Shown: positions 1 to 64,000 of the stretch, one piece after another
Position numbering within the stretch: the stretch's first letter is position 1
Layout: each line of letters starts with the position of its first letter
Assembly (NCBI GenBank): GCA_026993525.1
Contig: JALWSS010000079.1
Span: 1 to 64,000, forward strand
Length of the DNA: 64,000 nucleotides
From: Saprospiraceae bacterium
GTDB taxonomy: Bacteria > Bacteroidota > Bacteroidia > Chitinophagales > Saprospiraceae
Reading direction: 5' to 3'
Made by a program: the position numbers and the translations under genes
The notes under the pieces: generated by a model
Told to the model about the DNA's origin: nothing
Database searches by the model: none
What the model saw: only the letters and a program-made list of their open reading frames with translations

Positions 1-11
1 ATGTCCGCCAC

Positions 12-321
12 CGAGCAGAGCTCGTGACGAGCTGATTGGTTTTTCATAGGTACATACGGAGCCCTTACAGGCACTAACTTCCGCTTGGCTCCTGTTTTCA
101 GTTTTTTTTGCACTGGAATTTAATTCAGGAGCTGACTGGAAGTCAGCGCCTGATGTCGGTCCAGGCGCAAACTTTTGGTTAGCTCCTGTTTTCCTTTTAA
201 TGCTTAGCCAACGGCCAGCTTGCCGGACAGCGGCCGGCTTGCCGGACATTTGGCCGGGAAGCCCGCCAGAGGCGGACAAGCCGCCACTTAGGTGCGTCAA
301 CGAGCAGAGCTCGTGACGAGC
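12..321. repeat. Pair of 21-bp direct repeats, each with a palindromic core
   Basis: The sequence CGAGCAGAGCTCGTGACGAGC plus one adjoining shared register occurs at 12-32 and 301-321 with no mismatch. Each copy contains the palindrome GCTCGT-G-ACGAGC, extended by one base pair in the first copy (19-33). The copies bracket about 270 bp of hairpin-rich sequence. They could be ends of a small mobile or repeat unit; no target duplication is evident. Confidence 0.6.
131..168. repeat. Two adjoining hairpins sharing two bases
   Basis: GCTGACT-GGA-AGTCAGC (131-147) is a perfect 7-bp stem. GCGCCTG (146-152) pairs perfectly with CAGGCGC (162-168). The two stems overlap at 146-147, so both cannot form completely. 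Neither is followed by a T-tract, so they are not ordinary terminators. Confidence 0.5.
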
Positions 322-359
322 GGAGAAGGCACCGTGGCCTCCGTGTGAGACATTAAAAG

Positions 360-410
360 TTTAGAGAAGTTGAGAGGGGTTAAGAGAGGTTGAGAGGAGT
401 TAGGAGGGGG
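360..410. repeat. 10-bp-period purine/pyrimidine tandem repeat, locus A
   Basis: Five degenerate decamers run head to tail: TTTAGAGAAG, TTGAGAGGGG, TTAAGAGAGG, TTGAGAGGAG, TTAGGAGGGG. Read on the minus strand they fit the CCTCTCTAAA-type unit found at 12957-13030 and 23505-23539. The array lies just past the 3' end of the minus-strand kinase gene. Confidence 0.65.
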
Positions 411-433
411 CATTTTTGCGAGGCATCCAGCGT

Positions 434-2395
434 TTACCGGGCGTTGAGGGGCAACACGAACCCGAAGGTGCTGCCCACTCCCACCTCGCTTTCCATCCAG
501 ATTTTTCCACCCTGTGCCTCTATAAACTCCTTGGCAATGGCCAGCCCCAAACCGGTCCCTTTGGTTTTGTCGCCCTGGGCCCTGCGGTAAGGCTGGAAGA
601 GTTTTTTTTGCTCGCTTTCCGAGATGCCCGGGCCGTGGTCTTTCACTGAAAACTCCACCATTCCATCCTGCCTGACCACGATGACTTCGATGCTGTTTTC
701 CTTCGGAGAATAGCGCACGGCATTGGTGAGGAAGTTGACCAGTACGGCAGTGGTTTTGGGCACATCAACCTTCAGTTTCGGCAGGTCGGGCTCTATGAAC
801 TGGTTGATTTGAAGTTTCTTCTCAAAGACAAAGGTTTTTACATTATCCAGCGCCCTCGATACAAGTTTGTCAGCTTCGGTTTCTTCCAGTTCTATCTGGA
901 GTTTTCCCGTCTCAATTTTCGAGATCTCCAGAATCTCATTGATCATTTTCAACAGCCTGGAGGTGTTTTGTTTGATGGTGGTTGCCAGTTCTTTCTGTTC
1001 CTGGTTCAACTGGCCCACCCGCTGGTCGGCCATCAGGTTGAGGCTCATGTCAATGGCTGAGATGGGCGTTTTGAGTTCGTGAGAGAGGGTTGCCATGAAA
1101 TTGGTCTTGGCGATGTCTGCCTCTTTCAGTTCCGTCACATTTTTCAAAATGACGATGTACCCCACGTTGGTTCCTTCTTCCCCGGCTTCCCGGTCGGTTT
1201 GGCGCTGCACCTTCAGCACGTCTTTGTTGAAGTATTGGCGTTTGCCCTGGTGGTCAATGCTCACCGCCGGCACACTCTGGTTTTCTTCCAGGTCGTCTTG
1301 CAATACTTCCTTAAAGATGGTGGCCATAAAATCGCTTTGAGAGGCAAGTTCGGCCGCTGCTTGTCCGCTGATCTCATCCAGGCTTTTTCCGAGTAGCTTC
1401 AGCGCCGGTGGGTTGGCAAAGAGTACCCGGCGCTGGTCGTCCAGCCCGATGATGGCTTCGTTCATACGGCTGATGATGGTCTCGGTGCGCTGCTTTTCGG
1501 AAATGATCTGGTTGAGGTTGATGTTTTCGTATTCTTCCAGCTTGGCAGCCATCAGGTTGAATGAACTGGCCATCTCACCCAGTTCATCGCGGTGTTTTAC
1601 CTGGAGCCTGTGCTGGTAGTTCTTTTGGGCAATTTGCCGGATACTTTCGGTCATTTTCTCGATGGGCTCGATGAGGTAATTGGGGAAGTAAAACATTGCC
1701 GCAATGGCGAAGAGGAAAAAGAAAAACGCCGAGATAATAAGGTAAAGGGTCACTTTGTTGGCAAGGGCGTTGGCCTCTTTGGTGCGCTTCTCGATGATGG
1801 AGGTGTTCAGGTCATAAATGTTCTGAAGCAAGGACAAAATGTACTTCCGCTTCATGTGCATGTCGAATGGCACCTCGCCCGAATCCACAATCTGCCGCAA
1901 TCCGTTTTTGGAAATCTCATAGTCCACCTTCAACTCTTCCAGCAATTCCTTTTCGGCCCTTGTGGAGACCTTTCGCTCAAACAAATTGAAATACAGGTCA
2001 AATTGCCCGAAGGCCTTTTCCAGTTCCAGTCTTTTAAAAGAAGGGGCTCCGCCTTTGATGTTCACCGCCCAGAAGATGTCGTTGACCGCCTGCGACATGA
2101 TGTTGGTGTATTGCAGGGTGGTGTAGTTGTCATTCAGCATCAACAGCATGTTGTTGCTGGTGCGTTGCACATAAAACCCGCCTACCATCCCCAAACCGGT
2201 GAAAATGGCAAATAGCAAAAGCATCAGCGCCCTGATCTTCTTTCTGAGGGTGAGCCCGTTGAGCTTTTCAAGAATGGCCGAAGGATGAAGATCTTTCAAC
2301 GAAAAGCTGGCGGGAAGGCTTTTAGACATGGCCCACACCGACCGACCACCGGCGGTCAGTTTCTGTTTGAATTGCTGGATTGAAGGTGTTGCCAT
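434..2395 (-). CDS. HAMP/PAS sensor histidine kinase
   Basis: A 653-residue inner-membrane sensor kinase. Transmembrane segments lie near residues 55-76 and 216-240 and flank a mostly helical periplasmic sensor. A HAMP linker (about 240-295) and a PAS-like domain (about 303-425) follow, then HisKA with LSHELKTPIS (phospho-acceptor His439) and an HATPase with N box Asn558, DHGPG (586-590) and GTGLGL (613-618). All catalytic motifs are intact. The domain order resembles KinB-type kinases. No response regulator lies next to it, so the partner is unknown. The ATG at 2395 is preceded by a 216-bp spacer with a terminator that separates it from the upstream sigma-factor gene. Confidence 0.93.
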   Translation of the reverse strand: MATPSIQQFKQKLTAGGRSVWAMSKSLPASFSLKDLHPSAILEKLNGLTLRKKIRALMLLLFAIFTGLGMVGGFYVQRTSNNMLLMLNDNYTTLQYTNIMSQAVNDIFWAVNIKGGAPSFKRLELEKAFGQFDLYFNLFERKVSTRAEKELLEELKVDYEISKNGLRQIVDSGEVPFDMHMKRKYILSLLQNIYDLNTSIIEKRTKEANALANKVTLYLIISAFFFFLFAIAAMFYFPNYLIEPIEKMTESIRQIAQKNYQHRLQVKHRDELGEMASSFNLMAAKLEEYENINLNQIISEKQRTETIISRMNEAIIGLDDQRRVLFANPPALKLLGKSLDEISGQAAAELASQSDFMATIFKEVLQDDLEENQSVPAVSIDHQGKRQYFNKDVLKVQRQTDREAGEEGTNVGYIVILKNVTELKEADIAKTNFMATLSHELKTPISAIDMSLNLMADQRVGQLNQEQKELATTIKQNTSRLLKMINEILEISKIETGKLQIELEETEADKLVSRALDNVKTFVFEKKLQINQFIEPDLPKLKVDVPKTTAVLVNFLTNAVRYSPKENSIEVIVVRQDGMVEFSVKDHGPGISESEQKKLFQPYRRAQGDKTKGTGLGLAIAKEFIEAQGGKIWMESEVGVGSTFGFVLPLNAR

Positions 2396-2423
2396 GTGTT
2401 GCTGATAAAGCTTCCCGTTTCAC

Positions 2424-2434
2424 TCGCTTCGCAA
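2424..2434 (-). repeat. TTGCGAAGCGA 11-mer, intergenic copy
   Basis: An exact copy of the 11-mer repeated through the window, 29 bp upstream of the sensor-kinase start. It is one of three intergenic copies; the other eight lie inside genes. Confidence 0.7.
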
Positions 2435-2462
2435 TATTAGTGAAATTGCTCATTCGTAAACA

Positions 2463-2496
2463 GAAAAAAGCCCCGGTGGGCGCACTGCCTACCGGG
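2463..2496 (-). terminator. Rho-independent terminator after the ECF sigma gene
   Basis: CCCGGTGGGC (2472-2481) pairs with GCCTACCGGG (2487-2496), ten pairs including one G-U, around a 5-nt loop. On the minus strand the stem runs into CTTTTTT. It would end the sigma-factor transcript (gene stop at 2612) before the kinase gene. Confidence 0.75.
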
Positions 2497-2611
2497 AACT
2501 TGAGCGGAACCACGAGGCCCCGTATGGAGAATTGACACTATGCCGGCATTGCCGGACTTGATATGGAACACTAAAACGGGCAGAAAACGATGGAGAAAAT
2601 CTTGTCCGTTG

Positions 2612-3133
2612 TTAGTTGAGAACTCGATCCTGAGCAAAGTGCTTCCTGATGTTTTCCATCAGCTTCTGGCGGGCAAAGAAAATCCTGCTCTTCACAGTGC
2701 CGATGGGCAAATCCATCTGTTCTGCAATTTCCTCGTATTTGTAACCTTCGTAAAACATCAGAAAAGGCTTCCGGTAGATGTAGTCAAGTTGATTGAGAAT
2801 ACCGTACAGATCACCCATCATCATGTTTGACATGGCGGCATTTTCAATGGCGTGGTTTTCATTGACGAAAACAAAGCTGTCAGATGGTTCGCTCATCGTG
2901 GCGCGGTTCTTCTTCTTGCGGTAAAAGTTGATGAACGTGTTGCGCATGATGGTGGTAACCCAGGCCCTGAAATTGGTACCCACTTCAAATTTCTCCTTGT
3001 TGTTGAACGCCCTGAGTGCAGTTTCCTGAATGAGGTCTTTGGCGTCTTCGAGGTTGTTGGTGAGGCGGTAAGCAAATGGCAATAATTGGGGTTGCAAGTT
3101 GTGGAAATAGCTGTTGAACTCGATAGTACTCAT
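2612..3133 (-). CDS. ECF-type RNA polymerase sigma factor
   Basis: A 173-residue sigma-70-family factor with region 2 (about residues 10-80, including DAKDLIQETALRAF and a -10 recognition segment FRAWVTTIMRNTFINFYRKKK) and region 4 (about 118-165, helix-turn-helix YEEIAEQMDLPIGTVKSRIFFARQKL shown in part). No anti-sigma gene adjoins it, unlike the sigma gene at 62549. Length and content match small stress-type ECF factors common in Bacteroidota. The target regulon cannot be read from the sequence. The gene is monocistronic, ended by a terminator at 2463-2496. Confidence 0.93.
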   Translation of the reverse strand: MSTIEFNSYFHNLQPQLLPFAYRLTNNLEDAKDLIQETALRAFNNKEKFEVGTNFRAWVTTIMRNTFINFYRKKKNRATMSEPSDSFVFVNENHAIENAAMSNMMMGDLYGILNQLDYIYRKPFLMFYEGYKYEEIAEQMDLPIGTVKSRIFFARQKLMENIRKHFAQDRVLN

Positions 3134-3203
3134 GGAGTGAAAGTTTTAAGAGATTATAATCGGTTAAAGAAGTTGGTTAATTGGGGCCATGGTTTTCCGG
3201 TTC

Positions 3204-3290
3204 TTATTCCTTTTGATCGGCGGCGGGTCTTGTCACCACCGTCATAAAAAGTTTTACAAACAGGAGAATGATGAAGAGTGTGGTTTCCAT
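3204..3290 (-). CDS. Possible 28-residue membrane peptide
   Basis: A short frame from ATG (3290) to TAA (3204) encodes about 20 hydrophobic residues (METTLFIILLFVKLFMTVVT) followed by the polar tail RPAADQKE. The shape is that of a single-pass membrane mini-protein. It lies 70 bp upstream of the sigma-factor start on the same strand. No ribosome-binding site is visible, though this group rarely uses one. Chance occurrence cannot be excluded. Confidence 0.3.
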   Translation of the reverse strand: METTLFIILLFVKLFMTVVTRPAADQKE

Positions 3291-3474
3291 GTTGCAAGGT
3301 TTTGCAGGTCCTTCGCTTTGCCTGCCGGCGCTCTTTTGCGCTTCTGATTCCCCCTGTGCCAAATGCCGTTCCCCCGGAATAGAAAATTTTTCAACTTTCT
3401 TCCAAAAAACTGCTAATCAACCCCTTATGACTAAATAATAATTTCCGGGTAGCTACATGCTTTTTTGAACCCTC

Positions 3475-3508
3475 TCATTTTGATAGGGTGCGCTATCATT
3501 TTGATAGG
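3475..3508. repeat. 13-bp direct repeat TCATTTTGATAGG
   Basis: TCATTTTGATAGG is present at 3475-3487 and 3496-3508, 21 bp apart start to start (two helical turns). The second copy lies in the hairpin CTATCA-TTT-TGATAG (3493-3507). The site is 50-85 bp beyond the stop of the metal-transport ATPase gene. It could be a binding-site pair or a 3'-end element; apart from this and the 28-residue frame, 3134-3560 holds nothing recognisable. Confidence 0.5.
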
Positions 3509-3560
3509 CAGAAGGTGCCATCGTTTTGCTCAGGCAGCGCCTGGCGAAATGTTGTTGGGC

Positions 3561-4295
3561 TCAGGAAATCTTGTGAAGGATGGGCAATTGGCTGGTATAG
3601 GCCTTTGCGATATTTTCTTCTGTAAAGGTATTTTCTGTATCGCCTGCGGCAACGAGGCGTTGGTTGATGAGCACCACTTTGTCGAAATATTCCCTGACGG
3701 TAGAAAGGTCGTGATGCACCACCAACAGGGTTTTTCCCTGCTGGGCGAGGTCTTTCAGCAGGCTGATGATCTTTTCTTCTGTCGTAATATCCACTCCGAC
3801 AAAGGGCTCGTCCAGCAGGTAGATGTTGGCCTCCTGGCAAAGTGCCCTTGCGATGAACATCCGTTGTTGCTGCCCTCCGGACAACTCCCCTACCTGCCGG
3901 TCTTTCAAATTTTCGATACCCAGTTTTCGCAAGGCCTGCAAGGCTTTCTCACGGTCCCTTTTGTTGATGGGCTCCAAAAGCTTCTTGTACGGGTACCTGC
4001 CCATCAGAACAATGTCAAAAACAGTGGCAGGAAAGTCCCAGTCAATATCGTCGCGTTGAGGAACGTAAGCTATTTCTTTCCGGTGAGCTTCCACGTCTTC
4101 GTTAAAAAACTCAATGACACCTGTGTGGGATTCCACAAGGCCCAGGATGGCTTTGAACAAGGTTGACTTGCCCGCTCCGTTAGGGCCTATGATGCCATAA
4201 ACGCTACCGGGCTCTATGTCCAGAAAGATGTTGGCCAGAACCACCTTCCGGTCGTACGAGACTGACAAGCCCTTGATGGAAATTGCAGGATTCAT
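3561..4295 (-). CDS. Metal ABC transporter, ATP-binding protein
   Basis: The 244-residue ATPase of a Mn/Zn/Fe-type importer (MntB/ZnuC family). It shows Walker A GPNGAGKST (about 38-46), Q-loop, signature LSGGQQQRMFIARAL, Walker B IYLLDEPF and switch His in LVVHHD. It follows the substrate-binding protein gene by 5 bp and forms an operon with the DtxR regulator. The MntC/ZnuB-like permease expected in this operon is absent: the next genes downstream are unrelated. Either the permease lies elsewhere or the ATPase is shared. Confidence 0.95.
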   Translation of the reverse strand: MNPAISIKGLSVSYDRKVVLANIFLDIEPGSVYGIIGPNGAGKSTLFKAILGLVESHTGVIEFFNEDVEAHRKEIAYVPQRDDIDWDFPATVFDIVLMGRYPYKKLLEPINKRDREKALQALRKLGIENLKDRQVGELSGGQQQRMFIARALCQEANIYLLDEPFVGVDITTEEKIISLLKDLAQQGKTLLVVHHDLSTVREYFDKVVLINQRLVAAGDTENTFTEENIAKAYTSQLPILHKIS

Positions 4296-4300
4296 CGTCT

Positions 4301-5302
4301 TCAGTTATTGAGCCTTGAAGCTACAAAAACAAAAGCGCCGGCAAAAGCCAGGCCCACCAGCATCCACAGCCAGGCCGGGCTCCCGGCCTGGCTGTCATCG
4401 CCTGTTTTCTCCTGGGTTCCGGAAAGTGCAGCGACGATCGTATCGGTGTTGTATTTCAGCATATCCAGGTAGGAGGGCGCCGGAGATTCCGGGCCTCCGA
4501 TGGAGTCGGAATAAAGCTTGCCGCCAATTTGCACATGGTTGTCGCTGGCTATCTGTTCCAGCAATTTCGGATTCACGGTACTTTCAATGAAAACGGCCGG
4601 CACCCGGCTCTCCCGGATAATTTTGTTCAGACGAATAACATCCGAGGTCTGAGCTTCGGCCTCGGTTGAGATGCCAATTACCGACTCCAGCCTCAGGCCA
4701 TATCTTCTTCCGTAATACTGAAAGGCGTCATGGGAGGTAATGAGGATGCGCTGTTGCGAAGGAATATTCTTGACGGCCTCCATGATGTAGCGGTCCATGT
4801 CCTGTAATTGCTGCCGGTACACATTGTAATTGAACCGGTAAGTCTGCTCATTGTGCGGGTCCAGCGCCACCAGGGCCTTGAAGATATTCCCGATGTAAAT
4901 CAGCCCGTTGGCGGCGCTCATCCAGGCGTGAGGGTCGGTGGAATTTTTATACACAGCCCTGATGGGTTCAATGCCTTTGGTAATTGTCACCACAGGGGCG
5001 GATGTGTTGGCGTTTTCTATCAACCCGCTCAGCCAGCCCTCGAAGGTGAGGCCATTGACGAGGAGGAGATCGGCTTTTGACACCAGCCTGGCATCGGCCG
5101 GTGTCGGTTCGTAAATGTGTGGATCCGAGCCTATTGGCACAATTGATTTCACCTGCACCAGATCGCCCGCAATGTTTTTGGCCATGTCGGCAAATATGGA
5201 AGCAGACGTCACTACCAGCTTTTTGTCCTGTTGGCCGGAAAGGATCGTACTCACCAGCATTGGGGTGGCAAGCAATGCCATTTTCAACAGCCTTTTTGCC
5301 AT
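4301..5302 (-). CDS. Metal ABC transporter substrate-binding protein (TroA/ZnuA-like)
   Basis: A 333-residue cluster A-I solute-binding protein for Zn2+ or Mn2+. An N-terminal signal segment (about 5-23) has no lipobox cysteine. Likely metal ligands are His62 (SDPHIYEP), His125 (TDPHAWM), His191 (ITSHDAF) and Asp266 (YSDSIG), the TroA-like His3-Asp set. A linker is followed by a hydrophobic C-terminal helix (about 305-328) and a short basic end, so it appears tethered by a C-terminal membrane anchor rather than a lipid. It sits 4 bp after the DtxR gene and 5 bp before the ATPase. Confidence 0.93.
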   Translation of the reverse strand: MAKRLLKMALLATPMLVSTILSGQQDKKLVVTSASIFADMAKNIAGDLVQVKSIVPIGSDPHIYEPTPADARLVSKADLLLVNGLTFEGWLSGLIENANTSAPVVTITKGIEPIRAVYKNSTDPHAWMSAANGLIYIGNIFKALVALDPHNEQTYRFNYNVYRQQLQDMDRYIMEAVKNIPSQQRILITSHDAFQYYGRRYGLRLESVIGISTEAEAQTSDVIRLNKIIRESRVPAVFIESTVNPKLLEQIASDNHVQIGGKLYSDSIGGPESPAPSYLDMLKYNTDTIVAALSGTQEKTGDDSQAGSPAWLWMLVGLAFAGAFVFVASRLNN

Positions 5303-5306
5303 GGGT

Positions 5307-5987
5307 TTACCGGTTGGTTTTTGACGTGGGTTGAATGAGCAGGTTGACGGCTACTTTTTCCGACAATACCACTGTTGATCTGGCATCGGTCATTATTTTG
5401 ACGGAAGCGTCAAACTCAAACCGCTCCAGCACCTCTATGACAGTTCCTACCCCGAGTTGATGCCGGTCGAGGTATTGGAGAAAGGAACTGGTGTGGTTGG
5501 CAACAGCCACAATGATGCCCTTGCTGCCAACTGAGAGGTCGTGAAGGGGGATTTCCTCCCTTTGGGCAATGTTTCCCGTGGCATCAGGAATGGGGTCGCC
5601 GTGCGGGTCGAAACGCGGATGCCCCAGGAATTTGTCCAACCTGTTGATGAGTTCAGGGGAATGTATGTGTTCCAACTGCTCGGCGATATCGTGCACCTCA
5701 TCCCATCTGAATCCAAGGGTTTGCACCAGAAACACTTCCCACAGCCTGTGCTTTCTGACCAGGTGAAGGGCATAGGGCAGACCTGCTCCCGACAAAGTGG
5801 CGCCCCGGTGCTTTTCGTAGTTGATAAGCCCTTTGGCAGACAACCTTTTCAGCATGTCGGATACCGACGCCGGTGAAGTACTCATTTCGGAAGCAATGGA
5901 ATTGGTGGAAGCAGCTTCCGAACTGAGATAACTGAGTTTGAAAATGGTTTTTAAATAATTCTCTTCTGACTGAGACAATGTTTGCAT
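5307..5987 (-). CDS. DtxR/MntR-family metal-dependent repressor
   Basis: A 226-residue iron/manganese-sensing repressor. It has an N-terminal winged helix (about 1-62, recognition region TSPASVSDMLKRL), a dimerisation/metal-binding domain (about 63-140) and a C-terminal FeoA/SH3-like domain (about 150-220). His80, Glu103, Glu106 and His107 match the metal-site positions; Glu at the place of DtxR Cys102 is the MntR-like choice and points to manganese. It is the first gene of the metal operon, and a palindrome of DtxR-box type lies 34 bp upstream, so autoregulation is likely. Confidence 0.93.
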   Translation of the reverse strand: MQTLSQSEENYLKTIFKLSYLSSEAASTNSIASEMSTSPASVSDMLKRLSAKGLINYEKHRGATLSGAGLPYALHLVRKHRLWEVFLVQTLGFRWDEVHDIAEQLEHIHSPELINRLDKFLGHPRFDPHGDPIPDATGNIAQREEIPLHDLSVGSKGIIVAVANHTSSFLQYLDRHQLGVGTVIEVLERFEFDASVKIMTDARSTVVLSEKVAVNLLIQPTSKTNR

Positions 5988-6020
5988 GCTTCCCGATTAT
6001 TGAAGCACAAAATAACACAC

Positions 6021-6038
6021 TTTTAGACGCACCTAAAA
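6021..6038. promoter_or_regulatory. Candidate DtxR/MntR operator
   Basis: TTTTAGACGCACCTAAAA has perfect 6-bp arms TTTTAG/CTAAAA around 6 nt, and the right half CCTAAAA matches the usual half-site of DtxR/MntR boxes. It lies 34 bp upstream of the regulator gene, where binding would block transcription of the regulator-transporter operon. Confidence 0.65.
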
Positions 6039-6112
6039 ATACTTTACCGGTTTAATAAAAAAGCAGAGACACATGAATGCCTCTGCTTTCCTTAATAAGA
6101 TGTAAAAACGCT

Positions 6113-6937
6113 TTATTCTTCTTCCTGCCTGGCCTCTTCCGTGGCAGGAGGCTCCTCATTGGCAGAAGCCTCTTCTGTGGCAGGGGCCTCAACTTTGGGT
6201 GCAGGCTTCTCTTCGGGTTTCATTGCCTGAATTTTATTGAGAAGCTGTTGAGCTCTGAGGAGGAAGTCAGCCTGGTGCTCGTGAAACTCATTGTACACCA
6301 TGAGCAACCTGGCGGCATCCCAGGCGGCGCTGCCCGGCACGAGCTGTTTGGCAGCAATAGGGTGCAACCAATACTCCAGGTTGTTTGACCGAAGGTAAGA
6401 GCCGTCCATGTCAAAATTGATGATCACCGAGAGCTTGTTCAGGGAGAACAAATAGTCGGTGAGCTTATTCAACTCCTTTTGAAGATCAACGATGTTCATC
6501 CGGTTGAACCTGACGCCGGAACGTTCACAAAGGAAGATGTCCCTGCGGCCGTCAAAGGTGACGATGGTTTGGATCCGGTACTTTCGGAAGGCATCAAAGA
6601 GGAAGCGCTTGACCCTGTTGTGAACAGGTCTCAATTGTTTGAAAGAGTACTGCAATGCCCGCTTGTCAACCTGAAAATCTTCCATAAATGGTCGCCTGCG
6701 GCCGGTGCGCATGTTGATCACTTCTTTCTCACGGCCAATGGTATGCCCCAGTTCGTTGGTTTTAGAGATCACGCTCACGTAATCAACATCCGCTCTGTTG
6801 ACCCAGGATTCGATGAAAATTTTCTTCGAGCGTTTTTCAAACACGAGCAAAGACACTTCAGCAATAGCGAAGAAATTTGGAAAGCCTCCGTAGATGTTTC
6901 CATACTTCAGCTCAAGGAATGCGATGTTGTTCTCCAC
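6113..6937 (-). CDS. DEDD-exonuclease-like protein with lost active site and acidic tail
   Basis: A 274-residue protein with a GTG start at 6937; an in-frame stop lies just upstream and no ATG is near. Residues 1-215 have the rhythm of an RNase-H-fold DEDD exonuclease: strand FLELKYG where D-x-E is expected, central TFDGRRDIFLCERSG (Asp133) and a late GSAAWDAARLLMVYNEF like the H-x-x-DA motif. The first acidic pair is replaced by Glu-x-Lys and the late His is missing, so nuclease activity is doubtful. Residues 232-274 are a Pro/Glu/Ala-rich acidic tail with EAPATEEA-like repeats. I do not recognise a named family; the fold is an inference. It is monocistronic. Confidence 0.8.
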   Translation of the reverse strand: MENNIAFLELKYGNIYGGFPNFFAIAEVSLLVFEKRSKKIFIESWVNRADVDYVSVISKTNELGHTIGREKEVINMRTGRRRPFMEDFQVDKRALQYSFKQLRPVHNRVKRFLFDAFRKYRIQTIVTFDGRRDIFLCERSGVRFNRMNIVDLQKELNKLTDYLFSLNKLSVIINFDMDGSYLRSNNLEYWLHPIAAKQLVPGSAAWDAARLLMVYNEFHEHQADFLLRAQQLLNKIQAMKPEEKPAPKVEAPATEEASANEEPPATEEARQEEE

Positions 6938-7107
6938 GTTTTGTATTTAATAGTGTTGTTTTGGGAAATCAGTTTTTCGTCCTCCGGCTACTGGTTTTCC
7001 GGGTTGTTGCCGCCAAAATTAGAAAAATTGGCCATAACAAAAGGTTGACGCACCGGCAAATTTAGTTGACAGGCCTCCATTTACCAAGCGCCGGGCAGCC
7101 ATGGGAT

Positions 7108-8211
7108 TCAAATCAGAAATTCCCCGTTTTTATAAATCAATTCTCCGTCGGCAAAAATTTCGCCTCCGTTTTTCATGTCCGTGATCATGTCCCAATGGAT
7201 TGGGGATTCGTTTTTCCCACCTGCCTGGAGGTAGGATTGGCCAATGGCCATGTGAACCGTACCGCCGATTTTTTCGTCAAAAAGGATGTTTTTGGTGAAT
7301 CGGTCAATCTGGTAATTGGTGCCGATGGCAGCCTCTCCAAAACGTCTGGCTCCTGGCAGTTTGAACACTTCATCGAGCAGCTCCTGCCCTCGTTCAGCTT
7401 GCCATTTCTCCACATAACCATCTTTTATCCAGAGAGTTATGCCCTCAACCATGTGCCCGGCATACACCACCGGATAGTTGAAATGAACCTTGCCATTTAC
7501 GCTGTCTTCAACCGGCGAAGTGTACACCTCCCCGGATGGCATGTTGGTGCGGCCATCCGAATTGATCCAGGTGCGTCCTTTGCAGGAGAAAGTCACCTCT
7601 ACGTTGGGGCCGGCGTACTTCACCTCTGAGCAGGCATTCAGACGATCGACGATGCGCTGTTGGTTTTTGCGCACATTGATCCAGGCTTCCATCGGATTAT
7701 GCTCAAACAACTTGCAGGCATTGAACACAAAGTGCTGATATTCTTCGAGTGACATGCCAGCTTCCTGTGCATTTGCTAACGTAGGATACTGGCAAAGGTT
7801 ACGTTTCAAAGAGCGGGTTGCAGTTCTTTCAAAATAGGTCTTTGAGATGGGTTTCAACGCTTCCCTTCGCTTGTTGGCCTTCGTCTGATCCACGTTTTGT
7901 TCCTCCCGAAGATTGAACGGTGCCCGGATATTGATGAAAGCATCAAATTCTTCCATGGCCTTTTTGTACAACACAGGCACATATCCCAGCTGCTCCTCGT
8001 TGGCTTCTTTCAGAAATATCCGACCCTGTTCGCGGAAAGTCAGGCTTACTTCTACCAGGCCCCCAACCTGCAGCGCCTCTCGGTAAATCTCCCTCACCAG
8101 TGGCTCTGCCAGTGTGGTGGTCGAAACATAAAGGCGTTCTCCCTTTTGCAACTCTACACAGTAATGAACGAGTAATTGAGCGTATTTGGAAAGTAATGAG
8201 CGGTGGGGCAT
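7108..8211 (-). CDS. M29-family metallo-aminopeptidase
   Basis: A cytoplasmic aminopeptidase of the AmpS/AmpT type, about 367 residues. C-terminal motifs typical of the two-metal site are present: NMPSGEVYTSP (Glu), GHMVEGITLW, TVHMAIGQSY (His and Tyr) and IHWDMITDM (His and Asp). I place the start at ATG 8211, which gives the usual short lead before LLSKYAQLLVHYC; an ATG at 8232 is also possible. It is divergent from the cyclase-family gene at 8403, with a 190-bp shared upstream region. Confidence 0.9.
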   Translation of the reverse strand: MPHRSLLSKYAQLLVHYCVELQKGERLYVSTTTLAEPLVREIYREALQVGGLVEVSLTFREQGRIFLKEANEEQLGYVPVLYKKAMEEFDAFINIRAPFNLREEQNVDQTKANKRREALKPISKTYFERTATRSLKRNLCQYPTLANAQEAGMSLEEYQHFVFNACKLFEHNPMEAWINVRKNQQRIVDRLNACSEVKYAGPNVEVTFSCKGRTWINSDGRTNMPSGEVYTSPVEDSVNGKVHFNYPVVYAGHMVEGITLWIKDGYVEKWQAERGQELLDEVFKLPGARRFGEAAIGTNYQIDRFTKNILFDEKIGGTVHMAIGQSYLQAGGKNESPIHWDMITDMKNGGEIFADGELIYKNGEFLI

Positions 8212-8402
8212 GGCACGTTTGATTGGTGGCATTTGCCTGCAATTCTCTGAGTCTTTTTGCTCGACAGGTGGCAAGTTTAATGAAAATTGGTGCAGTCAAA
8301 AAAAACTTGTGAACTTTTACCCCAACTTGCAGCACTGCAACCCCGGAAACAAGCGTCCAGGGTGACAATTTGACCACTTAACACTTTCCAGATCATCGCT
8401 TT

Positions 8403-9188
8403 ATGATCAACACCGCCATTTTCGAGTTCAGGGATAAAAAGTACGGCGTCAATTTCGACAGACCTTTGGATATTTCGCTGCCGCTCAAGGCAGGTATTGA
8501 AACGGTCAATTGTTTTTACGCCCCGCCCGTACAAATCGAACCGGTTAAAACCGGGGATTTCATTGGGTCCACCCGGGCCGGAGGCCCCGTCAATTTTATG
8601 AACGTCACCCTCAACCCACACGGCAACGGCACACATACCGAGTGCGTTGGCCACATCAGCAAGGAGCCTTTTTTCATCAATGACTGCCTCACCCGCTTTC
8701 TTTTCTTCGCAAAACTGGTGAGCCTCTACCCCACCCGCCAACCCGATGGCGACAGAATTATTGACGAACAGCAATTAAAAGAAGCAGTGACACCCAACGA
8801 AACTGAAGCGCTCATCATCAGGACCCTGCCCAACGACGACGCAAAACGCACCCGCCACTATTCCGGAACGAACCCGCCCTACCTACACCACAAAGGAGTG
8901 GAGCACCTGGTGGCTTGCGGGGTTGAGCACCTGCTGGTTGACTTGCCTTCGGTTGACCGGGAAGAGGATGGGGGCAAGCTCCTGTCGCACAAAACCTGGT
9001 GGAACTACCCGCCGAATCAGTACCCGGCTTTAAGACAAAGCGCAACCATTACCGAGTTGGTCTATATACCCGATGAGATACCTGACGGGTATTACCTGCT
9101 CAATTTGCAGGTTTGCCCTTTGGAGTTGGATGCCGCCCCCAGCAAACCGGTTATTTACCCGATACTGGAGGTCAATGCTCTACCGTAA
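8403..9188 (+). CDS. Cyclase-family (kynurenine formamidase-like) hydrolase
   Basis: A 261-residue metal-dependent hydrolase of the cyclase/KynB superfamily. The signature region HGNGTHTECVGH gives His73, His78, Glu80 and His84; the usual H-x-G-T-H-x-D pattern has Glu in place of Asp. The substrate is unknown: kynurenine formamidase, isatin hydrolase and polyketide cyclases share the fold, and no tryptophan-catabolism genes are nearby. The next gene on this strand begins 106 bp downstream. Confidence 0.85.
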   Translation: MINTAIFEFRDKKYGVNFDRPLDISLPLKAGIETVNCFYAPPVQIEPVKTGDFIGSTRAGGPVNFMNVTLNPHGNGTHTECVGHISKEPFFINDCLTRFLFFAKLVSLYPTRQPDGDRIIDEQQLKEAVTPNETEALIIRTLPNDDAKRTRHYSGTNPPYLHHKGVEHLVACGVEHLLVDLPSVDREEDGGKLLSHKTWWNYPPNQYPALRQSATITELVYIPDEIPDGYYLLNLQVCPLELDAAPSKPVIYPILEVNALP

Positions 9189-9294
9189 TTTCAGGCATCG
9201 TTTGTGGAGATTGGTATCGGATCGAAAATTGTGCACAGTTGCAAGCAAAACAATACATTTGAAGCCTGATCGGTGAAGGTGTTGTAAACAGCAG

Positions 9295-9978
9295 ATGAGT
9301 CCATTCAGAAAGACATATCACTCAAGGGTTTACCGGGATTTCAGAGCCATAGATCCCCGGCAGTGGCACAACATCGTGCGCTTCTTTGAGCAACACGAGG
9401 AAGACATCAAGTTGCTGGAGTTTGAAGAGTATTTTGAACTGCTGGTAGCTTACACCAACGCCCTTTTCGAAATCGGGGCCTATGAGAAACACCTGCTGAT
9501 GGTGGATGCCGTGATTGAGACGGTCGTCGCAAACAACATCACCTTTTTTCAGGGCGAGGAACTCTTCAACGCTTCATTGTTCCGCAAAGCCGCCTCCTGC
9601 TTTCATACATTCAGACTAAAAAAAGCGGAGTACATCCTTCGGGAATTGCTCAAAATTGACCCCTATCACAAAGATGCCAAACGATTTCTGAAGAAATGCC
9701 TGAGAAGCAAGCACCCTCCCGTCATTCGCAATGCCAGGGCAATATCGGTTCTTCTCTTTTTCATCACGGCCATCATCATCTGCGCGGAGCTGATCTGGGC
9801 GAGGAATTTCCATCCGGAGTGGCTCAAATACCTCCATCTGATCCGCAATACAATCTTTGCTTCGGGAATGCTCTTGCTGGCCGGCAGCACACTTTGGCAC
9901 TACGCAAAAGTCAACCGGTCGGTGGAAAAAACGGTGCAGGAATTGAGACGAAGAAAACAACAAACCCGCCTTTCCTGA
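9295..9978 (+). CDS. Unknown helical protein with two C-terminal membrane helices
   Basis: A 227-residue protein of no recognised family. Residues 1-135 are helical and TPR-like (for example ELFNASLFRKAASCFHTFRLKKAEYILRELLKIDP, shown by composition rather than consensus). Two hydrophobic helices follow (about 145-165 and 180-200), then a basic C-terminus with RRRKQQ. This predicts a cytoplasmic repeat domain tethered to the inner membrane. It lies between the cyclase-family and NUDIX genes on the same strand. Confidence 0.75.
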   Translation: MSPFRKTYHSRVYRDFRAIDPRQWHNIVRFFEQHEEDIKLLEFEEYFELLVAYTNALFEIGAYEKHLLMVDAVIETVVANNITFFQGEELFNASLFRKAASCFHTFRLKKAEYILRELLKIDPYHKDAKRFLKKCLRSKHPPVIRNARAISVLLFFITAIIICAELIWARNFHPEWLKYLHLIRNTIFASGMLLLAGSTLWHYAKVNRSVEKTVQELRRRKQQTRLS

Positions 9979-10053
9979 CCAGCGAAAGAAAAGCTCCTTC
10001 AGATTCCAATCCTTTGGCCATATTTGTGCCCCTGCGGTAATCAACACCTGTTT

Positions 10054-10611
10054 ATGAAAAAGAAAATACAACCCTGGCCGGTCCTCGAGGCGAAAAAGTT
10101 GGGCCACCTGAAACTGTTTGACTGCGAGGTACAGAAAGTCCGCAATCCTTACTCGGGCGCCATGCTCGATATCACCTTGCTGACAGGCAATGACAGCGTA
10201 AACGTGGTGGCCGTCAATTCAGACGACAAAGCTGTTTTGATCAATCAGTACCGGTTTGGAATAGGGGCCTACATTGCCGAATTGCCCGGCGGCATGGTGG
10301 ACGATGGGGAAGACCACCTGCAAGCTGCAAAGCGGGAATTGATGGAAGAAACAGGTTACGAAGCCTCGGAATGGCACTATCTGGGCTGCGTGGCTTCCAA
10401 CCCCGTTTTCATGGATTCTTTTGTGCACCACTACCTGGCGCTGAATGCCACACCCACCGGCCGGCAAAACCTGGAATCGGCAGAAGACATCGAACTGCTC
10501 GAAATACCGGTGGATGAGTTGAGGCTGATGCTCCGTCGGGGAAAATTCCTGCACCCCCATACCGTCAGTGGTGTTTTGAGGGCACTGGTTCAGTTGAATA
10601 GAGAACATTGA
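10054..10611 (+). CDS. NUDIX hydrolase
   Basis: A 185-residue NUDIX hydrolase of the ADP-ribose pyrophosphatase type. The box G-x5-E-x7-RELMEETGY is intact (about residues 80-102). The preceding VLINQYRFGIGAYIAELPGG resembles ADP-ribose/nucleoside-diphosphate-sugar hydrolases, so a housecleaning role on nucleotide sugars is likely. ATG 10054 is chosen over an upstream TTG because homologous sequence begins there. Confidence 0.92.
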   Translation: MKKKIQPWPVLEAKKLGHLKLFDCEVQKVRNPYSGAMLDITLLTGNDSVNVVAVNSDDKAVLINQYRFGIGAYIAELPGGMVDDGEDHLQAAKRELMEETGYEASEWHYLGCVASNPVFMDSFVHHYLALNATPTGRQNLESAEDIELLEIPVDELRLMLRRGKFLHPHTVSGVLRALVQLNREH

Positions 10612-10826
10612 AAACAACCCGAAAAGGCCTGGCAGGGGTAACAACGTTCCTTTGCTGAGGATGTAAAGTCAGACTCCAATATTGACCGTTCACACATTGA
10701 GCTTGGCAACAAACACGAAGAAGCTTATATTGGTGCTCGTTCCTATTGTTTTTCCTGGCAATTGCACAAAACCATTTGTTAGCACGGTTTCACCCGACAT
10801 TATCCACCATTAAACCCCCAGGTGCA

Positions 10827-11567
10827 ATGATTACGGCCATGATTCTCGATCAAACCCAGGATGCCATTTTCCTGAAAAGCAAACTTGAAGAATCCTGCAA
10901 AGGACAAATCGAAGTTCTCGCTTCCTTTGATTCTTTTGAAGATGCCATTCCTGAAATGCTCGCCAAACAACCCGACCTGTTGATCACTGAAGTTTACCTC
11001 AACAACGGCAATGCCTTTGACTTCCTGGATAAATTGAGATTGAAGAACCTCGAGGTGATCTTCATGTGCTCCTCTTGTGCCAACATGGTTCGTTCGTTCA
11101 AATTTGAACCGGTTGACTTTCTCATCAAACCCATTGACAGTCTCTACCTCAAAAGAGCCGTTGAAAGGTGTGAACAACGCCTTGCCAACAGTCATCGCAC
11201 CAAATCAAACGGATTTGACACCATGCTCAATGAACACAAAGTAGTGCTCAGAACAGAGGAAGGCCTCTCCATGGTGGACCTTGAAAACATCGTCCGCATC
11301 GAGGCGGACAGGGGATATTCCATCTTTTACCTCGTGGGGGGCGAACGGGTCATCGTTTCGCAATCCCTGAAAATGTGGGATTCCATGTTGTACAAATACG
11401 GTTTCTTCCGGGTGCACGAATCGAATATTGTCAACCTGGCTTTTGTGAAGAAATTCCTCAAAAAAGAGGGAGGTGTCCTCACCCTGAAAAACGGAGACGA
11501 GGTGTATGTTGCCCGAAGGAGAAAAGAGGACCTCGTCAAAAAACTGTTCAACCTGAGCATCGGGTGA
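10827..11567 (+). CDS. LytTR response-regulator-like protein with Glu at the phospho-acceptor site
   Basis: A 246-residue protein with a CheY-like receiver (about 1-122) and a LytTR DNA-binding domain (about 140-245, including VRIEADRGYSIFYL and FFRVHESNIVNLAFVKKF). The receiver keeps Lys in DFLIKPID and Ser in FMCSS. At the acceptor strand it reads LLITEVYL, with Glu where Asp is phosphorylated, and the N-terminal acidic pair is reduced to one Asp. Glu often mimics the phosphorylated state, so it may be constitutively active or controlled otherwise. No kinase gene adjoins it. Start chosen at ATG 10827. Confidence 0.9.
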   Translation: MITAMILDQTQDAIFLKSKLEESCKGQIEVLASFDSFEDAIPEMLAKQPDLLITEVYLNNGNAFDFLDKLRLKNLEVIFMCSSCANMVRSFKFEPVDFLIKPIDSLYLKRAVERCEQRLANSHRTKSNGFDTMLNEHKVVLRTEEGLSMVDLENIVRIEADRGYSIFYLVGGERVIVSQSLKMWDSMLYKYGFFRVHESNIVNLAFVKKFLKKEGGVLTLKNGDEVYVARRRKEDLVKKLFNLSIG

Positions 11568-11685
11568 CAAAGGTGTTCTCCGGCTTCAACGATTGAAAAA
11601 AGCGCTAACGACACAACATATCCAGTTCGAAAGTTGCCTGACTTCACGGCTTGGATATCTTTGCCCGTCAGGCAATTTTTAATTT

Positions 11686-12327
11686 ATGCTGCTCCCCTTC
11701 TTACATGAAAATACGGTCGAGGCAGGTCTGGACGAGGCCGGCAGGGGTTGCCTGGCAGGCCCTGTCTTCGCCGCTGCGGTGATTCTTGACCCCGGCTTCT
11801 CGCATCCGCTCCTGAATGACTCAAAGCTGTTGGGTGAAAAGGCCCGCGATGAGCTCAGGGCAGTCATTGAAGAGAAAGCGCTGGCCTGGGCAGTGGCCCA
11901 GGCGGCACCAAAAGAAATAGATGAGATCAACATCCTTTGGGCCTCCTTCCTTGCCATGCACCGGGCAGTGGACAAACTCGGAACCCAACCGGAACTGCTG
12001 CTGGTGGACGGCAACCGCTTCAAACCTTTCCCCGGCATCCCTCATCAATGTATCGTAAAAGGAGATGGAAAACTGGCCCCCATCGCGGCTGCCTCCATCC
12101 TTGCAAAAACCCACCGCGATGCCTACATGAAAAACCTGGCAGAAAAACACCCGGAGTACGGGTGGGAAAGAAACAAGGGCTACCCCACCCCCGAACACAG
12201 GAAGGCCATCATTCAATTTGGCGATACCCCCCACCACCGCAAGTCATTCAAACTCCTGCCGGAAGCAATCCAGGGAAGCCTTTTTGACGACCTGGACGAT
12301 CAGCTCTGGCGCCCAAAATCATCCTGA
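11686..12327 (+). CDS. rnhB: Ribonuclease HII
   Basis: A 213-residue endonuclease that cleaves RNA in RNA-DNA hybrids and removes single ribonucleotides from DNA. Motifs: GLDEAGRG (Asp16, Glu17), LLVDGNRF (Asp108), [21 protein letters not shown] and the family ending [14 protein letters not shown]. Length is normal. Its 3' end overlaps the convergent cupin gene by 28 bp. Confidence 0.97.
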
Positions 12328-12797
12328 ACCCTTACGATGTCGTCTTCATCGGAGGGGTTGAGGGGGTCCGTGTGCTGCCAGATTTCGGCCAGCACCCCCC
12401 AATTATCCAACCCGACCAGCCGGTGCCGCTCCCCTTTTTCAAGTTTTACTATTTCTCCTTCGGCAACCCGGAGCATGGGCCTTTCGGCATCATCGGGGCT
12501 TTTCACCACACCTACAGGGCCTTGCAAGACCCGCCAGATTTCGGAACGCCGGTGGTGGTATTGCCAACTCAGCCGTTTGCCGGGTTTGACGATCAGTATC
12601 TTCGGGCTCAGTTTGCCGAAGCCGGCAAAGTCGGCCGGCGACAGGGTGGGAAAAAATGCTTCGATAAAACGGGAAGCCTGGTTTTCATCTATCACGAAAA
12701 AACCGCCCCAGGGCCGCTGCCTGTCGAAACTGACAATGGTAAAACCCTGCACGGAGAGTCGCTGTTGGGTATGGTCAAATACTTGTTCTTCTGTCAT
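12300..12797 (-). CDS. Cupin protein, type II phosphomannose isomerase-like
   Basis: A 165-residue single-cupin protein resembling the isomerase domain of type II mannose-6-phosphate isomerase/GDP-mannose pyrophosphorylases. It shows RPWGGFFVI, a metal-type motif [21 protein letters not shown], and [17 protein letters not shown]. The nucleotidyltransferase half is absent, as in stand-alone Bacteroidota versions, so the substrate is uncertain. ATG 12797 is used; sequence upstream is not family-like. It converges with rnhB. Confidence 0.85.
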
Positions 12798-12942
12798 CGC
12801 AATTGTTGCTTTGTGTTCCGGGGCTTTGATTGCCGGCAAAGGTCGGAAAAGCACAGAGGTTCTTTCCGCTAATTTTTCGCCTGAATCCCCTGAAAAAATT
12901 CTTTTACGTTGGACTTGACTGCAAATGAAGTTGGTTAATGCC

Positions 12943-13038
12943 GATCCCGGGATCTACCCCTCTAAACCCCTCCAAACCCCTCTAAACCTCCCGATCCCGT
13001 CCCGGGATAACCCCCTCCAAACCCCCGCCACCTTTTAT
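12943..13038. repeat. 10-bp-period pyrimidine repeat, locus B, with a palindrome
   Basis: CCCCTCTAAA, CCCCTCCAAA and CCCCTCTAAA run in tandem at 12957-12986, and a further CCCCTCCAAACCCC lies at about 13011-13025. A perfect palindrome GATCCCGGGATC precedes them (12943-12954), and CCGATCCCG recurs at 12991. This is the same repeat family as 360-410 and 23505-23539. The 343-bp gap 12798-13140 otherwise holds only the repressor operator. Confidence 0.6.
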
Positions 13039-13057
13039 CAACAATTTGAGGAGAATT

Positions 13058-13083
13058 CAAAGGTGAACACTACCTTTGTCACC
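13058..13083. promoter_or_regulatory. Candidate operator of the LexA/CI-like repressor
   Basis: CAAAGGT-GAACACT-ACCTTTG (13058-13078) has perfect 7-bp arms with a 7-nt spacer. A second inverted repeat GGTGA/TCACC (13062-13066 and 13079-13083) overlaps it. The site is 60-80 bp upstream of the repressor ATG, where an autoregulatory operator would be expected. Assignment is by position and symmetry only. Confidence 0.45.
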
Positions 13084-13140
13084 GATTCATTGATACGGTG
13101 AGCGCCGCCACCCGTCACTACAAACTACTACCAACGAACC

Positions 13141-13974
13141 ATGAATTCAATAGTTACCCAGCGATTTATCCAATGCCACGACAAAATCAAGGAACTGGGC
13201 AAGGTCAGGTCCAGTCGCCAGTTTGCCCTTTCACTGGACTACCTTCCGCAAAGCCTCAGTGAGATTCTCAAAGGCAGGAGGGATGTGACCATTGAGGTGA
13301 TCCGAAAAGCTGTTGACAAATACGGTTTCAACCCCATTTTCCTGTTCACCGGTGAAGGCCCCATGTTTCTGACGGAAGAAGGCTCCGGGGGCATCCGGCT
13401 GCTGACGGTGGTGACGGACAACGCCGGGGAAGAAAAAATCCTGCATGTGCCCGTGCCTGCACAGGCGGGCTATGCCAGTGAGCAACTGGACCCCACCTTT
13501 TACGAAGAACTGCCTGCCTACACCCTGCCGGACTACAAATACCGCGTTGGAACCCACCGCTCATTTGATGTGGCCGGCGACAGTATGGAACCTACCCTTT
13601 TTGAAGGCGACAAGGTGGTGTGCAGTTTTGTGGAACCAGAGCACTGGGCCAGCAACATCAAAGACAACTACGTCTATGTCATTGTGACGAAGGGCGATGT
13701 GCTGGTAAAGCGGGTGTTCAACAAGATCAATGAATCGAGAAGTCTCGAACTCCATTCCGACAATAAATTTTACGAGCCTTACGCTGTGCCGGTGCACAGC
13801 ATCAAAGAGATCTGGTATGTGCGGGCCAGGATCAGCCCCTTCCTCCCTTCGCCCTCCAACATTGAAAATTTTGTCAGGGAAGAAGTGCAGGAACTGAAAC
13901 AGATCATCCAGCAGCAGTCGAGGTTGATCAACAACCTCTATCAGACCATCGATAAAATGATCGGTCAACAGTGA
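13141..13974 (+). CDS. HTH and S24-peptidase repressor (LexA/CI-like)
   Basis: A 277-residue transcriptional repressor. An XRE-type helix-turn-helix occupies about residues 10-70. The linker contains PVPAQAGY, whose Ala109-Gly110 bond is the expected self-cleavage site. The S24 domain has catalytic Ser148 (AGDSMEPT) and Lys190 (DVLVKRVF). The last 40 residues are a Gln-rich coiled-coil-like helix, unusual for LexA. Cleavage would inactivate it on RecA-type signalling. No SOS polymerase or prophage gene adjoins; the only close neighbour is the 73-residue gene 42 bp downstream. Confidence 0.92.
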   Translation: MNSIVTQRFIQCHDKIKELGKVRSSRQFALSLDYLPQSLSEILKGRRDVTIEVIRKAVDKYGFNPIFLFTGEGPMFLTEEGSGGIRLLTVVTDNAGEEKILHVPVPAQAGYASEQLDPTFYEELPAYTLPDYKYRVGTHRSFDVAGDSMEPTLFEGDKVVCSFVEPEHWASNIKDNYVYVIVTKGDVLVKRVFNKINESRSLELHSDNKFYEPYAVPVHSIKEIWYVRARISPFLPSPSNIENFVREEVQELKQIIQQQSRLINNLYQTIDKMIGQQ

Positions 13975-14016
13975 GAAGTCGTAACATTCCACTCCTTTTC
14001 AACAAAAGCAAGTACC

Positions 14017-14238
14017 ATGGCAAAATCCAAGACCATCAACGCAACCATCGTATGGAAAGACCTGGAAGGCGGGTTCTGGGGCCTGGTGGATGACAAAGGC
14101 AACGAGTGGCTGCCCGTCAATCTGCCCGAACAACTGAAAAGCAATGGCAAAAAGGCAAAGCTGATGATTCGTGAAAGCGGAGGTGGTTCCATGTTCATGT
14201 GGGGAAAACCCGTGCGGGTGCTGGCTTTTGAAACTTAG
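14017..14238 (+). CDS. Small conserved-looking protein of unknown function
   Basis: A 73-residue soluble protein (predicted from composition) with alternating strands and Gly turns: NATIVWKDLEGGFWGLVDDKG, then KAKLMIRESGGGSMFMWGKPVRVL. It looks like a small beta-barrel or OB-type fold. It lies 42 bp after the repressor gene on the same strand and may share its transcript, so it could be part of the same response. I do not recognise the family. Confidence 0.7.
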   Translation: MAKSKTINATIVWKDLEGGFWGLVDDKGNEWLPVNLPEQLKSNGKKAKLMIRESGGGSMFMWGKPVRVLAFET

Positions 14239-14271
14239 AAGCTGAGGGCAATTTTTCAGGGGCCTCAGAAC

Positions 14272-16128
14272 CTAAGCATCTGCAAATTTCCGGCTTCCCT
14301 GGCTAAGGCTCTTGCCCATGTACACGAGGCTGTATCCCCCTTCATCAACCGGCAGACCGGAAGTATCTTTCGGAATGATGTCGAGGAACCCATCCGGATG
14401 TTTGATGAACAGCGGGATGCGCTCGTCTTGTTTGAACTCATCGAGCAGCACCTTGAGTTGCTCCATGTTGATGAGAGGCAATTCGTGAATTTCGGGGTTG
14501 TCTCTGGCCACTTCGTTGAGGTTGAGGTAATCATCGGTGTAACTGAAAATACCCTGGGAGGGCCGGTAAGCTTCGTCAATTTTCATCTCTTCGGGGCTCA
14601 GAAGCCTGAATGTTCCCAGTTCTCCAAACACCTCCTTGTATTTTTCGACGACAAACAAATTCACGTCGTGGTTGGCAGTCATGGCAACGAGGTAGCCAAT
14701 GTCCAGCAGTTCGATGTGTTGTTCAAGGTCTTCGGTAAAGACGTTGATTTGCAGGGCCTCCAACCCCATTTGCCGGGCTTTGTTCACGTTGGAGGCGTTG
14801 TTGTCCACCAGCACAACGTGCCGCTTGTTGGCTTTGAGGTAGGAGGCTATCACCCTGGCCGCCCTGTTGGCTCCTACTATCAGGATGCCGTTGGACTCCG
14901 GAAGCGTGACTTTCAGGAGGTAGGCCAGTGGCCGGGCTGTTGAGGCATTCAGCAAGACGGTTCCGAGTACGATCAGGAATACCAAAGGGGTAATGTACTC
15001 AGCGCCGGGAACGCCTTCTTCCTGAAGTTTGAAACCAAACAAGGAAGCCACGCCGGCTGCCACTATTCCCCTCGGGCCAATCCATGAAATGAAGAATTTT
15101 TCCCGGAGATTCAACTCTGTCCGGTAGGTGCTCAACAACACGCCCACGGGCCGCAACAGCAGCACAACCACAGCGAAAAGCAAGAAACATTTGGCATCCC
15201 AAACGAGAATTATATCCCCGGCATCAATTTGCGCAGCGAGTAAGATAAAAAGCATGGAAATGAGCAGCACACTGAGCGACTCCTTGAACACCAGCACATC
15301 CCTGAAATTGGGCACATCCAGGTTGCCCAGTACCATGCCCATGACCACCACCGTCAGCAACCCGCTTTCATTGGCAAGCATATCGCTGAACACGAAAACG
15401 GCCAGCACCGAAGCCAGTGTGAAAACATTGAGCAGGTACATGGGCACCCACTCTTTCTTGATGAGCAGGTACAAAAGAAAGGCTGCAATGACGCCCAGTG
15501 CCAACCCTGAAAGAACCACCTGCAAGAAACCGAAAAAGGCGTGCGAAGTGAAGTCGCCCACCGTGGTGCCTGAGAGGATGAACTCAAAGACCAACACCGC
15601 CACTGTGGCGCCGATCGGATCAATGATGATGCTCTCCCATTTGAGGATGTTTGACAGCTGGTGGTTCAGGGGAACATTTCTCAGGATGGGCGCGATGACG
15701 GTGGGCCCGGTTACAATGATCAGGGCCGCAAACTGAAGCGAAATGGGCCAGCTAAGGCCCATGATGTAATGAGTCGCCACGCCCCCGCCAACCAGCGTTA
15801 CCAGCGTGCCGATGGCGATCAGTTTGCCCACCGTGGGGCCAATGGCTTTCAGCTCCCGCCTTTTAAGGGTCAGGCCACCCTCGAAAAGAATGATGCCAAT
15901 GGCCAGCGATACGAAGTGGTAAAGGTAGTCGCCGGGGAACATGCCCTTGCCGGACTGTGGGTCAAACACCGGCTCGATGATTTTGGTGCCATCGGCCGTC
16001 CACAGGGTTGAGACCGGCCCGATCAGCAAGCCGGTGATCACCAACGGCAAAATGGCGGGCACTTTTGTGCGCCAGGCAACCCATTGCGACAGGATGCCCA
16101 GAATGATGATGCCGGCAAGTTCAAACAT
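14272..16128 (-). CDS. CPA1-type Na+(K+)/H+ antiporter with C-terminal RCK domain
   Basis: A 618-residue inner-membrane cation:proton antiporter. About 12 hydrophobic segments fill residues 1-400, with family motifs LFEGGLTLKRRELK, IVTGPTVIAPILRN and SWIGPRGIVAAGVASLFG. A Rossmann TrkA-N/RCK domain follows from about residue 405 (GILIVGANRAARVIASYLK), implying control by a nucleotide ligand. Length fits the antiporter-plus-RCK subgroup (for example NhaP2-like). It is transcribed alone and divergently from the gene at 16263. Confidence 0.92.
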   Translation of the reverse strand: MFELAGIIILGILSQWVAWRTKVPAILPLVITGLLIGPVSTLWTADGTKIIEPVFDPQSGKGMFPGDYLYHFVSLAIGIILFEGGLTLKRRELKAIGPTVGKLIAIGTLVTLVGGGVATHYIMGLSWPISLQFAALIIVTGPTVIAPILRNVPLNHQLSNILKWESIIIDPIGATVAVLVFEFILSGTTVGDFTSHAFFGFLQVVLSGLALGVIAAFLLYLLIKKEWVPMYLLNVFTLASVLAVFVFSDMLANESGLLTVVVMGMVLGNLDVPNFRDVLVFKESLSVLLISMLFILLAAQIDAGDIILVWDAKCFLLFAVVVLLLRPVGVLLSTYRTELNLREKFFISWIGPRGIVAAGVASLFGFKLQEEGVPGAEYITPLVFLIVLGTVLLNASTARPLAYLLKVTLPESNGILIVGANRAARVIASYLKANKRHVVLVDNNASNVNKARQMGLEALQINVFTEDLEQHIELLDIGYLVAMTANHDVNLFVVEKYKEVFGELGTFRLLSPEEMKIDEAYRPSQGIFSYTDDYLNLNEVARDNPEIHELPLINMEQLKVLLDEFKQDERIPLFIKHPDGFLDIIPKDTSGLPVDEGGYSLVYMGKSLSQGSRKFADA

Positions 16129-16145
16129 TTCAGGCCATTTTTTCT

Positions 16146-16156
16146 TCGCTTCGCAA
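16146..16156 (-). repeat. TTGCGAAGCGA 11-mer, intergenic copy
   Basis: An exact copy of the window-wide 11-mer, 18 bp upstream of the antiporter ATG, in the divergent spacer. Confidence 0.7.
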
Positions 16157-16262
16157 TGATACCGCTTTGTCAGTTCTTACTGAAATGGCTGCTGTGCGCA
16201 TGTTGGGGATGACCATCGCCGAAAAGTGTATCTTGCGGCCCCGAATTACACCGGTATCCGAC

Positions 16263-16937
16263 ATGGCAAATTCCATTTTGAAAAAGGCTGCTGCGATTAT
16301 CTCCATTTTGTTTCACCCTTTGCTGATGGTGACCTACATGACGGCTTTGCTGCTGGTCATCAATCCCTACCAATTCGGGGTGTTCAGCATTGTGGAACAA
16401 TGGAAACTGCTGCTGCTGGTGTTTATGTCCACATTTGCCATGCCCGCGTTTGCGGTGGTACTGATGAGGGCATTGAACATGATCAGTTCTTTTGAAATGC
16501 CGGACCCAAAGGAGCGGATCGGACCTTACATCATCACCGGCGTTTTTTACATGTGGATGTTCATCAACTTCAAGCACAATGCGGGCATTCCCAAAACCCT
16601 GACCATTGGCATGCTTGGTGCCACGATCGGCCTTTTCGCCAATTTTTTCTTCAACAATTTCACCAAGGTGAGCGCCCATGCCGCCGGAATCGGAGGGCTG
16701 GTTGGCGTGGCAGCTGTAAACTACCTGTATTTCAATTTTGACACTTTCACCTTGCACCTGGGTGGGCTGGGCTTGTTTGAGATCAGCACCAGTTTTGTGC
16801 TGGTATTGCTCATCTTGCTGGCAGGTATCGTCGGAACGGCAAGGCTGGTGCTGAATGCACACACCCCGGGGCAATTGTACGGCGGATTTTTTATCGGGGT
16901 GACCTCACAAATCGTTGCACTGCTACTACTGACCTGA
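16263..16937 (+). CDS. PAP2-like polytopic membrane protein, catalytic motif altered
   Basis: A 224-residue protein with six or seven membrane helices. The end reads KVSAHAAG and later ARLVLNAHTPGQLYGG, which match the second and third motifs of PAP2 phosphatases (PSGH and SR-x5-H-x3-D). In motif three the final Asp is Gln, and motif one is only PDPKERIGP. It is therefore probably a phosphatidic-acid-phosphatase relative with changed or lost activity. ATG 16263 is chosen because the first membrane helix starts there. Its end overlaps the convergent monooxygenase gene by 12 bp. Confidence 0.8.
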   Translation: MANSILKKAAAIISILFHPLLMVTYMTALLLVINPYQFGVFSIVEQWKLLLLVFMSTFAMPAFAVVLMRALNMISSFEMPDPKERIGPYIITGVFYMWMFINFKHNAGIPKTLTIGMLGATIGLFANFFFNNFTKVSAHAAGIGGLVGVAAVNYLYFNFDTFTLHLGGLGLFEISTSFVLVLLILLAGIVGTARLVLNAHTPGQLYGGFFIGVTSQIVALLLLT

Positions 16938-17228
16938 TGGCGGGTCAATTCTCTCCAGGCTCCACGCCAGCGGCTTGCCGGCAAACAGGGCTTTGGTTCG
17001 CTTCCACGTTCCGGCAAACAGCTCAGAATCGCGGTACCGGTTCAGTGCAGCCTCATCGTCCCAAAGGCTGAGGGTGAACATTACCTGCGGCTGCCCTTTT
17101 TGCCGAAGCAACTCCATGTGCTGACAACCGTCAACAGCCCGGATCTTTTCTTTCACCTCTTCAAAGAGCTTCAGGAAATCTTCCACGGCATCTTCCCTGA
17201 ATGTCATTTTCACAATTCTTGTAAGCAT
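16926..17228 (-). CDS. ABM-domain (antibiotic biosynthesis monooxygenase-like) protein
   Basis: A 100-residue single-domain protein of the dimeric alpha-beta-barrel type: LTRIVKMTFREDAVEDFLKLFEEV, CQHMELLRQ, and FTLSLWDDEAALNRYRDSELFAGTW. Such proteins act as small monooxygenases, haem-degrading enzymes or unassigned stress proteins. Nothing nearby fixes the substrate. ATG 17228 gives the usual start. Confidence 0.8.
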   Translation of the reverse strand: MLTRIVKMTFREDAVEDFLKLFEEVKEKIRAVDGCQHMELLRQKGQPQVMFTLSLWDDEAALNRYRDSELFAGTWKRTKALFAGKPLAWSLERIDPPSGQ

Positions 17229-17315
17229 GGTTCTGGTCTTTAAACGACTTGCGCCTCCCGGCATGAACGGCGTCAGGAGGCGCAATGAGTGTTTCAGAAT
17301 CAATGTGTACCGGGA

Positions 17316-18185
17316 TCAGTGCCCCAGGTAGTGTTTCAGCAACTTGCTCCTGCTGGTGGAACGGAGTTTATTGATGGCTTTGTCCTTGATTTGTCTTACC
17401 CGCTCACGGGTGAGGCCGAACTTGTCGCCGATATCTTCCAATGACATGGGGTGTTCGATTCCTATTCCGAAATAGAGTTTGACCACATCGCACTGGCGGT
17501 CAGTGAGGGTACTCAATGAGCGCTCGATTTCTTTGCGAAGCGACTCGATGTATTCGAGCTGGCGATCTGTTTTCGGAGAATGGGGGTTCTCCAGAACATC
17601 GAGCAAGGAGTTGTCTTCACCATCAACAAAAGGAGCATCCATGGATACGTGCCGGGCGGCCACACTCAGGGTTGTTTCAACTTCCTCGGTGGCCATGTCC
17701 AGTTGGGCGGCCAGTTCGTCGGCACTTGGCTCTCTTTCAAAGTTTTGCTCGAGTTCCGAAAAGGCCCTGTTGATCTTGTTGAGGGAGCCCACCTTGTTGA
17801 GCGGCAGGCGCACGATTCGTGATTGCTCGGCAAGGGCCTGAAGGATGGACTGGCGGATCCACCACACAGCATAGGAGATGAATTTAAAGCCCCGGGTTTC
17901 GTCAAAACGCTGGGCAGCCTTGATGAGGCCGAGGTTCCCTTCGTTAATGAGGTCGCTGAGTGACAAACCCTGGTTTTGGTATTGCTTCGCAACGGAGACG
18001 ACGAAGCGAAGGTTGGCTTTTGTCAGGTGTTCGAGTGCTGATTGGTCACCTTGTTTGATCCGTTTGGCCAAATCCACTTCTTCTTCCGGTGTCAGCAAAT
18101 CCACTTTCCCAATTTCCTGGAGGTACTTTTCAAGCGACTGGCTCTCGCGGTTGGTGATTGACTTGGTAATTTTTAGCTGTCTCAT
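17316..18185 (-). CDS. rpoD: Primary RNA polymerase sigma factor (SigA/RpoD type)
   Basis: A 289-residue housekeeping sigma factor of the short Bacteroidota form that begins [11 protein letters not shown] and lacks region 1.1. Region 1.2 is [12 protein letters not shown], region 2 contains LIQEGN-like [19 protein letters not shown] and [14 protein letters not shown], region 3 [14 protein letters not shown], and region 4 [27 protein letters not shown]. It recognises the group's own -33/-7 promoters. ATG 18185 is used; the codon before it is TTG. Monocistronic, with a long upstream region. Confidence 0.95.
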
Positions 18186-18712
18186 CAAGCTAATTCTTTG
18201 TGGTTAGTTCAAGTGTTGGTTCCGAAAATTTGTTCAACCGGATGGGATCACGGGAAAAGGTGTATGGGTATCAGCAAGAAACACAGAGCGCTGGTTATTG
18301 ACAGGCTGAAATGATCAAGGGGGTAGCAGCCGATGCCAACCAAGCCCGGCAAAAATAGTGTTTGTGTCCCCTCTTGTCAAGTTTGAAAAAAAAGATTCTG
18401 CAAATTTCCGAAATCACAATATTTCAGGAAGCCCCTCACATTAAAACCCAGGACCATGCTTTCACGATCACTCCGGCAAACCCTTTGTATTTACTGCCAA
18501 GACCATGCCCCAGACGGTTTGAATATAGCAGATTTTCATGCGCTGGCATCATTCTTCAAATGAGCCGCCAGGTGCAAATCTTTTTTTTTGATTTCTACTC
18601 AATTTATTCTTTATTGCGGCGATAGGGTGTTGAAGCTTTCAAGCTTTACCCTGAACCTTGCAGCAACCCGTTATTGCCGCAGGCAATCCCAAAACAATAA
18701 CTTGAATGGCTT
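18186..18712. other. 527-bp divergent intergenic region
   Basis: This stretch separates rpoD from the START-like gene. It holds no convincing reading frame. The right end (18614-18686) can fold in two exclusive ways: TGCGGC (18615-18620) with GCCGCA (18676-18681) closing a hairpin AGGGT/ACCCT (18624-18652), or a local stem TTGCC-GCA-GGCAA (18674-18686). The left part should carry the rpoD promoter, which I cannot place with confidence. Confidence 0.45.
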
Positions 18713-19102
18713 ATGGAAAGAAAAAAAATAACCGTCGAATACCTTCTCAGGGCTTCCCCAACCATTTTGTATCAGTTCTTCACCGCTCCGTCCAATTTGG
18801 TTCGTTGGTTTTGCGACGGTGTGGATGCACAGCCCGATGGCATCTATGCCTTTGAATGGAGCGGTTTTGAAGAATTGGCAAGATTGACCGAGGACGTAGA
18901 AAATGAGCTGGTCAAATTTGAGTGGCTCGACGAGGAGCGCGAGGGAGAATACCTGGAGTTCAAGCTCAGCAAATCTCCGGTAACCGGCGAAACCATTCTG
19001 GAAATCACAGATTTTTGTGACGAAGATGAAGTTGAAGAACAGTATCAACTTTGGGAAACACAAATCAATCAGTTGAAAAAAGAAACCGGAAGTGGAGGAT
19101 AG
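18713..19102 (+). CDS. START-like domain protein
   Basis: A 129-residue protein of the SRPBCC/AHSA1-like group widespread in Bacteroidota: MERKKITVEYLLRASPTILY, then FFTAPSNLVRWFCDGVD and EITDFCDEDE. These have a ligand-binding helix-grip fold; the ligand is unknown. The leader contains alternative hairpins within 30-100 bp of the ATG. A terminator follows at 19126-19163. Confidence 0.88.
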   Translation: MERKKITVEYLLRASPTILYQFFTAPSNLVRWFCDGVDAQPDGIYAFEWSGFEELARLTEDVENELVKFEWLDEEREGEYLEFKLSKSPVTGETILEITDFCDEDEVEEQYQLWETQINQLKKETGSGG

Positions 19103-19125
19103 CCAAGTATCCTTTCTTCCTCAGG

Positions 19126-19163
19126 CAGGACGTTACACGGCAAGTAGCGTCCTGTTTGTTTTT
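19126..19163 (+). terminator. Rho-independent terminator after the START-like gene
   Basis: CAGGACG (19126-19132) pairs with CGTCCTG (19148-19154), followed directly by TTTGTTTTT. It separates the START-like gene from the AddB-like gene 40 bp downstream. Confidence 0.7.
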
Positions 19164-19205
19164 ATATCCCAGCCCTGCACTTATCCATGAAAAGCCCTTC
19201 AGAAA

Positions 19206-21947
19206 ATGAAGCTCTATTTCGGACTTGAATTCGATGAACAAACCTTGCCCGCCTTTCACGAAGCGGCAAAAGATGTGCTCAGGTGTGGCAGAAAAACCCT
19301 GCTCAAAACACTGGAAGCCCACCTTGGACTGGCCGGAAATTTTGAGGGCTACGAGTACCTCAGGGTTGAACATTACAGGCAATTGCTGTTGAACTACGCG
19401 GACAGCCACCCGGATGTTTTCTTCGCAAAATCACTGGATGCGGACCAATTTGCAACGGCATCTGCCTTGCTGAAACGGCGGGATGAACTCCTGCTGGCCG
19501 GATGGAACTTCTCCGCCGATGCCAAAACCCCGCACAGGTTGCGTGTTTTTGCGGAACTGGAGTCAGAAGCAAAAAAATCCGACCTGTCCGGGTTCACCCT
19601 TTCTACAGGTTATGCCGATCGCTTCGCAAGGGTGTTGGTCAGGCTGGGCCAAAGGGTTCATCCTTTTGAGGAGATTTGCTTGCATGAGCCTTTTGACCTG
19701 CTGCCGGTACCTTTTCAACGGTTGCTCACAAAACTGTCGGAAACTTGCCACAAACCCCGGATCCGCCAATTGTGGAACCCAAAAGAAGAAATAACAGGAA
19801 CCACAGACCTGGAGGTGTTCAAATCGGTTCTGTTTGCCGAAGGAAAACAGAAAAAAAGCAAGGCCAGGGCCGATGGCAGCCTGATCATCCTCAGAAACAA
19901 AAGGGCAACCGAAGCCGCTGTTTTTGTGGCCAAACTGCTGAGGCAAAATGAGCACTTCCGGCCTGCATTGCTCATTCCGGAAAAAAACCTGCTGCTGGAG
20001 ACCGCCCTGGTACAGGAAGGATTGCCCAGCCTGGGCATGCAAGCCAACTCCATGGCCAGGCCCACCTTGCAGTTGCTCAAATTGGCCACTGCCTTTCTTT
20101 GGGAACCGATAGACCCCTTTAAGATACTGGAGTTTGTGACCATGCCATTGAATCCACTACCCGACCAACTGACCAACACCCTTGCACGGCAATTGTCGAA
20201 GAAACCCGGTATCAACAACGAAAGCTGGAACAGAACGGTGGGGCAGTTCTTTTCGGAACTGGAAGAGGAACAGCCTGAAACAGCAAAAAAAACAAGGGCG
20301 AACTACAGGTTCTGGTTTGAGCGCCAACGATACGACGCCGGCAAAATGGCACCCAAAGAAGATGCCGTTGAAATCTACAGAGAATTGCACCGCTGGGCAC
20401 TGTACGCTTTTGAGGAGGATGGGGAGCGCTACCCCTCACTGCAAGTGCTTTCTCAACAAAGCAAAAGAATCGTTGACTTGCTGGAAGCCTTGCCCGAACA
20501 ATGGCTGACCCAACTCGATCTCGAGCGCATCGTCAGAACATTGGCCGAACCGGCACCCGTCATGTTTTTGCCGAGGCAGGCAAACCATGTGCCTTATGTC
20601 AACCACGCAGCGGCCATAGCAGGAAAGCTGGACCGTGTGCTGTGGTGGAATTTCATTCAATATGAGTCGCCCCATTTTTTTTCAAGATGGTACGCCGATG
20701 AAAAGAACTGGCTGGAGGCGGCAAACGTCATTACCGATGAACCATCCAAAGAAAATGACCTTCGCCTCTGGCAACAAATGCGCCCGGTGGTAGCTGCGCA
20801 AAAGCAGTTGCTGTTGGTAATGCCCGAATCAATCAATGGGCGGGAAGTACAGGCACACCCGCTTTTTGCCGACCTGCAGGCTGCCTTTGACGACATCGGG
20901 CCTTTGGTATTCGACATTGATTCTTTTGAAAATCCGGAACTGCTCAGCAAGCATTATGCTATACCGCAAAAAGTTGCTTTTGCGCTGAATCCGCTCCCGG
21001 CTCCCAGACCCTTCATCCGGTTCAGCAACACCGGAACCATAAAAAGGGAAAGGGAATCATTCTCCAGCCTCGAAGCCCTCTTGTACCGCCCGTACATCTG
21101 GTTTTTTCGTCACAAACTGGGCCTGCGGCCCTCTCCCATTCAAAGCGTCATTCCGGAGTTCACCCTGAAGGGCAACCTTGCCCACAGGATATTTGAAAAC
21201 CTGCTGAAACAAGACATTTACAAATTGTCGAAAGAAGAGACGGAGCAGTGGGTTGAAGAAGCCTATCGCCGGTTGCTGTTGCGGGAGGGCGTCACCATGC
21301 TGATGTATGGAAAAGAACCTGACCGGGTAGCATTTGGGAACCAGCTGAAGACCGCTGCCTGGAGCCTCATCAACGCTTTGAAAGCCGACAATTGGAAAGT
21401 AACAGCTACCGAAATGGAACTGGAAGGGGCCTTTCCGGCTGAGGGTAAAACAAACCGGGTTTTGCTGACGGGTATCGCAGATCTGGTTTTGGAGAAAGGA
21501 CCCGAAAAAGCCGTTGTGGACATCAAGCTGAGGGGTTCGGGAAAAAGGCGCAGCATGATCAAAAATGATGAAGACCTCCAGTTGGTGCTGTATGCCCATC
21601 TGCTTTCGCAAAACAGCGGCTATTGGCCCCAAACCGCCTATTTCATTGTGGACAAGGCTCAGCTGATTGCCCGCACCAAAGACGCTTTCAGCCAGGCCGA
21701 TGCTGTAAGGCCGGATAGCGAACACGCTGCAACTTATCAGGCCATTATGCAAAAAATGGAAAAGACCTGGCATTGGCGACTGGAGCAACTTGAAAGCGGC
21801 ATGATTGAAGTGCGATGCAGCGAAACAGCCCCTGTGATTGAAGAACAATACACCAGCGAGGGCGTCAACATGTTGGAACTACTGGAACCGGGGGAGGCCG
21901 ATGCGAAGTACGACGACTACCGGACATTGATCGGATTGGTTCAATAG
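19206..21947 (+). CDS. AddB-like PD-(D/E)XK nuclease protein, without Fe-S cysteines
   Basis: A 913-residue protein of the AddB/RexB type: a large N-terminal inactivated-helicase region and a C-terminal PD-(D/E)XK nuclease. The nuclease core reads LTGIADLVLEKGPEKAVVDIKL then EDLQLVLYAHLL (acidic residues near 758 and 772, Lys 774, Gln-x3-Tyr). No Walker A is evident. The cysteine that starts the AddB iron-sulfur cluster (normally LE-x4-CPF) is replaced: the segment reads SLEALLYRPYIWFF, and no C-terminal Cys cluster exists. No AddA/UvrD-type helicase gene is adjacent. A role in double-strand-end processing is inferred. Confidence 0.85.
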   Translation: MKLYFGLEFDEQTLPAFHEAAKDVLRCGRKTLLKTLEAHLGLAGNFEGYEYLRVEHYRQLLLNYADSHPDVFFAKSLDADQFATASALLKRRDELLLAGWNFSADAKTPHRLRVFAELESEAKKSDLSGFTLSTGYADRFARVLVRLGQRVHPFEEICLHEPFDLLPVPFQRLLTKLSETCHKPRIRQLWNPKEEITGTTDLEVFKSVLFAEGKQKKSKARADGSLIILRNKRATEAAVFVAKLLRQNEHFRPALLIPEKNLLLETALVQEGLPSLGMQANSMARPTLQLLKLATAFLWEPIDPFKILEFVTMPLNPLPDQLTNTLARQLSKKPGINNESWNRTVGQFFSELEEEQPETAKKTRANYRFWFERQRYDAGKMAPKEDAVEIYRELHRWALYAFEEDGERYPSLQVLSQQSKRIVDLLEALPEQWLTQLDLERIVRTLAEPAPVMFLPRQANHVPYVNHAAAIAGKLDRVLWWNFIQYESPHFFSRWYADEKNWLEAANVITDEPSKENDLRLWQQMRPVVAAQKQLLLVMPESINGREVQAHPLFADLQAAFDDIGPLVFDIDSFENPELLSKHYAIPQKVAFALNPLPAPRPFIRFSNTGTIKRERESFSSLEALLYRPYIWFFRHKLGLRPSPIQSVIPEFTLKGNLAHRIFENLLKQDIYKLSKEETEQWVEEAYRRLLLREGVTMLMYGKEPDRVAFGNQLKTAAWSLINALKADNWKVTATEMELEGAFPAEGKTNRVLLTGIADLVLEKGPEKAVVDIKLRGSGKRRSMIKNDEDLQLVLYAHLLSQNSGYWPQTAYFIVDKAQLIARTKDAFSQADAVRPDSEHAATYQAIMQKMEKTWHWRLEQLESGMIEVRCSETAPVIEEQYTSEGVNMLELLEPGEADAKYDDYRTLIGLVQ

Positions 21948-21962
21948 CGAACCGCCAAATGC

Positions 21963-22000
21963 GAAAAGAGGCCGATCCATTCAGAAATCGGCCTCTTTTC
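21963..22000. terminator. Bidirectional terminator
   Basis: GAAAAGAGGCCGAT (21963-21976) pairs perfectly with ATCGGCCTCTTTTC (21987-22000) around a 10-nt loop. It serves the AddB-like gene (plus) and the secreted-protein gene ending at 22023 (minus). Confidence 0.8.
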
Positions 22001-22022
22001 AATTCATTTTCAATGGTGGGGC

Positions 22023-22730
22023 TTAGCCTTCAAAAGCCGTCAGTTGCGTGGAACCTTGAAGTTTTCCCCTTTTGTCATAGGTTTCTGATTTCACCATTCC
22101 CACACCAACGGCGAACCAGGTAACGGTTTTGTACTTTTTGGTCACCAACATTTTCATTTCTGTGGTTTGGCTAAACTTTATGCATTCAAACGTTCCTGCC
22201 GGTGTGGTAATGGTTTCGGTGCCTTCCACTTTCCGGTTTGTAACCTTCTGTCGGATGGTCATGATCTTAACCCCGCCACTCATCGCTTTGATCTCCAGTT
22301 GCGCATCCGGCAATTCCATGCCAGGGGTCAGGTTGGAGGGAATTTGCAGGGCATCCCCCGACACCTCAATTTCCATTCCCGAAAGGTTTTCGCTGACAGA
22401 AGGATCAAGCATGAAGTTCATGTCAAGCCTGACGACTTCACCGTCGCACTCAAATGCGAAACTGGATTTGGAAAGTTCTTTCTCATCGCTGTCCAGAATA
22501 TCAACAGAGACCCAGGCCTTGTAACCGTTGGCGGTGGGCTCCACTTCCGAAATGGTGTGGCGGTTGATGCCGGTCACCCTGCCCTTCTTGTCGTAATTGG
22601 TCAGCTCATAAAACACATCTTCTTTAAAGGGCATGTAGGCTGACTCACAACTGGATTGGGCGGCAAGTTCAGATTGGAGCAAAATTGAAAAGGACAAGAT
22701 ACCACAGAGGGCTACAAAGAAATTCTTCAT
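22023..22730 (-). CDS. Secreted protein, DUF3108/TapB-like
   Basis: A 235-residue exported protein. A signal peptide (about residues 1-24, MKNFFVALCGILSF then LAAQ) decides the start at ATG 22730. The mature part is beta-rich and resembles the TapB/DUF3108 group: YELTNYDKKGRVTG near the start, TTPAGTFECIKF in the middle and GVGMVKSETYDKRGKL near the end. These are periplasmic or surface proteins of unclear function. Monocistronic, with a shared terminator downstream. Confidence 0.8.
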   Translation of the reverse strand: MKNFFVALCGILSFSILLQSELAAQSSCESAYMPFKEDVFYELTNYDKKGRVTGINRHTISEVEPTANGYKAWVSVDILDSDEKELSKSSFAFECDGEVVRLDMNFMLDPSVSENLSGMEIEVSGDALQIPSNLTPGMELPDAQLEIKAMSGGVKIMTIRQKVTNRKVEGTETITTPAGTFECIKFSQTTEMKMLVTKKYKTVTWFAVGVGMVKSETYDKRGKLQGSTQLTAFEG

Positions 22731-23366
22731 GATGGTGATTTTATTAAAAAATGGAGACCAGCAAGGCTTAAGTACAAATTCCTGCCCGGTAGGAAAGGAA
22801 CTGCAATAAAAGAAAAGTTGTGCCAAAGCAAAAAGCAAATGGGAAAAGCCCGACGAAGGATCAGAGGGGGGGTGGTCAGGCTTTTCCACAACTTGCGCAA
22901 TGCTGTTTTCTGAAAAACCGGGGAAACGCCGCCTTGAGGATTAATTCGGTTTTGGGATAGACGTCGCAGGCGGTCGTTCCCACCGGGCTGGATAACTTTG
23001 AGGTGGAATGACGAAATACTTTTTCGCGGATGGAGCCAGTGAGCATCGAATGACCAATGACCCGGCATTGCTGCGGTACAGACTTATTCTCTGGAATGTA
23101 TCATGGGATGGATAATGCCTGATACGGGAACCCGGGGCAAAGGTTTTGTGAAGAAGAAAAAATTTGAAAAATCTACATCTGTCCACAGCTACGAGGCCGA
23201 CCCAAAAACACTCCATCAGAGAAAAAGCCTTCGGAACCATCTACCTGGCATCACCAAACTTCTACCATCCATTGCGAGTGGCAGACAAATTTTGCGGGGC
23301 CAAAGCCCATTGAACATCTTTGCAACTGTAATAATCGTTTTTCTGTATTTCTTAGCGAATGAATGT

Positions 23367-23403
23367 AAATGGAGGACGCTGAACGCAGCGCCCTCCATTT
23401 TTT
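23367..23403 (+). terminator. Strong rho-independent terminator with no upstream gene
   Basis: AAATGGAGG (23367-23375) pairs with CCTCCATTT (23392-23400). Inside, after one mismatch, CGCTG pairs with CGCAG-type CAGCG around AACG. T-rich sequence (TTTTTTATTT counting the stem end) follows on the plus strand only. Total stem is 14 pairs. Confidence 0.85.
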
Positions 23404-23504
23404 ATTTCCCTACCTCCTCCGGGCTTACTTCCTAATTTTCCGGCACAAGCCCCGGAACCGAGTCCCCTGCAATAAAATGGTTCATCCCAACTTGTATTCA
23501 GGAT

Positions 23505-23539
23505 AAACCTCCCTAAACCTCTCTAAACCTCTCTAAACC
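23505..23539. repeat. 10-bp-period pyrimidine repeat, locus C
   Basis: AAACCTCCCT, AAACCTCTCT and AAACCTCTCT run in tandem, followed by a partial AAACC. The array ends 8 bp before the riboflavin synthase ATG, so it would be in the leader or promoter of that gene. Same family as 360-410 and 12957-13030. Confidence 0.65.
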
Positions 23540-23547
23540 AACTTCCT

Positions 23548-24162
23548 ATGTTCACCGGTATCATAGAATCCTTTGGCAGTGTCAAAAAAATCCGGCAAGA
23601 TGGAGACAACCTCCATTTCACCATTGCCTCTGGCATTTCCGACCAACTGAAAATTGACCAGAGCGTGGCCCACAACGGGGTGTGCCTCACTGTGGTTCAA
23701 ACCAGCCCCGGCACTCACACCGTTACTGCCATTTCAGAAACCCTGAAGCGATCAAACCTGGGCACGCTCGTGACCGGAAGCCTCGTCAACCTGGAACGCG
23801 CCATGAGGCCGGACACCCGACTCGATGGTCACATCGTTCAGGGCCACGTTGATACGGTGGGCACCTGCACGGGCATTCAGCAACTGGACGGAAGCTGGCT
23901 ATTCAGCTTTGAGTATCCGCTTACGCCTGAAAGATTGTTGGTTGACAAGGGTTCCGTCTGTGTCAATGGAGTCAGCCTGACAGTGGTATCTCCTTCGGAA
24001 AATGGAGCGCGAGGAACCTTTAGTGTTGCCATCATTCCGTACACCTACGAACACACCAATTTTCACCAATTGCAAATCGGCTCGATCGTCAACCTCGAAT
24101 TTGATGTGATCGGAAAGTACGTTTCAAAATACATGCAGGTCTTTGGCAAAGGCGGGAGATGA
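23548..24162 (+). CDS. ribE: Riboflavin synthase, alpha subunit
   Basis: A 204-residue enzyme that converts two molecules of 6,7-dimethyl-8-ribityllumazine into riboflavin. Two lumazine-binding repeats are clear: MFTGIIESFGSV with HNGVCLTV in the first half, and RLDGHIVQGHVD with VNGVSLTVVS in the second. It is a single gene here, not in a rib operon. Its stop abuts the convergent outer-membrane gene with no gap. Confidence 0.96.
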   Translation: MFTGIIESFGSVKKIRQDGDNLHFTIASGISDQLKIDQSVAHNGVCLTVVQTSPGTHTVTAISETLKRSNLGTLVTGSLVNLERAMRPDTRLDGHIVQGHVDTVGTCTGIQQLDGSWLFSFEYPLTPERLLVDKGSVCVNGVSLTVVSPSENGARGTFSVAIIPYTYEHTNFHQLQIGSIVNLEFDVIGKYVSKYMQVFGKGGR

Positions 24163-25227
24163 CTACCTGGTGTATCGCGGTGGGGTAAGGAATATGCTCA
24201 TCACCCCGAGAAAATTATTGGAAGCGTTGAGGTTGTACTCCGTATTGGAGGAAAGGTGAATGGCCCTGGAACGCATCCCGAATGCGTATCCGGCTTTAAA
24301 CTGTATCCAGGTCCAGCCGGTGAGTTGGTAATTGAAAGTGCTGGTCAGATTGAAGGTAGAGCGAGAATATTGGTAAGGCGCCCTTTCTTCCTGATGAAGG
24401 AAAGGGTTGTTGACCGGTTCTTTCACGGCCAGGGCGTAACGTTGGCTGGAATACTCTGTTCCGAAAAGCACCATGAAGCCTTTCGTAAAATTGTACCTGG
24501 CCTTTAAACTTACGGGGATCGTTAATTCCAGGCCCCACTGGTCATTGAAGGTCCTGTTGTAAAAGCCAAAAGGAACTATGCTTGACTCTCCATAGCGGCT
24601 TGAATACATCAAGCCACCGCCATACTCCAGGTTATCCCTTTCTTTAACACCCAACACGCCGGCGGCACGGTACAGGGCAAAGCGGTTATCCACACTTACA
24701 AATTTGGAGTAATCACCGTTGAATGAGGCACTCAGACGAAAAGAAGAGTACAGTTTCCCGTTAAGCGGAAGGACGCAGTAGGCTGCAACTTCGGCGGTTT
24801 TCAGTTCAGATTCATTCAACCTGTTCAACAACGGAAAAGACGTTTCGTCCACACTGTTCAGGTGAAAGCGCTCCATGCTGTATTTAAAGCCAAGCATGGC
24901 TTTGAAATGTGGTTGCACCACCAAAGGTATCTTCAGACGGGCCTCCAGGCGCTCGTTGTTTTTCACCTTCGACCGGGCATCAGTGGCAATGCTCCGAAGT
25001 GAGTAGTTGGGGTTCAGCACATAGGTTATGGAAACTCCTTTTCCCGGAGACTTGTTAACCACCCCGGGCTGGCAAAGAAATGAACTCTGATCCAGGTTGA
25101 GTTGGTTCGGGGAAACCTGAGCTGACAAAGTCTCCAACATGCCCAAAAAACACAGCAAAGCAAGCCCTTTCAAGCCCTGCCTGAAGCTTGAAACCAGTGT
25201 TTGATCTACTGACAGGATTTTGCTCAT
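24163..25227 (-). CDS. Outer-membrane beta-barrel protein, DUF6268-like
   Basis: A 354-residue exported protein. A signal peptide (GLALLCFLGMLETLSAQ ending near residue 37) sets the start at ATG 25227. The rest alternates hydrophobic and aromatic residues in barrel-like strands, such as YGGGLMYSSRYGESSIVPFGFY and WIQFKAGYAFGMRSRAI. It resembles DUF6268-type Bacteroidota outer-membrane proteins. Function unknown; no partner genes nearby. Confidence 0.8.
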   Translation of the reverse strand: MSKILSVDQTLVSSFRQGLKGLALLCFLGMLETLSAQVSPNQLNLDQSSFLCQPGVVNKSPGKGVSITYVLNPNYSLRSIATDARSKVKNNERLEARLKIPLVVQPHFKAMLGFKYSMERFHLNSVDETSFPLLNRLNESELKTAEVAAYCVLPLNGKLYSSFRLSASFNGDYSKFVSVDNRFALYRAAGVLGVKERDNLEYGGGLMYSSRYGESSIVPFGFYNRTFNDQWGLELTIPVSLKARYNFTKGFMVLFGTEYSSQRYALAVKEPVNNPFLHQEERAPYQYSRSTFNLTSTFNYQLTGWTWIQFKAGYAFGMRSRAIHLSSNTEYNLNASNNFLGVMSIFLTPPRYTR

Positions 25228-25456
25228 GCTGTTCTGAAAAATAAAAAATAATGTTGGGCTGAACGGAGATGTGCTGGCACAAATTACCAGCAAATTTCAT
25301 GAATGTCAAAATAATGATTGTTAAACAAGGACAGGAACTATGCCGAAATCAGGCAATCACTACTTCGAATCTGCACCACCCGATATTTAGTGCATGTTGG
25401 GATCAACCACTCAACAACAAAATCCTGCTACCGTTCCCCAGGATAAAGACGCTGAC

Positions 25457-26227
25457 TCAGCCCCTCAAGTCACTGACGCGGTTGGTCAGTTCAACGAAAT
25501 CATCAACCGAAAGCACCTCAGGTCTTTGAGAAAAGAAAGGTTCATTGAGTACGTCCGGTGCGCTGATGAACTGCTTCATGGTGTTTCTCAGCATCTTTCT
25601 TCTTTGATTGAAAACGGCCTTCACCACTTGCCTGAAAAGTTTTTCGTCGCAATTGATTCCCTGTTCCTTGCGCTCCAGCCGGATCACGGCAGATTGCACC
25701 CTTGGGGGGGGAGCGAAATTTCCGGGGCCAACCTGGAACAACATCTTTCCACCGTACCAGGCTTGAGTCAGCACACTGATCACACCATAGTCTTTACTGC
25801 CGGGAGGAGCAATAATGCGCTGCGCCATTTCTTTTTGAAACATGCCCACCAACTCAGGCACCTGACGGCGATGTTCAATCATTTTGAAGACAATCTGAGA
25901 GGAGATGTTGTAGGGGAAATTGCCGATGATCCTGAAGCTCTCACCGTGAAACAGTTTCCCGGGATTCAGTTTCAGAAAATCGGCCGCTATGATTCTTCCA
26001 TTGAGCGCATCAAAATGTTCCAGGAGATAATCAACCATGTCGTTGTCGGCTTCCACCACATAGAGGTTGTAATCGTTTTTCAGGAGGTATTTTGTGAGCA
26101 TGCCTTTGCCCGGACCTATTTCGAGCAGGTTCCCGCCCGGGAAAACCGGGGTCAGGCTTTTTGCTATTCGCTCCGCAATGGCCTCGTTAACAAGAAAGTG
26201 CTGACCATAAGATTTCTTTGCACGCAT
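25457..26227 (-). CDS. rsmA: 16S rRNA (adenine1518/1519-N6) dimethyltransferase
   Basis: A 256-residue KsgA/RsmA methyltransferase that dimethylates two adenines in helix 45 of 16S rRNA. Motifs: KKSYGQHFLVNEAIAERI, SAM-binding LEIGPGKGMLTKYLL and catalytic NFPYNIS. ATG 26227 (MRAKKSYGQHF) is the family start. It is divergent from pdxA with under 100 bp between. Confidence 0.96.
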   Translation of the reverse strand: MRAKKSYGQHFLVNEAIAERIAKSLTPVFPGGNLLEIGPGKGMLTKYLLKNDYNLYVVEADNDMVDYLLEHFDALNGRIIAADFLKLNPGKLFHGESFRIIGNFPYNISSQIVFKMIEHRRQVPELVGMFQKEMAQRIIAPPGSKDYGVISVLTQAWYGGKMLFQVGPGNFAPPPRVQSAVIRLERKEQGINCDEKLFRQVVKAVFNQRRKMLRNTMKQFISAPDVLNEPFFSQRPEVLSVDDFVELTNRVSDLRG

Positions 26228-26319
26228 GGGTAAGAATTGGCTACTTTTGTTGCCCTCCAGGACGTCGGACCGTTGTTGAACTTCAGTCCTTCGGAAAAAA
26301 ATCAAAGAAAAAGAAACTT

Positions 26320-27438
26320 GTGGAAACAACACTGAGCACAACCCATAAAGCTGGTAAGGATAGTAAACCTGTCATTGGCATCACCATCGGCGATTTAAAC
26401 GGGATCGGCCTTGAAGTCATCCTTAAAGCACTCTCACATCCGAAGATCCTTCAATTGTGCACGCCTGCCATTTACGGCAGTTCCAAGGTGGTTTCATACC
26501 ACAAAAACGTGGCGGAACTGGATGAGTTATTCTTCCAAAGCCAAAGAAGTGCTGAGCGCCTGGCACGCGACAAGGTCAATGTAGTCAATTGCTGGAGTGA
26601 CAGTGTCAACATCACCCTGGGCAAAGCAACTGAACAAGGTGGGAAATATGCCCGGTTAAGCCTCGACGCAGCCGTAAAAGACCTGAAGCTCGGTCTGATA
26701 GATGCTTTGATCACCGCTCCTGTCCACAAGAAATCCATGCAGATGGCCGGGTTTGAACACGTCGGTCATACAGAATACCTGGCCAAAGAATTCAACGCTT
26801 CCGATCATTTAATGCTCATGGCCAGTGATGCGCTGAAAGTTGGGGTTGTCACCGGCCACATCCCGCTCAGAGAAGTGCCCACCACCCTTACGAAAGACCT
26901 GATATTGAAAAAGCTGGGTATTTTGAACGAGTCTTTGAAAATTGACTTCGGCTTTGAACGCCCCAACATCGCAGTACTTGGCATGAATCCGCATGCCGGC
27001 GAAGAAGGTATGCTGGGAAACGAAGAAGACAAGGTGATCCGGCCTGCGGTCATCGAGTCAAAGAAGAAAGGCATCAACGCTTTTGGCCCTTACCCGGCAG
27101 ACGGTTTTTTCGGTTCCGGCCAGTTCAACAAGTTTGATGCGGTACTCGCCATGTATCACGATCAGGGACTGATCCCATTTAAAGCCCTGACCTTTGGAAG
27201 CGGGGTTAATTTTACGGCAGGGCTGCCCATCATTCGCACCTCCCCGGACCACGGTACAGCATTCAGCATTGCAGGAAAAAATGTTGCCGATTCTTCTTCC
27301 TTCCTTCACGCCATTTTCATGGCAATAGACATTTACCGTAACCGCACGGAATACCTGGAATTGAAAAAGAATGCGGTAAAAAAGGTGAAAGTTGAGGAAG
27401 AGAAAGAAGAAGGTGAGGTGACTGTTTCTGATGACTGA
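26320..27438 (+). CDS. pdxA: 4-hydroxythreonine-4-phosphate dehydrogenase
   Basis: A pyridoxal-5'-phosphate biosynthesis enzyme that oxidises 4-phosphohydroxy-L-threonine. Motifs: PVIGITIGDLNGIGLEVI, metal-binding APVHKKSMQMAGFEHVGHTEYLA, MNPHAGE, AMYHDQGL and RTSPDHGTAF. The start is uncertain. GTG 26320 is chosen because ATG 26218 would overlap the rsmA start and add 34 non-family residues. The C-terminal 20 residues are charged and non-family (KKVKVEEEKEEGEV). The stop is directly followed by that of the 60-residue minus-strand gene. Confidence 0.93.
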   Translation: METTLSTTHKAGKDSKPVIGITIGDLNGIGLEVILKALSHPKILQLCTPAIYGSSKVVSYHKNVAELDELFFQSQRSAERLARDKVNVVNCWSDSVNITLGKATEQGGKYARLSLDAAVKDLKLGLIDALITAPVHKKSMQMAGFEHVGHTEYLAKEFNASDHLMLMASDALKVGVVTGHIPLREVPTTLTKDLILKKLGILNESLKIDFGFERPNIAVLGMNPHAGEEGMLGNEEDKVIRPAVIESKKKGINAFGPYPADGFFGSGQFNKFDAVLAMYHDQGLIPFKALTFGSGVNFTAGLPIIRTSPDHGTAFSIAGKNVADSSSFLHAIFMAIDIYRNRTEYLELKKNAVKKVKVEEEKEEGEVTVSDD

Positions 27439-27621
27439 TCATTCTTCTTCCTCTTCCATCTTTTTCTTCAGAAATGCATTGATTTCACGGTGGTCAAGAT
27501 TGGTCACCACCCTGCCTCTTGCAGTAACGCCTATTCTTACGTTCCGCAAAGCGGTTTTGATTTCCTTCTTTTGGGCATCCATGTCCCGTTTCTTTTCAGA
27601 ACTGCTTTCTTTTTCTTTCAT
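27439..27621 (-). CDS. Small charged protein after gltX
   Basis: A 60-residue, highly charged protein ending in five Glu. The middle RNVRIGVTARGRVVTNLDHREINAFLKKK is less biased. It starts 14 bp after the gltX stop on the same strand and ends exactly where pdxA ends, filling the gap. That tight fit supports a real gene co-transcribed with gltX. I do not recognise it. Confidence 0.55.
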   Translation of the reverse strand: MKEKESSSEKKRDMDAQKKEIKTALRNVRIGVTARGRVVTNLDHREINAFLKKKMEEEEE

Positions 27622-27635
27622 GTCAATCGTGCTGG

Positions 27636-29177
27636 TTACTGATCCGTGATTCCCCCGAACAATGCGACGGCCTTTTTAATTCTGGCCAAAGTCTCGGATT
27701 TTCCAAAAACTTCCATGGTTTCAAAGACGCCCGGCCCTTTCATGGTTCCTGCCAAAGCAATGCGAAGCAGTGGCAGGACCTGCCCCATTTTCAGCCCATT
27801 CTCATTGATAAAGGCTTTGACTTTGGATTCCAATCCGGGTGCATCAAAAGATTGCATACTGTCAAGCTCAGCTATCAACTTGTCGAAGTGGCCTTTCAAT
27901 TCGGTGTTCCAGCGTTTTTTTACGTTCTCCAGGTCGTACTCCTTCACTTCCTCAAAGAACCAGGCCCCATTCTCCCAAAAGTCCGATAGCAAATGGCAGC
28001 GTTCTTTCAACAAGCCACAAACCTTCACAAGGAAATCCCGGGAAGGGTTCAGACCATGCGCTTTGAGCATTGGCCGGATCAAAGACGCCAGTTCCCCGTC
28101 ATCGGTTTGTTGGATGTACTGGTGGTTGTACCAGCGCGCTTTTTCAAAGTCAAAGCGGGCACCGCCCTTGTGAATTTTGTCCAGTGAAAACACTTCACAA
28201 AGTTGCTCCAGTGTAAACAGTTCCTCATCGGTTCCCGGGTTCCAGCCGAGAAAGGCCAGGAAGTTGATTACGGCTTCCGGCAAAAAACCATACTCCCTGA
28301 ACCCGGGGAAATGATCAAGTTCATTGTTACCGTTCCATTCAAGCGGAAAAACCGGGATGCCGAATTTGGCCCCGTCTCTTTTGCTCAGCTTTCCTTTTCC
28401 ATTGGGTTTGAGGATCAGGGGCAGGTGGGCAAAATGGGGGATGCTGTCAGCCCAACCAAAAGCCTTGTACAAAAGCACGTGATGACCGGTACTGGGCAGC
28501 CATTCCTCACCCCGGATGACGTGGGAAATTTCCATGAGGTGATCGTCAATGATGTTGGCCATGTGGTAGGTGGGCATTCCATCCGCTTTGATCAGCACTT
28601 TATCATCCAGCTCACTGGTTTCAAAGGTTACCTGCCCTCTGACCAGGTCTTCAAACGTCACGGTATCGTTTTCCGGAACGAGGAGTCTGATCACGTAAGG
28701 TTCCCCGGCTGCTATTCTTTTCCCAACCTCTTCGTCAGAAAGGGTGAGGCTGTTTTTCATTTCTTTCCGTGAATAAGCATCGTACTTGAAAGTGTGATTG
28801 CCTCTTTCGGCTTCCATTTTCCGGCGTGCATCCAATTCTTCCTGCGTGTCAAAGGCATAGTAGGCTTTGCCTCTTTTCAACAGTTCGCCGGCGTACTTCT
28901 GATAAATTTCTTTGCGCTCCGATTGCCGGTAGGGGCCAAATTCGCCACCATACCCCGGTCCTTCATCCGGTTCCAGGCCAAGCCAGGCAAGTGTTTCCTT
29001 TATATAATCTTCAGCTCCTTCCACATACCTTGCCTGGTCCGTGTCCTCGATACGGAGACAAAAGACACCATTGTGTTTTTTTGCGAAGAGAAAATTATAA
29101 AGCGCGGTGCGAACCCCACCGATGTGCAATGGCCCTGTTGGACTTGGTGCAAACCTCACTCTGACTTTTTGGCTCAT
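27636..29177 (-). CDS. gltX: Glutamyl-tRNA synthetase
   Basis: A 513-residue class I aminoacyl-tRNA synthetase. It has the HIGH signature (PSPTGPLHIGGVRTALYNF), the KMSKS counterpart GKLSKRDG near residue 250, and a helical anticodon-binding C-terminal domain. Whether it discriminates or also charges tRNA-Gln is not visible here. The start codon is the first ATG before the conserved KVRVRFAPSPTG. Confidence 0.97.
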   Translation of the reverse strand: MSQKVRVRFAPSPTGPLHIGGVRTALYNFLFAKKHNGVFCLRIEDTDQARYVEGAEDYIKETLAWLGLEPDEGPGYGGEFGPYRQSERKEIYQKYAGELLKRGKAYYAFDTQEELDARRKMEAERGNHTFKYDAYSRKEMKNSLTLSDEEVGKRIAAGEPYVIRLLVPENDTVTFEDLVRGQVTFETSELDDKVLIKADGMPTYHMANIIDDHLMEISHVIRGEEWLPSTGHHVLLYKAFGWADSIPHFAHLPLILKPNGKGKLSKRDGAKFGIPVFPLEWNGNNELDHFPGFREYGFLPEAVINFLAFLGWNPGTDEELFTLEQLCEVFSLDKIHKGGARFDFEKARWYNHQYIQQTDDGELASLIRPMLKAHGLNPSRDFLVKVCGLLKERCHLLSDFWENGAWFFEEVKEYDLENVKKRWNTELKGHFDKLIAELDSMQSFDAPGLESKVKAFINENGLKMGQVLPLLRIALAGTMKGPGVFETMEVFGKSETLARIKKAVALFGGITDQ

Positions 29178-29514
29178 GTTTGGATGTTAATTTATTGTAT
29201 AAGAAGAAGTGGAAATGATTTCACTGGAACAGGCAGCATTCACGGGGCAAAAGGCGTTATTTCACCAACAGTCTCCCAACCAAACACCTGGCACCCAATC
29301 AGACGCTAAGAAATACCCCGGCTTTCGGCCAGGCCCACCACCGTTTACAGAACACCACCCACTTGAAAAAGGTGGCTGCAAAGGTACTACTTCACGCATT
29401 CATTGCTCATGGATGGAGGCCTTTGAAAAACCTGAACTGAAGATTGCCGGACCGATAATTAAAACACCCTGGACCCTTGCCGGAATTGCAACCCAACAGC
29501 TTAATGTATCGCCT
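29178..29514. other. 337-bp intergenic region
   Basis: This region separates the divergent gltX and polysaccharide deacetylase genes. An open frame runs through it into the deacetylase, but its Pro/His-rich translation has no family character, so I treat it as leader. I see no repeat or hairpin worth naming. Confidence 0.5.
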
Positions 29515-30162
29515 ATGTATCTTGTAAAAACGCCTCAAATCATCCAAAACCTGCTCCCCAACTACACCTGGAAAATTGATACAAACGACAAGGTTCTTTA
29601 CCTGACATTCGATGATGGCCCCATTCCGGAAGTGACTCCCTGGGTACTGGACCAACTGGCAAAGTATGATGCCAGTGCTACCTTCTTTTGCGTTGGTGAA
29701 AATATCAAAAGAAACCCGGGCTTATTGCGAGAAATCATTGATGCCGGTCATGCCGCGGGGAACCACACCTACAACCATCTCAATGCCTGGAAAACTGACA
29801 ACAGGCCTTATTTCCTGAACGTGCGCCGCTGCGCCCAACTGGTTCATTCAACGCTGTTCAGGCCTCCTTACGGCAAGCTACTCCCGCGCCAGGCGGGCTT
29901 CCTGCAACGCCATTACCAGATCATCATGTGGGATGTATTGAGTGGTGATTTTGACCCGATGATCACCGAAGAGCAATGCCTCCGGAATGTGTTGAAAAAT
30001 GCCGGCAAAGGTTCTATTGTGGTTTTTCACGACAGTAAAAAGGCCTGGGAAAACCTTCAATACACCCTGCCGAAAGTCCTGGCTCATTTTGCCGCCGAAG
30101 GATATTCGTTCCGCAACCTCAACGAGGCGGTGAAAACAGTTGAACCACTGACCATGAATTGA
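29515..30162 (+). CDS. Polysaccharide deacetylase (NodB domain)
   Basis: A 215-residue carbohydrate esterase family 4 protein. Motifs: LTFDDGP (metal Asp), NHTYNH (metal His pair), RPPYGKL, and IVVFHDS. It removes N-acetyl groups from chitin- or peptidoglycan-like polymers; the substrate is not evident. ATG 29515 is chosen, and no clear signal peptide follows it, so location is uncertain. Confidence 0.9.
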   Translation: MYLVKTPQIIQNLLPNYTWKIDTNDKVLYLTFDDGPIPEVTPWVLDQLAKYDASATFFCVGENIKRNPGLLREIIDAGHAAGNHTYNHLNAWKTDNRPYFLNVRRCAQLVHSTLFRPPYGKLLPRQAGFLQRHYQIIMWDVLSGDFDPMITEEQCLRNVLKNAGKGSIVVFHDSKKAWENLQYTLPKVLAHFAAEGYSFRNLNEAVKTVEPLTMN

Positions 30163-30251
30163 ATCTCCAAAATTATAATTTTCTGCAATGTGTCTGACCG
30201 GTAATGCCTGCCAGTCAGAAGCTTGAGAGGGGGGGGGCGGTGGATCAAGGA

Positions 30252-30371
30252 ATAAAGCTCCATCAATTAGGATTGCAGTTTTCATTTTGGTACAAAAAAA
30301 AAAATTGCTCCTGGGTTGGTAGTTCTGCTATAATGGTAAAGAAAATAGAACTACGATGCCAGGAGCTTTAT
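30252..30371. repeat. Structured intergenic segment with competing stems
   Basis: GCTCCTGG (30307-30314) pairs with CCAGGAGC (30359-30366), and inside it GTAGTTCT (30319-30326) pairs with AGAACTAC (30347-30354). ATAAAGCTCC (30252-30261) can instead pair with GGAGCTTTAT (30362-30371). The region lies between two 3' ends, outside any gene, and could be a small RNA or a relic element. Nothing else is seen in 30163-30420 apart from a run of nine G. Confidence 0.5.
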
Positions 30372-30420
30372 GCCTGCATAATTAACAGAGAATCTGTTAT
30401 AAAATCAAGAGGTCTGATCT

Positions 30421-30459
30421 TTAAAAAAGTGCTGTCAGGAATGATTCCTGACAGCACTT
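30421..30459 (-). terminator. Terminator of the rpoBC operon
   Basis: AAGTGCTGTCAGGAAT (30427-30442) and ATTCCTGACAGCACTT (30444-30459) are perfectly complementary around one base. On the minus strand the stem is followed by TTTTTTAA. It lies 30 bp past the rpoC stop and is the strongest terminator in the window. Confidence 0.9.
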
Positions 30460-30489
30460 GGCTTCTTTATTCGTCAATGAACGGTATTA

Positions 30490-33400
30490 TCAATCATCAA
30501 ATTCTTCGTATTCCTCTTCTTCCATCAGGGCACGGCGTTCTTTGTAAGCTTCGTGGGCTTCCATGCTGGTAACGAAGAGGTTTTCGTATTTGCGCAAGCC
30601 AGTACCTGCCGGGATCTTCTTGCCAACGATCACATTCTCTTTCAGACCATAGAGTTGGTCTGCTTTGGCCTCGATGGCTGCGGAGGAAAGCACCTTGGTG
30701 GTTTCCTGGAAAGAGGCGGCAGATATCCAGCTTTCAGTGCCGAGAGAGGACCGGGTAATACCTTGCAGCAGCGGGCTGGAAGTAGCCGGCATTGCATCGC
30801 GGTATTGTACCAGTTTTTTATCGTTGCGTTTGAGCAGGGAGTTTTCTTCACGCAACTGGCGCAGTGTCACCAACTGACCGGCTTTCAGCTTGGTGCTGTC
30901 ACCTGCATCGGTAATGACCTTCTTGTCAAATATCCAGTCGTTCTGTTCGATGAAGTTCCACTTCTCAACGGCTTCGCCTTCGAGGAAGCTGGTGTCACCC
31001 GGGTCTTCAATGATCACCCTGCGCATCATCTGTCGCACGATCACTTCTATGTGCTTGTCGTTGATGGCGATACCCTGTGAGCGGTAAACTTCCTGCACAC
31101 CGTTGACGAGGTATTGCTGCACAGCGAAAGGACCTTTGATGGCCAGAATGTCTTTTGGTGAAGTAGCCCCATCTGACAGAGGAGTACCTGCACGCACAAA
31201 GTCGCCCTCCTGTACCAGCATCTGCTTTGAGAGAGAGATGAGATACTTCCGGGTTTGACCGTCTTTGGCTTTAACGGATACCTCCTGGTTGCCACGCTTG
31301 ATTTTTCCGAAGATAACCTCACCGTCAATTTCGGAAACCACGGCCGGGTTGCTCGGGTTTCGTGCTTCGAAGAGCTCGGTTACCCTTGGAAGACCACCGG
31401 TGATATCCTGGATCTTACCAAGTTTGCGAGGGATTTTCACAATTTTCTGACCAGCGGTAACTTCCTGGCCGTCCTCGATGGAAATGTAAGCTCCTACCGG
31501 CAGGTTGTATTTCCTGAGTTCTTCACCATCGGGGCTGATGATGCTGATGGAAGGAACTTTTTTCTTGTTCTTGCTCTCGATGATAACCATCTCCGCATAG
31601 CCGGTTTGGTCATCGCGCTCCATCCGGTATGTAACGCCCTCTTCCACGTTGTGGAACTGGGCGATACCTGAGAACTCGGAAACGATTACAGCGTTGAAGG
31701 GGTCCCATTCACAGATCACATCTCCTTTTTTGATTTTCTGACCTTCCTTGACAAACAAGGTCGAACCGTAGGGAATGTGATGTGAGCTGTAGATTTTCTT
31801 GCCATCGTCGTCGGTAATTCTCAGTTCACCAATCCTTGACAAGACAACCTGGATTTCCTTTCCGCCTTCATCGGTGAAGGTGGTTGTTCGGATAGAGTCA
31901 AACTCTACTTTACCGTCAAATTTGGCGGTGAGGTCACTTTCCTGTTTGGCCACACTTGCAATACCACCCACGTGGAAGGTACGCAGTGTCAGCTGGGTGC
32001 CCGGCTCACCGATTGATTGCGCAGCGATGATACCAACTGCATCACCGGATTCTGCCAGCCGGCCGGTGGCGAGGTTTTTACCGTAGCACTTGGCACATAC
32101 CCCGCGTTTGGTTTCGCAGGTAAGGACAGAACGAATGGTTACTTCTTCAACACCCGCTTCTTCAATGAGCCTGGCGGTGGCTTTGTCAATGTACTCCCCT
32201 GCTGCCAGGATTAATTCATCTGTTACAGGGTGGTAGATATCATGCAAGGTATAGCGGCCATAAATGCGGTTGGAAAGTGGGTCTATGACCTTTTCATTGT
32301 CTTTCAGGGCTGACGTCGGAATCCCCCTCAGGGTGTCGCAATCCTCTTCAATGATCACAACATCTTGTGCAACATCAACAAGACGGCGGGTCAGATAACC
32401 GGCGTCAGCAGTTTTGAGGGCTGTATCGGCAAGGCCCTTACGGGCACCGTGGGTTGAGATGAAGTATTCCAGTACGGAAAGGCCATCTACGAAGTTTGAC
32501 AAGATCGGGTTTTCGATAATGGCCCCGCCCGTATCACCTGATTTTCTCGGCTTGGCCATCAATCCACGCAATCCGCACAACTGTTTGATCTGCTGTTTTG
32601 AACCACGGGCCCCGGAGTCAAGCATCATGTACACGGAGTTGAATCCGTTTTTGTGCTGGGCAAGCTCTTTCATCAGGGCGTCGGTTACGCGGTTGTCAGC
32701 GTAGGTCCATTTGTCAATGATCTGGTTGTAACGTTCATTGAAAGTGATCAGACCCATGTTGTAGTTCTCCCATACTTCATCAACTTCTTCCTGGGCTTGT
32801 TCCAGAATTCTGGCTTTGATGGAAGGAGTGATGAGGTCACCGAGATTGAACGACAACCCACCCCGGAAAGCCCACATGAATCCCATTTCCTTCACATTGT
32901 CGAGGAATTCAGCGGTCTTCTCAAAATCGGTGCGGCGGATGATATCAGAAATGATGCGCTTCAGGTTCCGTTTGGTGAGCAACTCATTGATGTAAGGCAC
33001 ACCTTCGGGAACGGCCTCGTTGAAGAGTACACGTCCGGTGGTTGTTTCAATGACCTTATGCACCAATTCACCTTTTTCGTCCTCAATGGGTACCCGGCAA
33101 TGGATGTGTGCATGGAGGTCGAGTTTGCCTTCATTGAAAGCAATGAGCACTTCTTCAGGAGAGTAGAATTTGCTGCCTTCGCCCTTCACAACATCTTTAC
33201 CGGAGGACTTCTTTCCCTTGGTAATGTAGTACAGGCCAAGAACCATGTCCTGTGAAGGAAGGGTAATGGGTGACCCATCCTGTGGGTTGAGCATGTTGTG
33301 GGCAGAAAGCATCAACAACTGGGCTTCGAGAATGGCTCCCTGGCTCAATGGCACGTGAACGGCCATCTGGTCACCGTCGAAGTCGGCGTTGAAAGCGCCG

Positions 33401-34806
33401 CATACCAGCGGGTGAAGCTGAATGGCTTTACCTTCAACCAACCGGGGCTGGAAGGCCTGGATGGACAAACGGTGCAAGGTCGGTGCCCGGTTGAGCATGA
33501 CGGGGTGCCCTTTCAATATGTTCTCGAGAATCTCCCAGATCACAGGCTCCTTGCGGTCAACCATTTTTTTGGCTGACTTAACGGTTTTGACCAAACCCCG
33601 CTCGATGAGTTTGCGAATAATGAACGGCTTGAACAATTCTGCTGCCATCCCCTTCGGCAAACCGCACTCATAAAGTTTGAGCGTTGGCCCCACCACAATA
33701 ACGGAACGGCCCGAGTAGTCAACGCGTTTACCCAAAAGGTTTTGACGGAAACGGCCCTGTTTTCCCTTCAGAATGTCGCTGAGGGATTTCAGTGCACGTC
33801 CGCCTTCGGCCTTTACGGCGTTGGATTTACGGCTGTTGTCGAAGAGGCTGTCAACTGCCTCCTGCAGCATCCGTTTTTCGTTCCGCAAAATGACTTCCGG
33901 GGCTTTGATCTCCAGCAAACGCTTCAGGCGGTTGTTGCGGATGATCACCCGGCGATAGAGGTCGTTGAGGTCAGAACTTGCGAAGCGACCACCATCGAGC
34001 GGAACCAGCGGGCGAAGTTCCGGAGGAACCACCGGCAGGTACTGGATGATCATCCATTCCGGGCGGTTTTCAATTCTTTCCTGTGCGTTGCGGAAGGCTT
34101 CCACAACCCGAAGGCGCTTCAATGCTTCGCTCTTGCGCTGCTGGCTGGTTTCATTGGCAGCCTGGTGGCGCAGGTCGTAGCTGAGCTGGTCCAAATCGAG
34201 GCGGATGAGCAATTCCCTGACTGCATCTGCCCCCATGAGGGCGATGAATTTGCGGGGATCGGAATCATCCAGTTGCTGGTTTTCCGGCGGAAGGCTTTCC
34301 ACGATCTCCATGTACTCTTCTTCCGTCAGAAGGGCCAGGGGTTCAGAATCCTCGGTTTCCAGTTCGCCCCACTGCACTACCACGTAGCGCTCGTAATATA
34401 TGATGCTTTCGAGCTTCTTTGAGGAAATACCGAGCAGGTACCCGATCTTGTTGGGCAAGGACTTGAAAAACCAGATGTGAACCACAGGAACCACCAGTTT
34501 GATGTGCCCCATGCGCTCACGGCGAACTTTCTTTTCTGTCACCTCAACACCGCAACGGTCACAAACGATGCCTTTGTAGCGGATGCGTTTGTACTTTCCA
34601 CAATAGCATTCATAGTCTTTTACCGGGCCGAAAATGCGCTCACAGAAGAGTCCGTCGCGCTCCGGCTTGTAAGAGCGGTAATTGATGGTTTCCGGCTTCA
34701 ACACTTCACCATAGCTGCGTTCCAGAATGTCATCTGGAGATGTCAGACTGATGGTGATGGATGAAAAATCCGGTGTTGGAACGGTTGATTTTTTCTTAAA
34801 AGGCAT
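30490..34806 (-). CDS. rpoC: DNA-directed RNA polymerase subunit beta-prime
   Basis: A 1438-residue catalytic subunit of RNA polymerase. It contains the N-terminal zinc site ([20 protein letters not shown]), the magnesium-binding [16 protein letters not shown], the bridge and trigger helices ([29 protein letters not shown]) and the second zinc site ([13 protein letters not shown]). The acidic C-terminus ends EEEYEEFDD. Length is usual for Bacteroidota. It follows rpoB by 89 bp with a hairpin in the spacer. Confidence 0.98.
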
Positions 34807-34835
34807 GTTGCAAAGATTGACTATGAACTACTTAA

Positions 34836-34876
34836 TGCCGGGGAAACCACAGTGGATCCTGTTGTTTTCCCCGGCA
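34836..34876 (-). promoter_or_regulatory. Hairpin in the rpoB-rpoC spacer
   Basis: TGCCGGGGAAA (34836-34846) pairs perfectly with TTTCCCCGGCA (34866-34876) around a 19-nt loop. No T-tract follows in the direction of transcription, so it is more likely an mRNA processing or stability element than a terminator. It sits 30-70 nt before the rpoC start. Confidence 0.55.
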
Positions 34877-34895
34877 CCGAATAGATTACTTCAAA

Positions 34896-37800
34896 TTAAT
34901 CGAACTTGACATCGAGGGCCAGACCGCGCAACTCGTGAACGAGCACGTTGAATGACTCGGGAATATTGGGCTCAGGCATCACGTCGCCTTTCACGATGCT
35001 CTCGTAAGCCTTGGCCCGGCCTACGATGTCGTCAGATTTGACGGTGAGCAATTCCTGAAGGATGTTGGAAGCACCAAAGGCTTCAAGGGCCCAAACCTCC
35101 ATCTCACCAAAACGCTGACCACCGAACTGGGCCTTACCACCGAGTGGCTGCTGTGTGATGAGGGAGTACGGACCAATGGAACGGGCGTGCATCTTGTCAT
35201 CAACCATGTGCGACAACTTGAGCATGTAAATCACACCCACCGTTGCCTGCTGGTGGAACCTGTCGCCGGTTTCTCCGTCGTAGAGCCAGGTCTGCCCCAA
35301 AGAAGGCAGCTTGGCCTTCTGGATGTATTCTTCAATTTCATCGCGGGAAGCACCGTCGAAGATTGGCGTTGCGAAGCGAACACCCAACTTCTGACCGGCC
35401 CATCCCAAAACGGTTTCGAGAATCTGCCCCAGGTTCATACGGGAAGGTACGCCCAGCGGATTCAGTACGATGTCAACAGGCTCTCCGTCTTCGGTGAAAG
35501 GCATGTCTTCCATCCGAACGATTTTGGAAACAATACCCTTGTTACCATGACGACCGGCCAGCTTGTCGCCCACCTTCAGCTTGCGCTTTTTGGCGAGGTA
35601 AACTTTGGCAAGTTTGAGCACCCCTGCAGGCAATTCATCACCAATGCTGATGTTGAATTTCTCACGCTTGTAGCGCCCAATCTCCTCATTCAGCTTGATG
35701 CTGTAGTTGTGGAGCAGGCGGGCGATCAACTCATTGGTTTTTTCATCGTCGGTCCACCTGGTGTAATCCACGCGGGTATAATCGAGGGTACGCAGCAATT
35801 CCTGCGTGAACTTTTCACCCTTCGGAATGAGCGGTTCGTTGTAAATGCTCTTGACACCCTGCGACTTTTTGCCTTTGACCAGGGTGAGCAGTTTGTCAAT
35901 CAGGATGATTTTCAGCTCGTTGGTTGCAATGGCGTGCTGCTCATCCAGCTTTTTCAGAATCTCAGCTTCCTGTGTCTTCTGAACGTTGCTTTTCTTGGCT
36001 CTTGCAAACAAGCGTTTGCCAATGATCACACCTTCAACTGACGGGGAAACCTTGAGCGAAGCATCTTTCACATCACCGGCCTTGTCACCGAAGATGGCAC
36101 GGAGCAGCTTCTCTTCGGGAGAAGGATCAGTTTCACCCTTGGGCGTGATCTTCCCGATGAGGATGTCGCCTTCCTTCACCCAGGCACCGATGCGTATGAT
36201 GCCGTTTTCGTCAAGGTCTTTGGTGGCTTCCTCACTTACGTTGGGGATGTCGTTGGTCAGTTCCTCTTCACCGAGTTTGGTGTCTCTGACATCCAACTCA
36301 AAGTTTTCGATGTGAACAGAGGTGAAGATGTCTTCGCGCACAACCCGTTCAGAGATTACGATGGCGTCCTCAAAGTTGTAGCCCTTCCACGGCATGAATG
36401 CCACTTTAAGGTTTTGGCCGAGGGCCAATTCTCCTTTGTCGGTGGCATAGCCATCGCACAGAATCTGGCCTTTTTGTACGCGCTGTCCTTTGCGTACGAT
36501 GGGTTTCAGGTTGACGGATGTTGCCTGGTTGGTACGCAAAAACTTGGTCAGCTTGTAGGTCTTGCGGTTGTCTTCAAAAGAAACCAGTTGTTCTTCTTCA
36601 GTGCGGTCGTACCTGATGACGATTTCAGTGGCATCAACGTACTCCACCACACCTTCGCCCTCGGCGTTGATGAGCATGCGGGAGTCACGGGCCACCTTGC
36701 CTTCCAGGCCGGTTCCGACGATGGGAGCTGACGGACGCACCAGCGGCACTGCCTGACGCTGCATGTTGGAGCCCATGAGGGCACGGTTGGCGTCGTCGTT
36801 CTCGAGGAATGGGATCAATGAAGCGGACACGCCCACGATCTGGTTGGGTGCAACGTCCATGAACTCCAGCTCCTCTGGCGGCAGCACGGGGAAATCACCG
36901 TGCTCACGGGCCTTGATCCTTTCATTGAGGAAGTGGCCCTTCTCATCAATGGGAGCATTGGCCTGGGCAATCTTTTTGAAGTCTTCTGCTTCTGCAGAAA
37001 GGTATTGCGGAGGGTTCTTCACATCTACAACTCCTTTCTTAACCGGGCGGTAAGGAGTTTCGAGGAAGCCCATCTTGTTTACTTTGGCGTGAACGCAAAG
37101 CGTGGAGATAAGACCAATGTTGGGGCCCTCCGGTGTTTCAATGGTGCACAGCCGGCCGTAGTGAGAGTAGTGAACGTCACGCACCTCAAAGCCGGCACGC
37201 TCCCTTGACAGACCACCGGGGCCGAGGGCTGAGATACGGCGTTTGTGGGTGATCTCAGACAAGGGGTTGGTCTGATCGAGAAACTGCGACAACTGGCTGG
37301 TTCCGAAGAAAGAGTTGATCACAGAAGAAAGCGTACGCGCATTGATGAGGTCAATTGGTGTAAAGACTTCGTTGTCGCGCACGTTCATGCGCTCGCGGAT
37401 GGTACGGGCCATGCGGGCCAGACCTACACCGAATTGTGCGTACAATTGCTCGCCAACTGTACGAACCCGGCGGTTGCTCAAGTGGTCAATATCGTCGAGT
37501 TCAGCTTTTTGGTTGATCAGCCGCACCAGGTATTTCACAATGGCGATGATGTCATCTTTGGTGAGTACCAGCGTATCCATGCTGGTTTCCATTTTCAGCT
37601 TGCGGTTGATCTTGTAACGTCCAACTTCGCCGAGGTTGTAACGCTTGTCAGAAAAGAACAATTTGTCAATGATACCGCGGGCTGTTTCATCATCTGGTGG
37701 CTCGGCGCCGCGCAACTGCCGGTAGATATAATTCACCGCTTCCATTTCGGAGCTGGTGGGGTCTTTCTGAAGGGTGTTGTATATGATGGTATAGTCTTCT

Positions 37801-38717
37801 TCGATGTCTTCTCTTTGCAGAATGACATTTTCAACACCTGACTCCAGTACCAACTCGATGTTGTCCTCGTCAAGTTCCACGTCCCGTTCGAGGATGATCT
37901 CGTTGCGCTCGATGGTGACTACCTCGCCGGTATCTTCATCCACAAAATCCTCTGTCCAGGAGCGCAGTACCCTTGCGGCCAGTTTGCGCCCGATGGCCCC
38001 TTTGAGGGCCTTTTTGGTGTTGGGTATTTCGTCAGAAAGGTTGAAGAGCTCGAGGATTGACTTGTCAGTATCGTAGCCGATTGCCCGCAGAAGGGTGGTT
38101 ACCGGGAATTTCTTTTTCCGGTCAATGTAGGCAAACATGACGTTGTTGATGTCTGTGGCAAATTCCATCCAGGCCCCCTTAAACGGAATCACCCTTGCAG
38201 AGTAAATGGCGGTGCCGTTGGGGTGATAGGTCTGGCCAAAGAAAACACCCGGAGAGCGATGCAACTGTGACACGACCACACGCTCTGCCCCATTGATCAC
38301 GAAGGTACCTTTTGGCGTCATGTAAGGGATATTGCCAAGAAATACATCCTGCTCTATGGTCTCGAAATCCACGTGTTCTTCATCATTGCAGGAGAGGCGA
38401 AGCTTGGCTTTCAGCGGAACGCTGTAAGTCAGCCCGCGTTGCACACACTCATCAATGGTATAGCGGGGAGGATCAATGAAGTAATCGAGGAACTCCAGCA
38501 CAAAGATGTTTCGGGCATCCGTGATGGGATAATTCTCCATAAATACCTTATACAAGCCTTCATTGATACGGTTTTCAGGAGTTGTTTCCAACTGAAAGAA
38601 TTCCTGAAATGACCTCAGCTGGATTTCCAGCAAGTCCGGATATTCATGGGGCAAACGAATCTTACCGAAGCTGATTCGACCTGTTTCGGTGAGCGTGACA
38701 TTATCAGTTGACGTCAT
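34896..38717 (-). CDS. rpoB: DNA-directed RNA polymerase subunit beta
   Basis: A 1273-residue subunit of RNA polymerase. The rifampicin-pocket region reads [34 protein letters not shown], split here from SSVINS, with standard residues for a sensitive enzyme. Further motifs are GRHGNKG and [16 protein letters not shown]. The start is the first ATG of the frame. It is separated from rplL by 276 bp containing a strong hairpin. Confidence 0.98.
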
Positions 38718-38880
38718 GTCTGGATATTGTTAAAATAAAATTAGAGAACAGCTAAGTGAATTCGGGTGTCGGAAGTAGTAGTCTTTTCGAGGTCCGGGTG
38801 GAACGATCTTCGCAGTCTGTGTATGCCAGTACAAAAAGCCGGCTCAATGGAACGGGGGTTGCAGCATACCAACAAGAACA

Positions 38881-38917
38881 GGCTTAGCCTTCCTGTAAAA
38901 AACAGGAAAGCTAAGCC
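38881..38917 (-). promoter_or_regulatory. Hairpin in the rplL-rpoB spacer
   Basis: GGCTTAGC (38881-38888) pairs with GCTAAGCC (38910-38917), and after one mismatch TTCCTGT (38890-38896) pairs with ACAGGAA (38902-38908) around five A. No T-tract follows on the minus strand. In E. coli the same position holds an attenuator and an RNase III cleavage site; this may be an analogue. Confidence 0.5.
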
Positions 38918-38993
38918 ATATTCATACTTCTTCTATGGATTACTAAAAGTGTAAATCAGCATTTGAAGATTTTGGTAAAACACTGCCCGTGGG

Positions 38994-39377
38994 CTACTTC
39001 AACTCAACTTGTGCACCAGCGGCTTCGAGATCAGCTTTGAGCTTTTCAGCCTCTTCTTTGGGTACAGCTTCTTTGATAGTAGCAGGAGCAGAGTCTACCA
39101 AACCTTTGGCTTCAACAAGACCCACACCGAGTGCGTCTTTAACTGCTTTTACAACTTTCAGTTTTTGAGCGCCGGCAGAATTCAATACAATATCAAATTC
39201 TGATTTTTCTTCAGCGCCTCCGCCTTCTCCACCACCTGCAGCAGGGCCAGCAGCTACAGCTACAGCAGCGGCAGCAGGCTTAATGCCATATTCCTCTTCC
39301 ATGATGTTGGTCAGTTCCTGTACATCCTTGATGGTAAGGTTGACCAACTGTTCAGCGAGAGCTTTCAAATCTGCCAT
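38994..39377 (-). CDS. rplL: 50S ribosomal protein L7/L12
   Basis: A 127-residue stalk protein that recruits translation factors. The N-terminal dimerisation helix is [26 protein letters not shown], the hinge is Ala/Gly-rich (about 35-55), and the C-terminal domain includes [30 protein letters not shown] 39377 is the family start; the frame continues upstream with non-family sequence. Confidence 0.97.
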
Positions 39378-39499
39378 GTCAATTGAATTTTTAAAAAATG
39401 ATAAATATATGCGTACGACTTGGAAGCCAAACCTATACACGGGTATTCTTCCTTCCTCAAACCCTTCACAAACACTTTAGTTGGCGAAGGCAAAAAGGA

Positions 39500-40024
39500 T
39501 CACTCCTTCTCTTCGAGGGCTTTGAGAACACCCATAACGTCCTGGCCACCTGAGCCAAGAGCAGAAAGCAAATTGCTCATTGGAGAACCAAGCAAGGTGA
39601 GCAGTTCGCCCAGTAAATCCTCTTTTGACTTGAGGTTGGCAAGCACATCCAGGTTCTCATCACCGATGAACACGTCGGTGTCAATGTAGGCTGCCTTGAT
39701 AACTGGTTTTTCTGATTCTTTGCGAAACTCCTTGATAACCCTGGCCGGCAAATTTGCCGTGTCGGTAAAAAGGATGGCGGTAGGACCTTTCAGGGAGTCG
39801 AAAACAGCAACGAAATTCTTTTCGGGTGCGGCGGATTCCAGGGCTTTGCGGGCCAGGGTGTTTTTCACCACACGCATTTCGATGCCTTTTTCGAAAAAGA
39901 GCCTTCTGAGTTTTGTGACTTGTTCAACAGTCATTGCAGAAGAGTCGGTAACATAGAAGAAGGCTGTTGACTCAAACTTCTGCTTCAATTCCTCTATGAC
40001 TGCCGCTTTTTCTTGCCTTGTCAT
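39500..40024 (-). CDS. rplJ: 50S ribosomal protein L10
   Basis: A 174-residue base of the ribosomal stalk, binding 23S rRNA and L7/L12 dimers. It starts MTRQEKAAVIEELKQKFE and has RRLFFEKGIEMRVVKNTLARKAL and the C-terminal L12-binding helix. It follows rplA by 90 bp of hairpin-rich leader, which suggests autogenous control. Confidence 0.97.
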   Translation of the reverse strand: MTRQEKAAVIEELKQKFESTAFFYVTDSSAMTVEQVTKLRRLFFEKGIEMRVVKNTLARKALESAAPEKNFVAVFDSLKGPTAILFTDTANLPARVIKEFRKESEKPVIKAAYIDTDVFIGDENLDVLANLKSKEDLLGELLTLLGSPMSNLLSALGSGGQDVMGVLKALEEKE

Positions 40025-40114
40025 TTCCTTATGATTTTTCCCCCGAGGTTTCGGGGACAGGCTTTCGGCAAATGCTGATCAAGCCCGGTTGTCAGCATTG
40101 GCCCAAGGCCAGAT
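40025..40114 (-). promoter_or_regulatory. Candidate L10 leader
   Basis: The rplA-rplJ spacer folds strongly: AATGCTGA (40071-40078) with TCAGCATT (40092-40099), and CCCCGA-GGTT-TCGGGG (40041-40056). L10(L12)4 binds the leader of its own mRNA in many bacteria, and this position matches. The kink-turn needed for L10 binding was not verified. Confidence 0.4.
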
Positions 40115-40807
40115 TTAACGAATGTCTTTTGGATCAACCTTGATGCCGGGGCTCATGGTACTTGCCACAGTGATTGACTTCATGTAAGTACCTTTGGCAG
40201 AGGACGGCTTCATCTTTTGCAAGGTGTGGAGCAGTTCAAGAGCGTTCTCAGCCAGCTTTTCGGGTTCAAAAGACACCCGTCCAACCGATGAGTGGATGAT
40301 TCCGTATTTGTCAACACGGAAAGCAACCTTACCACCCTTTACATCTTTGACTGCACTTGCAATGTCCATGGTTACGGTGCCGGTTTTCGGGTTGGGCATC
40401 AAACCACGTGGACCGAGAATTCTGGCCACTCTACCTACTTTGGCCATTACAGTTGGTGTAGCTACAGCTACATCAAAATCTGTCCAGCCACCGGATATCC
40501 TGGCGATCAGTTCATCGAGGCCAACTTCATCAGCGCCGGCATCTTTGGCTTCCTGTTCCTTGTCAGGTGTACAGAAAACAACCACTCGTTTGGTTTTACC
40601 GGTACCGTGCGGCAGTGTTACAGTTCCGCGCAGTGCCTGATCAGCTTTACGCGGATCCACCCCGAGGCGTACGTGAAGGTCAACGGAGGCATCAAAATTG
40701 GCTGTGTTGACCTCTTTCACCAGGCTCATCGCATCATTGATGGGATAAAGCTTTCCGTGCTCCACTTTGGCCTCGGCGGCTTTTCTTTTTTTCGGAATTT
40801 TTGCCAT
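40115..40807 (-). CDS. rplA: 50S ribosomal protein L1
   Basis: A 230-residue L1-stalk protein, also a translational repressor of its operon in many bacteria. Signature [33 protein letters not shown] and [15 protein letters not shown] (given in part) are present. It follows rplK by 96 bp. Confidence 0.97.
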
Positions 40808-40903
40808 GTCATTAAAATTGTTGAGGTAATTAGCGCCTCACGATCTTTATCGCTACGGCTCCCTTCGTTTAGGAATACTCCATCAGGAGAAATTCCGGAT
40901 TGT

Positions 40904-41344
40904 TTATTCAGGTGCGTTACCACCCTGCACAATGATCCCCATACTGCGGGCTGTACCGGCCACCATCTTCATGGCAGATTCTACGGTAAAGCAGTTGAGG
41001 TCGGGCATTTTGTTTTCGGCAATGGTTCGTACCTGGTCCCAGGTCACTTTGCCCACCTTTTGGCGGTTTGATTCCGGCGAACCACTTTTCAGCTTTGCAG
41101 CTTCCAAAAGCTGTACGGCAGCTGGAGGTGTTTTGATGATAAAGTCAAAAGACTTGTCTTTGTACACCGTGATCTGTACCGGAAGCAACTGCCCCATGCG
41201 GTCCTGTGTTTGCGCATTGAAACGCTTGCAGAACTCCATGATGTTCACCCCTTTGGCACCCAGTGCAGGGCCAATTGGGGGCGAAGGGTTGGCCTGTCCG
41301 CCCCTTGCCTGTATCTTGATCAGAAATTCGACTTCTTTTGCCAT
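40904..41344 (-). CDS. rplK: 50S ribosomal protein L11
   Basis: A 146-residue protein of the GTPase-associated centre. Signature [26 protein letters not shown] opens the protein, and the C-terminal RNA-binding domain reads [20 protein letters not shown]. It lies 80 bp after nusG, in a spacer that can form a branched hairpin. Confidence 0.97.
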
Positions 41345-41365
41345 TTTAAAAGTATTTACTGTGTG

Positions 41366-41425
41366 ATCCGGTTCCGGGAAGCACCCCTTTCAGGTGAGAA
41401 ATCCCTGAGGAGTCGAAAACCGGAT
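41366..41425 (-). promoter_or_regulatory. Leader hairpin between nusG and rplK
   Basis: ATCCGGTT (41366-41373) pairs perfectly with AACCGGAT (41418-41425), closing an inner stem TCAGG (41390-41394) with CCTGA (41404-41408). The 3' partner lies 20-30 nt before the rplK start. L1 represses L11-L1 operons through a leader at this place, so this is a candidate L1 site. Confidence 0.45.
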
Positions 41426-41973
41426 TACTGTGCTTTTTCTACCTGCATGAAGTTGAGCTCAACTTCTGTTCCCCTGCCGAAGATCTTCACGATTACCTTG
41501 AGCTTCTTCTTCTCCTCATTCACCTCCTGAACATCGCCGACGAAATCAGCGAAGGGCCCGTCAATAATTTTTACGGTTTCGCCTACGAGGAACGGCTCGA
41601 GCATCTGCTCTCCGGCGTCCTGTGATTCATCCACCTTGCCCAACAGCCTGTTGGCTTCGTGATTCTGCATCGGGATGGGAGAGTTTTTCCCGAGGAAGTG
41701 AATCACATTTGGAATATTCGCAATTGTCTGAACAACTTCACCTGTCAATTTGGAAGGCTCAGCTTCCACCAGAATGTAACCCGGAAGAATGTTCCTTTCA
41801 GAAATCACCTTCTTCCCCCCGCGTATCTTGTAAACTTTCTCAGTGGGTACGATCACCTGGGTAATGAAAGAATCCCATCCGCTTCGCTGGAGTTCCAGTT
41901 CAACGCGTTCTTTCACTTTCTTTTCCTTGCCGCTGATTACGCGCAGTGAGTACCACTTTTTCTCTTCAGACAT
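41425..41973 (-). CDS. nusG: Transcription termination/antitermination factor NusG
   Basis: A 182-residue protein with the NGN domain (about 1-110, EKKWYSLRVISGKEKKVKERVE) and a C-terminal KOW domain (GETVKIIDGPFADFVGDVQEV). It binds RNA polymerase and couples it to Rho or the ribosome. It follows secE by about 30 bp. Confidence 0.97.
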   Translation of the reverse strand: MSEEKKWYSLRVISGKEKKVKERVELELQRSGWDSFITQVIVPTEKVYKIRGGKKVISERNILPGYILVEAEPSKLTGEVVQTIANIPNVIHFLGKNSPIPMQNHEANRLLGKVDESQDAGEQMLEPFLVGETVKIIDGPFADFVGDVQEVNEEKKKLKVIVKIFGRGTEVELNFMQVEKAQ

Positions 41974-42003
41974 GGATACGCTGGTTTTGGGCTATCTGTC
42001 CGT

Positions 42004-42198
42004 TTAGCCGAGTTTGTAGATGATCCCGTTGAGAATTCCCTTTGAAACTGAATCCATCACGAAAACCAACAGGGTAAAGATCAGAATGCCCACCAGCACG
42101 ACAATGGTAGTGCTCTGAAGGCTTGACCAGCTCGGCCAGGTCACTTTGGTAAGCAACTCGTTGTAACTTTCCTGAAAGTAGAGTTTTATCTTTTCCAT
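42004..42198 (-). CDS. secE: Preprotein translocase subunit SecE
   Basis: A 64-residue single-pass subunit of the SecYEG channel. It begins MEKIKLYFQESYNELLTKVTWPSW, where the amphipathic helix with KVTWPS is the family mark, followed by one membrane helix (about 32-54). An ATG 42 bp upstream would overlap the tRNA-Trp 3' end, so 42198 is preferred. Confidence 0.95.
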   Translation of the reverse strand: MEKIKLYFQESYNELLTKVTWPSWSSLQSTTIVVLVGILIFTLLVFVMDSVSKGILNGIIYKLG

Positions 42199-42234
42199 TT
42201 TGCTCTTTTGGCGGCCTTTTGCCGCTGTTGTTTT

Positions 42235-42310
42235 TGGCACGGGCGGAAGGACTCGAACCCTCAGCCTACGGTTTTGGAGACCGTCGCTCTACCAGTTGAG
42301 CTACGCCCGT
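42235..42310 (-). tRNA. tRNA-Trp (anticodon CCA)
   Basis: A full cloverleaf with acceptor arms ACGGGCG/CGCCCGT, D-arm GTAGCTCAACTGGTAGAGC, anticodon loop CTCCAAA and T-arm GGGTTCGAGTCC. Discriminator G is followed by an encoded CCA. It lies between tuf and secE, its usual place in this phylum. Confidence 0.96.
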
Positions 42311-42388
42311 TTATAGACGGGGAAAAGTTAAGCGCTGCCAAAGGCCCCACACTTAACTTTTTCCCCAACTATTATTCAGTATCGGAGA

Positions 42389-43585
42389 TCAGTCGAGAAT
42401 CTCAGTTACCTGACCGGCGCCAACGGTACGGCCACCTTCACGGATAGCGAAGCGCAGACCTTTCTCCATTGCGATCGGGTTGATCAACTTAACCTCGAGG
42501 GTTACGTTGTCGCCAGGCATTACCATTTCAACACCATCCGGCAGGGTTACGTCACCGGTTACGTCAGTGGTACGGAAGTAAAACTGAGGACGGTAGTTGT
42601 TGAAGAATGGGGTGTGACGGCCACCTTCGTCTTTGCTCAGCACGTACACCTCGCACTTGAAGTGCTTGTGAGGAGTTACTGAACCAGGTTCGCAGATTAC
42701 CATTCCACGACGGATCTCATCTTTGTCAATACCACGGAGCAGCAAGCCGGCATTGTCACCGGCTTCACCGCGATCCAGCAATTTGCGGAACATCTCTACG
42801 CCGGTAACTGTAGAAGTCAGTGGTTTTTCACCTTCTTTCATCATACCCACGATCTCTACAGGATCACCAACTTTGATCACACCGCGCTCAATACGACCGG
42901 TGGCAACAGTACCACGGCCGGTGATTGAGAAGACGTCCTCGATAGGCATGAGGAAAGGCTTGTCAACGGCACGTACCGGTTCGGGAATATCGTTGTCAAC
43001 GGCTGCCATCAGGTCACGGATAGCCTGAACATTTTCAGGGTCTCCTTCCAGGGCCTTCAGTGCAGAACCCTTGATGATAGAAGCATTGTCGCCATCGAAC
43101 TCATACTGGCTGAGCAGTTCACGCACTTCCATTTCTACCAGCTCGATCATTTCCGGGTCGTCAACGAGGTCAACCTTGTTCATGAAAACCACGATCTTGG
43201 GTACCCCTACCTGACGGGCCAGGAGGATGTGTTCACGGGTTTGAGGCATGGGACCATCAGTAGCCGCAACTACGAGGATGGCGCCGTCCATCTGGGCAGC
43301 ACCGGTTACCATGTTTTTTACATAGTCGGCGTGGCCGGGGCAGTCAACGTGGGCGTAGTGACGGTTGGCTGTCTCGTACTCGACGTGGGCGGTATTAATG
43401 GTAATACCGCGCTCTTTTTCTTCCGGAGCCGCGTCAATTGAGTCATAGTCAGCTTTTTCTGCAAGACCTTCCTCCGCTAGTACATAAGTGATGGCAGCGG
43501 TAAGGGTCGTCTTGCCGTGGTCAACGTGACCAATCGTCCCGATATTGACGTGCGGTTTAGTTCTTTGAAAAGTTTCTTTTGCCAT
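42389..43585 (-). CDS. tuf: Elongation factor Tu
   Basis: A 398-residue GTPase that delivers aminoacyl-tRNA to the ribosome. G motifs: [22 protein letters not shown] and NKVD. Domains 2 and 3 are complete and the end is [14 protein letters not shown]. It is flanked by tRNA genes on both sides and probably forms one transcript with them. Confidence 0.98.
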
Positions 43586-43676
43586 CGGATAAAAATTTTG
43601 ATCTTAAGGTGAAAAAAATGAAAAACCCCGCACCCACTTCCCCGGCAATACCTAAGAAACAGATGAAGGTTTTTAG

Positions 43677-43748
<72 letters not shown>

Positions 43749-43819
43749 CTGCATGGTTGCTTTTACGTAGACTTTCGCCCAGAGTTGTATCTCATTCCTG
43801 AAACAAAAGTCAAAATAAG

Positions 43820-43892
43820 AGCGGGCGACGAGACTCGAACCCGCGACCCTCAGCTTGGAAGGCTGATGCTCTACCAACTGAGCTACGCCCGC
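43820..43892 (-). tRNA. tRNA-Gly (anticodon TCC)
   Basis: Cloverleaf with acceptor GCGGGCG/CGCCCGC, anticodon stem TCAGC/GCTGA and loop CTTCCAA. Discriminator T; CCA is not encoded. 73 nt. Confidence 0.95.
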
Positions 43893-43898
43893 TTATTT

Positions 43899-43984
43899 TG
43901 GTGGGGGTGGTAGGATTCGAACCTACTCAGTCAGAGACAACAGATTTACAGTCTGCCCCGGCTCTCCAACTCCGGCGCACCCCC
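43899..43984 (-). tRNA. tRNA-Tyr (anticodon GTA)
   Basis: A class II tRNA with acceptor GGGGGTG/CACCCCC, anticodon loop CTGTAAA and a long variable arm. Discriminator A is followed by an encoded CCA. It is 6 nt upstream of tRNA-Gly. Confidence 0.95.
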
Positions 43985-44068
43985 ATCCTTCCCCGGTCAA
44001 GACGCAGGGAAATATATTTCAGCTTGATTCCTTTGGCCAGGCAGCCAACTGCGAACCCACAATGCCAG

Positions 44069-44141
44069 AGCCGATGGAGGGACTCGAACCCCCGACCAGC
44101 TGATTACAAATCAGCTGCTCTACCAGCTGAGCTACATCGGC
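44069..44141 (-). tRNA. tRNA-Thr (anticodon TGT)
   Basis: Cloverleaf with acceptor GCCGATG/CATCGGC, anticodon stem GCTGA/TCAGC and loop TTTGTAA. Discriminator T; CCA is not encoded. It is the first tRNA of the cluster in transcription order. Confidence 0.95.
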
Positions 44142-44443
44142 ATTGTAGATCCAATGGTAATGCCTGTGGAACACAAGCTTAAGAATGTAAATTATTTCAA
44201 TATATTTTTCCGCATTTGCGGATTGAAGCCCTCACTTTTGAGGCCCTTTTTTGAAGCGCCGGCAAAGATATACCTTTTGAAAAAAAATGAAAATTCTCCT
44301 CAAATCTTTTCCGGCCTTTTTTTGGAGGCGCAAAGGTAGGCTTTTTCGTTAATTGTTCAACTCAATTTGACAGGCCAATCACATTTTTTTTTCTGGCTTT
44401 TTACGATTGGGAGGATCAGCACATCGCCGGTGAGAATGAGCCG
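44142..44443. other. AT-rich region upstream of the tRNA-tuf cluster
   Basis: No gene is seen between hpf's terminator and the first tRNA. The promoter of the tRNA-tuf-secE transcript should be here; I could not place it. Small stems CCGCA-TT-TGCGG (about 44211-44222) and CCTCA-CTTT-TGAGG (about 44230-44243) are present. Confidence 0.4.
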
Positions 44444-44481
44444 TAAAAAAAGAGAGGGAGAACCCCTTGTCAGGCTCTCCC
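44444..44481 (-). terminator. Terminator after hpf
   Basis: GGGAGAACC (44456-44464) pairs with GGCTCTCCC (44473-44481), nine pairs with one G-U. On the minus strand it runs into CTCTCTTTTTTT. It ends the xerC-hpf transcript. Confidence 0.75.
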
Positions 44482-44515
44482 CCGGTTGCTTTTTTTGTCC
44501 CGGAAAGAATCACGA

Positions 44516-44830
44516 TCAAGCTGCGGCACCGTTGTGATCCCTGAGTTTTTCTTTGTACCTGGTAAGTTGTCGCTTAAGGTTGTCAATGGCTCCTCCTACA
44601 GAGGCTTCAAAAGTCTTGTGTGTTTCCTTAGCAAAAAGGGTTTGCCCCGGCACCATTAACCGCACTTCTGCCACTTTGTCGCGGACCTGGCCCGAGTTCT
44701 CCAGCCGCAACTTCACATCGGCTTCAATGATCCGGTCAAAGAAAAGATCCAGCTTGTTCATTTTGGCCTGGATGAAATCAATCAACTTCTGGTCAGCTTT
44801 AAACTGAACTGCTTCGGTGTGTACTTTCAT
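44516..44830 (-). CDS. hpf: Ribosome hibernation-promoting factor (short form)
   Basis: A 104-residue HPF/RaiA-family protein that binds the 30S decoding channel in stationary phase. It shows MKVHTEAVQFKADQKLIDFIQAK, VKLRLEN and TFEASVGGAIDNLKRQLTRYKEK. The C-terminal dimerisation domain of long HPF is absent. It is 63 bp after the recombinase gene on the same strand, as in many Bacteroidota. Confidence 0.93.
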   Translation of the reverse strand: MKVHTEAVQFKADQKLIDFIQAKMNKLDLFFDRIIEADVKLRLENSGQVRDKVAEVRLMVPGQTLFAKETHKTFEASVGGAIDNLKRQLTRYKEKLRDHNGAAA

Positions 44831-44893
44831 AGATGTAAATTTTACCTGTTAAAGAATAAGGTGTAGTACGACCCCTGGCATTTCCGGGACCGG

Positions 44894-45796
44894 TCAGGGT
44901 ATCGGTTGTGATTTGGCTTTCGGGTGCGCCTGTTCGTAAACCTTGCGCAACTTTTCAATGGAATTGTGGGTGTAAACCTGGGTAGCAGCCAAACTGGAAT
45001 GCCCCAGCAATTCCTTTATCGCATTCAAATCTGCACCGTGGTTGGACAGGTGGGTGGCAAACGAATGGCGGAGAACATGGGGGCTGCGTTGGTCTGCGGT
45101 GGTCACCAGTGACAAATACCGGCGCACAATCTTGTAAACCTGGGAACTGGTAATCGCCTGGCCTTTGTCGGAAAGAAACAGGAATTGCGAAGCGACCTCC
45201 GGAAAGGTCCTGTCTTTAAGATCGATGTAATCTTTCAAAAGCTGTACTAAATGGGGGGCCAATGGCACCAGGCGCTCCTTGTTTCCCTTTCCTTTCACTT
45301 TCAACTGCAATGCGTCCAGGTCGAGATCGGCATGTTGCAGGCCCACCAGCTCTGAGCAACGGATGCCCGTGCAGTAAAGCAGTTCCAGTATCAGCTTGTT
45401 CCTTAAACCGTTGTAGCCGCTTCCAAAATCAACATTCCCGAAAAGAAAGCTCATCTGCTTTTCGCCGATCACCTGGGGCAAACGTTTGCCCACTTTGGGC
45501 GCGATGACCCTTGCCATGGGGTTGGTTTCGATTTCTTTTCGCTTGCGCAAAAATTTGAAATAGCTCTTCAGGCAAGAAAGTTTCCTGTTGATGGAACGAG
45601 GGCCTACGCCGTTGTCGAGCAAATCCACCATCCAGGAACGGACGTGGGTGTGCTTCACCTGACGCACATCGGTCATCTCATAAGTTTTCTGAAGAAAAAG
45701 GAAAAACTGGGACAGATCTGTCTGATAAGCCTTCAGCGTGTGAGGTGAATAACGCTTTTCTAATTCCAGGTATTGAAAAAACAAGTGTTGTTTCAT
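44894..45796 (-). CDS. xerC: Tyrosine recombinase, XerC/XerD type
   Basis: A 300-residue site-specific recombinase. A SAM-like core-binding domain (about 1-85) precedes the catalytic domain with Arg in GIRCSELVGL, HVLRHSFATHLSNHG (His-x2-Arg), LGHSSLAATQVYTH (His and nucleophile Tyr). Intact and of normal length, so it is likely the chromosome-dimer resolvase and not an integrase; it sits in the conserved xerC-hpf context. Confidence 0.9.
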   Translation of the reverse strand: MKQHLFFQYLELEKRYSPHTLKAYQTDLSQFFLFLQKTYEMTDVRQVKHTHVRSWMVDLLDNGVGPRSINRKLSCLKSYFKFLRKRKEIETNPMARVIAPKVGKRLPQVIGEKQMSFLFGNVDFGSGYNGLRNKLILELLYCTGIRCSELVGLQHADLDLDALQLKVKGKGNKERLVPLAPHLVQLLKDYIDLKDRTFPEVASQFLFLSDKGQAITSSQVYKIVRRYLSLVTTADQRSPHVLRHSFATHLSNHGADLNAIKELLGHSSLAATQVYTHNSIEKLRKVYEQAHPKAKSQPIP

Positions 45797-45925
45797 GTTC
45801 TTCCGATGGATCGGAGGTGCAGCTTTGAGGTTGTTAAATTAGGAGGCTTCCCGGACAAAGTCAAGCTTGTTGACGCAATTGTAAAAAAAATATTTGTTGA
45901 GAGCTCATCTTTTGACAAACCATCG

Positions 45926-48277
45926 CTAATGTTCATGCCGGTTCTGGTTGAGCAAGCGTTTGAGTCGCTCAAAACTGGCTTGTGCCGAAGGCTGCCCGAT
46001 GGCCTGAAGAATGTCCTTACGTTCCCGTTCGGTGATGTAAAACGATATGGGTGAATCTTTGAGTTGTTCACTGGGGTGGTAGGTAAACCGGACGATATCC
46101 AGGTTGTCAACACCAATCAGGTCATAGATAAAGCCGAGGTTGTTGTCGTGTTCATAGTCTTGCAGGCTCATCACTTTGAAGGCGATCTCCAGCGGATTGA
46201 AGATGCCATCGAGAACGCCCTTGTTTTCATTGGTTCCCAAATTGCGGCTACGTCCAAAAGCCCTGACGATGACAATGACCACACCGCTGGTGTTTTCTTT
46301 GATCCAATCCTTGAAAACATGGACGAAACGGGTGGCAGATTTCAGCCCGAAGTTGTCCCTGAAGCCGGCATCCAGCACTTCTACCGGTGGTTGTGAGGGC
46401 AAGGTGACATTGGGGAGGATGTAGGGATAGGAGGCATTCATCCTGAGCGCTGTGGTGAATCGCAGATCGGCTGCGCCCTGTTGTTCAAACATCCATCCGA
46501 AATCCACGGCATCCACTTCCAGCACTCCGGGCAGACTGAAAGCTGCCGGCTCAGCCATCATGTAGCGCACCGGCTGTGAGGAGATCAGAAGCCGGCGTCC
46601 ATCATTGACGATGGAAGGAGTGACAAAGACGAGGGGGATCTGTGCCCTGTGCTCCGGTTCTGCATACGCTTTGACGGGTTTGTCCAGCACATCTCCGGTG
46701 TTTTCATTGAGTGCTTTTTCAAAAATGTAACCCCGGTCCTTTTTGTATTGCAAGCCGTTGTGCTGAAACGTGGCCCAGGGCAGAAACAGGTCATTGGTGA
46801 CAATGGTAAAGGAAACCGGATTGAGGAGGTCTTTTGAAATGTCATAAATCGGTTCGAGGCCATAGCGGGGCACCTGCCGGCCCTGTTTTTCCCGAAGCAC
46901 CAATTCGCGGTAATAGCTTGCCCCCAGCATGCCGCCGGAAGCCCCGGAGATCAGTATGGTGTGCTCTGAAAACTGCCCGCCGGTAAGACTGTCGGCCGTT
47001 TGCAATACCCGCATGGTCCACACGGCCGATTTCAGGCCGCCGCCGCTGACGCAAAAGAGGACCATTTTGGGTTTTGAAAAACCGGCTCCATTTTGCGAAG
47101 CGACAGAATCAACGCCGGCAGGGATCAGCTTCCTTTTCCAGTTTTCCAGAATTTCAATGGTGTTGGCCTTGTCGGCCTGCATTGCCGCCGGATCGAAAAG
47201 TACACTTTCAAGTGTGTCGGGATGGTAGGCGGCGGGTGCGGTTTCATAATTGAGACCATAGGCCTTGTTGCTGTGGTGAAACAGGTCGAAGCGGGTCAGG
47301 TAATTGATGAGAAGGATCAGCACCAGGGCTGCCGTTGCGCTCCAACGCCCGAACCAATAGGCCATGGCACCCACGATGGCAACCACCACACTGGTGAGCA
47401 GGAAGATGCTGGCTCCGGTTGGAATTCTGGCTGCGGGGCTTTCCATGAATGCCCCCAACAGCACCAACACAACCAATGTGAGCAGTTGCACAGCCAGGGC
47501 ATTCAGGTGGTTCTGACGAAAGACCTTCAGCAACAGTTTTTCGTCGTAATGCGCCACGCTGCGCACCAGGCGGGGTCGCAGGGTTTCGGTCAGGTAGGTT
47601 TCTACCCGCCATTGGTTGCGGTTCAGTTTGATGTCTTCAAGAATTGGAGTGTCCGAGCGCCCCGGAGCCATGCCTCTGGCCAATGCCCCGCCCTGTTCAA
47701 TGTTTTTGTAAGAAAAAATGTCTTTGTTGGTCAGGTGAAAATAACCGGCTATGACCCCGACAATGGAAACCACTCCGGCCACCAGACCCAGAATGTTCAG
47801 GGCCACTTCACTGGCTGGTTTCAGCTCGTAGAAGCTGCAAAACTGCACCACCTTGACACAGTAGAACACCAGAAATGCCAGGGGTATCACGCTGTTGTTG
47901 AAAGTGAACTTGGTGAAAGGCCTGGACAGGCAGGCCAGGAACGAAAAGCGATAGGCATTCAAAAGGTAGGTGGTCAGGTTCCAGCTCATCACCAGGGCAC
48001 CAAAGCCAATTCCGACGAGAAAAAAACTGAGCGGCCCCACCTGCCCCAAATACTCGGGCGCCATGAACAGGTAGCGGATGCCAAACTTGCCGCCAACGGC
48101 CCCGTCCACTGACAAGGCCAACATGACCCAGGCACCCACCAGAAAAAGGTGGTTGCGAAAGTGAAGCAGAACCAACTGGAAAGGGAATGAAAACAACACG
48201 TCTGCAGATTTCCTTCTCAGGAATGGCCAGAGGCCTTCTCCCGGAGCTAAGCCAGCCTTGAAAAGGTTTGCATTCAT
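45926..48277 (-). CDS. Multi-pass membrane protein with patatin-like phospholipase domain
   Basis: About 783 residues. The N-terminal part has six or seven membrane helices (for example FLVGIGFGALVMSWNLTTYLL and ALAVQLLTLVVLVLLGAF). The C-terminal part is a patatin lipase domain: oxyanion loop SGGGLKSAVWTMRVL, nucleophile GASGG and catalytic Asp in LDAGFRDNFG (DGG replaced by DAG). This joins a lipid acyl hydrolase to a membrane core. ATG 48277 is chosen; an upstream start adds 29 polar residues. It is divergent from pth. Confidence 0.88.
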   Translation of the reverse strand: MNANLFKAGLAPGEGLWPFLRRKSADVLFSFPFQLVLLHFRNHLFLVGAWVMLALSVDGAVGGKFGIRYLFMAPEYLGQVGPLSFFLVGIGFGALVMSWNLTTYLLNAYRFSFLACLSRPFTKFTFNNSVIPLAFLVFYCVKVVQFCSFYELKPASEVALNILGLVAGVVSIVGVIAGYFHLTNKDIFSYKNIEQGGALARGMAPGRSDTPILEDIKLNRNQWRVETYLTETLRPRLVRSVAHYDEKLLLKVFRQNHLNALAVQLLTLVVLVLLGAFMESPAARIPTGASIFLLTSVVVAIVGAMAYWFGRWSATAALVLILLINYLTRFDLFHHSNKAYGLNYETAPAAYHPDTLESVLFDPAAMQADKANTIEILENWKRKLIPAGVDSVASQNGAGFSKPKMVLFCVSGGGLKSAVWTMRVLQTADSLTGGQFSEHTILISGASGGMLGASYYRELVLREKQGRQVPRYGLEPIYDISKDLLNPVSFTIVTNDLFLPWATFQHNGLQYKKDRGYIFEKALNENTGDVLDKPVKAYAEPEHRAQIPLVFVTPSIVNDGRRLLISSQPVRYMMAEPAAFSLPGVLEVDAVDFGWMFEQQGAADLRFTTALRMNASYPYILPNVTLPSQPPVEVLDAGFRDNFGLKSATRFVHVFKDWIKENTSGVVIVIVRAFGRSRNLGTNENKGVLDGIFNPLEIAFKVMSLQDYEHDNNLGFIYDLIGVDNLDIVRFTYHPSEQLKDSPISFYITERERKDILQAIGQPSAQASFERLKRLLNQNRHEH

Positions 48278-48427
48278 AACGTGAGGTTTGACCTGTGAAC
48301 GTAAAACCGTCGTCAACCTGTCCGGTTCTATCTCCGGCTGATGTGTATTCTCATTCCGACGCAAGCTGTTGATTAACGGCCACCCACCAATGTTCTATCT
48401 TTGCGCCGCAATAACCAACATGTGTAG

Positions 48428-49090
48428 ATGTTATCGCTATTCAAAAGGCTGTTTTCACAATTTACCGGCAGTGGCCAGCAGCCCGAAGCCAACGACCCGA
48501 ACGAAGATATGAAATACCTCATCGCCGGCCTTGGAAACATGGGCCCCGATTACGACAACACCCGTCACAACGTCGGTTTCGATGTTGTGGACGAGCTCGC
48601 CAGGTCATTCAATGTGTCCTTCAAAAACGACACCCTCGGCGATGTGGCTTCTTTTCGGCACAAGGGCCGCACCTTCGTATTGCTAAAGCCCAGCACCTTC
48701 ATGAACCGCAGTGGCAAGGCCGTCCGGTATTGGATGCAAAAAGAGAAAATCCCCAAAGAGCGCTTGCTCGTAGTGGTTGATGATATTCATTTGCCCTTCG
48801 GAAAACTGAGACTCAGGGCCAAAGGAAGTGACGGGGGGCACAATGGTCTCAAAGACATTGACCAAATGACCGGTGGCAATAACTACGCCCGTTTGCGCAT
48901 CGGTATCGGCAATGAATTCTACAAAGGTCAGCAAGCCCATTACGTGCTGTCGGAATGGACCCCGGAACAAAAAGGCGAACTGCCTGCCATCATTGACCGC
49001 GCCGCCAAAGCCGTGTTGGCGTTCGGCACCTTGCCCCTGGGCCAGGCCATGAACCTGGCCAACGCCGACCCCTCCGGAAAAAAAGCTTAA
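48428..49090 (+). CDS. pth: Peptidyl-tRNA hydrolase
   Basis: A 220-residue enzyme that frees tRNA from prematurely released peptidyl-tRNA. Motifs: YLIAGLGNMGPDYDNTRHNVGF (catalytic His), KPSTFMNRSGKAV, DDIHLPFGKLRLR and GGHNGLKDI. An N-terminal extension of 27 residues precedes the family start MKYLIAGLGN (48509), which may be the real start. First of a plus-strand run with the deoxynucleotidase and GtrA genes. Confidence 0.95.
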   Translation: MLSLFKRLFSQFTGSGQQPEANDPNEDMKYLIAGLGNMGPDYDNTRHNVGFDVVDELARSFNVSFKNDTLGDVASFRHKGRTFVLLKPSTFMNRSGKAVRYWMQKEKIPKERLLVVVDDIHLPFGKLRLRAKGSDGGHNGLKDIDQMTGGNNYARLRIGIGNEFYKGQQAHYVLSEWTPEQKGELPAIIDRAAKAVLAFGTLPLGQAMNLANADPSGKKA

Positions 49091-49110
49091 ACCCACCCAA
49101 ACGCAAGCTC

Positions 49111-49671
49111 ATGGAAAACCACAAACCCAGAATTGCACTCGACATGGACGAGGTGCTGGCCGATGTGGTGCCCAAATTCCTCGATTTTTACGAAAGGGAT
49201 TTTGGCCGCAGGCCGAAGAAAGAAGAATGGTGGGGCAAAAAAATCTACCAACTCCCCAACGCCGCCCACATCCGGGGCTACCTGCACGAACCCGGCTTTT
49301 TCGCTGACCTGCCTGTGATGGAGGGCAGCGTGGAAGTGGTGCAGTGGCTTTGCAGCTTCTTCGAAGTGTACGCCGTGACGGCGGCTACGGAATTTCCCAA
49401 CTCCCTCCGGGATAAATACAACTGGCTGGAAAGACATTTTCCTTTCATCGGCTGGAAAAAGCTGGTGCTCTGTGGCGACAAGTCCGTCATCTGCGCCGAT
49501 TACATGATTGACGATCACACACACAACCTGGAGCGCTTCAAAGGTGTTCCCCTGCTCTACACCTCATCCCACAACGTGAATGAAACCCGCTTCACCCGGC
49601 TGAACAACTGGGCCGAAGTCCGGGCTTTTTTCGAAGAAGAAATTAAAAAGAAAGGTCTGGTGCCAGCATGA
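49111..49671 (+). CDS. 5'(3')-deoxyribonucleotidase-like HAD phosphatase
   Basis: A 186-residue NT5C-family phosphatase. Motif I is IALDMDEVLADVVPKF, the middle reads YAVTAATEFPNSLRDKYNWLE and motif III/IV is ADYMIDDHTHNLERF. It probably dephosphorylates deoxyribonucleoside monophosphates to balance pools. It lies 20 bp after pth and overlaps the GtrA gene by 4 bp (ATGA). Confidence 0.9.
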   Translation: MENHKPRIALDMDEVLADVVPKFLDFYERDFGRRPKKEEWWGKKIYQLPNAAHIRGYLHEPGFFADLPVMEGSVEVVQWLCSFFEVYAVTAATEFPNSLRDKYNWLERHFPFIGWKKLVLCGDKSVICADYMIDDHTHNLERFKGVPLLYTSSHNVNETRFTRLNNWAEVRAFFEEEIKKKGLVPA

Positions 49672-50084
49672 GCCGTTGGGAACATATCCGCAAATTACTT
49701 CTCCTGAAATTCAGGTACGCCACTGCCTCCGCCACCGCCACGGTGGTTGACTACGCACTGTGGTTTTTGCTCGTTGCATTGGGAACGGCGGCCACACTGG
49801 CGCATTTCATCTCCTACCCGGTGGGCGTTTTGCTCAATTTCTACCTCCAGCGCAAATACATATTCAGCCTTCGACGAAGGCTCCGAAACACCTTTCTGAT
49901 GGCCATGACCATCTCGGCCATCGGCTGGTGGACGGGCACGGCGCTCATTGCCCTGCTTCTGAAAATTCCATTCTTTGCCGCCACCCCTATACTGGCCAAG
50001 CTGTTGGTCAACGCCGTGTTGTTCCTGTACAACTTTTACATGAAGCGCTTCGCCTTCGAAAAACGCTTCCTGGAAGTGGACTGA
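49668..50084 (+). CDS. GtrA-family membrane protein
   Basis: A 138-residue protein with four membrane helices and the family pattern FRYATASATATVVDYALWFLL, FLISYPVGVLLNFYLQRKYIF-like and a basic C-terminus. GtrA proteins are thought to flip undecaprenyl-linked sugars. No glycosyltransferase adjoins it. It is translationally coupled to the preceding nucleotidase. Confidence 0.88.
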   Translation: MSRWEHIRKLLLLKFRYATASATATVVDYALWFLLVALGTAATLAHFISYPVGVLLNFYLQRKYIFSLRRRLRNTFLMAMTISAIGWWTGTALIALLLKIPFFAATPILAKLLVNAVLFLYNFYMKRFAFEKRFLEVD

Positions 50085-50092
50085 AGCATTGA

Positions 50093-52315
<2,223 letters not shown>

Positions 52316-52323
52316 AAGCTCAG

Positions 52324-53850
52324 CTACCCCATCGCTGCCACAGCCTGATACCCCTTCAGCACACCTATCTTGTTGATGGCGTTGAGGTAGGCCCGCACCG
52401 AGGCCGTGATGATGTCCGTATCAACACCAAAACCCGTAAACGACCGGTTGTGATGGTTGATTCTCACGTGTACTTTGGCCGTGTCGTAGCTGCGGTTGAT
52501 GTTGGACTGCACCAGGTACTCTTCCAGGTCAATGCGTTCGTTCAGAATTCTGTCAACGGCCCTGAAAGCGGCATTCACCGGGCCGTTGCCCATTTCGCTG
52601 GCTTTGTACACCAATCCGTCAATCTTGAGTTCCACCGTTGCCGTAGGCGAAGTGGACACGCCACAGGTCACCTGAAGGCGCTCCAATGAAATCTCGTGGT
52701 TCACAACGGTGCCATCCATCATCATCACCAGGTCTTCATCGGTCACTTCTTTTTTGCTGTCGGCAATTTTGAGAAACTTCTCATAGGCCTGCACCAGTTG
52801 CTCCCGGTCCAGGTGGTAGCCGAGGCGCTCCAGGTGGTGGCGCAGGGCGGCTTTGCCACTGCGTGCCGTCAGAATAATGGATGAGGCGTGCACACCCACT
52901 TCTTCCGGATCGATGATCTCGTAATTCTCCCGGTTTTTCAGCACCCCGTCCTGGTGGATGCCGGAGGAATGGGCAAAGGCATTTCGACCAACGATGGCCT
53001 TGTTGGGCTGAACCGGCATCCGCATCAGTTTTGACACCATCAAACTGATGGGATAAATACGCCGGGTGTCTATGCCGGTGGCAAGGTCCAGGTTTTTATG
53101 TGTTTTCAGGATCATGGCCACCTCTTCCAGCGAGGTATTGCCCGCCCGCTCGCCGATGCCGTTGATGGTCACTTCCACCTGGCGGGCACCGTTCAGCACC
53201 CCGGCTATTGTGTTGGCTGTGGCCATGCCCAGGTCGTTGTGGCAGTGGCAGGAGATGATGGCCTGATCAATGTTGGCAACCTTGTTCTTGAGGAAACGGA
53301 TCTTGCGGCCGTACTGCTCCGGCAGGCAGTAGCCAGTGGTGTCGGGAATGTTGACCACCGTGGCGCCGGCTGCAATGACGGCTTCCACCATTCTGGCCAG
53401 GAATTCATTGTCGGCCCGGCCGGCATCTTCGCAATAGAACTCCACGTCTTCCACGAATTTCTTCGCAAACTTCACGGCAGCCACTCCCCGCTCCAGCACC
53501 TCGTCACGGGTGCTGTTGAACTTGTATCGGATGTGGTAGTCGCTGGCGCCAATGCCGGTGTGTATTCTTCCTCGCTTCGCAAAACGGAGGGCTTCGGCGG
53601 CCACCTCGATGTCTTTTTCCACCGCACGGGTCAGGGCGCAGATGGTCGGTTCCTTTACGGCTTTTGAGATGGCCACCACCGATTCAAAATCACCGGGGCT
53701 GGAGATGGGGAAACCCGCCTCGATGATGTCAACGCCGAGGGCTTCCAACTGGCGGGCCACTTCCACTTTTTCCTGGGTGTTGAGTTGGCAACCGGGCACT
53801 TGTTCGCCGTCCCGGAGTGTGGTGTCGAAAATGAAGACCTTGTTGTTCAT
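52324..53850 (-). CDS. leuA: 2-isopropylmalate synthase
   Basis: The 508-residue committed enzyme of leucine synthesis, condensing acetyl-CoA with 2-ketoisovalerate. Catalytic HMGL-like domain begins [16 protein letters not shown]; metal His pair in [20 protein letters not shown]; then the regulatory LeuA dimer domain (about 370-508), where leucine feedback would act. It is the last gene of the leuCDBA operon. Confidence 0.96.
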
Positions 53851-53910
53851 AACTGAAGATTTTAGCAGCCCCCGTCGTTGCCGCCGGAGGCGGTGAAGGC
53901 AGCAGGTTTT

Positions 53911-55014
53911 TCAGGCGAAGGAAACTGCCAGTTCTATTTCATTGATCACTTTTTGTCCGATGGCATCCGTGCCCACCCTTTTGTCAGAGGGGGTGTTTTC
54001 GTCGGCAATGTCGGCGGTGCGGTAGCCGTATTTCAGCACCCGGTCCACGGCATCAACCACGGCCTGGCTCTCCCGTTTCAGCCCGAAGGTGATGTGGAGC
54101 ATGAGGGCTGTTGAAAGGATGGTGGCCAGCGGATTGGCAATGCCCTGCCCGGCAATGTCAGGTGCCGAACCGTGCACGGGCTCGTACAGCCCAGCCCCAT
54201 CGCCCACCGATGCCGAGGGCAGCATGCCCAGTGAGCCGGCTATCTGGCTGGCCTCATCCGTCAGAATGTCGCCGAACATATTTTCGGTCACCACCACATC
54301 AAACTGCGCAGGGCACTTGATGAGCTGCATGGCTGCGTTGTCCACGTACATGTGGTGTACCTGCACATCCGGGTATTGCGGAGCGAGTTCCTGAATGACT
54401 TCCCGCCACAATCGGCTGGCTTCCAGCACGTTGGCTTTGTCCACCGAGTGCAGCACCTTGCGGCGGCCCTGTGCAGCTACAAAGGCCTTGACGGCGATGC
54501 GGCGCACCTCGTCTTTGGAGTAGATCATGGTGCTAACCGCCACGTTGCCGTTCTCTTTCCGCTCGTTGGGGCCGAAGTACAGGCCGCCGGTCAGCTCGCG
54601 GAAGAAGAGGATATCCACCCCTTGCAACACCTCCGGTTTGAGGCTGGAGGCATGCACCAACTCGTCAAATATCCGGATGGGGCGCAGGTTGGCGTACAGG
54701 CCCAGGCTTTTGCGCAGCTTCAGCAATCCTTGCTCCGGGCGCACTTTGGCCGTGGGGTCCTTGTCGTATTTCGGGTGCCCCACGGCACCCAGCAGAATGG
54801 CGTCGGCGGCGCGGCAGGCAGCCAGGGTTTCATCCGGCAGGGGGTTGCCCGTGGCCTCGATGGCGGCATGGCCGATGAGTTGCTCCTCAAATTCGAAAAT
54901 GTGGCCGTAAGATTCGCCAATGGCCCCGATGACACGCCTGCCCCAGGCGGCCACTTCAGGGCCGATGCCATCACCGGGGAGTACGACTATTTTGTGCTTT
55001 TTGATCATGCTCAT
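53911..55014 (-). CDS. leuB: 3-isopropylmalate dehydrogenase
   Basis: A 367-residue NAD-dependent decarboxylating dehydrogenase. Motifs: KIVVLPGDGIGPEVAAWG, LGAVGHPKYD, LRKSLGLYANLRPI, VTENMFGDILTDEAS and VHGSAPDIAGQGIANP. Two ATGs (55014, 55008) precede the conserved start; the first is used. A 60-bp spacer separates it from leuA. Confidence 0.96.
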   Translation of the reverse strand: MSMIKKHKIVVLPGDGIGPEVAAWGRRVIGAIGESYGHIFEFEEQLIGHAAIEATGNPLPDETLAACRAADAILLGAVGHPKYDKDPTAKVRPEQGLLKLRKSLGLYANLRPIRIFDELVHASSLKPEVLQGVDILFFRELTGGLYFGPNERKENGNVAVSTMIYSKDEVRRIAVKAFVAAQGRRKVLHSVDKANVLEASRLWREVIQELAPQYPDVQVHHMYVDNAAMQLIKCPAQFDVVVTENMFGDILTDEASQIAGSLGMLPSASVGDGAGLYEPVHGSAPDIAGQGIANPLATILSTALMLHITFGLKRESQAVVDAVDRVLKYGYRTADIADENTPSDKRVGTDAIGQKVINEIELAVSFA

Positions 55015-55019
55015 TTTTT

Positions 55020-55030
55020 TCGCTTCGCAA
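55020..55030 (-). repeat. TTGCGAAGCGA 11-mer, intergenic copy
   Basis: An exact copy of the window-wide 11-mer in the 29-bp leuD-leuB spacer, 6 bp upstream of the leuB ATG. Confidence 0.7.
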
Positions 55031-55043
55031 TGGGATAAGCTGC

Positions 55044-55637
55044 TCAACGCCACGCCGGCAGCTGCGCTTCGTAAGCGCTCACCGCTTCCGCCCTGGACCG
55101 GATGTAGTCCAGGTCGTCCAGTCCGTTGATGAGGCAATCTTTTTTGTAAGGATTGATATCGAAATGGACGCTCAGGTCCAATGCGGGCACGGTCATGGTT
55201 TGCCGGGGCAAGTCAACGACGACTTCGGTTTCAGGCTCTTTTTCAATTTGCACGAAGAGCCTGCCCAAAACGCCGGCGGCCACCACCACGGGCAGCAGGC
55301 CATTGTTGAGGGCGTTGTTGTAGAAGATGTCCGCAAACCCACTGGACACGATCACTTTGAAGCCGTGGTCTGCCAATGCCCAGGCGGCGTGCTCACGGCT
55401 GCTGCCGCAACCGAAGTTTTTCCCTGCTACCAGTACCAGGCCACTGTATCGCTCCTGGTTCAGCACGAAATCCGGGTTGGGCACATCGCCGGGCAGGTAG
55501 CGCCAGTCCCTGAACAGGTTTTCGCCAAAGCCCTCACGGGAAGTGGCTTTCAGAAAACGCGCAGGGATGATCTGGTCCGTGTCAACGTTGTCGATCGGCA
55601 AGGGAACGCAGGTTGATATGAGTTTGGTAAATGCCAT
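55044..55637 (-). CDS. leuD: 3-isopropylmalate dehydratase, small subunit
   Basis: The 197-residue swivel-domain subunit of isopropylmalate isomerase. Motifs: [30 protein letters not shown] and [17 protein letters not shown]. It pairs with LeuC encoded just upstream (29 bp gap). Confidence 0.96.
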
Positions 55638-55666
55638 TGTTCCTGTTTTCAGTTTTCAGTTTGGGG

Positions 55667-57073
55667 TCAGTTCATCAGTTGGCGCACATCCTCTATGCGG
55701 CCGGTGACGGCAGCAGCAGCAGCGGTCAGGGGGCTGGCCAGAAAAGTTCTGGAACCCGGTCCCTGCCTGCCCTCGAAGTTGCGGTTGGAAGTGCTCACAC
55801 AGTATTTGCCGGGGGGCACTTTGTCTTCGTTCATGGCCAGGCAAGCTGAGCAGCCCGGTTGGCGAAGCTCAAAACCTGCGGCTTCGAAAATTTTGTCCAG
55901 CCCTTCGGCTTTGGCCTGCGCTTCCACCAGTTTAGAACCCGGCACGATCCACACATTCACGTCCGGGGCCTTTTTCTTTCCCTTCACAAAGTCGGCCACC
56001 ATGCGCAGGTCCTCGATGCGGGAGTTGGTGCAGGAGCCGATGAAAACGTAGTCAACCTTTTTGCCGAGCAGGGGCTCACCGGGTTTGAGGCCCATGTAAC
56101 TGAAGGCCTTTTCCATATCGGCAGGGCCCATGTTCGGGGCATCTTCCGGTACCTTGCGGCTCACCCCCACGCCCATGCCCGGATTGGTACCGTAAGTGAT
56201 CATCGGTTCAATGTCATCGGCATCGAAGCGGAGCACTTTGTCATAAGTTGCTCCCGCATCCGAGGGCAGGCTTTTCCAACAGGCCAGGGCCGCATCCCAG
56301 TTCTTGCCTTGCGGAGCGAGTGGACGGCCTTTGATGTATTGAAAGGTGGTTTCATCCGGGGCGATCATGCCGCCTCTGGCTCCCATTTCGATGCTCATGT
56401 TGCACACCGTCATGCGGCCTTCCATGCTCAGCGATTGAATGGCGCTGCCGGCGTATTCCACGAAGTATCCCGTGCCACCTGCAGCGGATAACTGCGAAAT
56501 GATGTACAACACCACGTCTTTGGCCACCACCCCTTTTCCGAGCCTGCCATTGACCTCGATGCGCATGGTTTTGGGCTTGTACTGCAGCAGGCACTGTGTG
56601 GCCAATACCTGCTCCACCTGGCTGGTTCCGATACCAAAGGCAATGGTTCCGAAAGCACCGTGGGTGCTGGTGTGGCTGTCACCACAAACGATGGTCATGC
56701 CCGGCCGGGTCAGCCCCAGCTCCGGGCCGATAACGTGCACGATCCCTTGCCGCTCATGGCCAAGGCCATACAAGTCAATTCCGAATTCTTTGCAATTCTT
56801 TTCCAAAGCCTCCACTTGCAGGCGGCTGAGCTTTTCCTTTATCGGCAGGTGCTGGTCACGGGTGGGCACGTTGTGGTCGGCGGTGGCGGTAGTCCGGTGC
56901 GGGGCCTTAACCCGGATACCCCTTTTGCGAAGGCCGTCAAAAGCCTGGGGAGAGGTCACCTCATGGATGAAATGGCGATCTATGTAAAGAAGGTCCGGAT
57001 AACCCTCCCGGCGCTCCACCACGTGCTGATCCCAGATCTTGTCAAAAAGTGTTTTCGGATGAGAAGCCTCCAT
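55667..57073 (-). CDS. leuC: 3-isopropylmalate dehydratase, large subunit
   Basis: The 468-residue [4Fe-4S] subunit of isopropylmalate isomerase. Cluster cysteines are in FIGSCTNSR and [20 protein letters not shown] and [13 protein letters not shown] are family signatures. It is the first gene of the leu operon. The 226-bp upstream region shared with the divergent gene at 57300 shows no evident leader peptide or T-box. Confidence 0.96.
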
Positions 57074-57299
57074 AGCGATGTTTCAGTCAGGCAAAGCAGC
57101 TGGCGGGAAAGTGTTCCCCGATATCATTGGTCTGCCGAGAAAGTTCAGTTTATTTGTTGTTGATTCGCCCTTCGGGCAATAACTCGAAGCGTGCTCAAAA
57201 TTAGCCTCGCCCTGACCGCTCCCCGAATGAAAATCGGATTGGCTTTACACCAACCATCGCGGGAAGAATTAATTCGCACATATTGACATTCAGACGTTT

Positions 57300-58886
57300 A
57301 TGCGAAAAGGCTCTACAACTCCCAGCAGTACAACGGCGCATTTGATACAGCTCATCAAATCCATGAGCAAAGCCGAAAAACGCTCCTTCAAACTGTACTC
57401 AAAAAGAGCCGGTGGCAGCGATGATGCACTGTTCATCAAACTCTTCGATGTTCTCGACCACCAAAAGGAATACGATGAAGAAGCCATCTTCCGGAAAGTA
57501 CCGGAGATAAAGCGCAGCCAGCTATCCAACCTCAAACGCAACCTCTACCAGCAATTGCTGACCAGCCTGCGCCTGATACAGTCGTCCAAAAACATCGAAA
57601 TTGAAATCCGGGAACAGCTGGATTTTGCCCAGGTACTCTACAACAAAGGCCTTTATCGCCAAAGCCGGAAGTTGTTGCAACGGAGCAAGAACCTGGCACA
57701 AGAACGGGGCCTGACCGTGCTGTTTTTGGAAATAGTGGAAATGGAAAAAATGATCGAGAGCCGCCACATTTCCAAAAGAATGGAAGGCAGAACAGACATC
57801 CTGAAAACTGAATCCGAACAATGCTTGTCCATCTTAACGAATCAGATCAACCTCAACAACCTCTCAATCCAATTGTACGGCCTGTTCGTAAAAACGGGCC
57901 CCATCCGCAACCAGCAAGAAGCGCAGCTTATCCGGGAGTTTTTTGAAAGTAACATGCCACCTTTGAATTACGAGACGCTGAGCTTCGTGGAAAAAGTGAA
58001 CTACTGCAAATGCTACAGCCTGTACCACTACATTCTGCAACACTTCCCGCAACACTTCAGGTACACCAGGATGTGGGTTGAACTGTTTGAAGAAAACCCC
58101 GGAATGAAACTGTTTGACCCTGAAACCTACCTCCGGGGAATGCACCACCTTCTCACCGCATTGTTTTACGCCGCAGACGCCGAAAGGCATGAAACCGAAC
58201 TGAAAAACCTCGAGCTGTTTATCCTGAAACACGCTGAAAACTTCGACACCAACCTCGAGGTGCAATCCTTTGTATTTCTGTACACCGCCCGTCTGAATAA
58301 GTATTTTCTCGAAGGAACATTTACCAAAGGCCTGTTCCTGGTACCCGAACTGGAAAAGAAAATGAACCACTATGACGATTTTCTCGACCATCACCGGCGG
58401 CTGGTGTTTTGGTACAAAATAGCCTGCCTGTACTTCGGCAGCGGCGACAATGACAAGGCCATTGAATACCTCAACAAGATCATCAATTACAAAGCCGGCA
58501 ACCTCGTCAGTGACCTGCAATGCTATGCCCGCATCCTCCACCTGATAGCCCACTACGAGCTCGGACACTACTATTTGCTGGAATACCTGGTGAAATCCGT
58601 TTACAGGTTCCTCGGCAAAATGGACGACCTGAATGTGGTACAGAAAGAGATTTTGAACTTTCTCAGAAAGGAAATAAGAACCAGCCCCACCAGATTGAAA
58701 GGGGCCTTCATCGAGCTTCGCAACAAGCTGGAACAATACCATGAATCCCCACACGAAAACAGGGCATTTCTCTACCTGGACATTCTGTCCTGGCTGGAGT
58801 GCAAAATCAGAGGGGTAACCGTGCAGGAAATTATCAGAGAAAAGTACCTCATTGGAAAAGAGACAAAAAAAAATGGGCAGCCCTGA
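57300..58886 (+). CDS. Unknown 528-residue helical-repeat protein
   Basis: A soluble, all-helical protein of no recognised family. The N-terminus (LIQLIKSMSKAEKRSFKLYSKR and RSQLSNLKRNLYQQLLTSLRLI) is a distinct helical module. The rest resembles TPR/SEL-type repeats, for example FGSGDNDKAIEYLNKIINY near residue 380. No catalytic motif is seen; a scaffold role is possible. Divergent from the leu operon and followed by a run of hairpins. Confidence 0.82.
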   Translation: MRKGSTTPSSTTAHLIQLIKSMSKAEKRSFKLYSKRAGGSDDALFIKLFDVLDHQKEYDEEAIFRKVPEIKRSQLSNLKRNLYQQLLTSLRLIQSSKNIEIEIREQLDFAQVLYNKGLYRQSRKLLQRSKNLAQERGLTVLFLEIVEMEKMIESRHISKRMEGRTDILKTESEQCLSILTNQINLNNLSIQLYGLFVKTGPIRNQQEAQLIREFFESNMPPLNYETLSFVEKVNYCKCYSLYHYILQHFPQHFRYTRMWVELFEENPGMKLFDPETYLRGMHHLLTALFYAADAERHETELKNLELFILKHAENFDTNLEVQSFVFLYTARLNKYFLEGTFTKGLFLVPELEKKMNHYDDFLDHHRRLVFWYKIACLYFGSGDNDKAIEYLNKIINYKAGNLVSDLQCYARILHLIAHYELGHYYLLEYLVKSVYRFLGKMDDLNVVQKEILNFLRKEIRTSPTRLKGAFIELRNKLEQYHESPHENRAFLYLDILSWLECKIRGVTVQEIIREKYLIGKETKKNGQP

Positions 58887-59068
58887 TGTACAGAGACTGC
58901 CCGGTTGTATTTTAAAAAGTGAGATGAAGACCAGCTCTACCCCCCAAACGAACTGGTCTCACTCACTGTCCCGGGGTACTTCTACCCCGGAGACCTCTTC
59001 AGCGCCGGAAACAGTTTCCGGCATAGATGCAGGTAGCATCCTGTATTTCTTTAATTGCCCTTCGGCAA
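58875..59068. repeat. Run of five hairpins between convergent genes
   Basis: In order: GGGCAG/CTGCCC (58875-58902), AGACCAG/CTGGTCT (58928-58959), CCGGGGTA-CTTC-TACCCCGG (58971-58990), GCCGGAAA-CAG-TTTCCGGC (59004-59022), TTGCC-CTTC-GGCAA (59055-59068). AGACC at 58991-58995 can compete with the second stem for GGTCT. None has a clear T-tract. The first overlaps the end of the 528-residue gene. The whole 58887-59193 gap holds no reading frame. Confidence 0.6.
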
Positions 59069-59193
59069 ATCTTGTAAAATGTCAAACGGTGGTTTGAGGG
59101 AATGGACCTTGATCGCTTTTAATCGGGCACAAAGGGAGGGGGTGGTGGGATGCCCAATAATATTTTGCAAATCGTTTCTCAAGTTTCCGAAAA

Positions 59194-59490
59194 TCATGCC
59201 ACATTCGATGTACTTGCTGTAGAAGTCACACTTTTTTCGGGGAATTTTATCATCGTCGGGTTCCCCTTCTGCTGTTGCAGTTCGGAAAAGGCCTTTTTAT
59301 ATTCTGCATAGTCACTGAACTCTTTGTAAGGAATTTTTTCACCACCTTCAACCTGCAGAATTATCTGAAAGCAAAGCTGGTTTCCTCTGTAAAAGAATTT
59401 GGTGACCAAATCTTTCACCTCTGCGCCGTGTATCTGTTTCATAACCGAGAAAGGTGCGTTTGATGGATTGTCAGTAAAGGATTGCATCAT
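59194..59490 (-). CDS. Small protein of unknown function
   Basis: A 98-residue protein: polar N-terminus, a beta-rich centre (VKDLVTKFFYRGNQLCFQIILQVEGGEKIPYKEF), a helix with Lys/Glu and a Ser/Thr-rich tail. Two adjacent ATGs open the frame. I do not recognise the family. It stands alone between convergent and divergent neighbours. Confidence 0.6.
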   Translation of the reverse strand: MMQSFTDNPSNAPFSVMKQIHGAEVKDLVTKFFYRGNQLCFQIILQVEGGEKIPYKEFSDYAEYKKAFSELQQQKGNPTMIKFPEKSVTSTASTSNVA

Positions 59491-59830
59491 AGGTTTTGTT
59501 TGCTGTGGTTATTGCTGATGGAATGGCAAACATAGCCTTCAATGCACCCCGGAACGAACCTGAATTTCCAGCATTTGTGACAAGTCAAAAGCGCTTCAAA
59601 TCCAGATTTCCTTCAATACAGCCTTGTGATTTCCCAATAGAAACGAACTGTGTAGGTCATAATGTCAGTCAAAACCGCATGGCATGTCCTTTGAGTGCCA
59701 GCTTTTGATTTGGGTTGCACAATGATATGTGCAATCTTGTCTTATGCATTTCAAAAACTCCGCCATGTTGTTCACAAAAACAAAAAAACATGGTGACAGA
59801 ATGAAAACCTGATAATCAAAACCTTGAACC
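59491..59830. other. 340-bp region upstream of htpG
   Basis: No gene, repeat or stable hairpin is evident. It should carry the htpG promoter; no CIRCE-type inverted repeat (TTAGCACTC/GAGTGCTAA) is present, so HrcA control is not supported. Confidence 0.5.
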
Positions 59831-61708
59831 ATGCAGAAAGGAACCATCTCCGTTCAGAGTGAAAATATCTTCCCCATCATCAAGAAATTCCTGTACTCAG
59901 ATCAGGAAATCTTTCTCCGCGAGTTGGTAGCCAACGCCATTGATGCAACCACCAAAATACAGGCCCTGGCCTCAAAAGGTGAGTTTAATGGTGAGCTTGG
60001 AGACCTTACCATTGAAATCATTCTGGACAAAAAAGCCAAAACCCTGACCATCCGCGACAAGGGAATTGGCATGACCGAAGAAGAAATCAAAAAATACCTC
60101 AACCAGATTGCCATCTCCAGTGCCGAAGAGTTTCTGGAAAAGTACAAGAGTGAAAGCAACATCATTGGAAAATTCGGCCTCGGCTTTTACTCCGCCTTCA
60201 TGGTTGCAAACAGGGTGGATGTTGAGACAAAATCCTGGAAAGAGGATGCACAACCCGTTCGCTGGAGCTGCGAAGGTTCGCCGTCCTACCGAATTACCAG
60301 AAGCAAAAAGAAAGAAAGGGGCACAGATGTAATTCTGAACATCTCCAAAGACAGCGCGGAATTCTTAGATGAACACCGTATCGAGGAATTGCTTCAGAAG
60401 TATTGCAAATTCCTGCCAGTACCTATCAAGTTCGGCAAGAAAAAGCAGACCATCGAAACCGAAGAAAAAGGAAAGAAAAAAACCAAAGTAGTCGAAGTTG
60501 ACAACATCATCAACAACACCCACCCGGCCTGGAAAAAATCTGCCGGTGAATTAACCGATGAGGACTACCTCAAATTCTATGAGGAGCTTTACCCGCACAG
60601 CTTCCAAAAACCACTGTTCTGGATACATCTTAACATTGACTACCCTTTCAGGCTGACGGGTATTCTTTACTTCCCAAAACTCAACAACAGCCTGGAAATC
60701 CAGAAAAACAAAATCCATCTTTACTGCAACCAGGTGTATGTGACAGATGACGTAAAAGAGGTCGTTCCGGAATACCTGACCTTGCTGCACGGTGTCATTG
60801 ATTCACCAGACATCCCGTTGAACGTCAGTCGCAGCTACCTGCAAAGCGACAGCAACGTCCGGAAAATCACCGGTTACATCACCAGGAAAGTGGCCGAAAA
60901 ACTCAACGACCTGTTCAAAACAGACCGGAAAGCTTTTGAAGAGAAATGGCAGGACCTCGGCGTTTTTGTGAAGTATGGAATGATGTCGGATGAAAAATTC
61001 CACGAAAAAGCACTCGATTTCCTCCTTCTGAAAAACGTGGATGGTGAGTTCTTCACCCTGAAGGAATACAAGGAAAAGGTAAAAACCAACCAGACCGACA
61101 AAAACAAAAAAATCGTCCTGCTTTATACCAACAACCCTGACGAACACCACAGCCAGATTGATGACGCCAGGGCCCAGGGCTACGATGTGTTGGTGTTTGA
61201 CACAATGATTGACACGCATTTCATTCAGCACCTTGAATACCAGGACAGTGAAATCTCTTTTGCCAGGGTGGATGCCGATACCCTTGATAAATTGATCAGT
61301 AAGGATGAGGAGAAGGAAAGCGTGTTGAATGAAGAGGAAAAGAAAACTGTGAAAGAAACTTTCGAAGCACTCACTTCAGAAATAAAAGGAGCCTCCGTTG
61401 TACTTGCCGCTCTTTCTCCTGATGACTTCCCGGTTCAGATCACCCGGCCCGAATTTTTGAGGAGGATGCGTGAAATGCAGGCCCTGAGCGGCGGCGCTGA
61501 AATGCCGGGCTTCGATGAAATGTTCAACGTGGTCGTCAACACCAACCACCCGGTTGTTGCCAAAAAACTGGTGGGAGCTCCGTCTGAAGATGAACGCAAA
61601 CACATAGGCAAGCAACTGCTCGATCTTGCATTGCTGAAACAGGGAATGTTGAAAGGTGCAGACCTGACCCGGTTTGTGAAAAACAACCTCGAGGCACTGA
61701 GCAAATAA
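59831..61708 (+). CDS. htpG: HSP90-family chaperone HtpG
   Basis: A 625-residue ATP-dependent dimeric chaperone. The GHKL ATP site reads FLRELVANAIDAT, IRDKGIGMTEEEI and IGKFGLGFYSAFMVA. The middle domain includes NVSRSYLQSDSNVRKI; the C-terminal dimerisation domain ends near residue 625. Slightly shorter and diverged relative to E. coli, as in Bacteroidota. Monocistronic with a shared terminator downstream. Confidence 0.96.
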   Translation: MQKGTISVQSENIFPIIKKFLYSDQEIFLRELVANAIDATTKIQALASKGEFNGELGDLTIEIILDKKAKTLTIRDKGIGMTEEEIKKYLNQIAISSAEEFLEKYKSESNIIGKFGLGFYSAFMVANRVDVETKSWKEDAQPVRWSCEGSPSYRITRSKKKERGTDVILNISKDSAEFLDEHRIEELLQKYCKFLPVPIKFGKKKQTIETEEKGKKKTKVVEVDNIINNTHPAWKKSAGELTDEDYLKFYEELYPHSFQKPLFWIHLNIDYPFRLTGILYFPKLNNSLEIQKNKIHLYCNQVYVTDDVKEVVPEYLTLLHGVIDSPDIPLNVSRSYLQSDSNVRKITGYITRKVAEKLNDLFKTDRKAFEEKWQDLGVFVKYGMMSDEKFHEKALDFLLLKNVDGEFFTLKEYKEKVKTNQTDKNKKIVLLYTNNPDEHHSQIDDARAQGYDVLVFDTMIDTHFIQHLEYQDSEISFARVDADTLDKLISKDEEKESVLNEEEKKTVKETFEALTSEIKGASVVLAALSPDDFPVQITRPEFLRRMREMQALSGGAEMPGFDEMFNVVVNTNHPVVAKKLVGAPSEDERKHIGKQLLDLALLKQGMLKGADLTRFVKNNLEALSK

Positions 61709-61721
61709 AATTCCGCCATCG

Positions 61722-61758
61722 AAAAAGGGCTTCTGAGTCAATCTCAGAAGCCCTTTTT
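61722..61758. terminator. Bidirectional terminator
   Basis: AAAAAGGGCTTCTGAG (61722-61737) pairs perfectly with CTCAGAAGCCCTTTTT (61743-61758) around a 5-nt loop. It serves htpG (plus) and the anti-sigma gene ending at 61764 (minus). Confidence 0.9.
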
Positions 61759-61763
61759 CTTTA

Positions 61764-62531
61764 TTATTCCATTTGCTTCAGCAACTTCCTCGCCTCCTCA
61801 TATTTGTATCCGTTGCCGGAGGCGATTTTGGAAAGAATTGTGCGAGCCTTCTCCTTTTCACCAAGCTTGAGCCATGTCAGACCCAGGTACCAGCGGGCTT
61901 TGTCTTTATAGATTCCGGTCCCTTCTGCTACCTTCTGAAGACCCTCTGCCGAAGCTCTTGCATCACCAAGTTCCAGTTGTGTAAGGCTTTGATAAAAGAT
62001 GGCAATTTCATTACCGGGAGCTTCAGCCAGTGCTGAGTGGAAGCCCCTCAGGCTGGATTCGTAATGGCCACTGTCGTATTCCTGCAATGCCTCCACCAGA
62101 GTTGGCATCAGCGCAGCGGGCGCATCCACACTTCTCATGTTAACCGGGATGTCAAGTTGGTAGGCAGTGTAATAATTATCAAAGAGTTGTTCAGAAGATT
62201 GCTGACGGAAAAAGCCCCAATAAGCTGCCAGGACTATCACTGCGATGGCTGCTACCCGCATCACCATCCTTATCACACGGGGTCTGGTCTCCTGGCCATT
62301 ACCAGACCCTGACCAGTTTTTTTTCAGTTCGGAAAACCCGGGTAATTCCGGGGTGGATCGGGCCAGGTGATAGCCCTCCGCTGCATCGGCACAAAGGGGG
62401 CAATCGAGAAGGTGGTTTTCAACCCTGAAGCGCTCGTTGCCTGATAGCTCCCCTTTTGCATAGCCCCTCAATTCTGCCTCAGTCAGGCATGACTTGGCGT
62501 CAAACAGGTCGTTGAGTAATTTACTTGCCAT
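61764..62531 (-). CDS. Anti-sigma factor with zinc-finger and TPR domains
   Basis: A 255-residue single-pass membrane protein. The N-terminal cytoplasmic part has a zf-HC2-like anti-sigma motif, ENHLLDCPLCAD (His-x3-Cys-x2-Cys). A membrane helix follows (about 87-108, MVMRVAAIAVIVLAAYWGFF) and then TPR repeats outside (ALQEYDSGHYESSLRGFHSAL, WYLGLTWLKLGEKEKARTIL). It starts 17 bp after the ECF sigma gene, so it should hold that sigma factor inactive at the membrane. Confidence 0.88.
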   Translation of the reverse strand: MASKLLNDLFDAKSCLTEAELRGYAKGELSGNERFRVENHLLDCPLCADAAEGYHLARSTPELPGFSELKKNWSGSGNGQETRPRVIRMVMRVAAIAVIVLAAYWGFFRQQSSEQLFDNYYTAYQLDIPVNMRSVDAPAALMPTLVEALQEYDSGHYESSLRGFHSALAEAPGNEIAIFYQSLTQLELGDARASAEGLQKVAEGTGIYKDKARWYLGLTWLKLGEKEKARTILSKIASGNGYKYEEARKLLKQME

Positions 62532-62548
62532 TCATCAGATTCTTTAGG

Positions 62549-63160
62549 TTAAGCAATGAGTTTTTGCAGTTCCTTCCCGAGCGCCAGCCGCAGATTTCGC
62601 TTACCGTTTTGCAGGTAACTTTTCACCTGCTTTTCTGAGTAACCGGTTTGGTCTGCGATTTCCTTGTAACTCTTGTTTTCGTAAAAAAACAATCGGATAC
62701 AAGTCTGTTGTTCCGGACGTAGATTTTGGACTGCTTCTTCCACTTTGGAATCCATGGAAGGTTCGTTGTCAAGTAGAGCCGTTAACTTTTTATTTTCCAC
62801 AAAGTCCAACGGCTTATCTTGCATTGCTTTGAGGTCTGCCAATTTGCTGAGCTCGGTCTTGCGTTTTCTTAGCTTCGCAATGCACTCATTTCTTGAAACG
62901 GTGTAGATGTAACTCCTGAAGGATTTGATATTGGCAGAGGGTATTTTTTCGAAGAGAATCCGGAACACTTCTGACACCACATCGAGGCTGTCGCTCTCAT
63001 TTTTCATCATCTTCATGCAAACGCCAAAAGACAAATGCCTGTACCTGCGGTAGAGTTCCGCAAAGTACTTCTCGTTCCGGGTAGCGGCGAACAAGCTGAC
63101 GAGTTCCTCATCGCCAAGGTCCGGTAGTTTGTGTTGGGAAGATGCTGGGTCCATGTTCAT
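62549..63160 (-). CDS. ECF-type sigma factor paired with the anti-sigma gene
   Basis: A 203-residue sigma-70-family factor. Region 2 spans about 20-90 (FAELYRRYRHLSFGVCMKMM and IKSFRSYIYTVSRNECIAKLRKRK), region 4 about 140-195 (IRLFFYENKSYKEIADQTGYSEKQVKSYLQNGKRNLR). A longer linker than usual separates them. First gene of a two-gene operon; a perfect 16-bp palindrome lies 10 bp upstream of the start. Confidence 0.92.
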   Translation of the reverse strand: MNMDPASSQHKLPDLGDEELVSLFAATRNEKYFAELYRRYRHLSFGVCMKMMKNESDSLDVVSEVFRILFEKIPSANIKSFRSYIYTVSRNECIAKLRKRKTELSKLADLKAMQDKPLDFVENKKLTALLDNEPSMDSKVEEAVQNLRPEQQTCIRLFFYENKSYKEIADQTGYSEKQVKSYLQNGKRNLRLALGKELQKLIA

Positions 63161-63169
63161 GTTCCTTTT

Positions 63170-63185
63170 CCGGTAAGCTTACCGG
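63170..63185. promoter_or_regulatory. 16-bp perfect palindrome upstream of the sigma operon
   Basis: CCGGTAAGCTTACCGG is fully symmetric and ends 10 bp before the sigma-factor ATG (63160). An inverted repeat GTTGCCT/AGGCAAC (63188-63194 and 63232-63238) lies just beyond. Position fits an operator or a leader structure covering the start site. Confidence 0.5.
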
Positions 63186-63570
63186 GAGTTGCCTGCTTCT
63201 CAGTTTTCTGATGTTTGTTTGTTGAACAATGAGGCAACCCGGGGTAAAAATAGCAAAAACAAACAGGGCTCAGCCCAACCTGAAGATTTCATATAGGAGC
63301 GCACCGGAAAAAGGCATTTCTCCGAAGGAAAATCTTGTTTTCAGGGGGTTTCCTTCAGACTTGGGTTTTTCTGCCCCGAAAGCCTTCGGCATCGGCTTCG
63401 GGGCACTCAGTTATCATCCAATTATCCGCCGGCTTTCCGTCATCTTTGAAAATAATGCTTTTTGCAGTGGGCTCAGAAAAAGCAAAAAAAATTCTGATCA
63501 CCGGTGACCTGGGGAAAATGCCTCCGTCTTAAGCCACGAAATGTCCACGTTCCCATTGATATGGAATGCA

Positions 63571-63602
63571 AAAGGGCTGTCGGAAAAGTTCCGCAGCCCT
63601 TT
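63571..63602 (-). terminator. Terminator of the secreted-protein gene
   Basis: AAAGGGCTG (63571-63579) pairs with CAGCCCTTT (63594-63602), and CGGAA (63581-63585) with TTCCG (63589-63593), with one bulged base. T-rich sequence follows on both strands, so it may work both ways. Confidence 0.75.
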
Positions 63603-63628
63603 GCTTTTTGACAGATCTGGAGTTAATC

Positions 63629-64000
63629 TTACCGGGTTTTTACCAGTTTTCCGCTCACCGCATCATCGCTCGTGATCAGTTGATAAATGTAGGTCCCGGC
63701 AACCGACAGGTCTGATGGGCCGAGCAAAAACCGGTCATATCCCTTGAATGCCATCCGGCTACGTTCATAAACCAGATCGCCGGCAGTATTGAATATTCTC
63801 AAGGTCACTTCCTGCTGTTCAGGATTGAAAAAGCCAATTGCCGTTTGTTCCACAAATGGGTTGGGTGCCACCACCGCTGAAAGCGAAGATTCAATATCCT
63901 CTCCTTCGGAAAATTCCAATTCCACATCCAGCAAGTCACCACTTTCAAAATAAGCTTCGGCAACGGTGTAATCAGAACTGATGGCCAATGCCTCTTCCAG
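63629..64000 (-). CDS. C-terminal part of a secreted protein with a type IX sorting domain
   Basis: The gene runs off the right edge; 123 codons and the stop are visible. The end is a T9SS type A sorting domain: VVAPNPFVEQTAIGFFNPEQQEVTLRIFNTAGDLVY, then AGTYIYQLITSD and SGKLVKTR. This tail directs export through the type IX system and is removed on arrival at the surface. The function of the main protein is outside the window. Confidence 0.9.
   Translation of the reverse strand: MEEALAISSDYTVAEAYFESGDLLDVELEFSEGEDIESSLSAVVAPNPFVEQTAIGFFNPEQQEVTLRIFNTAGDLVYERSRMAFKGYDRFLLGPSDLSVAGTYIYQLITSDDAVSGKLVKTR

Follow-up and report, generated by a model that had tools for sequence, protein, structure and literature searches.

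The analysed window, a stretch of 64,000 nucleotides on contig C79 of a Saprospiraceae genome (G000; 5.16 Mb in 230 contigs, 100% complete), carries an intrinsic terminator in the intergenic region ahead of the riboflavin synthase gene ribE (Table 1). The initial annotation had described this terminator as one without a gene to terminate and had proposed a non-coding transcript at 22950-23403. As it had stated, the plus-strand gene upstream stops at 21947 and is followed by a hairpin of its own, and no credible plus-strand open reading frame was seen after that point; a DUF3108-like gene lies there on the minus strand. The latter sits between the terminator region and the upstream neighbour that is usual in most relatives.

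The hairpin (23367-23400) consists of nine and five pairs, 14 in all, with one A.C mismatch between them and an AACG loop, and is followed by a U tract that runs to about 23403. Folded alone, it has an energy of -21.3 kcal/mol (z = -6.75), a value equalled by none of 200 shuffled sequences. On the minus strand, ACATTCATTC and not a T run comes after the hairpin, so the terminator works rightward only, and the earlier description of it is confirmed. A simple promoter and terminator scan of the window called neither a promoter nor a terminator at 23367-23403, the terminator probably being missed because of the A.C mismatch. The Rfam 15 covariance search of the window gave only five tRNAs above the gathering thresholds, and at a permissive setting three weak matches of 15.6-19.8 bits against thresholds of 56-77; 6S RNA, the FMN riboswitch and the other families gave no match, in line with the earlier remark that no known structural RNA could be recognised.

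Table 1. Features of the locus and of related loci in other genomes (positions are those of the window unless a genome and contig are named).
Feature	Position	Strand	Basis or remark
Plus-strand gene upstream	end 21947	+	own hairpin at about 21960-22000
DUF3108-like gene	22023-22730	-	191.7 bits
Upstream conserved blocks (probable promoter and regulator sites)	23239-23337: 23239-23244, 23260-23265, 23280-23289, 23319-23322 (TTTG)	+	alignments of 14 loci, entropies
Invariant block TTTTTCTGTATTTCTTAGCGAAT, 23 nt	23338-23360	+	putative 5' seed, possibly with promoter end
Leader-pairing stretch	23342-23367	+	predicted to pair with G000:C48, about 17-40 nt 5' of the start codon at 7604
Predicted small RNA, about 60 nt	23344-23403	+	start from onset of invariance and reach of pairing; end from terminator
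Intrinsic terminator, 14 pairs with A.C mismatch, U tract	23367-23403	+	fold and alignment; hairpin and U tract retained in G142 with other sequence
Riboflavin synthase ribE	23548-24162	+	downstream of the element
Serine palmitoyltransferase, G142 cluster			672.8 bits, cut-off 640
Phosphoinositol-dihydroceramide-synthase-like protein, G142 cluster			354.9 bits, cut-off 480
Acyltransferase-like ORF and SDR, G142 cluster			ORF without NCBIfam match
Candidate site near siroheme-synthase-like gene end	L157 G008:C71, L173 G007:C16, L205 G012:C106		upstream of cysH-like gene

We searched G000 and 99 relatives, 100 genomes in all, at the DNA level with 22732-23545 as the query. The terminator stretch was matched in 12 of the 13 relatives of the same genus, in 11 of them over 66-88 nt with 84-97% identity and in the twelfth, the closest relative G004, within a longer match of 77%; most of 22950-23230 is conserved only in G004. 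For comparison, the riboflavin synthase is mostly 65-70% identical across the genus (81% in the closest relative). In the alignment, invariance begins abruptly at 23338 and runs to the terminator, whose sequence varies among the 13 genomes in the loop and by the replacement of G-C with G-U pairs. The 23-nt block at the start of this region is identical in all but one of the 13 genus genomes with the element (block plus terminator), the exception being G012 with two differences, and occurs once in G000 even when up to three mismatches are allowed. The fourteenth genome, G013, is 78% complete, and neither the element nor ribE was found in it; G006 has two copies, both at contig ends, which are probably one locus.

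A covariance model of the element (R1) agrees with the DNA search on the distribution within the genus. The model's effective sequence number, 1.49, is low and the matches below the true ones are ordinary terminators, so its weak matches were discarded: one in G013 (E = 0.004; an ordinary terminator), additional ones in G007, G008, G010 and G012, and those in G233, G110, G272, G159 and G258. When the 23-mer was relaxed to up to three mismatches, copies appeared in 25 of 398 genomes of the family. We examined 13 of these copies in context, namely 12 from other genera and a second match in G004; among them the only true copy outside the genus is that of G142, and the second G004 match (contig C61) is the leader of the target gene discussed below, not a copy of the element. 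When 84,980 species genomes were scanned for the exact 21-mer, 13 stretches or records were found, a number from which those of G000 itself may be omitted and to which G012, differing from the 21-mer, does not contribute; the named ones are MAGs under the labels Saprospiraceae, Saprospirales or Bacteroidetes/Bacteroidota.

Such a single, highly conserved copy per genome could also be expected of a recombination site such as dif. A dif site is expected family-wide; the block is limited to one genus and one other genome's genus, with the 13 records of the exact scan, and the GC skew is uninformative, fluctuating only slightly in the window and in G007:C56. This explanation also leaves the leader complementarity described below without a cause, and we give it practically no weight.

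Upstream of the invariant block, alignment of 14 loci and column entropies revealed short conserved blocks at near-constant spacing (TTCTAC, ATCTAC, GGTATAT and TTNG), of which the GGTATAT block is diverged in G000. They are probably promoter and regulator sites. The region could also be read as encoding a small protein, or the last part of one, with the terminator closing its mRNA: several genomes have an NYRFSVFLSE-stop frame just 5' of the terminator, and the upstream block allows an FYxxxPIIY-like reading. Against this, the three codon phases of the upstream block do not differ in entropy (0.88, 0.84 and 0.87 bits), G009 has a stop within that block, the start is inconsistent, indels occur in G012 and G002, and the 23-nt block is nearly free of synonymous change. 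We consider coding very improbable.

The copy in G142, a genome of another genus, has the identical 23-nt block, a terminator hairpin of different sequence and an unrelated position. The gene before it is SDR-like and closes a cluster; the gene after it is convergent, and no riboflavin synthase lies downstream. The cluster after which it directly lies (C113, L144) is of the sphingolipid type. A 5' hairpin, UGUAUUU/GAAUGUA, also fits G142 well; we treat it as weak evidence, because the changes found in it are only transitions or an insertion.

The G142 context bears on the idea that the terminator lies within a leader and attenuates the downstream riboflavin synthase gene in a riboswitch-like manner. 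In 12 of the 13 element-bearing genus genomes, those with a long enough contig, ribE indeed follows on the same strand. In G142, however, the same block with another terminator stands at an unrelated place before a convergent gene, so the element is not a riboflavin-synthase leader. Moreover, neither an FMN riboswitch nor any other Rfam family was matched, and the ribE leaders of 13 genomes do not pair with the block (-7.9 to -14.2 kcal/mol). An FMN riboswitch or ribE attenuator was rejected on the G142 context, and the chance left to this explanation is very slight.

A search of the 14 genus genomes for the complement of the block found it repeatedly 5' of one gene, which encodes a pyridoxal phosphate (PLP) enzyme and lies on another contig (C48) in G000. 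We calculated the duplex energy of each genome's own block with its own leader (-110 to +20) and with 1000 dinucleotide shuffles of that leader. In G000 the duplex has -26.3 kcal/mol, and none of 1000 shuffled leaders equals it. The values for the other genomes are -33.6 (G003), -33.2 (G001), -33.2 (G013, scored with the sequence of G003), -34.0 (G006), -33.8 (G005), -33.6 (G011), -30.2 (G012), -28.5 (G008), -26.5 (G004), -22.3 (G010), -19.6 (G002), -11.1 (G009) and -10.4 kcal/mol (G007). In six of the 14 genomes the duplex extends to about 22 contiguous base pairs (about -33 kcal/mol); the best-pairing genomes are related and hence not independent. The leader beats 1000 of 1000 shuffles in ten genomes and at least 996 in 12, counts that are not blind, because the leader was first spotted by looking for the complement; equal or better shuffles numbered 3 in G010, 4 in G002, 498 in G007 and 397 in G009.

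As a control, 328 other leaders (from G007:C56 and the window) average -11.6 kcal/mol with a standard deviation of 2.8 and a best value of -20.7. Among 727 leaders in 1.07 Mb of G000, a set that takes in the contig carrying the target, the target ranks first, and the runner-up has -24.1 kcal/mol. The best of 15 paralogue leaders scored out of 16 (L203 was left out) has -20.2 kcal/mol, and the 13 of the L188-L200 group range from -6.3 to -15.7. The reversed block gives -8.8 to -16.8 kcal/mol with the 14 target leaders.

Six genomes (G003, G001, G013, G006, G005 and G011) deviate from the perfect complement over the first 21 nt of the site only by A-to-G changes, which give G.U pairs. In G008 and G012, pairing spans a one-base deletion, and in G010 a shifted part of the block pairs over a bulge. 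G007 and G009 keep the block and have no leader site. The enzyme alone thus does not account for the invariance of the block, and the list of targets is incomplete.

The site is preceded by TATCTTTG or a variant, the predicted -7 box of Bacteroidota; for F. psychrophilum, a TAnnTTTG box at -12 to -5 is given in PMC9723704. This position puts the site at or near the expected 5' end of the target mRNA. The start of the site is separated from that end by no more than about 3 nt in G003, G001, G004 and G000, and lies about 17 nt into the expected mRNA in G006, G005 and G011. The predicted duplex begins about 47 nt and ends about 17 nt before the start codon, which is left free. In the phylum Bacteroidota, Shine-Dalgarno sequences are little used. 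If the RNA does pair there, at a leader's very 5' end or close to it, a specific question of translation control would become testable.

A block shared by two loci may also be a DNA operator, with one transcription factor binding TTCTTAGCGAA close to the start of each, in opposite orientations, and no RNA-RNA pairing. The shared sequence does include a TTC-N5-GAA half-palindrome, and at the enzyme gene it comes right behind the -7 box, a place suited to a repressor. The match of about 22 nt is far longer than the palindrome, however, and an operator gives no reason for the exclusively G.U-compatible changes in the first 21 nt in six genomes, nor for the strong pairing that persists where G008 and G012 lose one core base and G010 shifts. 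It also leaves the conserved terminator right behind the block unexplained. We regard an operator as improbable, though less so than the readings rejected above.

The explanation that we favour, with fairly high confidence, is that of a trans-encoded, base-pairing small RNA transcribed from a free-standing gene. It combines a rho-independent terminator at the 3' end (13 genus genomes and G142), a conserved, mostly unpaired putative seed, and a complementary site in the orthologous mRNA, encoded elsewhere, in 12 of the 14 genomes. In the fold of a 61-nt form of the RNA, the invariant block is unpaired. Very probably, as far as sequence can tell, the locus makes a non-coding RNA of about 60 nt that ends at the terminator. 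The predicted 5' end near 23344 is uncertain by several nucleotides, since the promoter poorly fits the housekeeping consensus as enriched in the genus; leader pairing extends to 23342-23343 in G000 and G004.

The non-coding transcript suggested by the initial annotation is thus supported by nucleotide-level conservation without codon structure, but its extent of about 450 nt does not hold, the RNA being predicted as far shorter. Conservation in relatives, which the initial annotation had named as a check, is seen in the terminator and the 23-nt block of 13 of 14 genus genomes, and a conserved protein frame, which it had named as counter-evidence, is absent, with no codon phase and with indels.

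In the mechanism we propose, transcription would start from a promoter upstream of about 23344, probably under regulators acting at 23239-23290, and would stop at the terminator. Judging by the complementarity, the unpaired 5' part of the RNA would pair in the cell with the first nucleotides of the PLP-enzyme mRNA. The duplex would most likely lower expression, either because loading of the 30S subunit is hindered or, given its length, through RNase III; alternatively, it could shield the mRNA 5' end. Our guess leans modestly towards repression rather than stabilisation.

The target gene is present in all 14 genomes, its product being 80-97% identical to the query protein (that of G003). The best NCBIfam model is cysteate synthase CapA (NF053679), with 514.7 bits in G000 and 500.1 in G003 against a curated cut-off of 600, followed by cystathionine beta-synthase (410.7, cut-off 510) and cysteine synthase A (335.5, cut-off 387). 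The protein thus stays below every curated NCBIfam cut-off, and we go no further than calling it a cysteate/cysteine-synthase-like PLP enzyme.

For further targets, we inspected the occurrences of two 11-mers. The first, CATTCGCTAAG, occurs at 31 places, of which 14 are copies of the element and the other 17 were inspected; the second occurs at 32 places and added ten to be inspected. In G008 (-23.9 kcal/mol) and G007 (-22.9), and more weakly in G012 (-19.3), the RNA could form up to 14 contiguous pairs with a site close to where a siroheme-synthase-like gene ends. With the gene names assigned by eye, this locus and the adjoining cysH-like gene (Table 1) are a possible second sulfur target; the site stays a candidate only, because it is inside a coding sequence. 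The CysM leader of G007 was dropped because of imperfect pairing (-20.2 kcal/mol). In one genome only (G008:C71, about 20834, L218), TTCGCTAAGAA directly follows a promoter-like AACTTTGC, 111 nt 5' of a desaturase-like ORF.

The RNA would be a new family of a known sort of small RNA. It would work like GibS of Bacteroides thetaiotaomicron, described in PMC7366714 as an sRNA of Bacteroidota encoded in trans, whose conserved and largely unstructured 5' part serves as an extended seed for metabolic mRNAs. GibS pairs around the start codons of sugar-metabolism mRNAs, whereas the Saprospiraceae RNA would pair upstream of the start codon, at the mRNA 5' end or close to it, over up to about 22 contiguous pairs. 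Rfp18 of Flavobacterium psychrophilum is likewise independent, intergenic and conserved within a genus of the Bacteroidota, with predicted mRNA targets, but it is strongly folded and pairs through its third stem-loop with metalloprotease mRNAs (PMC9723704). MasB of B. thetaiotaomicron, a narrowly conserved intergenic sRNA whose gene is activated by a transcription factor, represses one mRNA by pairing near its 5' region (PMC10994844); it is about 100 nt long, and its pairing site lies in the coding sequence of an mRNA for a tetratricopeptide protein. Antisense control of sulfur amino acid metabolism has a precedent in an RNA whose gene lies in antisense direction at the 3' end of the operon that it targets and which is a riboswitch, whereas the present RNA is encoded on C79, its putative target on C48, and no riboswitch family was matched.

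Trans-encoded Bacteroidota sRNAs with a known target are few; GibS was termed the first in 2020 (PMC7366714). Our literature search, with most subscription papers outside its reach, found no report of a Saprospiraceae small RNA or a Bacteroides cysteine-synthase sRNA like this one, and its listings on Bacteroidetes terminator sRNAs, cysK, sulfur assimilation and sulfonolipid sRNA showed none of this RNA. The proposed sRNA-target pair can be read from DNA alone, brings its own evolutionary test in the form of wobbles, bulges and two losses, and is testable in an E. coli two-plasmid reporter without culture of the host. A bolder version, which we offer tentatively and think rather unlikely, is a new family in which the unpaired 5' half matches, over its entire length and almost perfectly, the complement of the 5' end of one mRNA encoded far away, a dedicated long-duplex regulator that may control the entry of sulfur into sulfonolipids. 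The sulfonolipid idea stems from the best model of the target, cysteate synthase, and from the position of the G142 element after a sphingolipid-type cluster.

Between the terminator and ribE, a 10-bp tandem repeat, TAAACCTCTC, is present in 3.6 copies at 23504-23539, immediately 5' of the ribE start codon; 31 further matches to similar repeats occur within G000. Relatives have different short tandem repeats (e.g., CCAACTG) at the corresponding place. A second 10-bp tandem array of a similar kind, ACCCCTCTAA, lies at 12956-12988 of the window with 3.3 copies.
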